From Halorussus pelagicus (GTDB lineage: Archaea; Halobacteriota; Halobacteria; Halobacteriales; Haladaptataceae), in assembly GCF_004087835.1 (NCBI RefSeq), contig NZ_CP035119.1, positions 2,170,001-2,234,000 on the forward strand: a stretch of 64,000 bases of DNA, given 5' to 3'. Under the pieces are notes generated by a model. The model was not told the DNA's origin, did not search any database, and saw only the letters and a list, made by a program, of their open reading frames with translations. The position numbers and the translations under genes are program-made. Of the stretch, positions 1-64,000 are shown one piece after another (the first letter of the stretch is position 1; each line of letters opens with the position of its first letter).

Positions 1-142
1 TGTTGTCGATGGTCGCCGGAGAGCCACACTCCGGGCAGTCGAAGTAGTAGCCTCCCTCGCCCTCGTGGACGGCGTCGGGTTCGAGTTCCATGCGCGCCGC
101 GTCGTCCCAGTCTACGTCGTCGGGGTTCTTCGAATTTGCCAT
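1..142 (-). CDS. Partial zinc-ribbon protein (N-terminal part only)
   Basis: The gene runs off the left edge, so only the first 47 residues are visible. It starts at an ATG (142) and has an acidic N-terminus followed by a CPECG knuckle at residues 36-40, which looks like the first half of a zinc ribbon. The second Cys pair would lie outside the window. Small zinc-ribbon proteins of this kind are common in haloarchaea, and most have no assigned role. It is transcribed away from the RNA methyltransferase gene to its right. No function can be given from this fragment. Confidence 0.6.
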   Translation of the reverse strand, partial: MANSKNPDDVDWDDAARMELEPDAVHEGEGGYYFDCPECGSPATIDN

Positions 143-289
143 GGGTGAGACGATGCCGGAGAGACGGGTAACGGCTACGGCCGTCTCGACGCCACCATCG
201 CCGTCCGGATGGCACACGGTCGCCCTCCCCGACGCCTGCACTGCGGCCTTCCGAAACCCACAAACGCCGCTCGCGCCAACTCACCGCCA

Positions 290-1243
290 ATGGAGACACT
301 GGAGCGCTACGAACCGCTGGTCGAGGATTTCGACGCCTTCCTCGACGCGTGCCAGCGCCCGCTTCCCTCGGTGGTCCGCGTCAACACCATCAAGGCAACC
401 CCGGAGCAAGCGACGGCGGCATTGGACGAGGAGGGCGTCGAGTGGACCGGCCGCGAGTGGTCCGACACCGTGTTGGAGGTAGACACCGACGGTCCCGGCA
501 GTACGTGGGCGTCGTACCACGGGTGGATTCACGGCCAAGAGGAAGTGTCGGCGATTCCCGCCGAAGTCCTCGCGCCCGAGTCCGGCGAAGTCGTCTGGGA
601 CGCCTGTGCCGCGCCGGGGAGCAAGACGACCCAACTCGCCGCGCTGATGGACGACGAGGGGTTGGTCGTCGCCAACGACAACAACCTCGGGCGACTCTCG
701 GCCCTGCGGTTCAACACCGAGCGACTGGGCGTGACCAACACCCTCGTCACGAACACCGACTCGCGGAACTTCTCGCTGAAGCCCTTCAACACCGATGAGC
801 GAAGCTCATCGAGCCCTGCGACGCAGTCGCAGAACTTCGACGCCTTCGACAAGGCGCTGGTGGACGTGCCCTGCTCGTGTGAGGGAACCATCCGGAAGAA
901 CCCGACCACGCTGGACGAGTGGACGATGGACCACGTCCGGAGCGTCGCCGGGGTCCAGAAGGGCATCCTCACTCGCGCGATTCAGGCCACGAAGGAGGGC
1001 GGCACCGTGGTCTACTCGACTTGCACGTTCGCGCCCGAGGAGAACGAGGCGGTCCTCGATTACGCGCTCGAAGCGGAGGACTGCCGACTCGTGGAGTTCG
1101 ACATCGACCTCGATTCGCGGCCCGGCGTCACCGAGTTCGAGGGCGAGCGCTACGACGAGAGCGTCCGGAAGGCAAAGCGATTCTACCCGCACCACAACGA
1201 CACCGGCGGGTTCTTTTGCGCGAAGTTGGAGGTGGAGGGATGA
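290..1243 (+). CDS. RsmB/NOP2/Sun-family RNA cytosine-C5 methyltransferase
   Basis: A 317-residue SAM-dependent RNA m5C methyltransferase, modifying rRNA or tRNA. The SAM-binding motif I is DACAAPGSKTTQ at about 105-115. Motif IV is VPCSCEGT with Cys195. Motif VI is YSTCTFAPEE with Cys245, which in this family is the nucleophile, while the motif IV Cys releases the product. I chose the ATG at 290 because the open frame upstream (from 209) has no family-like sequence. Residues 168-182 are an unusual Ser/Gln-rich insert encoded by two short hairpins and lie between motif III and motif IV. The stop codon overlaps the start of the next gene, so the two are probably translationally coupled. The exact target RNA cannot be told from sequence. 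Confidence 0.93.
   Translation: METLERYEPLVEDFDAFLDACQRPLPSVVRVNTIKATPEQATAALDEEGVEWTGREWSDTVLEVDTDGPGSTWASYHGWIHGQEEVSAIPAEVLAPESGEVVWDACAAPGSKTTQLAALMDDEGLVVANDNNLGRLSALRFNTERLGVTNTLVTNTDSRNFSLKPFNTDERSSSSPATQSQNFDAFDKALVDVPCSCEGTIRKNPTTLDEWTMDHVRSVAGVQKGILTRAIQATKEGGTVVYSTCTFAPEENEAVLDYALEAEDCRLVEFDIDLDSRPGVTEFEGERYDESVRKAKRFYPHHNDTGGFFCAKLEVEG
794..831 (+). repeat. Two triloop hairpins embedded in the methyltransferase gene
   Basis: GATGAGC-GAA-GCTCATC (794-810) and TGCGAC-GCA-GTCGCA (817-831) are two perfect inverted repeats, each with a 3-nt loop, six bases apart. They encode residues 169-181 of the methyltransferase and keep the frame. The surrounding protein reads naturally without them, so they look like a short in-frame insertion of about 45 nt. 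Confidence 0.8.
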
Positions 1244-1749
1244 CGGAAAAATCGAACGACGGCCAGCGATTCGACCGCCTGCCAGCGACGGCCGACGACC
1301 GCGAGGTCGAGGGGCGCGCGACCCGCAAGGAGGTCGTCGAGTGGTGGGACCAGCGGTTCGAAATCCCGCCCGAGACCTTCGAGGAGTACACCTTCTGGGA
1401 GAAGGGCAAGGGGAAAATCTGGATTCTCCACGGCGACATCGCGTCGCCGCTCCGCATCGAAGCTCTCGGCATGAAGTTCCTGCGCACCCGGCAGGAACAC
1501 TGGAAGCCGACGACCAACGCGGTCCAGCGGTTCGGCCGCGAGGCGACAAAGAACGTCATCGAACTCACCCGCGAGCAGGCCCGGCGGTTCGTCCGCGGCG
1601 AGGACCAAGAACTCGACTGGGACGGCGACTGGGGGTATCTAGTCGCCACCCACGAACTCGCCGACGCGCCCGAACCGCTCGGCGTCGGCCTGTTCGTCCA
1701 CGGCGAACTGAAGAGTCCGGTGCCGAAGGGTCGCCAGCGCGACCTCTGA
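1240..1749 (+). CDS. Conserved haloarchaeal protein coupled to the RNA methyltransferase (possible PUA-like RNA-binding protein)
   Basis: A 169-residue soluble protein whose ATG overlaps the stop codon of the methyltransferase (ATGA overlap). It is rich in Trp, Arg and Glu and has no membrane segment. The C-terminal half contains a hydrophobic stretch with GYLVATHE and GLFVHGELKSPVPKG, and ends a few residues later. In other organisms Sun/NOP2 methyltransferases carry or partner with PUA-type RNA-binding domains. The position and general make-up would fit such a partner, but I infer this from context and see no diagnostic motif. It is most likely expressed in fixed ratio with the enzyme. Confidence 0.75.
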   Translation: MTEKSNDGQRFDRLPATADDREVEGRATRKEVVEWWDQRFEIPPETFEEYTFWEKGKGKIWILHGDIASPLRIEALGMKFLRTRQEHWKPTTNAVQRFGREATKNVIELTREQARRFVRGEDQELDWDGDWGYLVATHELADAPEPLGVGLFVHGELKSPVPKGRQRDL

Positions 1750-1784
1750 GCCGGATTCCGCCGCCATTCGATTCGACTGGTCCG

Positions 1785-3323
1785 CTACGACCGCTCTTTC
1801 TCCCGGACGGTCCCGCCGCTCAGTCCCTCCCACTCGACGGCGAACCCCAACTCCGAGAGGACCGCGCTCGCGTCATCGATGCCTCGCTCGGCCAGCACCG
1901 CCTCGGCGTCCGCGAACGCCATCCCGGTCTCGATGTTGTCGGCGAGGTCGGCGAGGACCGCGGGCCGGACGAGGGTTCGCCCGACGCGCTCGTGGTCGGG
2001 GAACGCCGTCTCCTCGATTGCGTCCTCGCTGACGCCGCGCTTGCCCGCGAGCGCGGCGAGCGAAATCACGTCGGCCGCCGGGCGGAGTTCGTCGGGCAGG
2101 TCCGCCGCGCTCTCGGCGACGAGTTCGTCCTCGTAGCGCCGGAGGGCGTCGCGCACGTCCTTGAGCCGAATCGTCCCCGAGTAGGGAATCGCGCGGTGGT
2201 CGCGGGCGGCTATCTCCTCGCCGACGCCCAGACTCTCGTCCACCGCGACCACCAGTTCCACGTCCTCGACGGTTTCGAGTTGCGAGAGTTTCTTCTCGAC
2301 GTACTCGGGCGTCCAAAAGCCCATAATCTCGAAGAAGACTCGGAAATCGGCGTGGCGATAGTCGAACGCGAAGTCCGGAATCATCACCCGCGCGCCGGTT
2401 TCGAGCGGTTCGGGTTCGCGGGTCAGTTTCCAGTCCGAGTCCAGCGACTCGAACCGGGCGGCGAAGTCGGCTTCGACGCCGCTGTCGAAGGTCACGTCCG
2501 CGACTGGTTCGACGCCCGGCACGCGTACCGGGTCGTCGTTCGACAGCGAGAGCGTGCGCTCGGTGCCATAATCGTCGATGGTCGCCGAGAGCGTCCACGA
2601 GTCGGCCTTGGCGACGGTCCGGAGCAGGCGCGCGAACCGGGTGCCGTACCGCCGCGTCGAGCGAAAGAGCGCGTCGGGACCGGTGACGACGACTTCGCGG
2701 TCCGAGAGGGACGTTTGGCGCTCGTCCTCCGTCCTGCGAATCTCGTACATCAAGCGGAGGCGCTTGACCGCCGAGACGAGCGCCTTCGGGTCCGACGTGC
2801 GAACGCGTAGTTCGGTCGCATCAAAAAGGGCCGTTTGGGCCAGCGAGAGGTTGTACTGCGCGAGCAGTTGGTCGGGGTCCCAGCGCGCGTCGAACGCCGC
2901 GAGGACCTGTCGCTCCTCCAAGTCGGCGTACAGCGAGTCGGCGAGTTTGCTGGGGTCGGGGTTGGCCGCGAGGCGGTCGCTCGCCTCCCGAAGCGCGGCG
3001 TCGCGCTCGCTCTCGGAGACGACGCCAACCGTCTCGGCGGCCTCGAAGGCGGCCCGGCGGGCGCGCTCCGGTGGAATCGTCGCGCGGGTCTCGAAGGCGG
3101 CCTCGCGTTCGAGGAGTTTGGCGAACCCCCGGACGAGTTTGAAGTGGTCGGCCTCGCCTTCCAAGTCGGCGAGCGCCGAATCGAGGTCGCTCCGGGTCTC
3201 GCCGACGTGGCCCTGATACGTGCCGAGGACCCGCGCGGCCAGCGGCCGGTGTTCCCGGCCAGCGAACTGGGGGCGATACCCGCCGCCTGCTCTGGAGACG
3301 CGAAGCAGGTCCTTGGTTAGCAT
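1785..3323 (-). CDS. Bax1-like nuclease (DUF790), partner of XPB
   Basis: A 512-residue protein starting MLTKDLLRVS with an ATG at 3323; the in-frame ATG nine codons upstream adds nothing family-like. DUF790 proteins such as Thermoplasma and Archaeoglobus Bax1 are DNA endonucleases that bind archaeal XPB helicase in nucleotide excision repair. The region around residues 300-400 contains IPDFAFDYR and FFEIMGFWTPEYVEKK, which has the look of a PD-(D/E)XK-type nuclease core (D...E-x-K-like). The xpb gene lies upstream on the same strand but a lipoprotein gene on the other strand separates the two, so they are not a simple operon here. The family call is good; catalytic residues were assigned by eye. 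Confidence 0.88.
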   Translation of the reverse strand: MLTKDLLRVSRAGGGYRPQFAGREHRPLAARVLGTYQGHVGETRSDLDSALADLEGEADHFKLVRGFAKLLEREAAFETRATIPPERARRAAFEAAETVGVVSESERDAALREASDRLAANPDPSKLADSLYADLEERQVLAAFDARWDPDQLLAQYNLSLAQTALFDATELRVRTSDPKALVSAVKRLRLMYEIRRTEDERQTSLSDREVVVTGPDALFRSTRRYGTRFARLLRTVAKADSWTLSATIDDYGTERTLSLSNDDPVRVPGVEPVADVTFDSGVEADFAARFESLDSDWKLTREPEPLETGARVMIPDFAFDYRHADFRVFFEIMGFWTPEYVEKKLSQLETVEDVELVVAVDESLGVGEEIAARDHRAIPYSGTIRLKDVRDALRRYEDELVAESAADLPDELRPAADVISLAALAGKRGVSEDAIEETAFPDHERVGRTLVRPAVLADLADNIETGMAFADAEAVLAERGIDDASAVLSELGFAVEWEGLSGGTVREKERS

Positions 3324-3400
3324 ACTCGGAGAGAGGACCGGCGCGTACAAAAGCGGTCGGAAGGCAGAAGACTCATTCCGGTGGACTGGGACTCCCGCGT

Positions 3401-3814
3401 ATGCGAAGGCGCGACACGCTACGAAACGGTGCGCTTCTCGGCGCGACCGGCGGTCTCTCCCTCCTCGCGGGGTGCGCGGGCGGCGACGACGGACCGGCGG
3501 CCGCGCTGGACGTTGCGGGGACAGATTTCCGAGAGGGCGACTCCGGCGCGCTCGTCGTGGACATCACGGTCGAGAACGCGGGCGAAATCGACGGCTCGGG
3601 CACGCTCTTCGTGACGGTCGTCGCCGCCGAGTCCGAGACCGGAACCGAGACCGCGGACGACGGGAGCGTCGCCACCGACGCGACCCGCGAGAAGGCGGAC
3701 GTGACGGTGCCAGCGGGCGAGACTCGGACGGTGGCCGTCGAGTTCGAGTTCACCTACGCCCAGTTCAAGCGCGAGGGGTCCATCAACGCCGAGATTCGCA
3801 CGCTGGACGAGTAG
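3401..3814 (+). CDS. Secreted lipoprotein, unknown function
   Basis: A 137-residue protein with an N-terminal signal containing three arginines (MRRRD), a short hydrophobic core and a lipobox LAGC ending at Cys25. It is therefore probably exported, likely by the Tat route, and lipid-anchored at the outer face of the membrane. The mature part alternates beta-strand-like stretches (VVDITVEN, VAVEFEFTYA) and may form an immunoglobulin-like sandwich. It sits between bax and xpb on the opposite strand and has no evident link to DNA repair. No enzyme motif is visible. Confidence 0.8.
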   Translation: MRRRDTLRNGALLGATGGLSLLAGCAGGDDGPAAALDVAGTDFREGDSGALVVDITVENAGEIDGSGTLFVTVVAAESETGTETADDGSVATDATREKADVTVPAGETRTVAVEFEFTYAQFKREGSINAEIRTLDE

Positions 3815-3854
3815 GTATCGCCGCTCCGCTCACCGCGAAGAGTCGCCGCCCAAC

Positions 3855-5228
3855 TCAGCGCCGCCGCTCGGCAACGCGCTCCTCGGCGGTCTCGGCACTG
3901 ACGACCTCGTAGAGCAGGGCGGGCCGGTCGTCCTCGGTCGGCCGGAGGATGCGACCGAGACGCTGGGTGAACTCGCGTTCGCTCCCGCTCCCCGAGAGGA
4001 CGACCGCGACGTTCGCGTCGGGCACGTCCACGCCCTCGTCCAGAACGTTCGAGGTGACGACCCGCGAGTAGTCGCCCTCGCGGAACCTGCTCAGAATCTC
4101 GCGGCGCTCGGGTGCGCCGGTCTGGTGGGTGATGGCTGGGAGTAAGAATCGCTCGGAGAGTCGGTAGACGAGATCGTTGTGCGCCGTGAAGACAATAATT
4201 CGGTCGTCGCGGTGGTCTCCAAGAATTGCTTCGAGGGTCTCGACTTTCCTCTTGCTGTTCATCATCACTTCTCGGGCGCGCTGTTTGGCGAGCAGGGCCT
4301 CGCGCGCCTCGGGGTCCGACCCGGAGCGCTTGACGAGTTCCTGATAGTCGCTCCCGCTCTGCATCCGGATGTTGGATTTGGCGAGATAGTTCGTGAACAC
4401 CTCGTTGGCGTCCTCGTAGCGCCTGCGTTCCTCGTCGGTCAGTTCGACTTCGAGGCGCTTGATGTCGTAGGGCGCGAGGTGGTCGCCCGCGAGTTCGTCG
4501 GGGTCGATGGCGTAGACGCGCTCGCCGACCAACTCGGCGACGGCCTCGTGTGCGCCGTCCGGGCGCTCGAACGTCGCGGTCAGGCCCATCCGGGCGGGCG
4601 CGGCCAGCAGGCGCGCGATGTCCCGATAGCCCTCGCCGCCGAGGTGGTGGACCTCGTCGAAGACGGCGAGACCGAATCGGTCGCCCAACTCGTCGGCGCG
4701 CAGGTACGCCGAGTCGTAGGTCGAGACGGTGAGGGGTTCGACGGTCTGCTCGCCGCCGCCCAGTTGGCCGACGGGGACGCCGAACTCCGCCTCCAACTCG
4801 CCGCGCCACTGCTCCAGCAAGTCGATAGTGGGGACGACGACCAGCGTCGCGGTCTGGCACTCCTCGATGGCTTGCAGGCCGATGACGGTCTTGCCGCTCC
4901 CGGTCGGGAGTTCGAGGACTCCCCGCTTCCCGGCGTCCGCCCACGCCGAGAGCGCGTCGCGCTGGTACTCCCGGAGTTCGTAGGTCGAAGCCACGTCGGG
5001 GAGGTCCGGCGCGTCGAGGACCGAATCCTCGGAGGAGACGCTTCGCCGGTCCAGCGCCTCGCGGAGCGCGGCGTACCGGAAGGCGGGCGCTCGCAAGGTC
5101 TTCGAGCGCGCGTCGGTCTCGGCGTGGGGCAGGTCGAGGTCGGTGTCGCTCTCGACCCGGACGGTTCCCCCTTTGTAGGTCAGCGTCGCGTCGGCCACGT
5201 TGGTGAGAACTCGGTGCCCGCGAGACAT
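3855..5228 (-). CDS. XPB-type DNA helicase (superfamily 2)
   Basis: A 457-residue ATP-dependent DNA helicase of the XPB/Rad25 family, acting in DNA repair and possibly in opening promoters. Walker A is LPTGSGKT at 107-114 and Walker B is DEVH at 191-194. GLTATFERPDG corresponds to the motif III/RED region, and QRLGRILRP is motif VI. The first 80 residues correspond to the damage-recognition domain seen in archaeal XPB. The bax gene follows on the same strand about 530 bp downstream. The functional pair in archaea is XPB (unwinding) plus Bax1 (incision). Confidence 0.93.
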   Translation of the reverse strand: MSRGHRVLTNVADATLTYKGGTVRVESDTDLDLPHAETDARSKTLRAPAFRYAALREALDRRSVSSEDSVLDAPDLPDVASTYELREYQRDALSAWADAGKRGVLELPTGSGKTVIGLQAIEECQTATLVVVPTIDLLEQWRGELEAEFGVPVGQLGGGEQTVEPLTVSTYDSAYLRADELGDRFGLAVFDEVHHLGGEGYRDIARLLAAPARMGLTATFERPDGAHEAVAELVGERVYAIDPDELAGDHLAPYDIKRLEVELTDEERRRYEDANEVFTNYLAKSNIRMQSGSDYQELVKRSGSDPEAREALLAKQRAREVMMNSKRKVETLEAILGDHRDDRIIVFTAHNDLVYRLSERFLLPAITHQTGAPERREILSRFREGDYSRVVTSNVLDEGVDVPDANVAVVLSGSGSEREFTQRLGRILRPTEDDRPALLYEVVSAETAEERVAERRR

Positions 5229-5326
5229 AAACGGCGCGCCGTAGCTTCGCGGAGTCTTGCGTCGCCGCTCCGGAGCGACCGGGCCACCGACGGACGGGCA
5301 GGTAGGTTAAGTTTCCGGGCGGCGTT

Positions 5327-5806
5327 ATGCCGAGCGAGATTATGGGGGACCGAGACCAGCGTCAAGCGGCGCGACTCGTGGACCGAATCATCGAGGAAGT
5401 CGCCGCGTGGCCCCACGTCGAAACCAACGAACACCGCTTCGAGGGCCGAGAGTTCACGCTCGGCCCGCGCGAGGTGGGTCACGTCCACCGGTGGGGTATC
5501 GTGGACGTGCCGTTCACCAAGCGCCTGCGCGAGACCCTCGTCGGGGAGGGCGCGACCGAGGAGCATCACGTCGTCCCCGAATCGGGGTGGACGACGCGCT
5601 ACGTCGAGGACGACGAGGACGTAGAACAGTCCATCTGGCTGTTGCGGTTGTCGTATCTCTACCACGTCAACAACCTGAAGAAGACGCCGAAGGGTGCGGA
5701 GAACTTCGAGAACGTCGATGTCGCGGCGGAGCTAGACGATTTGGGCGTGAGCGAGGCGGTTCGGGCGGCGTTCGAGCGGCGGGGCGTGATGGAGACTGGG
5801 AAATAG
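5327..5806 (+). CDS. DUF5519 (luciferase-domain-like) protein
   Basis: A 159-residue protein. The stretch HVHRWGIVDVPFTKRLR followed by HHVVPESGWTTR and a run of hydrophobic and basic residues (IWLLRLSYLYH) matches the DUF5519 family, named after its resemblance to the short domain in some luciferase annotations. The family's activity is unknown. An ATG at 5342 (MGDRDQ) is an equally possible start. It is transcribed divergently from xpb across a 98-bp gap. Confidence 0.78.
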   Translation: MPSEIMGDRDQRQAARLVDRIIEEVAAWPHVETNEHRFEGREFTLGPREVGHVHRWGIVDVPFTKRLRETLVGEGATEEHHVVPESGWTTRYVEDDEDVEQSIWLLRLSYLYHVNNLKKTPKGAENFENVDVAAELDDLGVSEAVRAAFERRGVMETGK

Positions 5807-5980
5807 ACTGCCGGACAGCAGACGGAGAACGGTTCTGCGACATGGGGCTAAAGCAATTACGGATGTCGTTGTAGACGACCGAAACGATTCCAACGGAAAC
5901 GACGACGCGAGACGAACTAAGAGCGTAAGTGTCTCATCTCGTCGTTGACTAACGGCTGATTACGAGAACTGACATAGAAA

Positions 5981-6397
5981 ATGAATCGCAGACACTTTTT
6001 GAGCCTTTTACCCGTTCTTGGCGGAGCCGGATGCATACAATCATCTGAGGACGCTGGTACACGGATAGAGAGTGTCAAAATCACGAATTTCGATGATACA
6101 CCTCATTCTGTGCAGTTTCTGATGGAGACGAACGACGAAGTCGAGCTTTGGGAAACGAAACGAGTTCCGGCGGCGGAATACGGTCAGACCGTGCAAGCGG
6201 GATTCGAATACGTCTCGAATATCCCACGCAAATCGGAGAACTACACGATTCGTGTCCGAGTAGATGACTCGGAGTCGATTGCTTCGCTAAAGACGGCAGA
6301 CCTGAGTAATCAAGTAGACTGTGTGAACGTCGAAGCCGAAATAGACGACGAAGGTGACGTTGAGTTGTTGCATACTTTCGGCTGTCCTGACTCGTGA
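5981..6397 (+). CDS. Small secreted lipoprotein, unknown
   Basis: A 138-residue protein starting MNRRHFLSLLPVLGGAGC. Twin arginine, a hydrophobic core and a lipobox ending in Cys18 indicate Tat export and lipid anchoring. The mature domain is beta-rich, with two further Cys residues near the C-terminus (DCVNVE and FGCPDS) that may form a disulfide. Base composition is clearly more AT-rich than the flanking genes, which suggests an accessory or recently gained gene. Similar short lipoproteins occur throughout haloarchaea and have no known role. Confidence 0.8.
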   Translation: MNRRHFLSLLPVLGGAGCIQSSEDAGTRIESVKITNFDDTPHSVQFLMETNDEVELWETKRVPAAEYGQTVQAGFEYVSNIPRKSENYTIRVRVDDSESIASLKTADLSNQVDCVNVEAEIDDEGDVELLHTFGCPDS

Positions 6398-6458
6398 GCA
6401 ATGTGGTCGAGTCAGGGAACCGCGTTCTATCGGTACCGCGATTATTGATTCTGAATCC

Positions 6459-6490
6459 TTAAACGCGCCCAACCGTTTGTATCGGGTATG
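6459..6490 (+). promoter_or_regulatory. Putative grpE promoter
   Basis: TTAAACG at 6459-6465 lies 29 bp before the grpE ATG. That spacing fits an archaeal TATA element with transcription starting close to the start codon. The dnaK promoter has the same TTAAACG heptamer followed by a GTATCG block, so the two genes may share control. Confidence 0.5.
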
Positions 6491-7129
6491 ACCGACGAGG
6501 AAGTCACCGAGCAGGTTCGGGACGACGCCGAGGCGACCGAAGACGTAGAGAACGCCGACGCCGAGGAGCAGGCCGACCTCCTCGGCCCGGAGAGTACCAA
6601 ACTCGTCGCCGAAGTCGCCGCGCAGGACGCCGAACTCGCCACCGACCTCGAAGGCCACCTCGCGGGTCTCGAAGCCGACAAGGCCGAGACCGAGGAGCGC
6701 GCCGACGACCTCGAATCCAAACTCAAGCGCAACCGAGCGGACTTCAAGAACTACAAGAAGCGCGCCAAGAAGCGCCAAGAGCAGATGAAAAATCGCGCCA
6801 CTGAGGACCTCGTGGAGAATCTGCTGGACGTGCGCGACAACCTGAAGCGCGCCGTCGAGGACGACCACGAGAACGTCGAGAGCCTACAGGAGGGCGTCGA
6901 GATGACGCTGAAGGAACTCGACCGCGTGTTCGAGGACGAGGACGTAACCGAAATCGCCCCCGAACCCGGTACCGAGACCGACCCCCAGCGCCACGAAGTG
7001 ATGATGCAGGTCGAGAGCGACCAACCCGAGGGCACCGTCGCCGACGTGTACCAACCCGGCTACGAGATGGACGAGAAGGTCCTCCGGGCCGCGCAGGTGA
7101 CCGTCAGCGAGGGTGGCGACGGCGAGTAG
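6488..7129 (+). CDS. grpE: Nucleotide exchange factor GrpE
   Basis: A 213-residue cytosolic co-chaperone that releases ADP from DnaK. The acidic N-terminal tail is followed by a long coiled coil (residues about 55-100, with DKAETEERADDLESKLKRN). The C-terminal beta domain contains EVMMQVESDQPEGTVADVYQPGY and ends with KVLRAAQVTVSEGG, both typical of GrpE. It is first in the order grpE, dnaK, dnaJ. Each gene has its own upstream gap of 200 bp or more or its own promoter, so they are probably separate transcription units. Confidence 0.96.
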   Translation: MTDEEVTEQVRDDAEATEDVENADAEEQADLLGPESTKLVAEVAAQDAELATDLEGHLAGLEADKAETEERADDLESKLKRNRADFKNYKKRAKKRQEQMKNRATEDLVENLLDVRDNLKRAVEDDHENVESLQEGVEMTLKELDRVFEDEDVTEIAPEPGTETDPQRHEVMMQVESDQPEGTVADVYQPGYEMDEKVLRAAQVTVSEGGDGE

Positions 7130-7321
7130 CCGACGCCCGGAGTTCGGCGTTCGAATCCGTACGTTGTCCGAATCCGTGCGCCGTTCGAATCAGTATTCTC
7201 GCCGACGAGTAGAATTGCGGTCCGATATATAAGTATGTCATTCACGGGCACAGGACATTTCTGAAACCGCAAGAGGGCGGCCGAATCTCGTCTCGATGCC
7301 GTACAGCGAGACTAGCAAGGC

Positions 7322-7357
7322 TTAAACGGCAGAACCCGCAACGTATCGAACAAGATG
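7322..7357 (+). promoter_or_regulatory. Putative dnaK promoter
   Basis: TTAAACG at 7322-7328 lies 33 bp before the dnaK ATG, with GTATCG shortly before the start codon as in grpE. A second AT-rich stretch, GATATATAAG, lies about 130 bp upstream of the ATG and could be an alternative TATA element. The nearer element gives a near-leaderless transcript. Confidence 0.45.
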
Positions 7358-9259
7358 GCGAGCAACAAGATTCTGGGCATCGACCTTGGTACCACGAACA
7401 GCGCGTTCGCGGTCATGGAGGGCGGCGACCCGGAGATTATCGTCAACAGCGAGGGCGAGCGAACCACGCCCTCGGTCGTCGCGTTCGACGACGGCGAGCG
7501 TCTCGTCGGGAAACCCGCCAAGAATCAGGCGGTTCAGAATCCCGAGCGCACGATCCAGTCCATCAAGCGGCACATGGGCGAGGAGGACTACACCGTCGAA
7601 ATCGACGGTGAGGACTACACGCCGGAGCAGATTTCGGCGATGACCCTCCAGAAAATCAAGCGCGACGCCGAGGAGTACCTCGGCGACGACGTGGAGAAGG
7701 CGGTCATCACGGTCCCTGCCTACTTCAACGACAAACAGCGCCAAGCGACCAAGGACGCCGGTGAAATTGCCGGGTTCGAGGTCGAGCGCATCGTCAACGA
7801 ACCGACCGCCGCGTCGATGGCGTACGGACTGGACGACGAGTCCGACCAGACCGTCCTCGTCTACGACCTCGGCGGAGGGACCTTCGACGTGTCCATCCTC
7901 GACCTCGGCGGCGGCGTCTACGAGGTCGTCGCCACGAACGGTGACAACGACCTCGGCGGCGACGACTGGGACGAGGCCATCATCGACTACCTCGCCGACG
8001 AGTTCGAGAACGAGCACAACATCGACCTCCGCGAGGACCGACAGGCCCTCCAGCGGCTGAAGGACGCGGCCGAAGAAGCCAAAATCGAACTCTCCTCCCG
8101 GAAAGAAGCCGACATCAACCTCCCGTTCATCACGGCGACCGACGAGGGTCCGGTCCACCTCGAAAACAGCATCACTCGCGCGAAGTTCGAGAGTCTGACT
8201 TCGGACCTCATCAAGCGCACTGTCGGCCCGACCGAGCAGGCGCTCGAAGACGCGGGCTACTCCGAGAGCGACATCGACGAGGTCATCCTTGTCGGCGGTT
8301 CGACGCGGATGCCCCAGGTCCAAGAACAGGTCGAGGAGATGACCGGCCAAGAGCCAAAGAAGAACGTCAACCCCGACGAGGCCGTCGCGCTCGGCGCGGC
8401 GATTCAGGGCGGCGTTCTCTCGGGCGACGTGGACGACATCGTACTGCTCGACGTGACGCCCCTCTCGCTCGGTATCGAGGTCAAGGGCGGTCTCTTCGAG
8501 CGTCTTATCGACAAGAACACCACGATTCCGACCGAGGAGTCGAAGGTGTTCACCACGGCCGCGGCCAACCAGACCTCCGTGCAGGTCCGAGTCTTCCAAG
8601 GCGAGCGCGAAATCGCCGAGGAGAACGAACTGCTCGGCGAGTTCCAGTTGACGGGCATCCCGCCCGCTCCGGCCGGAACGCCCCAGATCGAGGTCGGGTT
8701 CAACATCGACGAGAACGGTATCGTCAACGTCACGGCCGAGGACCAAGGCTCGGGCAACTCCGAGGAGATTACCATCGAGGGCGGTGCGGGTCTCTCCGAC
8801 GACCAGATCGAGCAGATGCAGGAAGAGGCCGAGAAGCACGAGGAGGAGGACCAGCAGCGCCGTGAGCGCATCGAGGCCCGCAACGAGGCCGAGAGCGCCA
8901 TCCAGCGCGCCGAGACCCTGCTCGACGAGAACGAGGAGGAGATCGACGACGACCTCAAATCCGATATCGAGACCGAAATCGAGGGACTTCAGGAGGTCCT
9001 ACAGGACGAGGACGCCACGAAGGACGACCTCGAAGACGCCACCGAAAGCCTCAGTGAGGCGCTTCAGGAAATCGGCAAGCAGATGTACCAACAGCAGGCT
9101 CAGGCCGGTGCTGGCGGTGCGGGTGCAGGTCCCGGCGGCGCGGCGGGTGCTGGACCGGGCGGCATGGGCGGTCAGGCCGGACCCGGCGGTGCGGACGCTG
9201 GCGACGACGAAGAGTACGTTGACGCCGACTTCGAGGACGTGGACGACGACGAAGAGTAA
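7355..9259 (+). CDS. dnaK: Molecular chaperone DnaK (Hsp70)
   Basis: A 634-residue ATP-dependent chaperone. The ATPase domain begins with [14 protein letters not shown] and has [14 protein letters not shown] and [11 protein letters not shown]. The substrate domain contains [14 protein letters not shown]. The C-terminal lid is followed by a Gly/Ala-rich linker and an acidic tail ending in [16 protein letters not shown], as usual for Hsp70 of halophiles. It works with GrpE upstream and DnaJ downstream. Two small secreted-peptide genes on the other strand lie between it and dnaJ. Confidence 0.98.
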
Positions 9260-9275
9260 TCGCGTTTCGGCGGGC

Positions 9276-9290
9276 TACTATTTTTATCGT
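9276..9290 (+). terminator. T-rich stretch after dnaK, possible terminator
   Basis: A run of five T residues, continuing TAT, starts about 20 bp after the dnaK stop codon. Archaeal RNA polymerase often terminates at such U-tracts without a hairpin. No stem is visible next to it. Confidence 0.3.
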
Positions 9291-9406
9291 CGTGCGGCTA
9301 GATGTGAGGTGTTTCGCCCACGGGGACCGATGTGCTGGAGTCGGACAGCGGCGTCGCAGAACAAGTCACAGCGACTCGAAAAATCTCCCGAGCAGTTAGT
9401 TTCGAG

Positions 9407-9619
9407 CTATACGCCGGACGCACTCGTGGCTGAGTCACCGGACGTAGGGCACGGAGGTATTATACAGCACTCCGTACCCACGTCCGAATCACTGACCGAA
9501 GTCTCCGGGAAGGGTAGACAGTCGTCCGTTCCGGCGTCGGCGGCCGAAACCGAACCGGTACCTGCGGTGACAAGACACAGTGCGAGTACGAGCGTAATAG
9601 CGAGTCGTTTGACATTCAT
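9407..9619 (-). CDS. Small secreted Cys-containing peptide, copy 1
   Basis: A 70-residue precursor with a classical Sec signal: basic MNVKRLAI, a hydrophobic core, and VSA before a likely cleavage at about residue 26. The mature peptide of about 44 residues is acidic and contains four Cys (DDC, ECC and PPC). The first 20 residues are identical to those of the neighbouring copy, and the two share three aligned mature Cys positions. It lies antisense to, and between, dnaK and dnaJ. It resembles no enzyme. Secreted antimicrobial (halocin-like), signalling or metal-binding roles are possible, but nothing in the sequence decides among them. Confidence 0.72.
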   Translation of the reverse strand: MNVKRLAITLVLALCLVTAGTGSVSAADAGTDDCLPFPETSVSDSDVGTECCIIPPCPTSGDSATSASGV

Positions 9620-9656
9620 TGTCTACCACTCAGCAATAACATCTAGTGGCACAAAT

Positions 9657-9665
9657 ATAAATTTT
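9657..9665 (-). promoter_or_regulatory. AT-rich promoter element of peptide copy 1
   Basis: Read on the minus strand, AAAATTTAT ends 37 bp before the ATG of the first peptide gene. The same nonamer occurs at exactly the same distance in front of the second copy. The 13 bases just before the ATG (TGAGTGGTAGACA) are identical in both. Confidence 0.55.
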
Positions 9666-9803
9666 ATTCATTGCAATATCTGATAACTCTCGTCGCGGCG
9701 ACGACCACGAGAGTTGACGCGAGACTACGAAGTTCGTACAGCGGTCATTTTCTGATACAGGCCGACGCCGCCAAGCGTCCGAAAAGAGCGTTCTGTGGCG
9801 CGA

Positions 9804-10016
9804 TTACGGCTCGGCGGAGACCGAGTCGTAACACCAACTTCCGCAGATGGGTGTGGTACAGCCTTGAGTTCCAACGTCGGACTGCGTAGTGACCGACGTT
9901 CCCTGCGCGGGCATGCAGTCGTCGGTACCGACGTCAGTGGCGGAAACGCCGCCACTACCGGCAGTGACAAGACACAGTGCGAGTACGAGCGTGATAGCGA
10001 GTCGTTTGACATTCAT
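9804..10016 (-). CDS. Small secreted Cys-containing peptide, copy 2
   Basis: A 70-residue precursor paralogous to the gene at 9407-9619. The signal peptide is identical over its first 20 residues. The mature part, starting around TDVGTDDC, is diverged but keeps the TDDC, SDVGT and a later C-x4-C pair (GC...PIC), then adds GSWC. Duplication includes the promoter and leader, so this is a tandem duplication of a whole transcription unit followed by rapid divergence of the mature peptide. That pattern is typical of secreted peptides under selection, though with two copies this is only suggestive. Confidence 0.72.
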   Translation of the reverse strand: MNVKRLAITLVLALCLVTAGSGGVSATDVGTDDCMPAQGTSVTTQSDVGTQGCTTPICGSWCYDSVSAEP

Positions 10017-10053
10017 TGTCTACCACTCAACAATACGTTATTAATGGATAATA

Positions 10054-10062
10054 ATAAATTTT
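10054..10062 (-). promoter_or_regulatory. AT-rich promoter element of peptide copy 2
   Basis: AAAATTTAT on the minus strand, 37 bp before the ATG, matches the element in front of copy 1 in sequence and spacing. The surrounding 40 bp is strongly AT-rich in an otherwise GC-rich region. Confidence 0.55.
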
Positions 10063-10213
10063 ACTTAACCAGAAATGTAGACGACCCCGGCCGAGTAGTC
10101 GTGCGTGAGGTTCGACGCGGAAACGCGACGTTCGCGCGATTCGCTCGCTTCGCGTCGAGTTCGTAGGAACCCGGTCCCTTCAAGTGGCAGAACCGATTAC
10201 GAAGGCACAACGA

Positions 10214-11380
10214 ATGAGCGAGGACTTCTACGACATACTCGGCGTGAGTAGGGACGCCGACGAGGACGAGATAAAATCTGCCTACCGCGACAAGGCGACC
10301 GACTACCACCCCGACGTGAGCGACGACCCGAACGCCGAGGAGAAGTTCAAAAAGCTCCAGAAGGCCAAGGAAGTGCTGACCGACGAGGAGAAGCGCCAAG
10401 CCTACGACCAGATGGGCCACGAACGGTTCGAGCAGGCCGAGAAGCGCGGCGGCTTCGACGGCGGGGCGGGCGGCGCTGGCCGCGGGGGTATGGGCGGCGG
10501 CGGTCCGTTCGGCGGCGGCATGGGCGGCCAAGGCGGTATGGGCGACATCTTCGAGCAGTTCTTCGGCGGGGGCAGTGGCGGCGGCCGGTCCAACCGCCCG
10601 CAGAAGGGCCAAGACCTCCGGACGCGCCTGACCATCGACCTCCAAGACGCCTACGAGGGCGTCCAGAAGCAGGTCAGCGTCCGGCGGCCCGAGCGCTGTG
10701 GCGACTGCGACGGCGAGGGTCACCCGCCGGGCACCGACTCGAACACCTGTCAGGAGTGCAACGGTCGGGGGCAGGTCACGCAGGTCCAACAGACCCCGCT
10801 CGGGCGCGTCCAGCAGACCCAGACCTGTCGCCACTGCGGCGGCGAGGGCGAAATCTACGCCGAGACGTGTTCGACCTGTGGCGGCGACGGCACGGTCCGC
10901 AAGGAAGCCACGCTGTCGGTCGAAGTCCCGGCGGGCATCCAGTCGGGCCAGAGCCTCCAGATGGAGGGCGAGGGCGCGCCCGGACCCAACGGCGGCCCGA
11001 ACGGCGACCTGCTCATCGAGATCGAAGTCGAGGACCACCCCGACTTCGAGCGCGACGGCGACGACCTCCGGCGGCAGGAACCCATCTCGTTCCCGCAGGC
11101 GACGTTCGGCGACACCGTCGAGATTCCGACCCTCGACGGCACCGTCGAGATGGACGTGCCCGCGGGCACCCAGAGCGGCGAGACGTTCCGCCTGCAGGGC
11201 AAGGGGATGCCCCGCCTCCGACGGCGCGGGCAGGGCGACCTCTACGTGCAGGTGCAGGTCGTCACCCCCGACAACCTGAACGACGAGCAGAAGGAGGCGC
11301 TCCAGCAGTTCGCGGAGGCGGGTGGCGAGGAGGTCAGCGTCGAGGAAGGCTTCTTCGAGAAAATCAAAAACTCGTTCTGA
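10214..11380 (+). CDS. dnaJ: Molecular chaperone DnaJ (Hsp40)
   Basis: A 388-residue type I J-protein that delivers substrates to DnaK and stimulates its ATPase. The J domain (MSEDFYDILGV through about residue 70) has the HPD triad in TDYHPDVS. Next comes a Gly/Phe/Met-rich linker, then four zinc-binding CxxCxGxG repeats (CGDCDGEG, CQECNGRG, CRHCGGEG, CSTCGGDG), then the substrate-binding C-terminal domains. I chose the ATG at 10214; a GTG at 10184 would add ten residues with no family match. Confidence 0.97.
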   Translation: MSEDFYDILGVSRDADEDEIKSAYRDKATDYHPDVSDDPNAEEKFKKLQKAKEVLTDEEKRQAYDQMGHERFEQAEKRGGFDGGAGGAGRGGMGGGGPFGGGMGGQGGMGDIFEQFFGGGSGGGRSNRPQKGQDLRTRLTIDLQDAYEGVQKQVSVRRPERCGDCDGEGHPPGTDSNTCQECNGRGQVTQVQQTPLGRVQQTQTCRHCGGEGEIYAETCSTCGGDGTVRKEATLSVEVPAGIQSGQSLQMEGEGAPGPNGGPNGDLLIEIEVEDHPDFERDGDDLRRQEPISFPQATFGDTVEIPTLDGTVEMDVPAGTQSGETFRLQGKGMPRLRRRGQGDLYVQVQVVTPDNLNDEQKEALQQFAEAGGEEVSVEEGFFEKIKNSF

Positions 11381-11435
11381 GCGACCGCCACCGAGGGACC
11401 GAGGTTTTTGACGGCGGGGTCCCTACTCGATAGCG

Positions 11436-12476
11436 ATGTCGCCAGCGCCGCAGTACCCGTCATTCGCCGCGGTGACGATGCTCGTTCTCGGACTGCTCAT
11501 CGTCCTCGCGCGGGCCTCGCAGGCGATGTTCGACGGCGACGAGGACGACGCGCCGCCGGGAGACGGGGGTGGGGACTCTCACTCCGGGGTTCCGGCGACC
11601 GGCGCGGCCCGAATCGAACGCCACCGCGACACCGGCCGGTCGCGGGCCGAGCGCCGCGCCAGCGAAATTCTCGACGAGGGCGGCGACCCGTGGAGCGACG
11701 AGGGAGACCGAGGGAAGGACGCGGACGACGCGAACGCTCTCGACCACCGGCCGAGCGACGCCGCTGGCAACGACGATGCACCGTGGGGAGAGAACGAGGC
11801 GGAAGCCGACGCTCGGCGAGCGCGCGAGCGCGGGCGGGCAGAGGGTGAGGACGCGAAACGCGATCCCGACGAAATCGAGTTCTCGACCGGTGCCCTGCTG
11901 GCGAACGTCGCGCTGAGTCAGGGCGTCTTCGGCGTCGCCATCCTCGGTGCGGCGTGGCTGGCCGACCTGCCCCCGGTCGCGCTCGGCGTCGAGACGGGCA
12001 ATCCGTGGAGCGTCGGTCTGCCCGCCCTCGGAATCGGCGCGGTCCTCGGCGTCGCGCTCTACCTCGCCAACGAACTCTCCGCGACGGTGCTGGACGCGAC
12101 GGGCATCGACTATTCGGAGGGCCTGCGCGAATCGCTCGCGCCCGACTCGCTCCGCGGGTGGGCAGTCCTGCTCGGGGTCGTCCTGCCGATCATCGCTGGC
12201 TTCGAGGAACTGCTCTTTCGAGCGGCGCTCGTCGGCGCGTTCGCCGCGGGATTCGGCGTCTCGCCGTGGTTGTTGGCTCTCTTCTCGACCGTCGCGTTCG
12301 CCATCGGCCACGGCGCGCAGGGTCCCGGCGGCGTTGCGGTGACGGGCCTGCTCGGGTTCGCGCTGGCGGCCGCTTACGTCCTCTCGGGTAGTCTGCTGGT
12401 CGTGGTGGTCGCCCACTACCTCGTCAACGCGCTGGAGTTCGTCGTCCACGAGGGCTTGGGCGTCGAGTGGGCGTGA
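11436..12476 (+). CDS. CPBP-family intramembrane metalloprotease with long acidic linker
   Basis: A 346-residue membrane protein. One N-terminal membrane segment (about 10-27) is followed by about 115 residues of charged, low-complexity linker rich in Asp, Glu, Arg and Gly. The C-terminal half then has several membrane segments and the CPBP (CAAX-like) motifs FEELLFRA (the EE...R active-site pair), FAIGHGA and HYLVNALEF. The family includes prenyl-protein proteases and bacteriocin self-immunity proteins. The substrate is unknown. The extended linker is much longer than in most family members. Confidence 0.87.
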   Translation: MSPAPQYPSFAAVTMLVLGLLIVLARASQAMFDGDEDDAPPGDGGGDSHSGVPATGAARIERHRDTGRSRAERRASEILDEGGDPWSDEGDRGKDADDANALDHRPSDAAGNDDAPWGENEAEADARRARERGRAEGEDAKRDPDEIEFSTGALLANVALSQGVFGVAILGAAWLADLPPVALGVETGNPWSVGLPALGIGAVLGVALYLANELSATVLDATGIDYSEGLRESLAPDSLRGWAVLLGVVLPIIAGFEELLFRAALVGAFAAGFGVSPWLLALFSTVAFAIGHGAQGPGGVAVTGLLGFALAAAYVLSGSLLVVVVAHYLVNALEFVVHEGLGVEWA

Positions 12477-12521
12477 GGGGAACGCTTTTGTTTCGATGCC
12501 CGAAACGTCCGGTCGAGAGAC

Positions 12522-13373
12522 ATGTCTGAGGACTCGACGTACGGCGACGGCACGGAGGGATTCTTCGGCTTCGTCGTCGGTCTCTACGCCGCCGCGGTCG
12601 CGGTCCCGGCGGTCACCATCGCGTTCGAGCTCGCCGCGACGCCCAGTCCCGGCACACTCTTTTTCGTCCTGCTCGGGAGTACCGTCCTCGTCGCGTACGT
12701 GGTCGGGTTGTTCGGCCGCCGAGAGTCGCTGGCGGTCCGACTCGGCGGAACGCGGTCGGTCTGGGCCGCACTGGTCCCGCCGTTGGGCTATCTCGTCGCG
12801 CTATTCGTCTCGGAAGTCGTTCGCGGCGAGGCCCCGCCCGGAGCGGTCGCAGGCGTTGCCTTCGCCGGTGCGCTGGCGGGACTGGTCGCGGGTCTCGGCC
12901 TAATTGTGGCGTCGCACAACCGATACGTGAAGGCCCGCCTCGCGGACGCTCCGGTGGATGTCGCGTTCAGCGCACGCGCCCCGAAACGCGACCGGACGCG
13001 TATCAAGTGGACCGTCGTCGCGCTGTTCGTCGGCGGCGTCCTCTGCTTCGTCGGAGAGATACTGCTCCACTTCGACCCGCTCAGGTGGCTGTTCCAGCTA
13101 CTCGTTCCGATGGCGGCCGGACTCTACGGCGGGACGACCGAGCGCGAGATTCGGATTTCGTCGGCGGGGCTAATTGCGGGGAGTCCGGCCCACAAGCAAC
13201 TCCGGCCGTGGTCGGAGTTCGAGAGCTACGACGTGGCCGACGACGCGGTCGTCGTCCGGCGCGCCGGGTGGTCGCCGTGGGGACTGCGGGACGTTCGCCG
13301 GGACGCGAGCGATGTCGAGGACCCCGAGGCGGTCGCCGACGCGCTCGGACGATTTCTGCCCCGGCACGAGTGA
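12522..13373 (+). CDS. Haloarchaeal multi-spanning membrane protein with soluble C-terminal domain
   Basis: A 283-residue protein. It has four likely membrane segments in the first 130 residues, a positively charged loop (NRYVKARL, PKRDRTRIK) and two more segments near 165-205. A soluble C-terminal domain follows, with EIRISSAGLIAG, RPWSEFESYDVADDAVVVRR and ALGRFLPRHE, which reads like the small beta-rich PH-like domain found in many haloarchaeal membrane proteins. The gene at 38197-38988 has a similar plan. No function is known. Confidence 0.7.
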   Translation: MSEDSTYGDGTEGFFGFVVGLYAAAVAVPAVTIAFELAATPSPGTLFFVLLGSTVLVAYVVGLFGRRESLAVRLGGTRSVWAALVPPLGYLVALFVSEVVRGEAPPGAVAGVAFAGALAGLVAGLGLIVASHNRYVKARLADAPVDVAFSARAPKRDRTRIKWTVVALFVGGVLCFVGEILLHFDPLRWLFQLLVPMAAGLYGGTTEREIRISSAGLIAGSPAHKQLRPWSEFESYDVADDAVVVRRAGWSPWGLRDVRRDASDVEDPEAVADALGRFLPRHE

Positions 13374-13469
13374 GACGTACGTTCGGGGTCGCAGTGGAGT
13401 CCGGGAGTGACACACCGAAACCTTCCGCGAGGGAGAGAGCGATAGCGCGGCGCGAAGCGTCGCGCAAGC

Positions 13470-13504
13470 GACCGAGCGAGCGGACCGAGGAACCCTTCGA
13501 AGGG
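13470..13504 (+). repeat. Dispersed GC-rich repeat, copy 1
   Basis: The block at 13470-13502 (GACCGAGCGAGCGG then ACCGAGGAACCC then TTCGAAG) recurs inverted at 36221-36252 with one substitution and one missing base. It includes the perfect palindrome CCCTTCGAAGGG (13493-13504). It sits in the 272-bp gap between the membrane protein and the CoA synthetase gene; the rest of that gap shows no gene. Confidence 0.65.
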
Positions 13505-13645
13505 AGGGTCCGAACGAAGTGAGGACCGGCTGAGGCGGTGCCGACGGTTTTTCACCGACAGTTTGCAAGCGCGACGACCGCTGGAAAAGGTCGTTGAGCA
13601 AGTTACTTGGCAGGTCCGCGCAACATTTGCGAGTAGGAGGACACC

Positions 13646-15655
13646 ATGGATACGCTCGAAGACGTAGACGAGGTCGTCCACGAACCCAGCGAGGAGTTCG
13701 TGGAATCGACGAACGTCTACCAGTTCATGCAAGAGTACGGCATCGAGGACTACGACGAATTGATAGAACGGACGACCTCGGAGGTCGAGGGCGTCGAGGA
13801 GTCGGGCGTCGAGTGGTTCTGGGACGACCTGGTCGAGTACCTCGGCATCGACTTCTACGAGGACTACGACGCTATCCGCGACGATAGCGAGGGACCGCAG
13901 TTCTCGGAGTGGTACGAGGGCGGCGAGTTGAACATCGCCCACAACGTCGTGGACCGCCACGCTCGGCCCGACAGCGAGACCCGAAACAAGGTCGCCACCA
14001 TCTGGGAGGGCGAGGACGGCGAGGTCCGGGAGATTACTTACCACGAACTCGCTCGCCGGTCGAACAAGGTCGCCAACGCGCTCGAAGAACGCGGCGTCGA
14101 GGCGGGCGACTCGGTTGGACTCTACATGCCGATGGTCCCAGAGGTCGTCTCGATTCTCTACGGCGCGTTCAAGGTCGGGGCCATCGTCGTGCCCATCTTC
14201 TCCGGGTTCGGGGTGGACGCGACCGCGACCCGCATCGAGGACCCCGAATGCGAAGTGCTGTTCACCGCGGACGGCTTCTACCGTCGCGGTGACGAGGTGT
14301 TGCTGAAAGACGCCGCCGACGAGGCCATCGACCAAGCGGGCCACGTCGAACACACCATCGTCTACGAGCGACTGGGTTACATCACCAGCGACGAGAAGTC
14401 CCTGAAGTGGCGGAGCCGCGACGAGTCGTGGGAGGAAGCCGTCGAGACTCAATCGGACGAGTACGACACCGCGTCGATGGACTCGAACGACGAGTCGATG
14501 CTGCTGTACTCGTCGGGTACGACCGGCAAGCCGAAGGGCATCGTCCACACGCACGCTGGCGCGCTGATGCAGGCCGCCAAGGAAATCTACTTCGGCTTCG
14601 ACCACAAGCCCAGCGACCGTTTCTTCTGGGTGAGCGACATCGGGTGGATGATGGGACCGTGGACGCTCATCGGCAACCACGCCTTGGGCGGCACCGTCTT
14701 CATGTACGAGGGCGCGCCAGACCACCCCGAACCCGACCGCTTCTGGGAGATGATCGACCGCCACGGCATCTCGACGTTCGGCATCTCGCCGACCGCGATT
14801 CGCGCACTCCGGAAGTACGGCGACGAACAGGTCGAGAAACACGACCTCTCGACGCTCCGCCTACTCGGGTCCACGGGTGAACCGTGGGACCCCGAGAGCT
14901 GGCGGTGGTTCCACGAGAAAGTCGGCGGCGGGGACGCGCCCATCATCAACATCTCCGGCGGCACCGAAATCATGGGCTGTTTCCTCATGCCGATGCCGAT
15001 TCAGTCGCTCAAGCCAACCACGTTGGGCGGACCCGGACTGGGCATGGACATCGACATCGTGGACTCGCAGGGCGAGTCCATCGCCGACACCCACGAGCGC
15101 GGGTTCCTCGTCGCCAGAGATTCGTGTCCCTCGATGACCAAAAGCCTCTGGTCGGGCGACGAGCGCTATCTCGAAGAATACTGGTCCACGTTCGAGGACC
15201 CGCCGATGTGGGACCACGGCGACTGGGCCCAGAAGGACGCCGATGGCTTCTGGTTCCTCCACGGCCGGGCCGACGACGCCATCAACGTGGCGGGCCGCAA
15301 GGTCGGTCCCGCGGAGGTCGAGGGCGCGCTCATCGACCACGAGGCCGTCAATCAGGCCGCCGCGGTCGGCGTGCCCGACGATACCACCGGGCAGGCCGTC
15401 GTCGCCTACGTCATCCTCGAAGACAGCTTCGAGGTCGGCGACGACCTGCGCGAGGAGTTGCGCGGACAGGTCGGCGACGAACTCGGGAAACCGTTCCGCC
15501 CCCGCGAGGTGCTATTCGTGGACGAGTTCCCGAAGACCCAATCCGGCAAAATCATCCGGCGAGCAATCGAGGCGACCTACACCGGCGAGGATTTGGGCGA
15601 TATGAGTAGTATCGAGAACCCCGAATCCTTGGAGCAGTTGGAAGACGCCGAGTAG
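13646..15655 (+). CDS. Acetyl/acyl-CoA synthetase (AMP-forming)
   Basis: A 669-residue enzyme that activates acetate or another short acyl group to acyl-CoA through an acyl-adenylate. The phosphate-binding motif is YSSGTTGKPKGIVHTH (about 290-305). ISGGTEIMG and HGRADDAINVAGRKVGP are the adenylate-forming core and hinge motifs, and KTQSGKIIRR carries the catalytic lysine near the C-terminus. The length and the N-terminal helical cap match the acetyl-CoA synthetase branch. The exact acyl chain cannot be told, and acetate or propionate are most likely. It ends 12 bp before a GNAT remnant on the other strand. Confidence 0.93.
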   Translation: MDTLEDVDEVVHEPSEEFVESTNVYQFMQEYGIEDYDELIERTTSEVEGVEESGVEWFWDDLVEYLGIDFYEDYDAIRDDSEGPQFSEWYEGGELNIAHNVVDRHARPDSETRNKVATIWEGEDGEVREITYHELARRSNKVANALEERGVEAGDSVGLYMPMVPEVVSILYGAFKVGAIVVPIFSGFGVDATATRIEDPECEVLFTADGFYRRGDEVLLKDAADEAIDQAGHVEHTIVYERLGYITSDEKSLKWRSRDESWEEAVETQSDEYDTASMDSNDESMLLYSSGTTGKPKGIVHTHAGALMQAAKEIYFGFDHKPSDRFFWVSDIGWMMGPWTLIGNHALGGTVFMYEGAPDHPEPDRFWEMIDRHGISTFGISPTAIRALRKYGDEQVEKHDLSTLRLLGSTGEPWDPESWRWFHEKVGGGDAPIINISGGTEIMGCFLMPMPIQSLKPTTLGGPGLGMDIDIVDSQGESIADTHERGFLVARDSCPSMTKSLWSGDERYLEEYWSTFEDPPMWDHGDWAQKDADGFWFLHGRADDAINVAGRKVGPAEVEGALIDHEAVNQAAAVGVPDDTTGQAVVAYVILEDSFEVGDDLREELRGQVGDELGKPFRPREVLFVDEFPKTQSGKIIRRAIEATYTGEDLGDMSSIENPESLEQLEDAE

Positions 15656-15667
15656 CGAGGACCGAAA

Positions 15668-15850
15668 TCAGTCCTCTTCGACCCACTCCTCGACGGTGTC
15701 CTCGACCTGCCGGGCGTTCGTGGGGTCGGGCAGACCGAGCGGTCCGCGGACCACGGGGTGGTTGCGGCCGCGCTGGAGGAACGGCACGTCGTCGCGTTCG
15801 ACGGTGCGGAGCGTGACTCGCTCGCCGCGCGCAAAAGTGACGCCGGGCAT
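15668..15850 (-). pseudogene. Truncated GNAT N-acetyltransferase remnant
   Basis: A 60-codon frame reading RVTLRTVERDDVPFLQRGRN then VRGPLGLPDP, which is the N-terminal strand and first helix of RimJ/RimL-type GNAT acetyltransferases. The family needs about 170-190 residues including the acetyl-CoA loop. Here a stop comes before any of that, directly against the end of the CoA synthetase gene. I take it as a leftover of a deleted gene. A short functional protein cannot be excluded but would lack the CoA-binding site. Confidence 0.65.
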
Positions 15851-15919
15851 ACATTCGTCTCCGAGCGGACGCGGTAAAGCCGTTTTCTCTTGGGTGGCTG
15901 GGTGGAGGACCTCGGCACC

Positions 15920-16747
15920 TCAAAGTACGTTCTCGGGCCGAACGACCTCGCGCTCCGGGGCCTCGCCCCGTGCGACTGCGAAGTCGCCCGTCGCCTCGGC
16001 GTCCGGAAGCAACACCGTCGCGCCCGCGAGCAAGGGCGCGACCACGCCCGCGACGACCGTTCCGGGGACCGCGAGCGGCGCGCGGACCGCAACCTCGTCG
16101 CCCTGTTCGAGACCCCAGTCGTCGGCCACCGTGCGCGCTCCCGCGAGGAGGTCGGCGTGCGAGAACTCGCGGACGGCGTCAACGCCCGACCCGTCGCGCT
16201 CGTCGCGCGCGACGAGCGCGACCGCCTCGGGGTCTATCGGCGTCTCGGGGAACGAGGGGTTCTCGCTCCACACGTCGCGCTCGAAGTGTGCGATTGCGGG
16301 GTCGTCGGGCGGTCCGCCGTAGCCCACGCGCTGGCTTCCCGGCGGGACCTCGTAATCGCCGATTTCGTCGTGGGGCGCGACGACGACGCGGGCGTCGAGC
16401 GCGTCGGTCTCGGACCTGACGACGGAGTCGGCCGCGTCAGCGGTCTCCGGGAGACCAAACCGCGTCCTCGCACCGAGCAGGGCCGCCCCGAGCAGGGAGA
16501 AAACCGCCTCCGGTTCGGGGTCGTCGGCGACCGCGACGGTGGCGTCTTCGTGAACGCCTCGCCGCCGCCAGAAGTTGCCGGTCTTCAGCGCGGTCGTCCG
16601 AAATCGGTGAGCGTCGTAGCGCCGGTTCTCGCGCGGCGCGAGGAGAGCGGTGGCGCTCTGGCGCTCGTCGTCGTCCTGCGAGACTCGGTCCGAACCGGCG
16701 TCGTCGCTCCGGCGCTCGCGGGTCACGAGGTCGCCCAGTACGTCCAT
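15920..16747 (-). CDS. Orphan AMP-binding-like protein (half of an acyl-CoA synthetase)
   Basis: A 275-residue protein resembling the N-terminal domain of acyl-CoA synthetases. FSHADLLAGARTVADDWGLEQGDEVAVRAPLAVPGTVVAGVVAPLLAGATVLLPDA is split over about 200-255 and matches the region where such enzymes bind before the phosphate loop. The Thr/Ser/Gly-rich phosphate loop and the C-terminal lysine domain are absent, so it is not expected to form adenylates alone. Stand-alone proteins of this type are known in haloarchaea without a function. It lies behind the complete synthetase on the opposite strand. Confidence 0.6.
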   Translation of the reverse strand: MDVLGDLVTRERRSDDAGSDRVSQDDDERQSATALLAPRENRRYDAHRFRTTALKTGNFWRRRGVHEDATVAVADDPEPEAVFSLLGAALLGARTRFGLPETADAADSVVRSETDALDARVVVAPHDEIGDYEVPPGSQRVGYGGPPDDPAIAHFERDVWSENPSFPETPIDPEAVALVARDERDGSGVDAVREFSHADLLAGARTVADDWGLEQGDEVAVRAPLAVPGTVVAGVVAPLLAGATVLLPDAEATGDFAVARGEAPEREVVRPENVL

Positions 16748-16921
16748 AGTCGAAGAATTAGGAGTCGGTCGGAAAAGTCGCGTCGATTCGCGGCCGCGAC
16801 ACTCGCGGTTTGTTCCATCTCGGGGACGACTCCGGGCGCGACCGACGATTCTCGGAACTCGCTTCGACCAAAAGAGGGTGATTCCGTGCGGCAGTCGCTC
16901 GACCGTCCGCGAACCGAGAGA

Positions 16922-17113
16922 TTACTCGGCGGGGATTTCGTCCTCGAACTCGATCTCCGTGCTGTCGCTCTCGCCGGACAGCAACGTGACGAGCGCGACT
17001 GCGCTACCGGTCAGCAGTCCCATTTTCGTTCCCTTTCCGCCGCCAACGCGGGCGATGAGGGTGGTGAGTACGAACGCGACGATACCGCTGAGGAGGCTCT
17101 TTTTGAGTCCCAT
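16922..17113 (-). CDS. Small membrane protein, unknown
   Basis: A 63-residue protein with two hydrophobic stretches (LSGIVAFVLTTLIARV and MGLLTGSAVALVTLLSG) separated by a short basic loop GGKGTK, and an acidic C-terminal tail ending IEFEDEIPAE. The predicted topology is a membrane hairpin. It is free-standing between the AMP-binding-like gene and lonB. No family is recognised. Confidence 0.6.
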   Translation of the reverse strand: MGLKKSLLSGIVAFVLTTLIARVGGGKGTKMGLLTGSAVALVTLLSGESDSTEIEFEDEIPAE

Positions 17114-17284
17114 GGTTCGTTCTACGGTACGTCGCCTAAAAGAAATGTCTATCGCTTCCAGCGATTGGGAGCGAATCTCATGCTTATCTGGCGACCCACG
17201 GAGCGTCGATTCGGCCGACGAGCGCCGTCGCTCGCACTGTCGGAGTGAAAATACGGAGAAACGGTCGGAGTCGAGGGCGCGAGG

Positions 17285-19297
17285 CTATTGCGGACTCGGA
17301 CTGCCGGTGCCCTGACGGCCGACCTGTCGGTCGAGTGCCGACCCGGTGATGTTCTTCAGGCGGTCCACGAGACCGTCCTTTTCGGCCTCGCCAGCGAGTG
17401 CGACCTCCAGCACTTCGCTGATGTGGCTGACCGGGATGATCTCGATCTGGTCTTGATACTCCTCTTCGATCATCACGTCGTCCTCGTTGGCGGCCGGGAT
17501 GATGACGCGGTCGAGACCCGCCTTCGCGGCGGCCTCGATTTTGTGGGTGACGCCACCGACCGGCAGCACGTCGCCCCGGACCGACAGCGACCCGGTCATG
17601 GCGAGGTCTTGGGCGACCGGGATGTCTTCGAGCGCGGAGATGACGGCCGTGGCGACCGTGATGGACGCCGAGTCGCCGTCAACGCCCTGCTGGCCCGCCT
17701 GCACGAACTGGATGTGAACGTCCCGTTCGGTGATGTCCTCGTCGCTGAACTTCTTGATGATGGCCGAGACGTTCTGGACCGCCTCCATGGCCATCTCCTT
17801 GAGTTGGCCCGTGGCGATGACTTCGCCTGGTCCCTGCGAGGGCGTCACTTCGGCCATCACGGGGAGGACGATGCCGGAGTCCTCGCCCATCACGGCGAGT
17901 CCGTTGACGCGGCCGACGACGTTGCCCTGATTGACGGTGAGTTCGTAGTCCTTGCGGCGCTCGATGTAGTCGTCGGCGACCTGCTGTTCGATGGACCGCG
18001 AGCGGCGCTTGGCCTGCAGCACGTCCTCGCGCTCGGTCTGGTCCTTGTTCGCGGCGCGAGCGATGTCGCCAGCGACGCGGACGAGTCCGCCGAGGTCACG
18101 AAGCTTGAGCGTGAGGTGTTCCTTGCGGCCCGACCGACGCTGCGCTTCGAGGATGACCTCCTCGATTGCCTCCTCGTTGAAGTGGGGCAGACGCCCGTCT
18201 TTCTCGACCTCTTGGGCGATGAACCGGGTGTACTTCCGGCGCATCTCCGGGGTGTCGTCGATGGTGTCGTCCATGTACACCTCGTAGCCGTACCCCTTGA
18301 TGCGCGAGCGGAGCGCCGGGTGCATGTTCTCCATCGCGTCCATGTTCCCCGCGGCGATCATGATGAAGTCGCAGGGGACGGGTTCGGTCTGGACCATCGC
18401 GCCCGAGGAGCGCTCGGACTGGCCCGTAATGGAGAATTCGCCCTCCTGAATCGCGGTCATCAGCTTCTGCTGGGACCGGATGTCGAGGGTGTTGATCTCG
18501 TCCACGAACAGCACGCCCTTGTTGGCCTTGTGGATGGCTCCCGGTTCCACGCGGTCGTGGCTCGGAGTCTCCATCCCGCCGGACTGGAAGGGGTCGTGAC
18601 GAACGTCGCCCAGCAGCGCACCGGCGTGGGCACCGGTGGCGTCCTCGAACGGCGCGCTGTTCTGGTCGGCGGTGTTGATCAGCAGGTTCGGAATCATCGC
18701 GTCGTTGCCCCGCGACCCGTAGCGGAACGCGAGGTAGATGACACCCGCCGCGAGAATGCCCAACAGTGGTCGGGTAGCGATGAGAAGCGCATAGCCGACC
18801 ACGATGGCGATGATGACCCACATCAGGAACGACCGCATCTGGTTGCGCTTGCGGGCTTCCTCCTTGTGGGCGTCGATTATCTGCTCGCCTTTCCCTGCCG
18901 GAACGGTCCGAACCTTGGGTTCGTTACCGTCGTCGGGGTTGTGGTAGACGAGAACGTCTTGAAGGTCCTCCTTCGGCAGGAGTTCGCTCATCGCCTTGGC
19001 CAGCATCGACTTGCCCGTTCCGGGCGTGCCGATCATCATCACGTGACGGCGCTGTTTCGCCGCCTTCTGCACTACGTCGCGGGCGTGATCCTGACCGATT
19101 ACCTGATCCACCAGTCGGTCGGGAATGTCTATCTCTTCGGTGGTCTCGATGTCGAGTCCGCCCAGCAGATCGGCCTCGACAGCGTCGTCGTCAACGATGT
19201 CGGGCTCGATGTCACTGCCGAGGTCCTCGAACGCCGAGTCCCCCTGCTCGGACGCTTGCTCCTGCGGCGGAGCCTCGTTATCGGTATCCTTACTCAT
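17285..19297 (-). CDS. lonB: Membrane-anchored archaeal Lon protease (LonB)
   Basis: A 670-residue ATP-dependent protease. I chose the ATG at 19297 (MSKDTDNEAP); an ATG 28 codons upstream lies in the promoter region. Walker A is GTPGTGKS at 90-97, two membrane segments lie at about 156-193, and Walker B is GVLFVDEINTL. The C-terminal protease domain has the Ser-Lys dyad in GDSASI (Ser543) and VTHKIE (Lys586). LonB is the main membrane-bound quality-control protease of haloarchaea, which have no FtsH. It diverges from nadM. Confidence 0.96.
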   Translation of the reverse strand: MSKDTDNEAPPQEQASEQGDSAFEDLGSDIEPDIVDDDAVEADLLGGLDIETTEEIDIPDRLVDQVIGQDHARDVVQKAAKQRRHVMMIGTPGTGKSMLAKAMSELLPKEDLQDVLVYHNPDDGNEPKVRTVPAGKGEQIIDAHKEEARKRNQMRSFLMWVIIAIVVGYALLIATRPLLGILAAGVIYLAFRYGSRGNDAMIPNLLINTADQNSAPFEDATGAHAGALLGDVRHDPFQSGGMETPSHDRVEPGAIHKANKGVLFVDEINTLDIRSQQKLMTAIQEGEFSITGQSERSSGAMVQTEPVPCDFIMIAAGNMDAMENMHPALRSRIKGYGYEVYMDDTIDDTPEMRRKYTRFIAQEVEKDGRLPHFNEEAIEEVILEAQRRSGRKEHLTLKLRDLGGLVRVAGDIARAANKDQTEREDVLQAKRRSRSIEQQVADDYIERRKDYELTVNQGNVVGRVNGLAVMGEDSGIVLPVMAEVTPSQGPGEVIATGQLKEMAMEAVQNVSAIIKKFSDEDITERDVHIQFVQAGQQGVDGDSASITVATAVISALEDIPVAQDLAMTGSLSVRGDVLPVGGVTHKIEAAAKAGLDRVIIPAANEDDVMIEEEYQDQIEIIPVSHISEVLEVALAGEAEKDGLVDRLKNITGSALDRQVGRQGTGSPSPQ

Positions 19298-19438
19298 AGA
19301 ACTGTCCTGTACGTGTCTAAAGGCAGGGCTGGAGAATTGATATACTTTCTCCCTTGATTTGCCAGCGGGGGCCGCGCCCAATTCGACTCATTGCGGGCTG
19401 AAACTCCGGTTTCACTCGAACGGGGCGACTCGCCACCC

Positions 19439-19446
19439 TTATAAAA
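19439..19446 (+). promoter_or_regulatory. TATA element of nadM
   Basis: TTATAAAA at 19439-19446 starts 29 bp before the nadM ATG. It is the clearest TATA box in this stretch and would give an almost leaderless mRNA. Confidence 0.6.
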
Positions 19447-19467
19447 CCTCACCGTGGAACGATACGT

Positions 19468-19986
19468 ATGACTCGCGGGTTCTACATCGGTCGGTTCCAA
19501 CCCTACCACAACGGCCACCACAACGTGGTCCAGAGTATCGCCGAGGAGGTAGACGAGTTAGTCCTCGGTATCGGGAGCGCGGGCGATTCCCACAGCCGAC
19601 ACGACCCCTTCACCGCTGGCGAGCGCATCATGATGATTACCAAGTCGCTGGTCGATTCGGACCTCGTGACCTACGCGGTCCCCATCGAGGACTTGGACCG
19701 CAACTCGGTGTGGGTCAGCCACGTCCAAAGCATGAGTCCGGACTTCGACGTGGCGTACTCGAACAACCCGCTCGTCATCCGACTCTTCGAGGAGGCGGGC
19801 GTCGAGGTGCGCCAGTCGCCGATGTACAACCGCGACGTGCTGGAGGGGACGGAGGTCCGCGACCGGATGATCGAGGGCGACGACTGGGAGCGACTGGTCC
19901 CCGACGCCGTCGTGGAAGTGGTCGAGGAGACCGGCGGACTGGAACGGATTCAAAAAGTCAGTGATTCGGACAGCAACGGAGAGTGA
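19468..19986 (+). CDS. nadM: Nicotinamide-nucleotide adenylyltransferase NadM
   Basis: A 172-residue enzyme joining ATP and nicotinamide mononucleotide to make NAD. It begins RGFYIGRFQPYHNGHHNVV, the nucleotidyltransferase (H/T)xGH motif typical of archaeal NadM. It also has GSAGDSHSRHDPFTAGER and, later, the NRDVLEGTEVRDRM segment that binds the nucleotide. The length is normal for archaeal NadM. It is divergent from lonB and followed 149 bp on by the SAM hydrolase gene. Confidence 0.95.
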   Translation: MTRGFYIGRFQPYHNGHHNVVQSIAEEVDELVLGIGSAGDSHSRHDPFTAGERIMMITKSLVDSDLVTYAVPIEDLDRNSVWVSHVQSMSPDFDVAYSNNPLVIRLFEEAGVEVRQSPMYNRDVLEGTEVRDRMIEGDDWERLVPDAVVEVVEETGGLERIQKVSDSDSNGE

Positions 19987-20135
19987 GGCGAAGTCCGGGG
20001 CGTCTGAGGGTTTCTCCGTATAACTAGTGGCGAGTCCGAGGAGTCACGGAGACGTTGATTCGACTCGGAATCCCGACTCGCTCCCGATGACTCACAGACT
20101 GGTACGTTTTAGATGGCGGGAGCCGAAGAGCAACC

Positions 20136-20894
20136 ATGATAACGCTCGCTTCGGACTTCGGCACGCCCTACCCCGCCGCGATGAAGGGCGTGATGCTACA
20201 GCGAACCGACGTGCGACTGGTGGATGTCGGCCACGACTTCCCCCGACAGGACGTGCGGACCGCGGCGTTCTGGCTTCGAGAGGTTCTGCCGTACTTCCCG
20301 CCCGCGGTCCACCTCGTCGTCGTGGACCCCGGCGTCGGCACCGAGCGCGCCGCCCTCGCTGTGCGGGCGGGCGACCACGCGCTCGTCGGTCCCGACAACG
20401 GCGTCCTGCTTCCCGCGGCCCGCGAGTTGGCCGAGCGCGAGGGCGCAGACGTGGAGGTTTTTGAAGTCGAATACGCCGACCCGGAGAGTTCGACATTCCA
20501 CGGGCGAGACGTGTTCGCGCCCGCCGCCGCCGCGATTCACGAGGTCGGCGTCGAGAGCCTCCACGAGCGCGAGGACGTGGCGGCCGTCGGCGACTACGAG
20601 AACCTGCGCTTTCCGGAGCCATCACTCGACGGCGAGACGGCGCTCGGCGAAGTCCTCGTCGTGGACGGCTTCGGCAACGCCGTGACGAACCTCCCCGGCG
20701 AACTGCTCGACGGCCGGGAAGAGGTCGCCGTCGGCAGCGAGTCCGCGCCCGTCGCGCGGGCCTACGCGGAACTCGAACCGGGCGAACGACTCGTCACGGT
20801 CGGAAGCCACGGCAACGTCGAGTTGGCGGTGAACCGCGGCCGCGGCGACGAGGCGTTCGGCGTCTCGGTCGGCGACAACGTGCAAATCGAGTGA
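20136..20894 (+). CDS. SAM hydroxide adenosyltransferase (DUF62 family)
   Basis: A 252-residue protein of the S-adenosyl-L-methionine hydroxide adenosyltransferase (duf62) family, which hydrolyses SAM to adenosine and methionine. Typical motifs are the N-terminal ITLASDFGTPY, VVDPGVGT, LVGPDNGVL, STFHGRDVFAPAAA and VDGFGNAVTNL. The family is related to fluorinases and chlorinases but lacks their halide-binding insert. The gene is downstream of nadM on the same strand. The physiological reason for SAM hydrolysis in archaea is not settled. Confidence 0.93.
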   Translation: MITLASDFGTPYPAAMKGVMLQRTDVRLVDVGHDFPRQDVRTAAFWLREVLPYFPPAVHLVVVDPGVGTERAALAVRAGDHALVGPDNGVLLPAARELAEREGADVEVFEVEYADPESSTFHGRDVFAPAAAAIHEVGVESLHEREDVAAVGDYENLRFPEPSLDGETALGEVLVVDGFGNAVTNLPGELLDGREEVAVGSESAPVARAYAELEPGERLVTVGSHGNVELAVNRGRGDEAFGVSVGDNVQIE

Positions 20895-20928
20895 AAAGAG
20901 TTCGGTCGTTTAGCGAGCGGTTCCGCGT

Positions 20929-21198
20929 TCAGACACCCTTGCCAGCGTCGTCGTACCGGGCCGCGACGGTCACGAGACCGAACAGAAGCGCCAGCACGCT
21001 CGCGGTCACGGTCATGCCGAACGCGGCCATCGAGACGGGCGTCATCTGGAACGAGACGACGCCGAGCAGGTCCATCGCCACGGACCGCTCCTGTCCGGAC
21101 GCGCCGACGACGGCGCCGATACCGCCCGCCAAGAGGACGACGATGACGGAGACGGCGGCGAAAATCGGTCGGCTCGAAATCGTCGAGTCGGTGTTCAC
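20929..21198 (-). CDS. Small two-span membrane protein, unknown
   Basis: An 89-residue protein that begins with a GTG at 21198. It has two hydrophobic segments, IFAAVSVIVVLLAGGIGAVV and TVTASVLALLFGLVTVAA, on either side of a loop of about 25 residues. Such short hydrophobic proteins are frequent in haloarchaea and some lie near respiratory genes. Nothing here suggests a role. It converges with the SAM hydrolase gene. Confidence 0.65.
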   Translation of the reverse strand: MNTDSTISSRPIFAAVSVIVVLLAGGIGAVVGASGQERSVAMDLLGVVSFQMTPVSMAAFGMTVTASVLALLFGLVTVAARYDDAGKGV

Positions 21199-21254
21199 AG
21201 TCGGCCTTCGAACCGGCGGCGATTAGGCGTATCGGTCTCAGCCGTGGGAAACCC

Positions 21255-22058
21255 TCAACGATACCGGTTCAGACGCTCTTTCAGGTTCCGTGCGGCCTCC
21301 TCGGCGGCGTCGGCGTACGACCGCTCGGAGTCCTCTCCCGCGAAGATTATTCCCCGCGTGGAGTTGACCAGTCCCGCGCCGTTCGTGGCCATCGCGTAGG
21401 TCGCCGCGGCATCGGCGTCGCCGCCCTGCGCGCCGACGCCGGGCACGAGAAACGGGAGGTCGGGGACGCGCTCGCGGACAGTTCGGAGTTCGTCGGGCGT
21501 CGTCGCGCCCACGACGAGACCCACGTTACCGTTGTCGTTCCACTCGCTGGCGAGGTCGGCGACGCGCTCGTAGACCAGTCCGCCGTCGGCGAGTTCCAAC
21601 TCCTGTACGTCCGCGCCGCCGGGGTTGGAGGTCCGACAGAGCAGGAAACACCCGGCGTCCTCGCGGTCGAGGAACGGCGCGAGCGAGTCCCGGCCGAGGA
21701 AGGGGTTGAGCGTGACGGCGTCCACCGAGTCCAGAACCTTCGCGTACTGCCGCGAGGTGTTGCCGATGTCCGCGCGCTTGGCGTCGAGCAGGACCGGAAC
21801 GCCCGTCTCGCGGGCGTACTCGACGGTCCGCTCCAAGGCCCGCCAGCCCTCGGGGTCCTCGTAGAACGCCGCGTTGGGCTTGAACACGGCGGCGTGTTCG
21901 TGGGTCGCGTCGATGATGCGGCGGTTGAACTCCCAGCGCGGCAGGTCGGCGTCCCGAACTTCGTCGGGCAAGCGGTCGGTGTCGGGGTCGAGTCCCACCG
22001 AGACGATGCTGTCGATGTCCGCGATGCGGTCGGCGAGTCTATCGAAGAACGCGGTCAT
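21255..22058 (-). CDS. pyrF: Orotidine 5'-phosphate decarboxylase (PyrF, type 2)
   Basis: A 267-residue TIM-barrel enzyme producing UMP in pyrimidine synthesis. SVGLDPDTDRLP at 20-31 and the catalytic LDAKRADIGNT at 91-101 (Asp92, Lys94, Asp97) place it in the longer PyrF group also found in actinobacteria and myxobacteria. VPGVGAQGGD and a C-terminal STRGIIFAG form the phosphate-binding end. The start is the ATG at 22058; the open frame continues upstream without similarity. It is divergent from pantoate kinase. Confidence 0.95.
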   Translation of the reverse strand: MTAFFDRLADRIADIDSIVSVGLDPDTDRLPDEVRDADLPRWEFNRRIIDATHEHAAVFKPNAAFYEDPEGWRALERTVEYARETGVPVLLDAKRADIGNTSRQYAKVLDSVDAVTLNPFLGRDSLAPFLDREDAGCFLLCRTSNPGGADVQELELADGGLVYERVADLASEWNDNGNVGLVVGATTPDELRTVRERVPDLPFLVPGVGAQGGDADAAATYAMATNGAGLVNSTRGIIFAGEDSERSYADAAEEAARNLKERLNRYR

Positions 22059-22190
22059 TGCTCCCGGATTCTGCGGGTGCGGATACAAAGGCGTCGAATT
22101 CGTGTAGTGACCTCGGTTCGACGGCGCGATGTCCCGTCCCGAATCGCCGAGTCCCGAGGGTTCAAAAGGGATTCCGGCCAATTAACCGAC

Positions 22191-22982
22191 ATGCGAGCGT
22201 TCGCCCCCGGAAGCGTCACCGCCGTCTTCGCGCCCGCCGAGACCGCAGACCAGTCGAAGGGCGCGAGCGTGGCTATCGCCGACGGCGTGGTCGCCGACGT
22301 GACGCCCCACGACGACCCGCGCGCCGACCCCCTCGTCACGGTCGATGGCGAGCGAACCGACTTCGACCCCGTAGAGCGCGCGCTCCGGAAACTGGACGTA
22401 CCAGCGCGCGCCGACCTCATCGCCAAGATTCCCATCGGCCGGGGGTTCGGTGCAAGCGGGGCCGCAACTCTCGCCGCTGTCGTCGCCGCGAACGCCGAGT
22501 TCGGACTCGACCGCTCGCGCGAGCAACTGGTCGAACTCGCCCACCGCGCGGAAGTCGAGGCAGGGACCGGTCTCGGCGACGTGTTCGTCCAGAACCGCGG
22601 CGGTCTGGTCGTCGGCGACGGCGGCGACCCTCGAAAATACGAGCGCGAGACACCCATCGAGTACGCCTCGTTCGGTCCTATCGCCACCGAGGAGGCGCTG
22701 GCCGACGAGGACTTGATGGCCCGCGTCGCCCGCGAGGGGTCGGCCACTATCGACGCGCTCCCTGACGACCTCTCGCTGGCGCGTCTAACCCGCGACTCGT
22801 GGCAGTTCGCGCGAGCCATCGGCCTACCGACCGAGGCGGTCCGCGAGACCGTCGCCGAGGTGGAGTCGGCGGGCGGTGTCGCCAGCATGGCGATGGTCGG
22901 CGAGACGGTGTTCGCGGTGGGCGTCGAGGGCGTGTTGGACCGTCGGACCGAAGTGTGTTCGGAGGGCGCGCAACTGCGGTGA
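22191..22982 (+). CDS. Pantoate kinase (GHMP kinase, CoA biosynthesis)
   Basis: A 263-residue kinase of the archaeal pantoate kinase family, which makes 4-phosphopantoate, the archaeal route to coenzyme A. The ATP-binding GHMP motif is IPIGRGFGASGAA at 80-92. The N-terminal MRAFAPGSVTAVF is the usual first strand, and AEVEAGTGLGDVF is the second GHMP motif. The start is the ATG at 22191, 132 bp from the divergent pyrF start. The window also contains mfnA, which supplies beta-alanine for the same cofactor. Confidence 0.92.
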   Translation: MRAFAPGSVTAVFAPAETADQSKGASVAIADGVVADVTPHDDPRADPLVTVDGERTDFDPVERALRKLDVPARADLIAKIPIGRGFGASGAATLAAVVAANAEFGLDRSREQLVELAHRAEVEAGTGLGDVFVQNRGGLVVGDGGDPRKYERETPIEYASFGPIATEEALADEDLMARVAREGSATIDALPDDLSLARLTRDSWQFARAIGLPTEAVRETVAEVESAGGVASMAMVGETVFAVGVEGVLDRRTEVCSEGAQLR

Positions 22983-23262
22983 CCGTCACCCGACCGGTCC
23001 GTCGCAGAGGCTGACCACCGTTCCGTCGCCGAGCGATGATCACCGTTCCGCCGCCGAGAGTCGCCGCCGATTCTGCCACCGAGATTAAGACGACGGTGAG
23101 TGTGATTTCGAACCCCGACAGGGGTGGAGACCACACGATGACACGGACAGAACGCGGCGGCGTCACGGTAGCACAGGAGCGCGCGACTATTTCTTTCTCC
23201 GCTTCCCCGCTCGCAGACCTACGCGCCAGCACCGCGGCAACTCCGACCGAGGTGGAGTCCCG

Positions 23263-24349
23263 ATGAGCGTGGACCTGAAACCCGTTGAGGAGCAGGTGAT
23301 GGTCATCACCGGCGCGTCGTCGGGCGTCGGCCTGACGACGGCGCGAATGGCCGCCGAGCGCGGCGCACGGGTGGTCCTTGCGGCCCGGAGCGAGGACGCC
23401 CTGCGCGAGTTGACCGACGAGATACGGGAGTTCGGCGGAGACGCGACCTACGTCGTCGCCGACGTGAGCGACCGCGACGACGTTCGCAGAATCGCGGAGA
23501 CGGCGCGGGACGAATACGGCGGGTTCGACACGTGGGTCAACGTCGCGGGCGCGTTCCTCTACGGGAAGTTGGTGGACACGCCGGTCGAAGACATGCGCGA
23601 GCAGTTCGACACCAACGTCTGGGGCCTGCTCTACGGGTCGCTCGAAGCGGCCGAACACCTGACGGAGCACGGCGGCGCGATAATCAACATCGGGAGCGTC
23701 GCCTCCGACCGCGCCATCCCGATACAGGGCAGTTACTCGGCGAGCAAACACGCCGTCAAGGGGTTCACGGACGCACTCCGGATGGAACTTCAACGGGACG
23801 GCGCGCCGATTTCGGTCACACTGGTCAAGCCCGCGTCCATCGACACGCCGTACTCCGACCACGCGAAGAACTACATGGACGAGGAGGCGACGCTCCCGCC
23901 GCCACTCTACACGCCCGAGACGGTAGCGCGGGCGATTCTGCACGCCGCGGAGCATCCCCAGCGGGACGTGCGGCGGCGGCGGTGCCAAGGGCATGGCGGC
24001 CCTCGGCTACTACGCCGCCGGACTGATGGATACCATCATGGAGACGTTGTTCGTCCCGATGCAGAAGAAAGACCGCCCGGCGCGCCCGCAGACGGAGAGT
24101 CAGAACAACATCGACAGCCCCACGGGTGAACTCGAAGCGCGCGGCGACTACGACCGACACGTCTCCGAGTCGAGCGCCTACACCGAGACCGCGCAGCGCC
24201 GAAGTCTGACCGGCCTCGCGCTCGCCGGTCTCAGAGCGGTTGGACTGGCGCTGTACGGTCGGTATCAGTCGAAGCGCCGCGGTGCGGAGTCGCGTGAGCG
24301 CGAGGAGGAACAGTCCAGCGAGTCCGCGGTGCGGATACCGCGAAACTGA
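23263..24349 (+). pseudogene. SDR-family oxidoreductase, interrupted by a frameshift
   Basis: The first frame gives a normal short-chain dehydrogenase: the NAD(P) motif TGASSGVG at 16-23, NVAG at 93-96, the serine of the INIGSVAS region, and YSASK with Tyr158 and Lys162. After HAAEHPQRDV it becomes nonsense, while the +1 frame continues with GGGGAKGMAALGYYAAGLMD and a basic tail to the stop at 24349. The shift lies in a GGC repeat around 23968-23982. The net change is one extra base or two missing. It may be a real inactivation or a sequence error. Either way the catalytic domain is intact and only the C-terminal 120 residues are displaced. Confidence 0.82.
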
Positions 24350-24518
24350 CGCTCCGGTAAATAGTCTAATTAACCTAAAGATATTTACGTCGGGAGAAGA
24401 TACAGTAAAACGAGCGCGTGGTGTCCGCGTGGAGCCTGCGTGACCATGGCCCGGAAGTCCGAGAACGCAAGTTCGACGGGCGTCGATGATGGACGTGGAC
24501 GTAGGAACTGACACCGAC

Positions 24519-25328
24519 TCATATCTGGGATAATTGGTCGGCTAGCCTCGAAAATCCGCGTTTCTCTGCGGAGTGAACTACAGGTGTTAGCGAGTCCGTC
24601 ATCGGATACTCACCGTTTCCGACTGCAACGTAACCCTCGTACCAGCACCGAATTCGCTCACGGACGGTTCGACCGCGTTTCGTCGGCACGGGTGTTCGCT
24701 CGTATCTTGCTTGGGACTGGAAAAGTGAACTGTATGCTTTGCCCCACTCGTCTGCGTATTCACGCTTCGATTCGGGAGACGGTGGAGTCACCGCAGTACA
24801 GTCGCTCGAATCTGTAATCTGATGTGCGAGATGACTTGCAAGGATGTCCGCGAGTAAGGCAGTTGGAAAATACTGTTCGGCACGGATACAGTGAGTCGTC
24901 GGCGGAATTTCGGAAACAATACCATCGATAGCCTTCACAAACGCCTCAGCTTTCGTTTTGCCTCCGTCCACCAGAACGAGCGTCTCTGAATTGGTGAGTT
25001 CCGAAACGAGAAGCGCCGACTGGACTGCCTCAACACGTTCCGGATTAGAGCCGTCTTTGCCGAGATGAGTCGTTGTCAGAACTGATACCGGAGCATCACG
25101 ACGAACAGTGTCGAAGAAATCGATGTTCGAGTCGTACTGTAGGTCGCTCGCTTTATCGAGAAACGGACGGAAACTAGCTTTTGAAGTGGTATAAAGCGAG
25201 TCGAGTACGGCCCACTCTTCGGTTCGTGTGGCCGGAACTGCGACAGTAACCGTGACAGAATCAACCGTACTTGCGTCGAGCGCGATAGACCGCGAAAGGT
25301 TCGTGTCGCCAGCGTCAAATTGATTCAC
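24519..25328 (-). CDS. Low-GC orphan protein, possible RNase H-like fold
   Basis: About 269 residues if translation begins at the GTG at 25328. An ATG at 25436 in the same frame would overlap the thermosome stop codon. The gene is much more AT-rich than its neighbours. I see no named family. Asp residues fall on a first beta-strand (SIALDAS, Asp18), a middle strand (LVLVDGGKTKAEAF, Asp121) and a following helix (ALLADILASHLAHQ, Asp161). That spacing is reminiscent of RNase H-fold nucleases such as DUF3800, but this is inference only. The C-terminal third is basic (KRGRTVRERIRCWYEG). It looks like an acquired accessory gene. Confidence 0.6.
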   Translation of the reverse strand: MNQFDAGDTNLSRSIALDASTVDSVTVTVAVPATRTEEWAVLDSLYTTSKASFRPFLDKASDLQYDSNIDFFDTVRRDAPVSVLTTTHLGKDGSNPERVEAVQSALLVSELTNSETLVLVDGGKTKAEAFVKAIDGIVSEIPPTTHCIRAEQYFPTALLADILASHLAHQITDSSDCTAVTPPSPESKREYADEWGKAYSSLFQSQARYERTPVPTKRGRTVRERIRCWYEGYVAVGNGEYPMTDSLTPVVHSAEKRGFSRLADQLSQI

Positions 25329-25422
25329 GTCTTTGTAGTCAATAATGACTAAGATGGCGTAAGAATATTCCGATAGAAACCGAAACGAGGCGCCAATTCG
25401 ACTCAAAAAGTAGGCGGTTCGG

Positions 25423-27015
25423 TTACTCCGCCGCAATCACGTCGTCGATACGGGCGATCATCGTCGCGGCCTCGGTGGCCGACTCGACCGCCTCGCGCTT
25501 GACCGCGGCGGGGTCGAGAACGCCCGCCTCAACGGGGTCGCCGACCTCGCCGTGCTGGCCCGTGGCGATGAGACCGGCCCGGCCCGCGCGCTCCTCGTTG
25601 GCGGCCCGGAGGTCCACCAGTCCGTCTATCGGGTCCATGCCGGTGTTCTCCGCGAGCGTGCGTGGGAGTACGTCCACGGCGTCGGCGAAGGCTTCGACGG
25701 CGAGTTGCTTGCGGCCCTGGATACTGGCGGCCTCCTCGCGGACGCGGTCGGCGACGACGATTTCGGTCGCGCCAGCGCCCGCGACCACGCCGCCGGAGTC
25801 GAGCGCCGCGGTCACCACGTCTAGCGCGTCCGAGAGCGCGCGTTCGAGTTCGTCCACGACGTGTTCGGTGCCACCACGGACGAGCATCGTGACCGTCTCG
25901 GCGGCTTGGCCGCCTTCTACGAACGCGAGGTCGTCGTCGCCGAACGTCCGGACGCGGACCGTCTCGGCCGCGCCGAGGTCGGCGTCCTCGATGTCCGCGA
26001 CCTTGCTCGTCCTGCTCGCGCCGGTCGCCGACGCGATAGCGGCGGCCTCGTCGTCGTCCACGCTCTCGAACGCGAGGATGCCCGCGTCCGCGAGGTAGGC
26101 GGCCGGGCGGTCGTCGATGGAGTCGGTCGAGACCACCACGTCCACGCCCGCCTCGGCGAGCGCGTCGGCGTACTCGCGCAGTTCGCGGTCCTCGGCGTCC
26201 ATGGCGGCGGTGAGTTGCTCGACGCTCTCGACGCTGTACTCGGCGTCGATTTCGGTCTCGCGGACGCCGAACTTCTCGTCTATGACCGCGATGGTCGCGT
26301 CCGCGACTTCGAGGGGCATGTTGTCGTGGAGCGGTTCGGCGTCGCTGATGACGCCCGGTACGAGTTCCGTGGCGGACGACGATCCGCCGGTCCGGGTGTG
26401 GACGCGAACCTCGTCGCGGCTCACGCCCGCCTCGTCCTCGACGTGGCGGATTGCTCGGACTACTTCGTCAGCCAGTTTGTCGGTCGTCACGTCGCCAGTC
26501 CCCTTGCCCGTCATGCTCGACTCGGCCACCTGTCTCAGCAGGTCGTCGGTCAGTTCCTCTTCGCGCACGAGACCATCGATTGCGTCGAGCGCGATGTCGC
26601 GGGCCGCTGCGTACCCCTCGACGATTGTCGTCGGGTGTACGTCGTCGTCCAGCAGGCTCTCTGCCTTCGAGAGCAGTTCGCCCGCGAGGACCGCGGCCGT
26701 GGTTGTGCCGTCGCCCACCTCGTCCTCTTGAGCCTCGGCGACTTCGACTATCATCTGGGCCGCGGGGTGTTCGATATCCATCGTGTTCAGGATGGTCGCG
26801 CCGTCGTTGGTGATGGTCACGTCGCCGGTGTCCGTGACCAACATCTTGTCCATTCCGCGCGGTCCGAGCGTCGTGCGTACGGCCTCGCTGACCGCCTTTC
26901 CCGCGGAGATGTTCGACGACTGAGCGTCTCTGCCCTGCGTTCGCTCGGTATCCTCCGAGAGGATGAACATTGGTCGTCCGCCCATGCGTGGCTGTCCGGA
27001 TGGTGATTCGGCCAT
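25423..27015 (-). CDS. Thermosome (group II chaperonin) subunit without a GGM tail
   Basis: A 530-residue subunit of the archaeal chaperonin. Features include [24 protein letters not shown], split over 36-59, the ATP motif [17 protein letters not shown] with GDGTTTA at 101-107, and late [13 protein letters not shown]-like sequence ([16 protein letters not shown]). The C-terminus ends DDVIAAE and lacks the Gly-Gly-Met repeats of the major haloarchaeal subunits. It may therefore be the third, shorter subunit type (Cct3-like). Start at the ATG at 27015. The promoter has a TATA box and a palindrome. Confidence 0.95.
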
Positions 27016-27035
27016 GGTTATTCCCCCGTTCAAAA

Positions 27036-27049
27036 GATGTTTGAACATC
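27036..27049 (-). promoter_or_regulatory. Perfect palindrome in the thermosome promoter
   Basis: GATGTT-TG-AACATC is a perfect 6-2-6 inverted repeat located just downstream of the TATA element and 21 bp before the thermosome ATG. It is in the place where a repressor would block transcription initiation. Confidence 0.5.
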
Positions 27050-27059
27050 TATATAAAAG
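27050..27059 (-). promoter_or_regulatory. TATA element of the thermosome gene
   Basis: Read on the minus strand, CTTTTATATA lies about 35 bp before the thermosome ATG, the usual distance for a short-leader archaeal transcript. It directly abuts the palindrome. Confidence 0.6.
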
Positions 27060-27238
27060 TTTCCGCGACGTACCCGAGAGCCACACCGAACTCCGTCGTC
27101 GTGGTCTCGGCACGGCGACGAATCGCGGCGCACAGCTGATTTGACGTTATAGAAAATCATGTTCCTGTTTTGCAAATCGAAAACCAGGGAAGACCACCTA
27201 CTTTTTTGTAATAGCAGTTCCCGGTCTCTAATGAGTGA

Positions 27239-29395
<2,157 letters not shown>

Positions 29396-29483
29396 TCTCG
29401 CTCGCTCGACGGCGAGACTCCTCGCCGACCCGGCCGGATGCAACCGACACTGAAAAATAGGGCAGTTTCGAATCTATCTCTCA

Positions 29484-30302
29484 ATGCTGGAGTTGGAGCA
29501 TCGTTTCCGGGTGGTGGACGTACACGCGCGCCTCGACGCCGGGGGCGTCCAGACCCGCGGGCGGGCAATTAGTCCAGACAGATTAGAGCGAGAGATGCAT
29601 CAAGCGGGCGTCGTCCGGTCGGTGGTGTTCCCCGGCCCGCGCGACGGCGGAAGCTACGTCAGCGCGAACAACGCCGTCGCGCGCCGAAGCGTGGACCGAC
29701 CGTTTCTGGCGTTCGCCCGCATCAACGGACCGCGCGACTCCGGCGACCGGGCGTCCTCGCGGCTACGAAACCTCACCGCCCGCCGGAAAGAGCATCACAC
29801 GTCTCCAGAGGACGTAGAGCAGTACGCCTACGACGACCGATTTCACGGGTTCAAGCTGAACCCGGCCGAGGACGGTCTGCCCGACGAGGAGACTCTCGAC
29901 CAGTTGGAGGACGTGGGCCTGCCGGTTCTCGTCCACGGCGGCGAGGGATTCTCGCCGACCGCGGTCAGCGAGACCCTACTCTCGCGGTCGTTGCCCGTCG
30001 TGCTGGCGCACTTCGGGGGCCACCCCCTCAACCGCGACCTGATGAGCGAGGCGGTGGACATGTTGGAGTCACACGACACCTGCTACCTCGACACGAGTTA
30101 CGTCCGGTATCGGGACCTGTTGGAGCGCGCGATGATGGAACACCCCGACCGCGTGCTGTTCGGCAGCGGCGCGCCCAGTTCTCATCCCAACGTGGCGGTC
30201 ATGGAGATTCTGACCCTCGACGTGCCCGAAGACGCCATGCGAAAGGTGTTCGACAAGAACGCCCGGCGGGTCCTCGGCGACTCGCTCCCCGAGGACTTCT
30301 GA
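29484..30302 (+). CDS. Amidohydrolase-family TIM-barrel protein
   Basis: A 272-residue protein resembling amidohydrolase_2 enzymes. It has VVDVHARL near the N-terminus (normally D-x-H-x-H), FHGFKLNP in the middle, VLVHGGEG, VVLAHFGGHP and a final FGSGAP with an Asn/Lys-rich end. Several metal-binding histidines are present, but the second His of the first motif is replaced by Arg (HAR). Activity is therefore uncertain. It is downstream of katG by 88 bp on the same strand. Substrate unknown. Confidence 0.82.
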   Translation: MLELEHRFRVVDVHARLDAGGVQTRGRAISPDRLEREMHQAGVVRSVVFPGPRDGGSYVSANNAVARRSVDRPFLAFARINGPRDSGDRASSRLRNLTARRKEHHTSPEDVEQYAYDDRFHGFKLNPAEDGLPDEETLDQLEDVGLPVLVHGGEGFSPTAVSETLLSRSLPVVLAHFGGHPLNRDLMSEAVDMLESHDTCYLDTSYVRYRDLLERAMMEHPDRVLFGSGAPSSHPNVAVMEILTLDVPEDAMRKVFDKNARRVLGDSLPEDF

Positions 30303-30417
30303 GGCGCGGCGACCCCGGCCCGACAGCCACGAACCCAGTTCGACGCCAGCGAACCAGTCAGTTCGCGGGCAAAATCATTAGGTTCACGCTCCCGATGTGT
30401 ACTCGGGGCGGAAACGG

Positions 30418-30900
30418 ATGGCAGACAACGGGGAGAACGGAAGCGACGCGAACGACGGCCACGACGGCGAGCGAGACCACGAGGACTGCGAGGAGAAGCG
30501 AGAAGAGGAAAACGAGAGGCGAGAGAACTGCGAGAGATGCGACCGCGCGGACTCGCGCGCCGACCCACCGGCCGGGAACGTGACGCTCTCGCTCGATGCG
30601 ACGCTCGAACTCCTCGCTAACCACGACCGGCGTGCGATTATCTCCTACCTCCGGGACGCGTCCCGCCGGACCGCGACGGCGGACGAACTGGCCGACCACC
30701 TCGTCGAGCGACGCGCCGAGCGAACCGGCGAGCGCCCCGGCCGGAGCCACGTCCTTTCGACGCTCCATCACATCCACATCCCGAAGATGGTTGACGCGGG
30801 CGTAGTTGACTACGACGCCCGAACGCAGGAAATTCGCTACTGGGGAAGCGACAGACTCGAACGCTGGCACGAACGCATCGAGACCAGCGACGAGCAGTAG
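30418..30900 (+). CDS. Haloarchaeal winged-helix regulator (DUF7344-like)
   Basis: A 160-residue protein with a very acidic, low-complexity N-terminus (about 50 residues, including a C-x2-C pair ENCERCDR). The rest is a DNA-binding winged-helix domain: LELLANHDRRAIISYLRDA, TADELADHLVE, and STLHHIHIPKMVDAGVVDYD, the recognition helix and wing. These features are typical of the DUF7344 domain found in many haloarchaeal regulators. It could control the adjacent amidohydrolase or glycosyltransferase, but the target is unknown. Start at the ATG at 30418. Confidence 0.8.
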   Translation: MADNGENGSDANDGHDGERDHEDCEEKREEENERRENCERCDRADSRADPPAGNVTLSLDATLELLANHDRRAIISYLRDASRRTATADELADHLVERRAERTGERPGRSHVLSTLHHIHIPKMVDAGVVDYDARTQEIRYWGSDRLERWHERIETSDEQ

Positions 30901-30916
30901 GGAGACCGCGGTCCGC

Positions 30917-31870
30917 TCACCGTTTCTGTTCGGGTTCGTCCAGCGTCTCGGGGTCGGTCCGCCAGTCGTACACCTCGACGGCCCGGTCGGCCCGCATCGA
31001 GAGACCGTAGGGGTTTCTGGCGTCGCTTCGGTCTTTGAACCGCGCCCAGAGACCGTCCTTGGCGCCGACAGCGATGTTTTTGGTCACGCGCTTGCCGGTT
31101 CCGAACCACCCCGAGGGAGCCTGTTCGCCCCGAACTACGTCGGCCGCGTTTGACGCCGCGTCGGACACCGCGTCTTTGAGCGTCCGCCCGAAGATGCCGG
31201 GCCGCGGGCCGTAGTTCTTCACGAGTCGGTACGCCAGCGCGCGGTACTTCCACCCCCAGTCGCGGTCGTCGTCTTCCTCGTCGCCGTCGTCGCCGTCGTT
31301 GTGTCTCACGGAGACTGACGACGACCACATTACCTCGTAGTCGTTGGCGGCGAGTCGGTGCGCGCAGTCGCGCGCGCCGCCAGTGACGAGATACTCGTCG
31401 AAGCCGTCGGCCGATTCGATGGCCTCGCGGGTGAACGCGACGTTCCCGCCGTCGAAGTAGGTTACCTCCCGCCCGTCGATGGTTCGACACTCCTCGGACT
31501 CGGTGGTCACGCCCGCACGGACCGAGCGGTGGACCGGTCCAGTCACCACGTCGGCGTCGTCGCCTTCGAGCGCGTCGTGGACGCCCTCGGTCCACGACGG
31601 TTCGACCGCGTTGTCTTGTCCGACCAGCGCCACGGCGTCGCCGCTGGCGGTCAAGAGACCGGCGTTGCGAGCGACGTTGAGCTTCCGGTCGGAGACCTCG
31701 ACCAGCACGTCCACGTCGTCGCGCTCTCGTATCATCCCGGTGGTCCCGTCGGCCGAAGGGCCGTTGACGACGACCACTTCGGCGTCGGGAGCGTGGGCCG
31801 CGAGCGCGTCGAGACAGGACGCGAGACGCTCGCGGCCGTTGAGCGTCGGAACCACCACGGATAGCTCCAT
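30917..31870 (-). CDS. Glycosyltransferase family 2
   Basis: A 317-residue enzyme with the GT-A fold. LSVVVPTLNGRERLASCLDAL opens the fold, VVVVNGPSADGT follows, and LVGQDNAVEPSW is where the sugar-nucleotide-binding acidic motif normally sits. FDGGNVAFTREAIES and a later DEYLVTGGARDCAHRL are acceptor-side motifs. It probably adds a sugar to a lipid or protein at the cytoplasmic face. No other glycosylation gene is next to it, so the pathway is not clear. Confidence 0.9.
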   Translation of the reverse strand: MELSVVVPTLNGRERLASCLDALAAHAPDAEVVVVNGPSADGTTGMIRERDDVDVLVEVSDRKLNVARNAGLLTASGDAVALVGQDNAVEPSWTEGVHDALEGDDADVVTGPVHRSVRAGVTTESEECRTIDGREVTYFDGGNVAFTREAIESADGFDEYLVTGGARDCAHRLAANDYEVMWSSSVSVRHNDGDDGDEEDDDRDWGWKYRALAYRLVKNYGPRPGIFGRTLKDAVSDAASNAADVVRGEQAPSGWFGTGKRVTKNIAVGAKDGLWARFKDRSDARNPYGLSMRADRAVEVYDWRTDPETLDEPEQKR

Positions 31871-31980
31871 ACCCCGGAATCTCCGGCCGAAGCCTTAAAA
31901 ACAGTTCGGCCTCGGTTCGGAGAACTATCACGTAGCGGGAGTTTTCGCCTCCGAGACGCTAACGGAGGTGTTGGTCTCGC

Positions 31981-32703
31981 TCACTCGACGCGGGCGTTCC
32001 AGTAGGAGACTGACGCAAAGTAGTCGCCGACTGGTGACTCGCCGATTGACGTATCCATGTTCCGAATCGGTCCCGCGATAGCCCCCGGAATCTTTCGATA
32101 AAAGCCGTAGGGCAGTATCCAGTCGTGTTCGGCATCCACGAGGTGAAGGTCGGCCTCGTCTAACAGTTTGTCAACGTCCTCGCGCGAGTAGAGGTGCGAC
32201 CCCATCGGAAGCAACCAGTTGTAGACGCTCCGGGTACTCCGGGCGTTGAACGTGTCGAAGACGACTCGTTCCTTGGCGACTCGACGCATCTCCGAGAGGA
32301 AGGTCGCGGGCGTGTCCGCGAGATGGAAAAATCGCATGGCGAACACAGTGTCGAAATGGTCGTCGGGAAACGGTAACCGACCCGCGTCGCCGCGCATGAA
32401 CTCGAGGTGGTCGGCGACCCCCGCGTTCCGGGCCTTCTGGCGGCCCTGTTGGAGCATCGCGGCAGAGATATCCAACCCGACGATGTCGGCCCCGCGCTCG
32501 GCCAACATGACGGTGAATCTGCCGGTACCGCAGGCTAGCTCCAGCACCTTTTGGTCCTCCAGCGGGCCGATAGCGTCGAGGACGGCCTTCTTCTCCCGGC
32601 GGTCGATTAGCCGCCCACCGCGGGAGAATCGCTTGTCTTCGTACTCCTCGGCGACCTCGTCGGCCTGATACCACTCCGCTCCTTTCACGCTTCTCGTATT
32701 CAT
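31981..32703 (-). CDS. Class I SAM-dependent methyltransferase
   Basis: A 240-residue methyltransferase. Motif I is VLELACGTGRFTVML at 53-67, followed by GADIVGLDISAAMLQQG (acidic loop) and FPDDHFDTVFAMRFFHL (motif IV-like), as in UbiE/COQ5-like enzymes. The substrate is not evident. Start at the ATG at 32703. It follows the glycosyltransferase on the same strand after 110 bp. Confidence 0.9.
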   Translation of the reverse strand: MNTRSVKGAEWYQADEVAEEYEDKRFSRGGRLIDRREKKAVLDAIGPLEDQKVLELACGTGRFTVMLAERGADIVGLDISAAMLQQGRQKARNAGVADHLEFMRGDAGRLPFPDDHFDTVFAMRFFHLADTPATFLSEMRRVAKERVVFDTFNARSTRSVYNWLLPMGSHLYSREDVDKLLDEADLHLVDAEHDWILPYGFYRKIPGAIAGPIRNMDTSIGESPVGDYFASVSYWNARVE

Positions 32704-32814
32704 GTAGTCCACGGGGGGACTAAAACGGTATTGGAACCGTCTCGTGACCGACCGGTTCGCTCGTCGGAAGGAACTTCTTTGAGTCTCGGGACCGAATCAC
32801 ACACAGGGGAACGC

Positions 32815-32976
32815 GTGACTAACTGTAAGGGATGCGGACGCCACCTCGACGCTGCGGACCTCGTTCGCCACGAACGCGGCCGTTTCGTCGTCGTCCACTG
32901 CCCGGACTGCAAATGCTTGCTCGGGCGATACAACCGTCACGGCGACGACCCGCGGACCGACCGTCTCCGCGAGTAG
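32815..32976 (+). CDS. Small zinc-ribbon protein
   Basis: 53 residues from a GTG at 32815. It has two Cys pairs, NCKGCGRHL and HCPDCKCLLG, separated by about 25 residues, which should bind one zinc ion in a ribbon. Very small zinc-finger proteins are characteristic of haloarchaea and some affect growth or biofilm formation. The open frame extends further upstream, but that stretch shows no conserved feature. Confidence 0.7.
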   Translation: MTNCKGCGRHLDAADLVRHERGRFVVVHCPDCKCLLGRYNRHGDDPRTDRLRE

Positions 32977-32978
32977 GT

Positions 32979-33383
32979 CTACTCGCCGCTCGTGACGACG
33001 CGGTCGGGCCGGATTCTGACGAGGACTCGCGGACCCGACTCCTCGCCGTGGTTGGGGTACTCCTCGACGCCCATGTAGCGCCGCGCGAGTTCGTCGATGT
33101 GTTCGATTGCGCCGTCCTCGGTGACTTCGACCACCTCGCCCCGGACCGAGACGTATCGGTACGGGTCGTCGGGGTCCATCACGCAGACGCCGACCTTGGG
33201 GTCGCGTTCGACGTTCTTGGCCTTCCGGCGACCGCGAGCGGTGTTGACCAGCAGGTGGTCGTCCTCGTCGCGGTCTATCCAGACCGGCGTCACCTGCGGG
33301 GTCCCCTCGGGCATCAGGGTGGCGAAGTTGGCGAACGTCTCGCGCTCGAATAAGTCGTGGAACGACTCGGGAATCGACTCCAT
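32979..33383 (-). CDS. Pyridoxamine 5'-phosphate oxidase-fold flavin/F420-binding protein
   Basis: A 134-residue split-barrel protein. FANFATLMPEGTPQVTPVWI, VNTARGRRKAKNVERDPKVG and DPYRYVSVRGEVVEV are the standard blocks of PPOX-class enzymes that bind F420 (TIGR03618-like). They reduce small molecules using F420H2 or act as stress proteins. It converges with the zinc-ribbon gene, two bases away. The substrate is unknown. Confidence 0.88.
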   Translation of the reverse strand: MESIPESFHDLFERETFANFATLMPEGTPQVTPVWIDRDEDDHLLVNTARGRRKAKNVERDPKVGVCVMDPDDPYRYVSVRGEVVEVTEDGAIEHIDELARRYMGVEEYPNHGEESGPRVLVRIRPDRVVTSGE

Positions 33384-33534
33384 GCCGAATTAATCGCGGT
33401 CGGCCGACGTAATTTTTGCCGCCCTGTCGGAGCGGAGACCAATTTAAGGTGACATAATACAACCTTAAGGAATTTAGGGTATACTGATAAACATATAGCC
33501 AACATTTACCCGTCTCTTCGGAAGTGAGGTACGT

Positions 33535-33804
33535 ATGAGCACGACCACGGACGAGCCACCCGTCGCCGAACCGTTATCGGACGATTTCCGCGACCGCCTG
33601 CGCGAACTCCCCCCGAGCGCCAAGCTGGTCGCCAAGGTACTGGAGACCGATTCGCCCCTCTCGCAGGGCCAACTCGCCGAGGAATCGCTTCTGCCCGACC
33701 GCACGGTTCGCTACGCGCTGAACCGCCTCGAAGAGCAGGACCTCGTCGATTCGCGCTACAGCTTTCAGGACGCGCGCAAGCAAGTCTACTTCCTCGACCG
33801 CTAA
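33535..33804 (+). CDS. Winged-helix transcription regulator (MarR/TrmB-like)
   Basis: An 89-residue protein consisting of essentially one DNA-binding domain. LPPSAKLVAKVLETDSPLS is followed by QGQLAEESLLPDRTVRYALNRLEEQDLV, the helix-turn-helix, and SRYSFQDARKQVYFL, the wing. The domain resembles haloarchaeal MarR/TrmB-like regulators. It is alone between the oxidase-fold gene and the MBL hydrolase. The binding site is unknown. Confidence 0.85.
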   Translation: MSTTTDEPPVAEPLSDDFRDRLRELPPSAKLVAKVLETDSPLSQGQLAEESLLPDRTVRYALNRLEEQDLVDSRYSFQDARKQVYFLDR

Positions 33805-33863
33805 CCGCGCCGCGTCGCAGTAGACTCTCCTCCCTTTTTTGCTCCGCCGACTTCACGTCCAAC

Positions 33864-34640
33864 ATGGAACTCCGACGAGTCTCGGTCCCGACCCAGACGC
33901 TCGCGCCGACGGGAGCGACCAACGCCTACGTCCTCGGCGACACGAACGCGATTCTCGTAGACCCCGCGGACCGAACCGCCGACCTCGACGCCGCTGTCGC
34001 GTCGGCGTCGGTCGAACACGTCCTCGTCACGCACGCCCACCCCGACCATGTGGGCGCGGTCGCCCACTACGCGGAGTCCTGCGACGCGGCCGTCTGGGCG
34101 CGGGCGGGCCGCGAAGAGCGTTTCGAGCGCGCCACCGGCGTCCCACCCGACCGAACCTTCCGCGAGGGAACTGCAATCGCCGACGCGACGGTCGTGGAGA
34201 CGCCGGGCCACGCGCCCGACCACGTCGCGCTCGCGGCCGACGGTGCGATACTGACCGGCGACCTCGTGGTCTCGTCGGGGAGCGTAGTCGTCGGCGCGGA
34301 CGAGGGCGACGTGCGCGCCTACCTCACCTCGCTCCGGCGACTCTACGCTCGGAACCCGGACCGGCTCTTCCCCGGTCACGGTCTCGCTATCGACGAGCCA
34401 AGAGCCGAAATCGAGCGCCTGCTCCGCCACCGTCTCGACCGCGAGGCGACGATTCTGGCGGCGGTCCGCGACGGCGCGAGCGCGCTGGACGAGATTCTGA
34501 ACGCCGCCTACGACAAGGACCTCTCGGGCGTTCGGGACCTCGCGCGAACTACGACGGCCGCGCATCTCGACAAACTGGCCGTCGAGGGCAAAGTAGAGTG
34601 GGACGGCAACCGGGCGCTCGTTGCGGACTCCGGCCGGTAA
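33864..34640 (+). CDS. MBL-fold metallo-hydrolase (LACTB2-like)
   Basis: A 258-residue hydrolase. THAHPDHVGAVAHY is the metal site, TPGHAPDHV follows, then LTGDLVVS and a late PGHGLAI, so all metal ligands of the beta-lactamase fold are present. The C-terminal winged-helix domain (AAYDKDLSGVRDLARTTTAAHLDKLAVEGKVEW) is characteristic of the LACTB2 group, which includes RNases. Whether this one cuts RNA or a thioester is unknown. Confidence 0.9.
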   Translation: MELRRVSVPTQTLAPTGATNAYVLGDTNAILVDPADRTADLDAAVASASVEHVLVTHAHPDHVGAVAHYAESCDAAVWARAGREERFERATGVPPDRTFREGTAIADATVVETPGHAPDHVALAADGAILTGDLVVSSGSVVVGADEGDVRAYLTSLRRLYARNPDRLFPGHGLAIDEPRAEIERLLRHRLDREATILAAVRDGASALDEILNAAYDKDLSGVRDLARTTTAAHLDKLAVEGKVEWDGNRALVADSGR

Positions 34641-34721
34641 GCGCCGCGAGCGCTCGGTAACACTCGCCGAGTTCACAGCACCGATAAACACCCTTTTGCC
34701 CGTGAACGCCAACTCGAACGT

Positions 34722-35405
34722 GTGCAGAGTCTCGAAACGGAACTCGAAAACGCCCGAGCCCTCGACACCGACGACCTCGCGGATGCCATCGAGACCATCG
34801 GCTTCGAGTGTACGCGTTGCGGTGCGTGCTGTAAAGCCGAGGCTGACGACGCCCACACTGCGACGGTCTTCCCCGACGAGGTTCGAGACCTCCAAGCCGC
34901 GACGGAGTACGACTGGAGAGACGTTGCTCGGCCGATGCCCTACGGTCTCGACGGAGAGGGCAACGCCGATGCGGACGACACCACCGACGCCGAACCCGCG
35001 GGCGAGACCTTCGAATGGGCGCTCCAGACCGATTCGTGCGGTGACTGTACCTTCTACGAGGAGACCGACGACGGCACCGGAGCCTGTTCGGTCCACGGCG
35101 ACCGGCCGCTCATCTGCGAGACCTACCCCTTCTCGGTGGCGCTCGGCGGGACGAGCCAGCCGATGGGCGAGGCGGTGGACGAGGAGGGCGTCGTCCGCGC
35201 TCACGAGTGCGAGGGACTGGGGAGAGATATCTCTCGGGAGGACGCCGAGGACCTCGCGGCGGCGCTCAAGGAGCGCGCGGTCCGGGAACTACGGGAGGCC
35301 ATCGCGGTCCGCGACGAGTACGCCCCCGCCGAACCCGACGACGGCGTCGTGGTCCACGACTCGGAGGGCGCGAAGCGCCCGGACGGGTCGGCCTACGAGG
35401 GGTGA
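34722..35405 (+). CDS. YkgJ-family cysteine-cluster protein
   Basis: A 227-residue protein starting with GTG (34722). The FECTRCGACCKAE motif near residue 30, with DSCGDCTFYEE and ACSVHGDRPLICETYPF, is the CxxCxxCC plus CxxxRPxxCxxyPF signature of the YkgJ (formerly UPF0153) family. The family probably binds a metal or Fe-S centre, and its role is unknown. A charged insert (GLDGEGNADADDTTDAEP) between the Cys blocks is halophile-like. The 219-bp gap after it holds no gene I can support. Confidence 0.88.
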   Translation: MQSLETELENARALDTDDLADAIETIGFECTRCGACCKAEADDAHTATVFPDEVRDLQAATEYDWRDVARPMPYGLDGEGNADADDTTDAEPAGETFEWALQTDSCGDCTFYEETDDGTGACSVHGDRPLICETYPFSVALGGTSQPMGEAVDEEGVVRAHECEGLGRDISREDAEDLAAALKERAVRELREAIAVRDEYAPAEPDDGVVVHDSEGAKRPDGSAYEG

Positions 35406-35624
35406 ACGCAGCGAGCGAGACCGCGTGCAGAACCGCAACGGCGACCAGCGCGTATCGTCCGGAGTTCGGTCGATGAGTCGGCACGCGACCGGTTCGTCCC
35501 GTCCTCGCAGGTAAACCCTCGGGAACTGGCGACTGGCGAGGGTGTCCGAGCGCGCACTCACGGCTGATGAACTGAGAGCCGAGCGGCCGCCGACGGCGAC
35601 CGCCCCGACAGCAAAAAGGGTCGT

Positions 35625-36056
35625 TTAGAAGTCCTCTTCGATGATTTCGCCGACAGCGAAGTTGGACTTGACTTCCGTAATCTCGACCTTGACGCGCTCG
35701 CCGATTTCGGCGTCGGGGACGATGATGACGTAGCCACGCTCGACGCGGGCGATACCGTCGCCCTGCTTGCCGATGTCCTCGACCTCGACGTAGCGCACTT
35801 CGCCCTCCTCGACGGGGGGCTGGGGTTCGGACGGCGCGCCGCTGCTCTCGGACTGAGACTGAGATTTGGACTGGGACTTCGACTCGGACTGCTGAGAGGA
35901 GTCCGAGTCGTCCGAGATGAGCGCGACGCGGTAGGTCTCGCCCGGTTCGACCGATCCGGTTTCGATTTCTCGACGCGGTACTTCGACGACGTACTTGTCG
36001 TCTTCGATAGTTACGTCAGCACTGAACAGACACAGGAGTTTGTCAGAGATCTCCAA
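35625..36056 (-). CDS. TRAM-domain protein with Ser/Gln-rich linker
   Basis: A 143-residue protein starting with a rare TTG at 36056 (MEISDKLLCLFSADV), the only start that keeps the family N-terminus. The N-terminal half is a short beta domain. A repetitive linker (KSQSKSQSQSES) leads to a C-terminal TRAM domain (VEDIGKQGDGIARVERGYVIIVP and VKVEITEVKSNFAVGEII). TRAM domains bind RNA. Stand-alone TRAM proteins in archaea act as cold-shock-like RNA chaperones, which is the probable role here. Confidence 0.88.
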   Translation of the reverse strand: MEISDKLLCLFSADVTIEDDKYVVEVPRREIETGSVEPGETYRVALISDDSDSSQQSESKSQSKSQSQSESSGAPSEPQPPVEEGEVRYVEVEDIGKQGDGIARVERGYVIIVPDAEIGERVKVEITEVKSNFAVGEIIEEDF

Positions 36057-36133
36057 GGCTATATGCCTCCATTTGAACCTAAGTGGTCAGCGCGTAAAGA
36101 ATTTTACCCAACGACCTTTTGCTGCGCTCGGTC

Positions 36134-36158
36134 GGCCGCGCGCCAGCGGCGCGCGGCC
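36134..36158 (+). repeat. Perfect 11-bp triloop hairpin
   Basis: GGCCGCGCGCC-AGC-GGCGCGCGGCC forms an 11-bp perfect stem with a 3-nt loop in the 329-bp gap between the TRAM gene and the radical SAM gene. No run of T follows on either strand, so it is not an obvious terminator. Confidence 0.75.
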
Positions 36159-36203
36159 TCCCTCGCTGGCAAAAGGTCGATCAAAATCCGTCGTCACCCC
36201 CTC

Positions 36204-36224
36204 AGAAGCGCCGTCGGCGCTTCT
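36204..36224 (+). repeat. Perfect 9-bp triloop hairpin
   Basis: AGAAGCGCC-GTC-GGCGCTTCT is a perfect stem with a 3-nt loop. It lies 45 bp after the 11-bp hairpin and runs into the dispersed repeat at 36221-36252. Confidence 0.75.
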
Positions 36225-36252
36225 TCGAGGGTTCCTCGGACCGCTCGCTCGG
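36221..36252 (-). repeat. Dispersed GC-rich repeat, copy 2
   Basis: This is the inverted counterpart of 13470-13502, with one substitution and one missing base. Related GCTCGCTCGGT-CxCTCCG units also occur nearby at about 36241-36275 and 36309-36340, so the gap is built of several copies of a short GC-rich motif. The gap holds no gene I can support. Confidence 0.6.
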
Positions 36253-36385
36253 TCACTCCGTTCCCTCGCTCGCGGGAGGTGTCGGTGTACTCGGGTGCTG
36301 CTGGTGCGCTCGCTCGGTCGCTCCGCTCCCTCGCTGCGGACCGCGATAGGACTGCAACAGGACTGCGACAGCACCGCAACAGCAC

Positions 36386-38113
36386 TCAGTCAGCGCCTTC
36401 CGGGCGTTCTGCGGTGGTGAACGTCGTCAGGTCCACGCCCACGTCGGCATCGAGGTCCGCGGGCGAGTCGTAGGGGCGGTTCACGATGACGTTTCCGGCG
36501 CGTTGCTTGCCGAGTCCGGGAATCGCGGTGAGTTCGTCCATCGTCGCGCTGTTCAAATCGAGCGGGTGGACGAGACCCGTCACCGACCGATAGCCGTGGT
36601 CCACGACTGCTACGTCCACGGTCTGGCCAAGGTCGCGCTCGCCCGGAATCCCAACGAGGAGCGGATACGTTCCGAGCTGTCGCCCGAACGTCCGGCCGCC
36701 CTCGTGATATTCGAGATGCACGTCCGGCAGAATCGTCCCCGTCGGCGCGAGACGCCGGAGCATCGGGTTGTCTATCTCCTCGCGGACCTCGGTCTTGTAC
36801 TGCTTGAACAGTTTCTTGTGGTCCTTGGCGATGTCCGCGCCCACGTCGCTCATGTCCGTGCCGTCGAAGGCCATGACCTGCCGAATGTTGACGCGACGAA
36901 GCATCAGACCCTCGTCGTAGACTCGTTCGAGGAACTGCTTGTTGTGGTCGAACGTCTCCCGACGCTCACCCTTCAAGCCGTGAAGCAGATTGATTCCCGG
37001 TAGGAGCTTCGGGAGTCGGTTTTTCGCCGCGTCGCCGTGCGTGGGAGCATCCGCGGGGTCCTCGCCGGGACGCCACCCAGCCTCCTCGTTGACGATTTTG
37101 ACCGCCTCGAAACACTCCTCGGCGGTGACGTTGAGGTTGTTTTCCTCCTGCACTCGGGGGTCGGCCGATTCGAGACCGAACGCCGCGGTGTCGCCGGGCG
37201 TGTTGTGTTCGGCGATGACCCGGATGCCCTCGCGGGCCAACTCGGGCCACTCGACCACCGTGATGGGATTCATATTGTCGAGGTGGAGCGTTTCGAGGTC
37301 GGGCGCGACCTCCCGGATGCCGCCGTAGAGGTTCCGGAGCGCGTCGGGATTGGGCTTCTCGCCGTCGCCGCCGTACGCGAGGATGTCGGCCTGTCGCCCG
37401 AGTCGGAAGTGTCGCGCGCCCCGCTCGTAGAGCGTCTGGACCTCGCTGACGACCGACGGCGGTCGCCGGAACGAGGGGTTGCCGTACAGCGGTTCCGTGC
37501 AGAACGAACACCGGTAGGGACACCCCCGTGAGGTCTCCATCTCGGCGATGAGGTAGTCGGGGTGGTTGGGGTGCTGTTCGATGACGAACGCGCCGTCCGC
37601 GGCCCACCGGTCTATCTCCTCGTTGTCGCGCATCCGGTTGTTGAACCCTTCCAGTCCGCTGTCGAGCAGGTCGTAGGCCGCGGCCTCCACATCGCCTTTC
37701 GCCACGAAGTCGAAGTCCAAGTCGTCGCGTTCGGTCTCGGTCGCGCCCGCGTTCTCGTCGCCGACGCCGAACTTCACGGGACCGCCCATCAGACTGGTCC
37801 CGTTCGCGTTCCACGCCATCTTGCGCACTTCGTCTGGTTCCGCCGGGGTGCCCCCGACGTAGCTGCCGGGCACGGTCATCCCGCCGATGTAGACGAACAG
37901 GTCGGCGTCCTCCACGTCGTGCCACTTCGAGGAATCGTCTCGCAACTCGTCGATGGTGTGGTACGTGACGTTGTCCTTCGGGACGCCCGCGTCCACGATT
38001 GCGCCAGCGGTGTACCGCGGATACGTCGAAATATAGGGCGGCACGCCGAAGTGGGCCGGTTCGTCGACGTACCCGTCCACGAGGGTCACGTCGAGGTCCG
38101 CGAGGTCGGTCAT
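36386..38113 (-). CDS. Radical SAM protein with C-terminal helix-hairpin-helix domain
   Basis: A 575-residue Fe-S enzyme. Its first ~190 residues form a B12-binding-like Rossmann segment (HFGVPPYISTYPRYTAGAI, DLFVYIGGM). The radical SAM cluster motif is SRGCPYRCSFCTEP (CxxxCxxC). The last 60 residues are a helix-hairpin-helix DNA/RNA-binding unit: LNSATMDELTAIPGLGKQRAGNV. It resembles the archaeal radical SAM proteins often fused to HhH or PUA domains. The reaction is unknown, but nucleic-acid modification is the natural guess. Start at the ATG at 38113. Confidence 0.9.
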   Translation of the reverse strand: MTDLADLDVTLVDGYVDEPAHFGVPPYISTYPRYTAGAIVDAGVPKDNVTYHTIDELRDDSSKWHDVEDADLFVYIGGMTVPGSYVGGTPAEPDEVRKMAWNANGTSLMGGPVKFGVGDENAGATETERDDLDFDFVAKGDVEAAAYDLLDSGLEGFNNRMRDNEEIDRWAADGAFVIEQHPNHPDYLIAEMETSRGCPYRCSFCTEPLYGNPSFRRPPSVVSEVQTLYERGARHFRLGRQADILAYGGDGEKPNPDALRNLYGGIREVAPDLETLHLDNMNPITVVEWPELAREGIRVIAEHNTPGDTAAFGLESADPRVQEENNLNVTAEECFEAVKIVNEEAGWRPGEDPADAPTHGDAAKNRLPKLLPGINLLHGLKGERRETFDHNKQFLERVYDEGLMLRRVNIRQVMAFDGTDMSDVGADIAKDHKKLFKQYKTEVREEIDNPMLRRLAPTGTILPDVHLEYHEGGRTFGRQLGTYPLLVGIPGERDLGQTVDVAVVDHGYRSVTGLVHPLDLNSATMDELTAIPGLGKQRAGNVIVNRPYDSPADLDADVGVDLTTFTTAERPEGAD

Positions 38114-38196
38114 GGACCACAGTTGCCCCTCGATGGGTAAAACGGTGACTACACGGTGCGAAAGCGACCCCCTTCCCGAGGAAACTCCCGCCGCAG

Positions 38197-38988
38197 TCAG
38201 TGCAGATACGGGTACGACCGGAACGCTTCGCGGGCGGCGTGGGCGTCTTCGACCTCCGAGAGGTCGGCCGTGTAGACGGTGGGATACGGCAGGCCCCGCG
38301 CGACTCTGAGCGTGTCGTCCTCGATAGTCACGTCTCGGAGTCGCCGCCATGGGATTGCGGTCCCTCCTCGATTCCCGGTCTGGCGAATCAGCAGATGGTC
38401 CTCAAGTGCGACCAGTTCGCGGTCGGTCGTTCCGGTAAAAGCGTTTCCGATAGTTAGCCCGAGTAACGTTCCGACGAACGATGTCACGGAGAACGAATCT
38501 CCCATCACGAGCCCGAGGACCGAGATGAGCGCGGCGGAACCCACGACGCTGAGTCCGAACTCCCATCGCTGGGGTTCGACCGCGGCGACGCTCGCCCGGA
38601 CGCGCTGGCGCTCTAGCAGCAGTTTTCCTCGATGCGAGTTACCGAGCGCGACCGCGACAGCAATCCCGCAGATGAAGACGAGGAGTCGAATCGATTTACC
38701 GTCGCCCATCGTCGTCCCGTGGACCAGCGTCGGCGCAGCGACGCCTATGACTGCGAGGAGACCGAGACCGCCGACGAGCAGGTAGGCGCGCGCTTCGACC
38801 GCTCGGTCGAGCGCGTCCGGTTTCTGTTCGACGGCGGTCCAGACGACGACGCAGATGCACGCGCCGAGACCGAGACTGAGGACGGGGTCGGTCGGCCACG
38901 GTCCCGGCGTAGCGAGGTAGCCACCGAGACCGACGAGGACGCCGAGCGAGAGGGGAAAGTGCCGAGCTTCGGGGCGGCGAAATGACAT
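38197..38988 (-). CDS. Membrane protein with PH-like C-terminal domain
   Basis: A 263-residue protein. At least six hydrophobic segments occupy residues 10-200. A soluble C-terminal part then follows: ELVALEDHLLIRQTGNRGGTAIPWRRLRDVTIEDDTLRVARG, split over about 195-240, the pattern of a small PH-like domain. Architecture and C-terminal pattern resemble the protein at 12522-13373 although they are not close in sequence. Start at the ATG at 38988. Unknown function. Confidence 0.7.
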   Translation of the reverse strand: MSFRRPEARHFPLSLGVLVGLGGYLATPGPWPTDPVLSLGLGACICVVVWTAVEQKPDALDRAVEARAYLLVGGLGLLAVIGVAAPTLVHGTTMGDGKSIRLLVFICGIAVAVALGNSHRGKLLLERQRVRASVAAVEPQRWEFGLSVVGSAALISVLGLVMGDSFSVTSFVGTLLGLTIGNAFTGTTDRELVALEDHLLIRQTGNRGGTAIPWRRLRDVTIEDDTLRVARGLPYPTVYTADLSEVEDAHAAREAFRSYPYLH

Positions 38989-39111
38989 ATACTTGTATCG
39001 TGTCACGCGGCACATCATTGTTTTCGTTCGGGTCGGTTTCGGCGTCGAACCGCCCGACGCAGAATCGCCGAAGCCCTCGCGTTTATGGTCACTGGGCCGT
39101 AAGATTCAGTC

Positions 39112-39270
39112 ATGCCCGCGACGCTCGAAGTGAAGTGTACGAACGACGACTGCGAGATGGACATGTTCGAGATGCATTACACCTATGACATGCCCGACGA
39201 CGTGGGAGTCTCGGACTTCCAGTGTCCGTACTGCGGCGGAACTGATTGCCTCAACGCTATCGAGCTATGA
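39112..39270 (+). CDS. Small zinc-ribbon protein (52 residues)
   Basis: A short gene encoding MPATLEVKCTNDDCEMDMFE, then an FQCPYCGGTDCLNAIEL end. Two Cys pairs (C-x4-C and C-x2-C) would bind one zinc. Its stop overlaps the start of the Hsp20-like gene (ATGA), so the two are probably co-translated. Several families of such mini zinc proteins exist in haloarchaea. It has the best support among unlisted small genes because of the overlap and the Cys pattern. Confidence 0.78.
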   Translation: MPATLEVKCTNDDCEMDMFEMHYTYDMPDDVGVSDFQCPYCGGTDCLNAIEL

Positions 39271-39683
39271 CTCTGCGAGATATCGCCCGGTCGGTCGGTG
39301 GCACGGTCCTCCAGCGCGTCGGCCGGGCCGCGAGCAAGGTCCAAGAGTCCAAACCCCTCCCCGTAGACCTGCTGGAGAGCGACGACGCCTACCTCGTCGT
39401 GTTCGACGCGCCGGGCGCGACCGGAAGCGACGTGCAGGTCCGGTACGCCGACGGCGCGGTCCACGTCCGCATCGACCGCTTCCGGGACTTCTACGAGGGG
39501 TTCGAGATGCTGTTCCCCGGTCGAGGTCTCTCGCTCGACGGCAAAGCCGACCTGCCCGCTGACGCCGTGGTTGACGCCGAGGAGGCGTCGGCGACCCTGA
39601 CCGAAAACGGAACGCTTCGAGTTCACGTCCCCAAGCGCGAAGCGGCGACTGACAGCTCCGTGCCGGAGTCCGCCGAGGCGTAG
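39267..39683 (+). CDS. Hsp20/alpha-crystallin-like small heat-shock protein
   Basis: A 138-residue protein beginning at the overlapping ATG at 39267. The alpha-crystallin-like core contains DAYLVVFDAPGATGSDVQVRYADGAVHVRIDR and TLTENGTLRVHVPK, split over about 40-125, which matches the DLPG...L-x-I pattern and the G-x-L motif (NGTLRV). It should be an ATP-independent holdase. It fits the protein-quality-control theme of the window. Confidence 0.87.
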   Translation: MTLRDIARSVGGTVLQRVGRAASKVQESKPLPVDLLESDDAYLVVFDAPGATGSDVQVRYADGAVHVRIDRFRDFYEGFEMLFPGRGLSLDGKADLPADAVVDAEEASATLTENGTLRVHVPKREAATDSSVPESAEA

Positions 39684-39888
39684 TCGGCCGCCGCGACCCC
39701 CGCCGACTCTCCGACCGGCGTCGCGCAACGCTCTCACCTCACACCTCATCTCACCTCACTGGCGGGCCGCTTGCTATCCTTGCGCCGACACAACACCGAA
39801 TCGACAGTCGAGCGACCGTTCGGTATGGACGAGACGACTGAGCGAGTCGGCCGGTTACTCGGCGAACTCACTCGAACAGTAGCAGGCG

Positions 39889-41013
39889 TCACTCGACGGT
39901 CATTCCCTCGACTATCTCGAACTCTTCGTCGCCGCCGAATCTGGTGGGAACGAACTCCGGCACGGGATTTTCGCCGAGAATTGTCTCGGCCGCCGCCTCG
40001 CCGAGCGCCGGGGAGCGCATGAACCCGTGGCCCTGCCACCCGGCCGCGACGAAAAGACCCTCGCGCAGTTCGCCGAGCAGGGGGTCGCGGTCGGGCGTCG
40101 CCACGCAGAGACCGGCCCACGACTCCCGGACCGCGCCGAACTCGCCGAGTCGCTGGCCGAGTCGCTCGCAAGTCACCTCGCAGAACTCCCGGTCAGCGTC
40201 GCGGGTCCAGTCGTCCGGGTCGCTCTCGACCTCCTCGGTGCCGTCGCCCGCCAGCAGGCCCTCGGGATGGGGCCGCAGGTAGTAGCCAGCGGTCGCGTCG
40301 TAGCACATCGGGAGGTCGCCCCGGCGCTCGGCGTCGAATCCGGCGGTCAGCGCCTGCACGCGGTAGGGTTTGAGCGGGACGGGAATCCCCGCGAGGGCGA
40401 GCAGACGCTTGGTGTGAGCGCCCGCGGCGACCAGTATCGCGTCGAACGACTCCGCGTCGTCGTCCGCGCCAGCGGGCCACACCCGGCGCTCGTCGGCGTC
40501 GATTCGGACCTCGGTGTCGGTTCGAATCTCCGCGCCCGCTCGCTCGGCTTTTCGGGCCAGCAGTCGGGCGTAACTCGCGGTGTCGGCGTGACCCGCGTTC
40601 TCCGCGACCGCGGCGGTGCCGACATCGGACCAGTCCACCGCGGGGAACCGCTCTCGAAGGTCCGCAGGCTCCGCGAGCGCGACGTTTCGGCCCGCGTCCC
40701 GCATTCGGGACACCTGTTCGCGGACGGCCGCCCCGCGGCGCTCGTCGCCCTCGTGGGCGAACCAGACGTAGGGCGTTTCGTGAAACTCGAAGTCGCCTTC
40801 GCCCGAGAACTCGCGGAACCGCTCGATGGCGCGGTCGCCGACGCGCGCGTCCTCCGGCGCGGCAAAGGCGTCGTAGAGGACGCCCGCGGCCCGGCCGGTG
40901 CTTCCGCCCGCAATGTTGCCTTTCTCGTAGAGGACGACCGACTCGCCCCGTCGCGCGAGGTCGTAGGCCGCGGTGACGCCGACCGCACCGCCGCCGATGA
41001 CTGCGATTCGCAT
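39889..41013 (-). CDS. FAD-dependent oxidoreductase (DAO / glycine-sarcosine oxidase type)
   Basis: A 374-residue flavoprotein. The nucleotide-binding motif is RIAVIGGGAVGVTAAYDLA, a later VAAGAHTKRLLALAG closes the FAD fold, and GYYLRPHPEGLLAGDGTEEV and GLFVAAGWQGHGFMRSPALG are DAO-family segments. Likely substrates are amino or N-methyl amino acids. The start codon comes directly after the stop codon of the creatininase-like gene (zero gap), which implies coupled translation. Confidence 0.9.
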   Translation of the reverse strand: MRIAVIGGGAVGVTAAYDLARRGESVVLYEKGNIAGGSTGRAAGVLYDAFAAPEDARVGDRAIERFREFSGEGDFEFHETPYVWFAHEGDERRGAAVREQVSRMRDAGRNVALAEPADLRERFPAVDWSDVGTAAVAENAGHADTASYARLLARKAERAGAEIRTDTEVRIDADERRVWPAGADDDAESFDAILVAAGAHTKRLLALAGIPVPLKPYRVQALTAGFDAERRGDLPMCYDATAGYYLRPHPEGLLAGDGTEEVESDPDDWTRDADREFCEVTCERLGQRLGEFGAVRESWAGLCVATPDRDPLLGELREGLFVAAGWQGHGFMRSPALGEAAAETILGENPVPEFVPTRFGGDEEFEIVEGMTVE

Positions 41014-41784
41014 CTACTTGTGCCCCCGCGGCCAGAGGTCGTCTACGTCCTGTTCGGCCAACCACTCTACGAGGGCCGCGAGGTCGTCGGTCGCGTGGGC
41101 CAGCAGTTTCTCGCCGACTTCCTTCGACCCCGCGGTGGGTTCGCCGACCGCGCCGCTCTCGGTGAAGTCGATGGCGTCGAAGCCGACCGACGCGCCCTGG
41201 ATCGATTTGCCCCACGAGTCGCCGCCCTCGTCTTCGGCCGCTTCGAGGGCCGACTCGCGCACGAGGTCTTCGGCGACGGCGAGCATCATGCTGGTCTCGA
41301 CCTCGTCGGCGTGACCGAGCGAGGTATCCAACTCCTCGGCAATCAGGGCGTCGAGGTTCGACCACCAGTTCCACGGCGCGGCGAAGGCGACTTCCTCCTC
41401 GCGCAGGCCGCGGGCCGCGCGCCGGAGCGCCTCGGAGTTCCCGCCGTGGCCGTTGACGACGACCGCTTTCCGGACGCCGTGTTCGGCCGCGCTCGCCACG
41501 ATGTCGGCGACGTAGCTCTCGAAGGTCTCGGGGTCGGTCCAGAGCGTCCCGTCGAACTGGCGGTGGTGGGCGCTGACGCCGACCGGAATCGGCGGGAGCA
41601 GGAGGGCGTCGGGGTGGTCGCCGACCGTCTCAGCCACCGCGCGGGCCGCCAGCAGGTCGGTTCCGAGCGGGAGCGCGGGACCGTGCTGTTCGACGCTCCC
41701 GGTCGGCAGGACCGCGACTTCGGCTTGCTGGAAGGCGTCGGCCGCCGCGGTCGTCGTGCGTTCGTGGAGATACCTGCAACTCAT
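41014..41784 (-). CDS. Creatininase-family amidohydrolase
   Basis: A 256-residue metalloenzyme. PTGSVEQHGPALPLGTDLL, VSAHHRQFDGTL, VVVNGHGGNSEALR and DEVETSMMLAV carry the conserved metal-binding Glu, His and Asp. The family comprises creatininase and archaeal ArfB, the formylaminopyrimidine deformylase of riboflavin/F420 synthesis. Context with an amino-acid-type oxidase leaves both possible. It is cotranscribed with the oxidoreductase downstream. Confidence 0.9.
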   Translation of the reverse strand: MSCRYLHERTTTAAADAFQQAEVAVLPTGSVEQHGPALPLGTDLLAARAVAETVGDHPDALLLPPIPVGVSAHHRQFDGTLWTDPETFESYVADIVASAAEHGVRKAVVVNGHGGNSEALRRAARGLREEEVAFAAPWNWWSNLDALIAEELDTSLGHADEVETSMMLAVAEDLVRESALEAAEDEGGDSWGKSIQGASVGFDAIDFTESGAVGEPTAGSKEVGEKLLAHATDDLAALVEWLAEQDVDDLWPRGHK

Positions 41785-41946
41785 GGCCGGGGGAAGGGCC
41801 AGCGGGCACTTAGAGGTGTGGCCGCCGGAAAAGCGTGGAGTTCAACGTAGCGGTAGCAGGCCGAGCAAACCACCGTTTGGGTGGACCGGGCGGGGGCTTT
41901 CTACCCGTTCTTCTCGGAGTCCGAGACACCGACCTCGAAAACGACG

Positions 41947-42669
41947 CTACTGGCTCGAAGCGACCACTTCGTTCCGAAGCGTCCCGACGCCCTCGTAGGT
42001 AATTTCGACCTCGTCGCCGGGTTCGACGGTCCCCGGATTCGCGGGACTGCCGAACGCGATTACGTCGCCGGGGCGGAGGGTGAACCGCGCCGAGAGGTAC
42101 GAGATGATTTCGTAGGGTTCGAACAGCATCAGTTCGGTGTTGGCCTCTTGGCGGCGCTCGCCCGCAACGTCGGTCCACATGTCGAGGTCGCTCGGGTCCA
42201 CGTCGGTCTCGACCCACGGGCCGAGCGGTCCCGACCCGTCGAAGGCCTTCCGGGCGGTCCGGCCCTGCTGGTCGAGCGCGTCCACGTCGTTCATGATGGT
42301 GTAGCCGCGGACGACCTCGGGGACTTCCTCGGGAGCGACGTTCCGGCATCGCTCGCCGACGATGGCCGCCAACTCGCCCGCATACGTCAGTTCGTCGGTG
42401 AACTCGGGGTACGGAATCGGCTGGTCGTGAGCGAGCAGGGAGGTCGGCGGTTTGATGAAAAAGTCCGGTTCCTCGGGGCGCTCGTACTCCATCTGGTCGA
42501 GCGTTTCGGCGTAGTTGCGGCCGACACAGTAGAGCGCGGTCGGGTCGGCGGGCGGGAGCAGTCGCCCGTCGCGGCCGACCTCGTAGGTGCCGTCGTCGGC
42601 GTGAATCGTACCGTCCTCGTACTGGCCGGAAACCGGTCCCTCCGGCGTCAGCAGGCGTGCGAGTCGCAT
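41947..42669 (-). CDS. Fumarylacetoacetate hydrolase (FAH)-family protein
   Basis: A 240-residue enzyme. LYCVGRNYAETLDQMEYERPEEPDFFIKPPTSLL is the family's N-terminal block, split over about 46-80. ELTYAGELAAIVG and GYTIMNDVDALDQQGR supply metal ligands and the flexible lid. It probably cleaves C-C bonds or decarboxylates a small ketoacid. The precise substrate cannot be predicted. It belongs to a run of four minus-strand metabolic genes. Confidence 0.92.
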   Translation of the reverse strand: MRLARLLTPEGPVSGQYEDGTIHADDGTYEVGRDGRLLPPADPTALYCVGRNYAETLDQMEYERPEEPDFFIKPPTSLLAHDQPIPYPEFTDELTYAGELAAIVGERCRNVAPEEVPEVVRGYTIMNDVDALDQQGRTARKAFDGSGPLGPWVETDVDPSDLDMWTDVAGERRQEANTELMLFEPYEIISYLSARFTLRPGDVIAFGSPANPGTVEPGDEVEITYEGVGTLRNEVVASSQ

Positions 42670-42734
42670 ACTCGACGTTCGGAACTCGGCGGGAAAGAAA
42701 TACCGACTCCGGCAGGGTAGTGGCCGACTGGAAG

Positions 42735-43517
42735 TTAGCTCACGAACTCCTCGACGCCGCGTGCGGGATAGCCGACTACGAGGTCCGCGCCCGCTGCCTT
42801 CAGGTCGGCGACGCGCTCGCCGACTTCGGCGGGCGACCCGACCAGCGCGTAGTCCCGCGTCGCGGCCGAGAGGACTTCGCGCGCCCGTCCGCTCGCGGTC
42901 CCGTCAGTGGACGCGCCCTCGGGGAGCGCGCTCGCCACGGGGCCGCGCCGGGCGGTGTAGTCGCCCACCGCGTCGAGTACCGCGTCGTCGTCGTCCGTGA
43001 GGACGGTCGGTGCGTACACCGCGAGTTCGCCGTCGAACCCGGCCGCTCGTAGGGCGCGCAGGTCTTGCTCGGTGGTTCGAGAGAGGAGTTCGAACTGCGT
43101 CGCGCCGGTGGCCAGCGCGAGGCGTTCGACGCCCTCGGTACCGACCCACGCCGCCGGGTCGCGCTCGACCGCCGCGCGGAGTCGGGGCGCGACGGCCTTC
43201 CCGCGCTCGGTCTCCGAGAGGTAGGCGGCGTGTCCGGCCACGGCGACGCGCTGGACCGTATCGGGGATGCGGTCGTAGCCCGAGTCGTCGCCGAGGGGGT
43301 CGAACCCCTCGGCCCTGACCGGCGTGGTCAGGCGGACCTCCACCTCCTCGGCGAGACCTGCCAGCGTCTCTTCGTCCGGCAGGTGTTCGCGCCCCTCGTA
43401 GTCGATAGCTACGGTCTCGAAGGGTAACTCGGCCGCGCGCGACACGTCACACTCGGCGGGTTTGAGCGCGGCGGCGTCCAGTCCAGTCTCTGCGATAGTC
43501 TCACTAGTAGTTAGCAT
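42735..43517 (-). CDS. Haloarchaeal protein resembling F420-dependent (luciferase-like) oxidoreductases
   Basis: A 260-residue protein whose C-terminal YALVGSPAEVGERVADLKAAGADLVVGYPARG looks like the phosphate/F420-binding end of bacterial-luciferase-like TIM barrels. The N-terminal half is short for that family and lacks an evident substrate pocket. It is the last of the group with the FAH, creatininase-like and oxidase genes. Function unknown; the family similarity is by eye. Confidence 0.6.
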   Translation of the reverse strand: MLTTSETIAETGLDAAALKPAECDVSRAAELPFETVAIDYEGREHLPDEETLAGLAEEVEVRLTTPVRAEGFDPLGDDSGYDRIPDTVQRVAVAGHAAYLSETERGKAVAPRLRAAVERDPAAWVGTEGVERLALATGATQFELLSRTTEQDLRALRAAGFDGELAVYAPTVLTDDDDAVLDAVGDYTARRGPVASALPEGASTDGTASGRAREVLSAATRDYALVGSPAEVGERVADLKAAGADLVVGYPARGVEEFVS

Positions 43518-43770
43518 GCGCGAACACCTCCAGTAACAGTCGCTCGTCGTCGTACGGTTCTACTGCTCGTGCGGAACGCGATCCATCGTCTGTGCGACCA
43601 TGTAGCCAGTCGTATCCGTGGGAGGGTGAAAAGGGTATCGGCGCGGTCGATACTTACCGAGGTGGAGACGTGAGCGATTTCGGTGATTGGGTGAGGGCAC
43701 TCGACTTGATTTACGAACCGGCGCGTGGGGGCGCGACGCCGTCGTGCATCGCGCCAACCGCGCGAGGGAA

Positions 43771-43792
43771 GTCGGCCGCGGATGCGGCCGAC
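43771..43792 (+). repeat. 9-bp perfect hairpin next to a dispersed repeat
   Basis: GTCGGCCGC-GGAT-GCGGCCGAC has a 9-bp stem and a 4-nt loop, and lies immediately before the repeat at 43793-43856. Confidence 0.7.
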
Positions 43793-43856
43793 GAGGTTGG
43801 GGAGGCGTGAGGCTGATGCGGTGCGGTGCGGAACGGTGCCGTGCGGGTGCGGTATG
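43793..43856 (+). repeat. Dispersed GAGGTTGGGG repeat, copy A
   Basis: The first 22 bases match the inverted copy at 56530-56581 at 20 of 22 positions; both then carry GCGGTGCGGTG-type and GGTGCCGTGCGG blocks and end GGTATG. It sits in the 434-bp gap 43518-43951. The rest of the gap has no gene I can support. Confidence 0.65.
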
Positions 43857-43951
43857 ATTGGCTCAAGCCCGAAGCTAGTTCCTCGCCGTCGAAAACGCCC
43901 CAGTCAACGTAACCCTAAACGTCTCGCTTCGCTCGACGTAGCTACGCGGTC

Positions 43952-44554
43952 TCAATCCTGTCGAACGTCGGCGTCGGGGTCCACGACCCTATCGACCTTC
44001 TTCGGCGCACGCCAATCGGTCGTCAGTTCCAACAACTGCACCAAAATTCGGGCCGTCGCGCCCCAGACGGTGTACCCGTTCACGCGGAAGAAGTGGACGA
44101 TGGCCTCGCCGTACTGGGGATGCTCCCTGCGCTCGACCTCGTAGTTGTCGGGGTCCAACAGCCCATCGACCGGCAGGACCGCGATTTCGGCCACCTCGCG
44201 CTCGTCGGGGGTGTACTCGCGGTCGGGGACGCGGGCGACGTAGGGCGTCACCGCGTACCTGCTCGTGGTCCGTATGTCATCGAGTTGACCCACCACGTCG
44301 GTCTCGTCGGCGCGAAGCCCGATTTCCTCTTCGGCCTCGCGGAGCGCGGTGGCCCGGAGGTCGGCGTCACTCGGTTCGCACCCGCCGCCGGGGAAACTCA
44401 TCTGCCCGGCGTGTTCGCCGAGGTGGTCGGCGCGCTTGGTGAACAGCAGGTAGTAGTCGCTTCCGCGAGTGACGACCGGGGCTACCACCGCCGCGTCGTG
44501 GTCCTCGTCGGCGACCGTCCGCGGCATGTGGTCGGCTACGCGACCCAACTCCAT
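43952..44554 (-). CDS. NUDIX hydrolase, probable CoA pyrophosphatase
   Basis: A 200-residue NUDIX enzyme. LLFTKRADHLGEHAGQMSFPGG is the CoA-specific signature, split over about 36-57. The NUDIX box follows (GGGCEPSD to TALREAEEEIGL), with the catalytic Glu cluster. It should cleave CoA or oxidised CoA into 3',5'-ADP and phosphopantetheine. It probably does housekeeping of CoA. Start at the ATG at 44554. Confidence 0.88.
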   Translation of the reverse strand: MELGRVADHMPRTVADEDHDAAVVAPVVTRGSDYYLLFTKRADHLGEHAGQMSFPGGGCEPSDADLRATALREAEEEIGLRADETDVVGQLDDIRTTSRYAVTPYVARVPDREYTPDEREVAEIAVLPVDGLLDPDNYEVERREHPQYGEAIVHFFRVNGYTVWGATARILVQLLELTTDWRAPKKVDRVVDPDADVRQD

Positions 44555-44629
44555 ACGCCCAACGTCGCACCGCGTGGCCTTAATTCGTCCGTCCGCGGAC
44601 GGGCCTGCGGCGAGGCGACTCTGCTAGCA

Positions 44630-45112
44630 CTACTCGAAGGCCCTGTCCAACCGCTCGCGCACGTCGTCGGTCTCGACGGGTGCCCACGCTTCGAGGTCGT
44701 AGCTCACGTCGAGCAGTTCCTGCGCTCGTTCGGCGTCGCCCGCGGCGGCGAGGGTCCGCGCCTCCTCGGCGAGGCGCTCGGCGACCGCCTCACCCAGTCG
44801 CTCGCGGTCCAACTCGCGGTCGGGCGCGTCGAGGATGTGGGGCAGGTCCTCGCCGTTCTCCGGCACCGTGGGGAACGCCGCGGGACCGGCGACGAGGAGC
44901 GGTTCGTCCGCGTCGCCCGATTCAACTCCGCGCTCGGTCTCCACGAGATAGTAATCCGCGACCGCGCGCTCGATTTCGGCGGCGAACGCTTCGCGCTCGA
45001 CCTCTTTGCCCTGCTTGAACGCGAGTTCGACCAGCGCCTGTTCGAGGTCGTCGCGGGCGAGACCGCCGAAGAGGTCCACCACCCCCGCGAGTTCGTCCTT
45101 GGTGTCGGCCAT
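44630..45112 (-). CDS. Conserved haloarchaeal protein, unknown (DUF7109-like)
   Basis: A 160-residue acidic, mostly helical protein. ELAGVVDLFGGLARDDLEQALVELAFKQGKEVE forms the N-terminal helices (about 7-40). DYYLVET and LLVAGPAAFPTVPE lie in the middle, followed by Ala/Glu-rich helices. Similar proteins occur across Halobacteria with no assigned role. It lies 76 bp upstream (on the minus strand) of the NUDIX gene and may be expressed with it. Confidence 0.7.
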   Translation of the reverse strand: MADTKDELAGVVDLFGGLARDDLEQALVELAFKQGKEVEREAFAAEIERAVADYYLVETERGVESGDADEPLLVAGPAAFPTVPENGEDLPHILDAPDRELDRERLGEAVAERLAEEARTLAAAGDAERAQELLDVSYDLEAWAPVETDDVRERLDRAFE

Positions 45113-45218
45113 TCGTTATCGGGTGGGGTTCTCGCGGGGGCTTAGTTGTTCGGGAAGGCACCGTCAGCGACGAGTTCGAGCGACCATCCCGACCGAGTCG
45201 CCGAACTACACCGTACTA

Positions 45219-46193
45219 CTACGGGTAGATGTACGTCTCGTTAGCGGAGTTAGAGTAGGAGACGCTGAGAGAACACCCGATGTCCTCCTCGTGCCACACG
45301 CCCCAGTTCTCACTGACATCGTCGTGGTCATCCAGCATCTGGAGCTTTCTGAAGGTAACACCTCCGGGGAGCTTGTCACAGTCTCCTTCCGGGAAATCGT
45401 ACGTCTCGAAGGCGGTGACAGCCTGTCGGAACTCGCCTCTACTATCGAGTGCGGGCGTGGTGAGTTGGACCGTCTCGTTGGTATCTAGATTCGTGCCTCC
45501 GATCATCCATTCGTCAGACGTGTTGTCCGACCCCTGCATGTAAACGAACCCTTCGAGCGTATCACCGGGACTGACGCTGATGTGGGGGCTGTTCTCAGTC
45601 TGGTCGCCGACTCGCCAAGACCGCATGATCCATTCTTTTCCGGTGCCGTTGTTCCACTCAAGCACCGGCTGAAGGATGGAGTGTGGGTCTCCGTCGTTTT
45701 GCAATCCGGGGAAGAAGAAGTGAGTTGCGTCCGTATTCTCGTTCTCCGGTTCGCTCGGGACGTCCCACCGACTGTAGATGTTCGTAATGTGGCTCCCGTC
45801 GTCGTGCCAGTAGCTCGTACTGCCAGCCCATCCGTTGAAATCTTGGCTAATCGTTACGCTATCTTCGTGCTGTGAAGAGCTACTGGCAGTTGAAGATTCG
45901 CGCACACCTGATGGATCGGAAGATGACTGGGAGCGGGCCGCTTCTTCGGCTCTCACCTGTTCCAAATCCGGGAGGAAGTCGGGCCTCACCTCATCAGCCT
46001 GTCCGCGAGTACCTGTTTTGATAACGTCCGAGGAAGGGACCTCCTTCCCGATTGGTAAGACAATCGTATCAGACTCACCTGCGGACACACTTCCCGTAGT
46101 CGCAGTTAGTGCAACAGCGGCTGAACCGACGCTCTTCAGGTAATCTCTTCTACTCTGCCCCGTCGCTTCCGTGGTAGGATTGGTATCCACCAT
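45219..46193 (-). CDS. Tat-exported protein resembling the eqolisin/concanavalin-like fold
   Basis: A 324-residue protein with the Tat motif QSRRDYLK near residue 13-20, then a hydrophobic stretch and an AGESD cleavage region. The mature protein has many Trp, Ser and Asn residues. NGWAGSTSYW, SILQPVLEW, HISVSPGDTLEG and WMIGGTN occur in the order found in eqolisin-type (G1) peptidases. However, where those enzymes carry the catalytic Glu, this protein reads RSWRVG, without Glu. It is AT-richer than the surrounding genome. A secreted binding or structural protein is more likely than a protease. Confidence 0.65.
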   Translation of the reverse strand: MVDTNPTTEATGQSRRDYLKSVGSAAVALTATTGSVSAGESDTIVLPIGKEVPSSDVIKTGTRGQADEVRPDFLPDLEQVRAEEAARSQSSSDPSGVRESSTASSSSQHEDSVTISQDFNGWAGSTSYWHDDGSHITNIYSRWDVPSEPENENTDATHFFFPGLQNDGDPHSILQPVLEWNNGTGKEWIMRSWRVGDQTENSPHISVSPGDTLEGFVYMQGSDNTSDEWMIGGTNLDTNETVQLTTPALDSRGEFRQAVTAFETYDFPEGDCDKLPGGVTFRKLQMLDDHDDVSENWGVWHEEDIGCSLSVSYSNSANETYIYP

Positions 46194-46472
46194 ACCATAG
46201 AAGTTGCTCCAATGAAACTTATATTTAATCTAGAAAATATTATATTAAGTCTAAATTTGGCAAATAAAAAACAGTTATGGGGTCCCCACTTCACAGTGTA
46301 TTCTACCGTGGGGAACAACAGCAAATACGAGACTCTGTCGCTCAATCTCGAAAACCTGTGTTTCACGCTATAAAACCGGTGATACACGACCCTCTATCGA
46401 AGCTGTCTTGCACTCAAAAGAAATTCTTGAGCCAACAGAAAGAATATGAGATCAGATGGATAAGTAACACTT
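46194..46472. other. AT-rich divergent intergenic region
   Basis: This 279-bp gap separates two exported proteins read in opposite directions. Positions 46210-46270 are exceptionally AT-rich for this genome and should hold the promoter of the Tat-exported protein (TTAAATATAAG on the minus strand). I see no gene in it. Confidence 0.6.
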
Positions 46473-47045
46473 GTGCGCCGTAGAGAACTGCTCACCCTGT
46501 GTAGTGCAAGCCTCGTTCCGTTATCAGGCTGTATGGCGTCGGGTAGACAGCTTTTAGATAACTCATCGTCCGAGCCACCAGATACTACGACGTCACGGAC
46601 AGGAGTCTCCGGTTCAAACTGTAGCAGTCCTGAAAACGTCTCTTTGTCAGCCGGGACGGATGATTTCACTGTTGAACAACGGAATGACTCGTTGCTCTTC
46701 ACGCTACACAATAAGACTGAGTGTCCGCTGAACATCCAGCCGATGAAAGCATGGAAGATCGAGCGAAAATCGTCGTCCGGCTGGGAAAGAGTCGCAAATG
46801 AGGGCGGTGTCGGAACGTCCGAAGGCCGCACACTGAAAAGCGGAGAGCGGCATAAGTGGTCCCTGAGCCTGTTCAAACACCCGACGCCCTACGGTCAGAC
46901 GACGACGTATCTGTTCGTGAACCTACCCGATGGGGCGTACAAGTTTTCGGTGACTGGAACGCTCGGTACTGGAGACGAAATCACTCGTGAGACGCAGTTT
47001 AACGTTCGCAGGCACCTCTCGTCAGAAACCGAATCTAAAGCGTGA
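46473..47045 (+). CDS. Secreted lipoprotein, unknown
   Basis: A 190-residue protein starting with GTG (46473). The signal is MRRRELLTLCSASLVPLSGC: three arginines, a hydrophobic core and a lipobox with Cys20. Mature residues include FTLHNKTECPLNIQPMKAW and DGAYKFSVTGTL, a beta-sandwich-like pattern seen in halophilic surface lipoproteins. It is AT-rich like its divergent neighbour, so both may have been acquired together. No enzymatic motif. Confidence 0.75.
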   Translation: MRRRELLTLCSASLVPLSGCMASGRQLLDNSSSEPPDTTTSRTGVSGSNCSSPENVSLSAGTDDFTVEQRNDSLLFTLHNKTECPLNIQPMKAWKIERKSSSGWERVANEGGVGTSEGRTLKSGERHKWSLSLFKHPTPYGQTTTYLFVNLPDGAYKFSVTGTLGTGDEITRETQFNVRRHLSSETESKA

Positions 47046-47148
47046 TTTTATCGCACTGTACCGTCGTCGGACGGCAAAGCCGCCCGACGCCGTAACCGCC
47101 AGTCCGACTACCTCGAAAGAGCTGAGCCAATTCGACAGCGAGCGACCG

Positions 47149-48249
47149 CTACGCGAAGTAGTCCGCCAATCGCTCCGCGGCCTCCTCGACGCGGGGCGAG
47201 ACGAGCGCGAACCGGAGCCAATCGCTTCGGGACTCGCCGAACGCCTCGCCAGGCATGCCCGCGACACCTGCCTCGTCCACCAGTCGCTCGACGTTCTCCA
47301 GCGTGCCGGGGAACTCGGGGAACCGCGCCATCACGTAGAACGCGCCCTCGGGCGTCGAGTAGTCAGCGCCAGCGGCGTCCAACGCGTCGGTGAACGTCTC
47401 GATGCGCTCGCGTAACAACTCGCGGTTCGCCTCGTAGTAGGCCGGGTCGGTGTTCCGGAGCGCGTGGAGGACTGCATGCTGGCCGGGTCGCGTAGTGGCG
47501 ACGTTGGTCAGCATGTGGCGGGTCTTGGCCACGTCCACCAGCGACTCGGGGAAAATCGCGTAGCCGACCCGGAATCCCGTGATGGCGAACGTCTTCGAGT
47601 AGGAGTTCGTGACGACGCGGTGGTCCGAGTCGAAGGCGAGCGCCGAGGTGAACTCCCCCGAAAAGTCGAAGTGGTCGTACACCTCGTCGCTGACCAGCAG
47701 GGCGTCGTACTCCTCGGCGATAGCGACGAGTTCGCGCATCGTCGCCTCGTCGTAGACCGCGCCGGTGGGGTTGTTGGGCGTGTTCACCACGATTCCGGCC
47801 GTCTCCTCGCTGGCGGCCTCGCGCACGTCGGCCGGGTCGAGCGACCCGTCTTCGGCGGTGGCGACGTACTTTGCGCTCGCGCCGAGCATCGTCGTCTTGC
47901 CGGGGTAGTACGGGTAGACGGGGTCGGTCAGCACGAACTCCGACCCGCGCTCGCGTTCGAGCGCGCGGGCCATGGCGAGGTAGTTCGCCTCGCCGCCGCC
48001 GTTGGTGACGACGACCTGCGACCGGTCAACGTTCCGGCGCTCGGCGATCTCCTCGCGGAGCGCGGCCAGTCCCTCGCTCGGGGGATACTGGAAGTCAGCG
48101 CCTCCCAAATCGGCGTACTCGTGGAGACCCTCGCTGATTGCGTCGGGCGACCCCCAGTCGGGGTTGCCGCTCACCATATCGACCACGTCACGGTCGGCGT
48201 CGGCCGCGTACTGCATTACGTGGAAGAACAGCGGCGTGTCGTAATCCAT
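47149..48249 (-). CDS. Class I/II pyridoxal phosphate-dependent aminotransferase
   Basis: A 366-residue aminotransferase. VVTNGGGEANYLAM, VVNTPNNPTGAVYD and LLVSDEVYDHFDF precede the PLP lysine in NSYSKTFAITGFRVGYA. A C-terminal Arg that binds the substrate carboxylate is in SDWLRFALVSPR. The aspartate or aromatic aminotransferase subgroup fits, but the substrate cannot be fixed. The start is the ATG at 48249. Confidence 0.92.
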   Translation of the reverse strand: MDYDTPLFFHVMQYAADADRDVVDMVSGNPDWGSPDAISEGLHEYADLGGADFQYPPSEGLAALREEIAERRNVDRSQVVVTNGGGEANYLAMARALERERGSEFVLTDPVYPYYPGKTTMLGASAKYVATAEDGSLDPADVREAASEETAGIVVNTPNNPTGAVYDEATMRELVAIAEEYDALLVSDEVYDHFDFSGEFTSALAFDSDHRVVTNSYSKTFAITGFRVGYAIFPESLVDVAKTRHMLTNVATTRPGQHAVLHALRNTDPAYYEANRELLRERIETFTDALDAAGADYSTPEGAFYVMARFPEFPGTLENVERLVDEAGVAGMPGEAFGESRSDWLRFALVSPRVEEAAERLADYFA

Positions 48250-48343
48250 ACCGCAACGCTCGGACCCCGAGCAAGTCTTTCTTTCGACCAACGGGTCTCG
48301 ACAACCCCCGAAATTAACTTCGGCGAGACGATAGCTTCGAGAC

Positions 48344-48700
48344 GTGACGAACGCAGACCCCGACGTGGTCCGAGCGTACTACGACCACATCGACGCCGAG
48401 GAGTACGACGCGGTGTTCTCGCTGTTCGCCGACGACGTGACCTACGACCGACCCGGCCAGTCCACGCTCGATGGCATGGCCGAGTTTCGGGAGTTCTACC
48501 TCGAAAACCGACCGCTCGAAGACGGCGACCACGAAATCAATCAGTTGGTCGCGGACGGCGACACGGTGGCGGTGCGCGGACGATTTACCGGTTGGCAGGA
48601 CGGCGAGGAGGTCGCCTTCGACTTCGCGGACTTCCACCGATTCGACGACGACGGCAAAATCGAGGCGCGGTGGACCTACACCGACCGCGACGAGGTGTAG
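48344..48700 (+). CDS. SnoaL-like / NTF2-fold protein
   Basis: A 118-residue protein beginning with a GTG. DPDVVRAYYDHIDAEEYDAVFSLFADDVTYDRPGQS, split over 5-40, and GDTVAVRGRFTGWQDGEEVAFDFADFHRFDDDGKIEARW are the cone-shaped NTF2-like fold of SnoaL and ketosteroid-isomerase relatives. It may be an isomerase, a lyase or a binding protein. It is divergent from the aminotransferase gene. Confidence 0.87.
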   Translation: MTNADPDVVRAYYDHIDAEEYDAVFSLFADDVTYDRPGQSTLDGMAEFREFYLENRPLEDGDHEINQLVADGDTVAVRGRFTGWQDGEEVAFDFADFHRFDDDGKIEARWTYTDRDEV

Positions 48701-48799
48701 CAGGCGCGAAGTGAGCTATTTCGACGCATCGAGAAGAGCGGCCGCTACGACAGATAGACTCCGGAGAACAGCCGAACTACTCGATTCTGACGCGCCGAA

Positions 48800-49456
48800 C
48801 TATCGCGCCTGTGCTCGCTCGATCCACGTCGAGATGCGCTTGTCCGAGAGACCCGTCTCGTCGGCCAGTTGCTCGGCGTCGGCCTTCGCTAGCTCGGTCA
48901 CGTCGGTGACGCCAGCGTCTCGGAGGCGTTCGGCGTAGGCCGACCCGATTCCCTTGATCTCTTCGAGCGGTTCGCCCTCGCCGACCGGTTCCTCGGCGGC
49001 GTCCGATTCGGAGTCCTCGGTCTCCTCGGGGGTTGGTTCGGGTTCGTCACCCGCGCTCTGGTCGGGATGGGCCGCGTCCGACGACGGTTGGACCGCCTCT
49101 GCCGGTTCGGCGGCGTCGCGTCCGGTCTCGGCGCTCTCGCTTCCCTCCGGAGCGGTCGTCACGTCTTCTGTGGAGATGCCGGTCTCGGCCGCGTCGTCCG
49201 TGGATTCGGTTTCGTCCGCAGTTTCGCTGCCGTCCGTCGGTTCGGCGTCCTCGATGTCGGGGGTGTCGGACTCCGTCGCGTCGGCGGACTCCTCCGTGCC
49301 GGTATCGACGCCTTTTACGGCGCTCTCGGCTTCCACGTTCGGTTCGGCCGACTCGTCGGGTTCGCGCTCGATAGTGACGCCGGACTCGGTTCGGCGCACC
49401 TGCGAGCGGTCGTCCTCGAGTCCAAGCAACGACTTCAGCTTAGTGAGCAGTCCCAT
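48800..49456 (-). CDS. Acidic helix-hairpin-helix protein
   Basis: A 218-residue protein starting at the ATG at 49456. A short N-terminal region (MGLLTKLKSLLGLEDD) is followed by a long low-complexity stretch rich in Glu, Ser, Thr and Ala. The last 55 residues form a helix-hairpin-helix pair: PLEEIKGIGSAYAERLRDAG and LAKADAEQLADETGLSDKRI. That domain resembles those in topoisomerases and Rad51-type proteins and should bind DNA or another protein. It lies directly downstream of aroE (27 bp). Confidence 0.8.
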   Translation of the reverse strand: MGLLTKLKSLLGLEDDRSQVRRTESGVTIEREPDESAEPNVEAESAVKGVDTGTEESADATESDTPDIEDAEPTDGSETADETESTDDAAETGISTEDVTTAPEGSESAETGRDAAEPAEAVQPSSDAAHPDQSAGDEPEPTPEETEDSESDAAEEPVGEGEPLEEIKGIGSAYAERLRDAGVTDVTELAKADAEQLADETGLSDKRISTWIERAQAR

Positions 49457-49483
49457 TTGCGCGACAGTAGACGGCCGCGCCAC

Positions 49484-50314
49484 TTAAAGCCGTGCCCGAA
49501 GCGCCTCGTTCATCGCGTTCACGGGCGCATCTCGGCCGGTCCACAGTTCGAACGCTTCGACGCCCTGATAGAGGAGCATCCACGCGCCGTCGATGGTCGT
49601 CGCGCCGCGCTCGCGGGCCTCCCGCAGGAGTCGCGTGTCGAGGGGGCGATACACCGCGTCCAGCACGGCGAGGTCGCCGTGGAGCGTCTCGGCCGGGACC
49701 GGCGACCGGTCTTCCTCCATGCCGACGCTGGTCGCGTTGACCAACACGTCGGCGTCGGGCACGCGGGTCTCCAGCGAGTCGAGACCGCCAGCGGTCGTTT
49801 CCGGGAGTTCGGAGGCGAGACTTTCGGCGCGCTCGACCGTTCGGTTGGCGACATGGACAGTCGCGCCAGCGTCCGCGAGGGCGAAAGCGGCCGCGCGGGC
49901 CGCGCCGCCAGCGCCGACGACGACGGCGTCTCGGTCCGCGAGCGTTACGTCGTGGTGGGCGAACGACCGGCGAACGCCCGCCGCGTCGGTGTTGTGGCCG
50001 GTCGGCGGGTCGTCCGCGGCGTCGCTCGCCGAGTCGCCGCCGTCCGCGAAGTCGATTGTGTTGACCGCGCCGATGCGGGCCGCGAGGTCGTCCGGCTCGA
50101 CGTGGGCTAGCGCATCCTGTTTGAACGGAATCGTGACGTTCAGGCCCGCAACGCCGAGTGCTTGTGCGCCCTCGATTGCCGCGCCGAGGTCGTCCGGTGC
50201 CGGTTCGAAGGTGACGTACCGCCCGTCCACCTCGAGTTCGTCGTAGGCCGCTTCGTGCATCGGCGGCGACAGCGAGTGACCCACGGGGTTGCCGAGGAGT
50301 CCGAACACGTCCAT
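49484..50314 (-). CDS. aroE: Shikimate dehydrogenase AroE
   Basis: A 276-residue NADP-dependent enzyme reducing 3-dehydroshikimate. The substrate motif is [33 protein letters not shown] supplies the catalytic Lys, [16 protein letters not shown] is the NADP Rossmann loop and NATSVGME the later conserved turn. It belongs to the common aromatic pathway that also includes the ADH synthase at 56836-57630. It is divergent from the cation exchanger. Confidence 0.95.
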
Positions 50315-50438
50315 GTCGGGCGCAAGGCCGAGGAACGGGTTAACTGCTGTGTTCGCTGACCCGTGATACCAGTTATCACGACATATAATAATCCAAGTAT
50401 TTATGACGATACTCTGGTTGGAACGCCAGTAGGGAACG

Positions 50439-51416
50439 ATGATACCACTTCAAGCATTAGGAGGATTACTACTGTCAGTCGATACGCTCTATCTCATCGG
50501 GGGAATTCTCCTGCTGTATCTCGGTGCGGAGTTACTGGTCGATAGCGCCTCGTCGCTGGCTATCGGCTACGGTATCGCGCCCGCGACGGTCGGCGTCACC
50601 ATCGTCGCGTTCTCGACGACTGCACCCGAACTGTTCGTCAGTCTCGTCGGTGGTATCGGTATCTCGGACGACATCGGACTGGGCAACATCATCGGTTCGA
50701 ACATCGCCAACATCGGGTTAGTCCTCGGCGCGTCGGCGCTCGTCCAACCGTTGTCGGTCAACTCGAAGGTCCTCTGGCGACACGGGCCGTTCATGCTCGC
50801 GGCCGCGGTCTTGCTCGTCGTTCTGGGGAGCGACGGGACGCTCGGCCAGATGGACGGCGTCGGGATGCTCGCCCTTCTGGCAGTCTTCACGGGATACATG
50901 CTCTACAACTCCCGCTCGGCGGACGAAGAGGCCGTCCCCGACGAGATGCAGATCGAGGAAGCGTCGGGGTCGGTGACGCCTCGACAACTCGCCATGCTGG
51001 CGGGCGCGGGAGTCTGTCTTCTCGCTGGCTCGTTCGGACTCGTGCAGGGCGGCACCGGTCTCCTCCGGTCGTTCGGCTTCGGCGACCTCTTTATCGGCAT
51101 CACCATCATCGCGTTCGGCACGTCGTTGCCCGAACTGGCCACCTCGCTCGTGAGTTCGCTCCGCGACGAGGCCGAGTTCAGCATCGGGAACGTCGTCGGG
51201 TCGAACATCTACAACATCCTCGCGGTTATTGGCCTGCTCGCGGTGGTCAACCCGCTGGCCGTCAACTCCAACGTCCAGACGTTCCACTTCCCCGTGATGA
51301 TCGCGTTTACCGTCGGTGCGATGGCGCTGATGGCCTACGGACGAAACATCTCGCGGTGGAGCGGTATCGCGCTCATCGGTGCGTACGGTGGGTTCGTTTA
51401 CCTTCTCTTCCCCTGA
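50439..51416 (+). CDS. Sodium/calcium exchanger family membrane protein (CaCA)
   Basis: A 325-residue transporter with about ten membrane segments and two inverted alpha-repeats. The first has [15 protein letters not shown] and [12 protein letters not shown], and the second has [15 protein letters not shown] and [12 protein letters not shown]. The acidic PEL motifs coordinate calcium. It probably exchanges calcium for sodium or protons at the cytoplasmic membrane. A second, more distant exchanger begins 48 bp further on. Confidence 0.92.
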
Positions 51417-51463
51417 GATAGAACGCAAGACCTACTTTTCGGGATGCGCTATCCCCGAGCAGA

Positions 51464-52807
51464 ATGTTAGGTCGCTTACGTCATCCGCTCTCCGCGGTCG
51501 GCGCGACCACGGCGCTCACGCTCCCGTGGCTCTACATCTGGGCGACGGGAAGCACGCCCGCCCTGACTCACCTCCAGACGGTCGCCATCTCCGGCATCGC
51601 GGTACTCGGGGCATCCTTCATGCTGGCGTGGGGTGCCGAGACGGCCGAAAAAGACGTACCGCGCGCGTTCGCGCTGGCCGTACTGGCGGTCCTCGCGGTC
51701 GCTCCCGAGTACGCGGTTGACGCGCTCTACGCGTGGACCGCCGGAGCGAACGTCGGCACCGAGCGCGGCATGGAGGCCGCGAACCTCGCGGTCGCAAACA
51801 TGACCGGCGCGAACCGCATTCTCATCGGTCTGGGGTGGTCGGGCATCGCGCTGTTCACGGTGTATCGAACGCTTAGCTCGGAGGACCCCGCGGTGGTCAA
51901 GGAGTCGGGATTCCTGAAGAGCAAGGTGCAGATAGACCGCGACCTCGCAACCGAAATCGCGTTTCTACTGGCCGCGACGGCCTACGCCTTCTTCGTGCCG
52001 TTCGGCGCTGGCATCGGCATGGTGGATACTCTCTTCCTCGTCGGCCTGTACGCGATTTACATCGGTATCATCATCCGCGGCGAGGTGGACGAACACGACG
52101 AACAGGTCGGCGTTCCGGCGTACTTCCAGAGCTTCTCCAAACTCCCCCGCGTCGCCAGCGTCCTCCTGCTGTTTGGCTACTCGGGCGGAATGATTTACAC
52201 CGCGGTCCACCCCTTCGCGCACGGCTTGGAAGAGTTGGGACTGGCGCTGGGCATCCCGCCCTTTTTCATGATTCAGTGGATTGCGCCGCTGGCTTCCGAG
52301 TCGCCCGAACTCATCGTGGTCGCGTACCTCGTCAATAAGGCGCGTTCGACCGCCGGGTTCAACGCGCTCATCTCCTCGAAGCTCAACCAGTGGACGCTCC
52401 TCATCGGGACGCTCGCTGTGGTCTACAGCATCGCCTCGGGCGCGGTCGGGTCGCTCCCGTTCGACGAGAAACAGCAGGCCGAAATCTGGATTACGGCGGC
52501 CCAGAGCTTCTTCGCGCTGGGAATACTGGCGAACTTCGAGATTAGCGTCCGGGAGGCAATCGTCCTGCTCGTACTCTTCCTTTCGCAGGTCGTCGCCGAG
52601 TTCGCCGTCATTCGGATACTGGCCGAACCGCAGGCCGGTGAGTGGAGCATGCTCATTCTTTACGCCTACACCGCGGTCTACCTCGTCCTCGGCGCGGCGC
52701 TGTTCGTCCTTCGGCGCGGCGAACTCCGAGGCATCTTCGACCGCACGGCCGCGAACGCCCGCAACGCGCTCCCCGGCGGCTCTGACCCGGTCGAACACGC
52801 CGACTGA
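51464..52807 (+). CDS. Cation (sodium:proton/calcium-type) exchanger, divergent
   Basis: A 447-residue protein with about 11 membrane segments. Half-repeats recall the CaCA superfamily: APEYAVDALYAWTAG with AVANMTGANRILIG, and ASESPELIVVAYLVNKARSTAGFNALISSKLNQ split over about 275-310. The central loop (GEVDEHDEQVG) is hydrophilic. It lies directly behind the first exchanger, probably in one transcript. The pair may form a heteromeric or a functionally split transporter, but this is inference. Confidence 0.85.
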   Translation: MLGRLRHPLSAVGATTALTLPWLYIWATGSTPALTHLQTVAISGIAVLGASFMLAWGAETAEKDVPRAFALAVLAVLAVAPEYAVDALYAWTAGANVGTERGMEAANLAVANMTGANRILIGLGWSGIALFTVYRTLSSEDPAVVKESGFLKSKVQIDRDLATEIAFLLAATAYAFFVPFGAGIGMVDTLFLVGLYAIYIGIIIRGEVDEHDEQVGVPAYFQSFSKLPRVASVLLLFGYSGGMIYTAVHPFAHGLEELGLALGIPPFFMIQWIAPLASESPELIVVAYLVNKARSTAGFNALISSKLNQWTLLIGTLAVVYSIASGAVGSLPFDEKQQAEIWITAAQSFFALGILANFEISVREAIVLLVLFLSQVVAEFAVIRILAEPQAGEWSMLILYAYTAVYLVLGAALFVLRRGELRGIFDRTAANARNALPGGSDPVEHAD

Positions 52808-52928
52808 GACCGGTCGTCGCCGACGGGGCGACGCTATTTTCGTGTCCTCTGGACGACGCTATCTTCCCCGTCGTCTCCGACGACGCTATCCGACGCGCTT
52901 TTCTTTCGGTCCTGCCGTAGTTTCTCGC

Positions 52929-54386
52929 GTGATTGCCATCGTCGTCAGCAGAGCCGACTCGGCCTCCGAACACATCGGCGACCACCTGCTGGACCTCGCG
53001 GACTGGGAGCGACGCGAGGACGACGCCCGCCCGGACGCCGAGGGCGGCGGACCCTACTACCGACTCGACGGGACGAGTCGAGACGCTTCCTTCGAACTCC
53101 GAGAGTTCGACGCCCTCCACCTCGAAATCGAGGAGACGGCCGCGGCGTTCGGCGAACCGAACGCCGCGGAAGCGACCGACTCGGGCGCGTCCGAATCGGC
53201 CGCCGCCGATTCGGACACACCCGACCTACTCGTCTTCGTCTCGCGCCACTCCGGAGACACCGGCCCGCTCCTGACGGCCCACTTCACGGGCAACTTCGGC
53301 CCGGCCGACTACGGCGGCGTCGAGGGCGGTCTCGCGGAGGCGTGCCCGAACGCCCACGCGCGCCTGTTAGCGGCGTTCGCGGACCACGCGCCCGACTCCT
53401 ACGAAGTCGGGATGGAGTGTACCCACCACGGTCCCTCGGAGGTGGGCGTCCCCTCGCTGTTCGCGGAACTGGGAAGCGACGAAGCGCAGTGGGACGACCC
53501 CGAGGGCGCGCGAGCGGTGGCGAAGGCCGTCCTCGACTTGGCGGGCGTTTCCCCCCACCGCGAGCGGCAGTTGGTCGGATTCGGCGGGGGCCACTACGTC
53601 CCCCGGTTCGAGCGCATCGAGCGCGGGACCGACTGGACCGTGGGTCACATCGCGGCCGACTGGGTGCTGGACGCGATGGGGTCGCCCGAGCACAACCGCG
53701 AGGTGGTCCGGCGGGCCTTCGAGGAGAGTCGCGCCGAGCGCGCGGTCATCGAGGGTGACTATCCCGACCTGAAGCGAGTCGTCGCGGACCTCGGCTACGA
53801 CGTGGTGAGCGAGACGTGGGTCCGGGAGACGACCGGCGTTCCGCTCGAACTCGTCGAAGCTCTCGAAGCCGACCTCTCGGCGATTTCGGCGGGCCTGCGC
53901 TTTGGCGACCCCGCCGAGGAGTTCGCGGACGACACGGATGGTCTCGCCGACGACAGAGACCGCACTGGAGAGATGGACGACGCCTACGAGGTCGTCGAAC
54001 TGCCGACCGACCTGCTCACGGAAGCGCAGAGTATCGACGACGAGGCGACCCGCGAGGCGGTAATCGCCCGAACGCTCGCGTTCGAGACCGAGCAGAGCGG
54101 GAGTCGCGCGGCGGGCCGGGCCGCGGTCCGCGATGTGGACGACCGCGAGGCGTTAGTCGAGACGCTGGCGGACCTACTCCACGAGAAGTACGATTCGGTC
54201 GCGCGCGAGGACGGCGCGGTCGTCGCGCGCCAGACCGCGTTCGACCCAGAGAAAGCCCAGACGCTCGGGGTCTCGGAGGGACCGGCGTTCGGAAAGCTCT
54301 CGGCCGGGCAGTCGGTCACGGTAAACGGCAGAGAAATCGAACCCGAGACGGTCCAGTCGGAACGCGTTCGCCGATTCGACGCGTGA
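52929..54386 (+). CDS. dtdA: D-aminoacyl-tRNA deacylase DtdA
   Basis: A 485-residue enzyme that removes D-amino acids from tRNA. Translation probably starts at the GTG at 52929, just before [16 protein letters not shown], the family N-terminus. Further features are [40 protein letters not shown] and [10 protein letters not shown], the histidine-rich metal sites, and a C-terminal extension of about 160 residues common in haloarchaea. An Ala/Asp/Ser-rich insert at about 75-100 is halophile-type. Confidence 0.93.
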
Positions 54387-54484
54387 GTTTCGGCGCTCGC
54401 GTCCGCGAGCGGCCGTATCTGTCAGACATCCGTCCGACAGAGAGGGGAAAGATAATTACGCTCCGTTCTCAAGCCAACTTCAGC

Positions 54485-55633
54485 ATGGACTCGCTAGTCG
54501 AAGACGCCATCGAGGAAGCCGAGGGGGGACAGCAGGACTCCCGACAGGCCAGCTCGGGGACTGGGGCCCAGTCGCAGGCCGCGAATGCGTCGGGGACGAT
54601 GACCGACGAGGAACTCAAAGACGTTCTGCAGGACCTCCAGACGGATATCACCGTCGTCGGCTGTGGCGGTGCCGGTGGCAACACGGTCAATCGCATGGCC
54701 GAGGAAGGCATCCACGGCGCGAAACTCGTGGCGGCCAACACGGACGTACAGCATCTCGTAGAGATCGAAGCCGACACCAAGATTCTCATGGGCGAGCAGA
54801 AGACCCAAGGCCGGGGCGCTGGCTCGCTCCCGCAAGTCGGCGAGGAGGCCGCTCTTGAGAGTCAGGAAGAGATTTACGACGCGATTCAGGGTTCGGACAT
54901 GGTGTTCGTCACCGCCGGACTCGGCGGCGGGACGGGGACCGGTTCCGCGCCGGTCGTCGCCAAGGCCGCCCGCGAGTCGGGCGCGCTGACTATCTCCATC
55001 GTGACGACGCCGTTCACCGCGGAGGGCGAGGTCCGCCGGACCAACGCCGAGGCGGGACTAGAGCGCCTGCGCGACGTTTCTGACACGGTTATCGTCGTTC
55101 CCAACGACCGCCTGCTCGATTCGGTCGGGAAGCTTCCCGTCCGCCAAGCGTTCAAGGTCGCCGACGAGGTGCTGATGCGCTCGGTCAAGGGCATCACGGA
55201 ACTCATCACGAAACCCGGTCTCGTCAACCTCGACTTCGCCGACGTTCGGACTGTCATGGAGAAAGGCGGCGTGGCGATGATCGGTCTTGGCGAGAGCGAT
55301 TCCGACGCCAAGGCACAGGACTCGGTGAAATCCGCGATGCGCTCGCCGCTTTTGGACGTGGACATCTCGGGCGCGAACTCCGCACTCGTGAACGTCACGG
55401 GCGGCAACGACATGTCCATCGAGGAGGCCGAAGGCGTCGTCGAAGAGATATACGACCGCATCGACCCCGACGCGCGCATCATCTGGGGGACCTCCATCGA
55501 CGAAGAACTCGACGGCGAGATGCGCACGATGATCGTCGTCACCGGCGTCGAGTCGCCCCAGATTTACGGCCGCAACGAGGCCCAGCAGGCCAAGGCCAAC
55601 AAGCGACTGCAGGATATCGACTACGTAGAGTAA
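54485..55633 (+). CDS. ftsZ1: Cell division protein FtsZ1
   Basis: A 382-residue tubulin-like GTPase that forms the division scaffold. An acidic N-terminal extension of about 40 residues is followed by the GTP-binding fold: [13 protein letters not shown] at 59-71 and [16 protein letters not shown] at 145-160 (tubulin signature), then the T7 region and [12 protein letters not shown]. FtsZ1 is one of two haloarchaeal paralogues. The gene is followed by secE and spt5, the usual haloarchaeal order. Confidence 0.95.
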
Positions 55634-55810
55634 CTCGCCGTCACGAATTTCGGGAGCAGTTGGGGGCCGCCCTGCCCCGTTCTCTCCTCGGTCGCACTCT
55701 TGAGAGCGCTCGCTGTAGCGACGACGAAGTAAGCCGGAGAAATTTTCGACCCGGACGCCGCGACACGAGAGCAATAGATAGAAAAAGGACGCTCTCTAAG
55801 CCCCGGTAAC

Positions 55811-55978
55811 ATGGACATCAAGCTCGACCTCTCGTCGTACGTGCGAGTCCTGAAACTCGCCAGCACGCCCTCGTGGGAGGAGTTCTCGAAGATTTCGAAG
55901 ATTGCGGGTGCGGGAATCATCCTCGTAGGACTGCTCGGCTTTATTATGTTCGCCATCATGAGTTTCCTCCCCGCCTAG
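55811..55978 (+). CDS. secE: Protein translocase subunit SecE (Sss1/Sec61-gamma)
   Basis: A 55-residue single-span membrane protein: a short amphipathic N-terminus (MDIKLDLSSYVRVLKLASTP), SWEEFSKISKIAGAG and the hydrophobic segment IILVGLLGFIMFAIMSF. The gene is too short for most gene callers, but sequence and position between ftsZ1 and spt5 are decisive. It stabilises SecY in the membrane channel. Confidence 0.94.
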   Translation: MDIKLDLSSYVRVLKLASTPSWEEFSKISKIAGAGIILVGLLGFIMFAIMSFLPA

Positions 55979-55988
55979 GTGATCTAGA

Positions 55989-56426
55989 ATGCCAATGTAC
56001 GCAGTCAAGACGACCGCGAGTCAGGAGCGCACCGTGGCGGACATGATTATCACCCGCGAAGAGCCGGAGATTCACGCCGCGCTCGCGCCCGACTCGCTGA
56101 CGAGTTACGTGATGGTCGAGGCCGACGACGACGCCGTCATCAACCGCGTCCTCGAAGAGATTCCCCACGCCCAGAGCATCGTGCCGGGCAAGAGCGACAT
56201 CTCCGAGGTCGAACACTTCCTCTCGCCGACCCCCGACGTGGAGGGCATCGCGGAGGGCGACATCGTGGAACTCATCGCTGGACCGTTCAAAGGCGAGAAG
56301 GCGCAGGTCCAGCGCATCGACGAGGGCAAGGACCAAGTGACAGTCGAACTGTACGAGGCGACCGTTCCGATTCCGGTGACGGTTCGGGGCGACCAGATTC
56401 GCGTCTTGGACTCCGAAGAGCGGTAG
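55989..56426 (+). CDS. spt5: Transcription elongation factor Spt5 (NusG homologue)
   Basis: A 145-residue protein. The NGN domain is MPMYAVKTTASQERTVADMI to about residue 85 and binds the RNA polymerase clamp. The KOW domain begins at EGDIVELIAGPFKGEKAQVQ. It raises polymerase processivity together with Spt4. Only ten bases separate it from secE, so they are cotranscribed and functionally linked to ribosome/translocation genes in archaea. Confidence 0.95.
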   Translation: MPMYAVKTTASQERTVADMIITREEPEIHAALAPDSLTSYVMVEADDDAVINRVLEEIPHAQSIVPGKSDISEVEHFLSPTPDVEGIAEGDIVELIAGPFKGEKAQVQRIDEGKDQVTVELYEATVPIPVTVRGDQIRVLDSEER

Positions 56427-56529
56427 AGGCTTTTCGAGCGAGGTCGTTTTCTGGCGGTACGTTTCGAGAGAGAGTGAAGTAGTGAGAAAATCGAAAGGCA
56501 GAGCGAAGCTAGCTACTGCCGAAACCACT

Positions 56530-56581
56530 CATACCGCACGGCACCGCACCGCGACCGCGAACCTCACACCTCCCCAACCTC
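56530..56581 (-). repeat. Dispersed GAGGTTGGGG repeat, copy B
   Basis: This is the inverted counterpart of 43793-43856. Read on the minus strand, its first 22 bases match copy A at 20 positions and it ends with GGTATG like copy A. It is shorter by 12 bases because the central GCGG units differ in number. It lies in the 409-bp gap 56427-56835. The rest of the gap contains no gene I can support. Confidence 0.65.
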
Positions 56582-56835
56582 CTCCCTTACTCCCTCCGGT
56601 CGTTCAGTCGTCCACCGGAAGACAAACCGCGTCTTCCGAGCCTGCGCTCACGTCCGTTCGCGCAGACCTCGCGCGGATGGACGCGACGCCGCGGGGTCGC
56701 GCCCGCACGCGCCGGGAGAGAAATTACCCGTCGCTTTCGAGAGACCGAACCCAAATCCGCGCTCCGAGAACAGCAGGAGAACGAAACCGATTATCCACGT
56801 AGCGACAGAAATGTTGTCCGCTGACCCCCGAACCG

Positions 56836-57630
56836 TCAGGCTTCGACCGCCAGACCGGCTTCTCCCAGCGCATCCTCGGCAGAGGAACCGTCGTGGACCA
56901 CGCTCGTCACGGCGCGCGTAATCGCCTCGGGGTCGTCGTGCTGGAAGATGGACCGGCCCATCGAGACGCCCGCTGCGCCCGCGTCCATCGCGCCGCGGAC
57001 CGCTTCGAGGGTCGCGCGGTCGCCTTCCGGTTCGCCGCCAGCGATGACGACCGGGAGGCGCGTCGATTCGACCACGCGCTCGAAGCTCTCGGTGTCGCCG
57101 CTGTAGGCGGTCTTCACCACGTCGCTCCCGACCTCCTCGGCGAAGCGGACCGCGTGGCCGAGACTCTCGGCGTCGTGTTCGTCCACGCCCGGCCCGCGGG
57201 CGTAGGCCATCGCCAGCACCGGCACGCCGTATTCGGCGGCCTCCTCGGTGACGCGGGCGAGGTCTTCCATCTGCTCGCGCTCGTACTCGCTCCCGACGTT
57301 GACGTGGAGCGACACCGCGTCCGCGCCTGCACGGACCGCCTCCTTGACCGTGCCGGTCATGCGCTTGTCGTTGTTGTCCGGTCCGATGGAAGTCGAGGCG
57401 TTGAGGTGGACGACGTAGCCCGCGCCGTTCTTGTTGTCGTGGACTCGCGGCGCGATGCCCTTCTGCGTGAGGACTGCGTCCGCGCCGCCGCGGGTCACGG
57501 CGTCGATGGTCGATTCGATGTCCACGAGACCGTTCACCGCGCCCAGTGTGATGCCGTGGTCCATCGGGACGATTACGTGTGTCCCATCTGTGCCGATTCG
57601 TTCGAGTCGTGCCGCAGTTCCTACGTCCAT
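56836..57630 (-). CDS. 2-amino-3,7-dideoxy-D-threo-hept-6-ulosonate (ADH) synthase
   Basis: A 264-residue class I aldolase-like TIM barrel. It forms the Schiff base on the Lys in DVVKTAYSG and also carries GTHVIVPMDHGITLG, LNASTSIGPDNNDKRM and VVIAGGEP, all present in archaeal ADH synthase. This enzyme makes the aromatic pathway precursor that replaces DAHP in archaea. It follows trpA on the same strand (27 bp), as expected for the aromatic/tryptophan cluster of haloarchaea. Confidence 0.92.
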   Translation of the reverse strand: MDVGTAARLERIGTDGTHVIVPMDHGITLGAVNGLVDIESTIDAVTRGGADAVLTQKGIAPRVHDNKNGAGYVVHLNASTSIGPDNNDKRMTGTVKEAVRAGADAVSLHVNVGSEYEREQMEDLARVTEEAAEYGVPVLAMAYARGPGVDEHDAESLGHAVRFAEEVGSDVVKTAYSGDTESFERVVESTRLPVVIAGGEPEGDRATLEAVRGAMDAGAAGVSMGRSIFQHDDPEAITRAVTSVVHDGSSAEDALGEAGLAVEA

Positions 57631-57657
57631 AATGTGTGAATATGTAGCAAAGAGTGG

Positions 57658-58488
57658 TTATTTGCCTTCCGGTTCCGGAAGGTCTGGTGCGCCAGCGAGC
57701 GCGCCCTGTTTGAGTTCGCGGGCCTTCGCTTCGAGGCGGTCTGCGGCGTCGTCCTGTTCGGCAACGATATCTACGAACGCGCTCCCGACGATGATGCCGT
57801 CCGCGCCGCCCGCGACGATTTCTCGGGCGTGGCCGCGCTCGCTGATGCCGAACCCGACCGCCTTCGGGAGGTCGGTTTCGGCGAGGCGGTCGAGGCTCCC
57901 GTGGGTGTCGTCGCTCACGTCCGAGCGCGCGCCCGTCGTGCCCAGTCGCCCCTGGACGTAGACGAACCCCGAGGCGCGGTCGAGCATGCGGTCGAGTCGC
58001 TCGTCGGTCGTCGTCGGCGCGACGATGAAAACGAGGTCGAGACCGTGTTTCTTGCAGGCGTCTTTCAGCGGGTCGCTCTCGTCTACCGGCAGGTCCGGGA
58101 CGATGATGCCGGAGATGCCCGCCTCGGCGGCGGCCGCCACGAAGGGTTCGGGACCCTCCCGTCCGTCGCCAGCGTCGTACTGGTAGATGAGATTGTAGTA
58201 CGTCATACAGACCAGCGGTACGTCCACCTCCTCGCGCAACTCGGCCACGAGGTCGAAGTACCGGTCTGGGGTCATCCCGGCGTCGAGCGCCCGGCGGATG
58301 GCCTGCTGGATGGTCGGTCCCTCCGCGATGGGTTCCGAGAAGGGCAGGCCGAGTTCCACCACATCGGTCCCGCCGCGGACGAGCGCCCGGACGTACTCCT
58401 TCGTGGACTCGGCGTCGGGGTCGCCCGCCGCGACGTACGAGACCAGCGCCGGGTCGTCGGCGAAGGCGTTGCGGATTTCACTCCCCAT
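57658..58488 (-). CDS. trpA: Tryptophan synthase alpha subunit
   Basis: A 276-residue enzyme releasing indole from indole-3-glycerol phosphate. [37 protein letters not shown] (catalytic Glu) and [12 protein letters not shown], then [12 protein letters not shown] and [10 protein letters not shown], are present. The gene starts at the ATG at 58488 and overlaps the end of trpB by 11 bp, ensuring equal amounts of both subunits. Confidence 0.96.
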
Positions 58489-59716
58489 GCTCGAACACCT
58501 CCATCGTCGGCGCGGCGTCGAGATTCCGCTTGTCGCTCTCCTCGATGACCGTATCGAGGTCCTTGTCGCCCCGTCCGGAGACGTTGAGGACGACGAGGTC
58601 GCCCAGTTCGTCGGGATTTTCTTCAAGGTAGGCCAGCGCGTGGCTGGATTCGAGCGCGGGGATGATGCCCTCCATCTTCGAGAGTCGGTGGAACGCTTCG
58701 AGCGCGGCGTCGTCGCCGACGTTGACCGGCCTCACGCGGCCCTCGTCGGCGAGGTGGGCCAGTTCCGGGCCGACGCCGGAGTAATCGAGTCCGGCGCTCA
58801 CGCTGTGGGATTCGAGAATCTGGCCGTCCGTACTCTGGAGGAGTTTGGTGCGCGCACCGTGGAGGACGCCCTCGTCGCCGGTCGAGAGCGAGGCTGAGTG
58901 AGGCGCGAGTCCTTCGTCCTCCTCGATTGTGAGACTGGACCCGCCCGCCTCGACGGCCACGAGGTCTACGTCCTCGTCACCCACGAACTCGTGGAACGTC
59001 CCCATCGTGTTCGACCCGCCGCCAGCGCAGGCGACCACGCTGTCGGGGAGTCGGCCCGCCTGCTCTCGAATCTGTTCGCGGGCCTCCTCGGAGATGACCG
59101 ACTGGAAGTCTCGGACCATCCGGGGGAAGGGGTGTGGACCCACGATGGAACCGATGACGTAGTGGGTGTCCTCGACGTTGGTCGCCCAGTCGCGCATCGT
59201 CTCGTTGATGGCCTCCTTCAGCGTCCCCGACCCGATGTCTACTGGGTTCACCTCGGCGTCGTGGATGCGCATCCGGAAGACGTTGGGCCGCTGGCGGTTG
59301 ATGTCGGTCCGACCCATGTAGATTTCGCAGTCCATGTCGAGGTACGCACAGGCCATCGCCGTCGCGGTGCCGTGCTGGCCCGCCCCGGTCTCGGCGACGA
59401 TTCGCTCCTTGCCCATGTACTTCGCCAGCAGGACCTGTCCCAAGGCGTTGTTCAGTTTGTGCGCGCCGCCGTGGAGCAGGTCCTCGCGTTTGAGATACAC
59501 GTCTCGGTCGTACCGCTCGCTCAGGCGGTCGGCACGCTGCAGGGGCGTGGGGCGTCCGCCGAAGTCACGCAGGCGCTCGCGGAACTCGTCCATGAAGCCG
59601 TCCTCGTTGTCGAGGACGTAACGCTGGTAGGCGTCAGTCAACTCCTCTATGGCGGGCATCAACGCCTCTGGGACGTACTGGCCGCCGTACTCGCCGAACT
59701 TGGATTCGCTACTCAT
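58478..59716 (-). CDS. trpB: Tryptophan synthase beta subunit
   Basis: A 412-residue PLP enzyme that joins indole to serine. The N-terminus is [21 protein letters not shown]. The PLP lysine is Lys87 in [14 protein letters not shown], and [13 protein letters not shown] and the phosphate-binding [10 protein letters not shown] follow. It is a TrpB1-type protein partnering with the adjacent TrpA. It is the second gene of the trpC-trpB-trpA-ADH synthase run. Confidence 0.97.
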
Positions 59717-59723
59717 GTCTGTG

Positions 59724-60539
59724 TCACCGTCGTATTCGTGTCAACTGCCGCGTGTTCTCGGTTACGTTGTCGAGCGAGTCGTTCGCTCGACTTCCGGAGT
59801 CGTCGGACTCCGAAACGCCGTCCATAATCGCGCTCCCGACCAACAGGCCGTCAGCGCCCGCCCCGATCATCCGGCGGGCGTCGTCAGGCGTGGCGATACC
59901 GCTTTCGGCGACCAGCGTCACGTCGTCGGGCGCTTCGGGCGCGACGCTCTCGAAGGTTTCGAGGTCCACCTCCAGTCGGGCCAAATCGCGGTTGTTGACG
60001 CCGACGATGTCGGTCCCGGCGTCGAGGGCCGCCCGCAGTTCCTCGCGGTCGTGAACCTCCACGAGTGGCTGGAATCCGCGCTCCTCGGCGGCCGCTACGA
60101 GGTCCGGGAGGTCGTCGCCGAGGAACCGAGCGATGAGCAAAACTACGTCTGCCTCCACGGTGTCGAGTTGCGCCTCGCGCAGAAGGAAGTCCTTCCGGAG
60201 GACCGGCACGTCAACCGCCGCGCGGACTCGCCGCAGGTTCTCGGGCGACCCGCCGAAGTGGTCGGGTTCCGTGAGGACCGAGAGGGCGGCCGCACCGCCC
60301 TCGACCATCGCCTCGGCGAGCGCCACGGGGTCCTCCTCGCGGGTCCCCTCCGTGGTCGGACTCGTCGGCTTCACTTCCGCGATAACCGGCGCGCGCCCGT
60401 CGGTCTCGGCGTCGGCCAGCGCCGCGGGGAGCGACCGCGCGTCCACCGAGACCGGCCCTCGATCGGGGTCGCCGCGGCCCTCGGCGGACCGCAGGATGGC
60501 GGCGACCGCGGGTGCGAGTTCGTCGCTGTCGTTCATCAT
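59724..60539 (-). CDS. trpC: Indole-3-glycerol phosphate synthase
   Basis: A 271-residue TIM barrel making indole-3-glycerol phosphate. [14 protein letters not shown] and [18 protein letters not shown] lead to [10 protein letters not shown] (catalytic Lys), then [23 protein letters not shown] and [14 protein letters not shown]. Two ATG codons (60539 and 60536) are possible starts. It is the first gene of the run, and its promoter has TGTACA boxes. Confidence 0.95.
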
Positions 60540-60565
60540 TGTACAATGACGGACGGAATTGTACA
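60540..60565 (-). promoter_or_regulatory. Two TGTACA boxes in the trpC promoter
   Basis: TGTACA at 60540-60545 and again at 60560-60565, exactly 20 bp (two helical turns) apart, the nearer one immediately before the trpC ATG. The 6-mer is palindromic. TrpY of Methanothermobacter binds TGTACA boxes in its trp promoter, so this may be an equivalent operator. The regulator here is not identified. Confidence 0.6.
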
Positions 60566-60621
60566 TAAGACTTGCGTCTACCCGGACCGCGGACCGGCGA
60601 CTGTTCGGAGGCGTTACTCGG

Positions 60622-61188
60622 TCACACCGAGGAGTTCGATTCCGCCTTCCGTCCGACCGTCGGCGAGGGCACGTCTTCGACCGCTTCGGCGTGTCGGTCC
60701 CGGAGCGTCTCGAAGCGCGACTCTAACCTGTCGAACGCCTCGCTCGACCGTCTGGCCCGGCGGGAGGTCGCCGCCCGGAGCGCCCGACGCTTCTCGGCGA
60801 GCGCCGCGAACGTCCGGACCTCCGGACTCCGCGAGGCGAGGGCGTCGAACCGCTCGACCGTCGCGCGAAACTGCTCGCGGGAGATGGGCTTGCGGAGGTA
60901 CACATCAACCGGCGCGGCCACGAGGTCGAAATCGGGCGTGGCGCTGGTGACGAACCCCGTGAAACGGTCCTCGCCGACGCCCGCGATTATCTCGCGGCCG
61001 GTCGCGTCCGGCAGTCGTCGCTCGGTCAGGACTGCGTCGTAATCTCGCTCGTCGGCCGCAAGCGCGGCGTCGGCGTCCGCGGCGGTCGGGACGCCGACGG
61101 CCGCCGAGTACCACTCCTCGTAGAGCGTCCGGAGCGTCGGTTCGCCCTCCACGAAGAGAACTGTCGGCTTCGTTTCATTCTCGTCCAT
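60622..61188 (-). CDS. HalX-type receiver protein with degenerate phosphorylation site
   Basis: A 188-residue protein: a receiver domain (about 8-115) followed by the HalX helical domain ([20 protein letters not shown] onward). The normal acidic pair DDE reads VEGEP here. The phosphoacceptor Asp is replaced by Glu56 in AVLTERRLP. The conserved Lys is Lys100 in YLRKPIS. It therefore cannot be phosphorylated in the usual way and may be locked in an active-like state. It lies directly upstream (minus strand) of trpC. Confidence 0.83.
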
Positions 61189-61288
61189 ATTTCCGGTGCT
61201 TGAGTCGCAAAATTATAAACTCCGACGCGCGTTCCCACCTCCGGGAATCACCTCACAGCATTTGAATGACAGGAAATAAGGTCCGAGC

Positions 61289-61621
61289 GTGGCCCGAGAT
61301 GGTATCGCTGTAGACGCGTTAGAACTGTTGGACGGGTACACCTGTGCGATTCTGTCCGCGGCGAGTTCGCGTCCGGTCCCCGCAAAGCGGATACGCGAAG
61401 CGTTTGGTGTCCCCGACTCGACGCTGTATCGGCGTCTCCCACGACTCGTTGACCGGGGCTTGCTCGCCGAACGGACTCGAATCGACGCCGACGGGAATCA
61501 CTATCGAGTCTATCGGTCCCGAATCGACCGAATCGTCTTCGAGGTCGGGGACGACGCCGCGACCGCTCGCGTCTTCACGGCTGACGGTCCGACGCGCGCC
61601 GAGACGTGGCGGTTCGACTGA
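61289..61621 (+). CDS. Winged-helix (ArsR-like) regulator
   Basis: A 110-residue protein starting with GTG (61289). LELLDGYTCAILSAAS is followed by VPAKRIREAFGVPDSTLYRRLPRLVDRGLLAERTRI, a typical helix-turn-helix and recognition helix, and YRVYRSRIDRIVFEVGD, the wing and dimer strand. It could regulate either the HalX gene or the downstream MGMT-like gene. No operator was found. Confidence 0.82.
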   Translation: MARDGIAVDALELLDGYTCAILSAASSRPVPAKRIREAFGVPDSTLYRRLPRLVDRGLLAERTRIDADGNHYRVYRSRIDRIVFEVGDDAATARVFTADGPTRAETWRFD

Positions 61622-61668
61622 CGACCGCCCGCGGAATGTTCAAGTCCGGCCCGCCCGAATCAGGCGGC

Positions 61669-62157
61669 ATGGACATTGACGACGCAGGCGGAGACGACGG
61701 CATTACTGGCATCTTCGCGCGCGAGTCGTCGTATCTGGACCGATACGTCCAGTTCGGGACCGCGAGCGGTCGAGTCCTCAGCGTCTCGTTTCCCGAGACG
61801 CCCGACGAGGAGGCCGCCGAGGACCACGACCTCTTCGAGCGCATCTTCGACTACCTCGACGGCATCGAGGACGACGACTTCTCAGACGTGGAAATCGCGC
61901 TCACGGTTCCGACCGACCAGCGCCGCGTGCTGGAGGGCGTCCGCGAGATTCCCTACGGCGACCAGATAAACGTCGAGACGCTGGCCCGAATGACCAGCGG
62001 CATCGACCACACCGACGACGAGGACCTGAATCTGGTCCGGACCGCGTTGGACGAGAACCCCGCGCCGCTTCTGATTCCCGACCACCGCGTCCGCGACGGG
62101 CCGAGCGCCGCCCCCGCCGCGGTCGAACAGAAGTTGCGCTCGCTGGAAGGACTGTGA
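61669..62157 (+). CDS. MGMT-family protein with Cys replaced by Asp (alkyltransferase-like)
   Basis: A 162-residue homologue of O6-alkylguanine-DNA alkyltransferase. EIPYGDQINVETLAR, ENPAPLLIPDHRV and the helix-turn-helix region are all recognisable. The catalytic Cys of PCHRV is Asp138 here (PDHRV), so it cannot accept alkyl groups. ATL proteins with other replacements bind damaged DNA and flag it for excision repair. Start at the ATG at 61669; an ATG 11 codons upstream is also in frame. Confidence 0.85.
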   Translation: MDIDDAGGDDGITGIFARESSYLDRYVQFGTASGRVLSVSFPETPDEEAAEDHDLFERIFDYLDGIEDDDFSDVEIALTVPTDQRRVLEGVREIPYGDQINVETLARMTSGIDHTDDEDLNLVRTALDENPAPLLIPDHRVRDGPSAAPAAVEQKLRSLEGL

Positions 62158-62244
62158 GACGGGGCGCGTGTCGCCCGGCGTCGGCCGACCCTCGCGGCGA
62201 CCGATAACAGAACCGATAAACGCTCCCGACAAAATGTACTGACC

Positions 62245-63294
62245 ATGCAGCGAGCGCCGCAGAACTTCGGGCGCGTCCTCTCCTCGATGTGTACCGTGCC
62301 CCACCCCGACGCCCGCGAGGCCGCCGAGCGATTCCTCGCGGACAACCCCGGCGACCCGACGACCTATCCGGCGGTCGCCGAACTGGAGCGCGAGACCGTC
62401 TCCCTCCTCGGGGAGATGACCGGTCTCGACGACCCGCACGGCTACGTCGCCAGCGGCGGGACCGAAGCCAACCTACAGGCGGTCCGGGCGGCCAGAAACC
62501 TCGCGGACGCCGACGACCCGAACGTCGTCGCGCCCGAGAGCGCCCACTTCAGCTTTCAGAAGGCCGCCGACGTGCTGGACGTGGAACTCCGACTCGCGCC
62601 AGCAGACGACGACCGCCGGGCCGACCTCGCGGCGGTTCGACGACTCGCCGACGACGAGACCGCGCTACTCGCGGGAGTCGCTGGGACCACCGAGTACGGC
62701 CGTGTGGACCCGATTCCGGACCTCGCGGAGATTGCGCGCGAGGTCGGGGCGCTCTTCCACGTCGATGCCGCGTGGGGCGGATTCGTCCTGCCCTTTACCG
62801 ATTGGGAGTGGGACTTCGCGGACGCGCCGGTGGATACGATGGCCATCGATCCCCACAAGATGGGCCGCGCGCCGGTCCCCGCGGGTGGCTTTCTCGCCCG
62901 CGACGAGGCGACTCTCGACGCGCTCGCGGTGGATACGCCCTACCTCGAATCGACCTCGCAGGCGACCCTGACCGGCACTCGGAGCGGCGCGGGCGTCGCT
63001 GGCGCGCAGGCCGCGATAGACGCCCTCTGGCGCGAGGGCTACCGCGAGAACTACGAGCGCGGACAGGCGAATGCAGAGTGGGTGGCCGCCGAACTCGAAG
63101 CGCGGGGCTACGAGGTCGTTGACCCGGTGCTTCCGCTCGTCGCGGCCGACATCCCCCGCGAGGAGATTTCGGCGCTCCAGTCGGAGGGGTGGCGAGTCTC
63201 GCCCACCGCGACCGGCGAGTTGCGGATCGTCTGCATGCCCCACGTCACCCGCGAGATGCTCGAAACGTTCCTCGCGGACCTCGATTCGGTCTGA
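62245..63294 (+). CDS. mfnA: MfnA-type PLP decarboxylase (aspartate/tyrosine decarboxylase)
   Basis: A 349-residue group II decarboxylase. [33 protein letters not shown] and the PLP lysine in [16 protein letters not shown] define the fold. In methanogens MfnA makes tyramine. In haloarchaea it is thought to decarboxylate aspartate to beta-alanine for coenzyme A. This agrees with the presence of pantoate kinase in the window. Confidence 0.92.
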
Positions 63295-63454
63295 GCGCCC
63301 AACCGGTTTTCCGACTCGTCGGCGTTCGTGACACCAATGGACGCCTCCGACGCGACTGCCGAGTCTCGCCCGAGTCAGTACCGATTCCGGCGCAGGGAGC
63401 CGTGAAAAAACGAAGGCAAAAAGCTGATAATCGTGGTTTGCTGTCTATCCACTT

Positions 63455-64000
63455 GTGTTCGGTATCGTTGCCCCCGTGTTCGTCGATGGGCTGGCTCTCG
63501 GGTCGTTCGAGTGGTTAGAACACGCCGTCGAGACCACGACGGGGTGGGCGGGGCTGGCCATCATTTTCGTCTACTCGTTCCTCATCGCGTTCGCGTTGCC
63601 CGGCGTGAGCGAAGTCGTGCTGGCCGCGCCGCTGGACCTCGGTCTCTCGCGGGCGGGACGACTTGCGCTCATTATCGTCGTCAGCGGCGTCGGTAAGGCC
63701 GCCGGGAGCATGCTCGCGTTCCACATCGGCCAAGAGGCCAAGGAGTCGGGACCCATCATCAGCTTTCTCCGGCGCTCGCGGTTCGATGTCATCGAGTGGT
63801 CCGAGAAGAAGACGGTCCAACTCGCCCAGAAGTGGGGGTACGTCGGGATGGCGCTGGCGCTGTCAGTTCCCTTCTTCCCCGACACCATCTCCATCTACGC
63901 CTTCGCGGTCCTCGAAGAGGACTACGGGAAGTTCGCGCTGGCGACGTTCGCCGGGAGTGTCGGCCGACTGCTCGTGACTCTCTTCCTCGTGGGTTCGACC
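63455..64000 (+). CDS. VTT/DedA-like membrane protein, partial (C-terminus outside window)
   Basis: 182 residues from a GTG at 63455 to the right edge, with no stop. Membrane segments are AGLAIIFVYSFLIAFALPGV, LALIIVVSGVGKAAGSML and, later, MALALSVPFFPDTISIYAF. The pattern ALPGVSEVVLAAPLDLG resembles the re-entrant loop of VTT (DedA, SNARE-associated) proteins, which act on lipid carriers. The end of the gene is missing, so this is a family-level guess. Confidence 0.65.
   Translation, partial: MFGIVAPVFVDGLALGSFEWLEHAVETTTGWAGLAIIFVYSFLIAFALPGVSEVVLAAPLDLGLSRAGRLALIIVVSGVGKAAGSMLAFHIGQEAKESGPIISFLRRSRFDVIEWSEKKTVQLAQKWGYVGMALALSVPFFPDTISIYAFAVLEEDYGKFALATFAGSVGRLLVTLFLVGST

Follow-up and report, generated by a model that had tools for sequence, protein, structure and literature searches.

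The interval between dnaK and dnaJ of Halorussus pelagicus contains on its opposite strand two genuine genes, P1 and P2, for small Cys-containing peptides that are predicted to be exported. They belong to a family that is under purifying selection, is patchily distributed and combines a common leader and TATA-like promoter element with different cores; as far as the tools show, the family is undescribed and nearly restricted to its genus. We tentatively propose, with somewhat less than even confidence, that these are exported peptides encoded at a site of allele exchange, for which an antagonistic role would be most likely.

Two small genes on the opposite strand

An earlier reading of the window, that is the whole 64-kb stretch of DNA analyzed here, was made from the letters alone (hereafter the sequence-only reading) and described two 70-residue precursors antisense between dnaK and dnaJ. 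Both frames are found at this place (Table 1), with GrpE, DnaK and DnaJ named as neighbours by NCBIfam. The first 20 residues of the precursors are identical, as had been noted, and so are 57 of the first 60 nucleotides. The three aligned Cys of the mature parts were likewise confirmed, and each mature part contains in addition a fourth Cys at an unaligned place.

Table 1. Features of the peptide genes and their flanks, in positions of the window
Feature	Positions	Strand	Description or basis
P1 peptide gene	9407..9619	(-)	70 aa precursor; P1-type core, Cys 34, 51, 52, 57
P2 peptide gene	9804..10016	(-)	70 aa precursor; P2-type core, Cys 34, 53, 58, 62
P1 signal segment, codons 1-26	9542..9619	(-)	Predicted Sec signal ending V-S-A; sequence, V24/A26 invariance
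P2 signal segment, codons 1-26	9939..10016	(-)	Predicted, basis as for P1; helix 3-20 in the P2 model
P1 predicted mature peptide	9410..9541	(-)	44 aa, 8 acidic residues, 4 Cys, no Lys/Arg/His
P2 predicted mature peptide	9807..9938	(-)	44 aa, 6 acidic residues, 4 Cys, no Lys/Arg/His
dnaK (flank)	7355..9259	(+)	NCBIfam NF001413, 914 bits (cut-off 648)
dnaJ (flank)	10214..11380	(+)	NCBIfam TIGR02349, 438 bits (cut-off 377)
Putative TATA-like promoter element of P1, AAAATTTAT	9657..9665	(-)	Sequence conservation
Putative TATA-like promoter element of P2, AAAATTTAT	10054..10062	(-)	Sequence conservation
13-base 5' leader of P1, TGAGTGGTAGACA	9620..9632	(-)	Identical to P2 leader
13-base 5' leader of P2, TGAGTGGTAGACA	10017..10029	(-)	Identical to P1 leader
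Conserved block before dnaJ, CCCTTCAAG...	10170..10213	(+)	Likely dnaJ promoter and leader

What distinguishes these frames from open frames arising by chance? Pairwise differences between P2-type orthologues amount to 29, 13 and 79 at codon positions 1, 2 and 3, pN/pS is 0.22 for the P2 type and 0.26 for the P1 type, and the gene frame is the sole frame that is both stop-free and constrained, the others having stops or no constraint. Purifying selection acts on signal and core alike within orthologues, and the mature parts are not visibly diversifying. Under a simple rule demanding a signal plus three Cys, only P1 and P2 pass in the window, where Markov shuffles expect 0.05 such frames. It is true that the antisense strand is also partly open across both genes, as chance frames or a non-coding element would allow, but the codon-position pattern, pN/pS, the conservation of Cys and signal across species, the low chance expectation and the lack of an Rfam match rule out a chance frame as well as an RNA feature, and we attach practically no probability to either. 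RNA terminator structures 3' of each gene score no better than shuffles. Among four frames that satisfy the signal-plus-three-Cys rule in 800 kb sampled from this genome, none is similar in sequence, and homology searching found no further copy in this genome beyond P1 and P2; a genome-wide repertoire of similar peptides was consequently rejected.

The N-terminus of the peptides has a charged start (K/R at positions 4-5) followed by a hydrophobic stretch and V-x-A. V24 and A26, in front of the predicted 26/27 cut, and C34 behind it are invariant in 9/9 homologues, including a copy from another haloarchaeal family (G035), and D28 and T31, also past the cut, are invariant among homologues too. 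From this pattern we infer that the products are exported and cleaved after V-x-A, so that the sequence-only reading of small secreted Cys precursors stands as a prediction, supported by conservation at the same locus in relatives. A lipoprotein was rejected, there being no lipobox (the signal ends in V-S-A followed by A/T-D, and the first mature Cys is residue 34), and a pilin-type motif is absent by inspection. AlphaFold, run on a four-row alignment, models a signal helix at residues 3-20 of P2 and leaves the mature part without a confident fold (mean pLDDT 50.6).

Across the homologue set the predicted mature parts are acidic and 44-55 aa long, and all eight Halorussus copies have exactly four Cys in them. 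Six of these eight follow the spacing C-x17/18-C-x4-C-x3-C, and the two P1-type copies lack the last Cys (C61/62) and have a new one, C51, which results in CC-x4-C. That the even number is kept despite the shift argues for disulfides, most likely two of them, and fits these better than a fixed metal site.

Both genes are preceded by the identical 13-base leader and by AAAATTTAT exactly 37 bp before the ATG, in agreement with the sequence-only reading. The 9-mer has only two sites in the 64 kb, both strands counted, and the element recurs at -44 to -46 in 8/8 Halorussus copies, with A>G in one and one extra A in another, while the surrounding bases vary. A TATA box at such a distance in an archaeal promoter gives a leader of about a dozen bases, and judged by its conservation AAAATTTAT would be the TATA-like promoter element of each peptide gene. 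The block before dnaJ is present whether or not the interval contains peptides. The P2-type copy of G014 (L061) begins with ATT, as opposed to ATG in all others, its frame being otherwise intact.

Distribution and history of the site

The genus set comprised 18 Halorussus genomes, among them Halorussus aquaticus and Halorussus halobius (G015), and the dnaK-dnaJ interval was readable in 17. Conservation at the same locus, proposed as a check by the sequence-only reading, was borne out: homologues occur in 7 of the 18 genomes, the own genome counted, and always antisense in the dnaK-dnaJ interval. The six relatives have one gene each, with open frames of 70-81 codons. Missing homologues or broken frames in relatives, which that reading had named as evidence against its proposal, were looked for, and the frames proved open and without internal stops. 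G024 has a P1 orthologue (81% identical) and G012, G014 and G026 have P2 orthologues (89-93% identical), all at the same site; G013 is assigned to the P1 type by its flanks. Ten of the 17 readable genomes, including close relatives of carriers such as G017, have a dnaK-dnaJ gap of about 60-190 bp without any trace of the peptide. Parsimony on a dnaJ tree, a weak tree in that it rests on one linked gene, requires four changes between presence and absence in the best tree, and at least two are imposed by supported branches.

Outside the genus, one more convincing homologue (G035) came to light among 392 genomes of the order, and no additional one in a further sample of 391 genomes of the class. 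The G035 homologue (L120, 10683-10862, minus strand) is diverged and has a LanM gene about 0.6 kb away; its frame is shorter than in the family and closely spaced Cys resume just beyond in the next frame, possibly reflecting a frameshift or an assembly error. Viral contigs and plasmids contain no relative, which leaves mobile carriage unsupported. The family, which the sequence-only reading could not place, has no counterpart among the known families of the searched libraries: Pfam and Rfam gave no match, NCBIfam and PHROG only insignificant weak matches to P2 that reach no cut-off, and the PDB no relative; searches of the open-access literature, both on Halorussus and on small peptides secreted by haloarchaea, turned up no description of the locus.

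How did two genes come to lie side by side in this genome? Comparing P1 with P2, third positions match at 16/19 sites in the leader but at 10/35 in the core (Fisher p 0.0001); the cores are saturated, whereas the leader codons hardly differ, silent sites included. Such a contrast is absent between orthologues, from which it follows that leaders have been exchanged or converted between distinct cores. Synonymous constraint as the source of the leader similarity was ruled out, as orthologue leaders are not slower than cores. Moreover, the dnaK side of the interval resembles P1-type genomes and the dnaJ side P2-type genomes (80-84% over about 420-450 bp). The simplest reading of these similarities is that a P1-type allele was joined to a P2-type allele, and simple duplication with subsequent divergence probably did not give rise to the pair. 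Of the 'tandem duplicated' genes of the sequence-only reading the adjacency thus stands, and the two are probably alleles, single in relatives, that were placed next to each other.

In G012 and G026 the interval contains a second insertion, a Tat-type precursor of 200-210 aa whose tail is rich in Cys and which in G012 adjoins a 36-bp dnaJ remnant, likely a recombination scar at dnaJ. In H. halobius (L060) the stretch from dnaK to the peptide encodes a Tat-type protein of 482 aa that is weakly similar to Ycf48-like proteins, and grpE is inverted. Since dnaJ keeps its upstream block and the peptides have promoter elements of their own, the chaperone setting is most likely incidental, the gap being just an insertion site.

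Possible roles of the peptides

In the explanation we propose, each gene would be transcribed from its own TATA-like promoter into a 70-82 aa precursor that leaves the cell through the Sec pathway and is cleaved behind V-x-A, to yield an acidic peptide of 44-55 aa with four Cys and most likely two disulfides. The dnaK-dnaJ gap would act as an exchange site for alleles that share promoter element and leader and differ in their cores, and that may replace one another, get lost or, as in this genome, sit side by side. The sequence-only reading considered an antimicrobial, signal or metal-binding peptide plausible. As the most likely function, at rather less than an even chance, we see a microhalocin-like peptide antagonistic toward competing haloarchaea. 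Antagonism fits with the patchiness, with type-specific cores on a common leader and with the small size and predicted export of the products, and as microhalocins are not cationic, the acidic charge is no objection. Counting against antagonism are the lack of immunity, transporter or processing genes in the P1/P2 interval, library scans that yielded no sequence match to halocins or to other families of antimicrobials, and purifying selection within the types. For the explanation as a whole, the low model confidence of the mature part and the ATT start of the G014 copy are further points against it. A more specific proposal, that the site is polymorphic and joins a constant leader to different cores of Sec-exported, two-disulfide peptides for antagonism or recognition, so that strains differ and some carry two, appears rather unlikely in all its parts.

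Could the peptides instead serve the cell that makes them? A small housekeeping or envelope peptide, exported or membrane-anchored and with a stress or surface role, would be consistent with purifying selection on signal and core, with the missing immunity gene and with the adjoining chaperone genes, and patchiness would then reflect neutral gain and loss without conflict. This is hard to reconcile with the traceless absence in 10/17 readable genomes of the genus, close relative G017 included, with distinct cores on a common leader and with separate promoter elements that give no hint of regulation together with dnaK or dnaJ, and we regard such a role as unlikely, though worth weighing. Less probable still is a secreted signal, with the P1 and P2 cores as two signal types on a common leader: one locus, a conserved leader and type-specific cores are as expected, but no receptor or sensor gene is linked in the intervals examined and both types occur together in one genome. 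Metal binding or redox activity through the four Cys, present in every Halorussus copy, is similarly improbable; one Cys moves between the types, which makes metal binding less likely, conserved His ligands are missing and the PDB holds no relative.

That the peptides are class II lanthipeptide precursors and substrates of LanM would suit a LanM-rich genus with four LanM genes in this genome, known to produce archalans (PMC10105419), and the position of the sole distant homologue near a LanM gene. The LanM census nevertheless makes it very unlikely: the intact peptide gene of G012 occurs in a genome without LanM (no DUF4135 match), presence of the peptide and presence of LanM do not track, no LanM lies within the dnaK-dnaJ interval, and the LanA-like frames at an own LanM locus (L134) have hydrophilic acidic leaders and no Sec signal. 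Catalogues of the small peptides that archaea export are poor, and few genes for halocins have been described. A family that passes the comparative tests, is missing from the Pfam and NCBIfam models scanned, stays at one place in the chromosome and has a core for each type offers a concrete and cheap test of whether swappable secreted peptides serve archaea in competition. The locus also indicates that a gap between chaperone genes can host allele exchange with the dnaJ promoter spared.

Comparison with known systems

With microhalocins (HalS8, HalC8 and others) P1 and P2 would have in common small size, export by a haloarchaeon and non-cationic charge. HalC8 is Cys-rich. Known microhalocins are below 10 kDa and not cationic (PMC11509114). 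A microhalocin would be secreted by a haloarchaeon and inhibit other haloarchaea; P1 and P2 have predicted mature parts of 44-55 aa and, by sequence, a Sec-type signal. The HalC8 precursor is Tat-exported, has 283 aa and includes the immunity part HalI together with the 76-aa C-terminal halocin (PMC11509114), unlike the precursors described here, which have 70-81 aa and only a Sec-type signal, without a twin-arginine/Tat-type layout or an immunity part.

The archalans alpha and beta, class II lanthipeptides made by Halorussus (PMC10105419), are likewise short ribosomal peptides of the same genus that contain Cys, Thr and Ser and consist of leader and core. A class II precursor would be expected to have a LanM synthetase in its genome, usually adjacent, and a soluble leader free of a Sec signal. 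The locus of P1 and P2 has no LanM, their leader is a hydrophobic Sec-type signal with a V-x-A site, and carrier G012 is devoid of any LanM. In this genome, two tandem 50-aa LanA-like frames near one of the LanM genes (L134, 6359-6511 and 6671-6823; G000:C1 about 1987.4-1987.8 kb) are likely lanthipeptide precursors with acidic leaders. G024 has seven DUF4135 matches (contigs C1, C4 and C6, e.g. L124), apparently representing six LanM genes, one of them matched in two pieces.

The haloarchaeal Tat-type Cys-tail precursors share with P1 and P2 predicted export, a Cys-rich C-terminus and, in G012 and G026, the same interval, but they have 200-330 aa, a twin-arginine-type signal, a long middle domain and no sequence relation to the peptides. 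This family was found in 27/392 genomes of the order with up to four members per genome (G012:C1:1964316-1964915, G026:C3:124079-124678, own G000:C1:1846631-1847161 and others; L100-L119). Its precursors, roughly 200-330 aa long, combine a middle domain that is conserved with C-terminal tails that are Cys-rich and hypervariable, and the members read have a Tat-type signal, a layout like that of halocin C8 precursors; Pfam and NCBIfam give no match for the G012 member. Finally, and by analogy only, with cores under purifying selection within each type, P1 and P2 resemble bacteriocin-type precursors in that the leader is conserved at the nucleotide level and the core differs by type.
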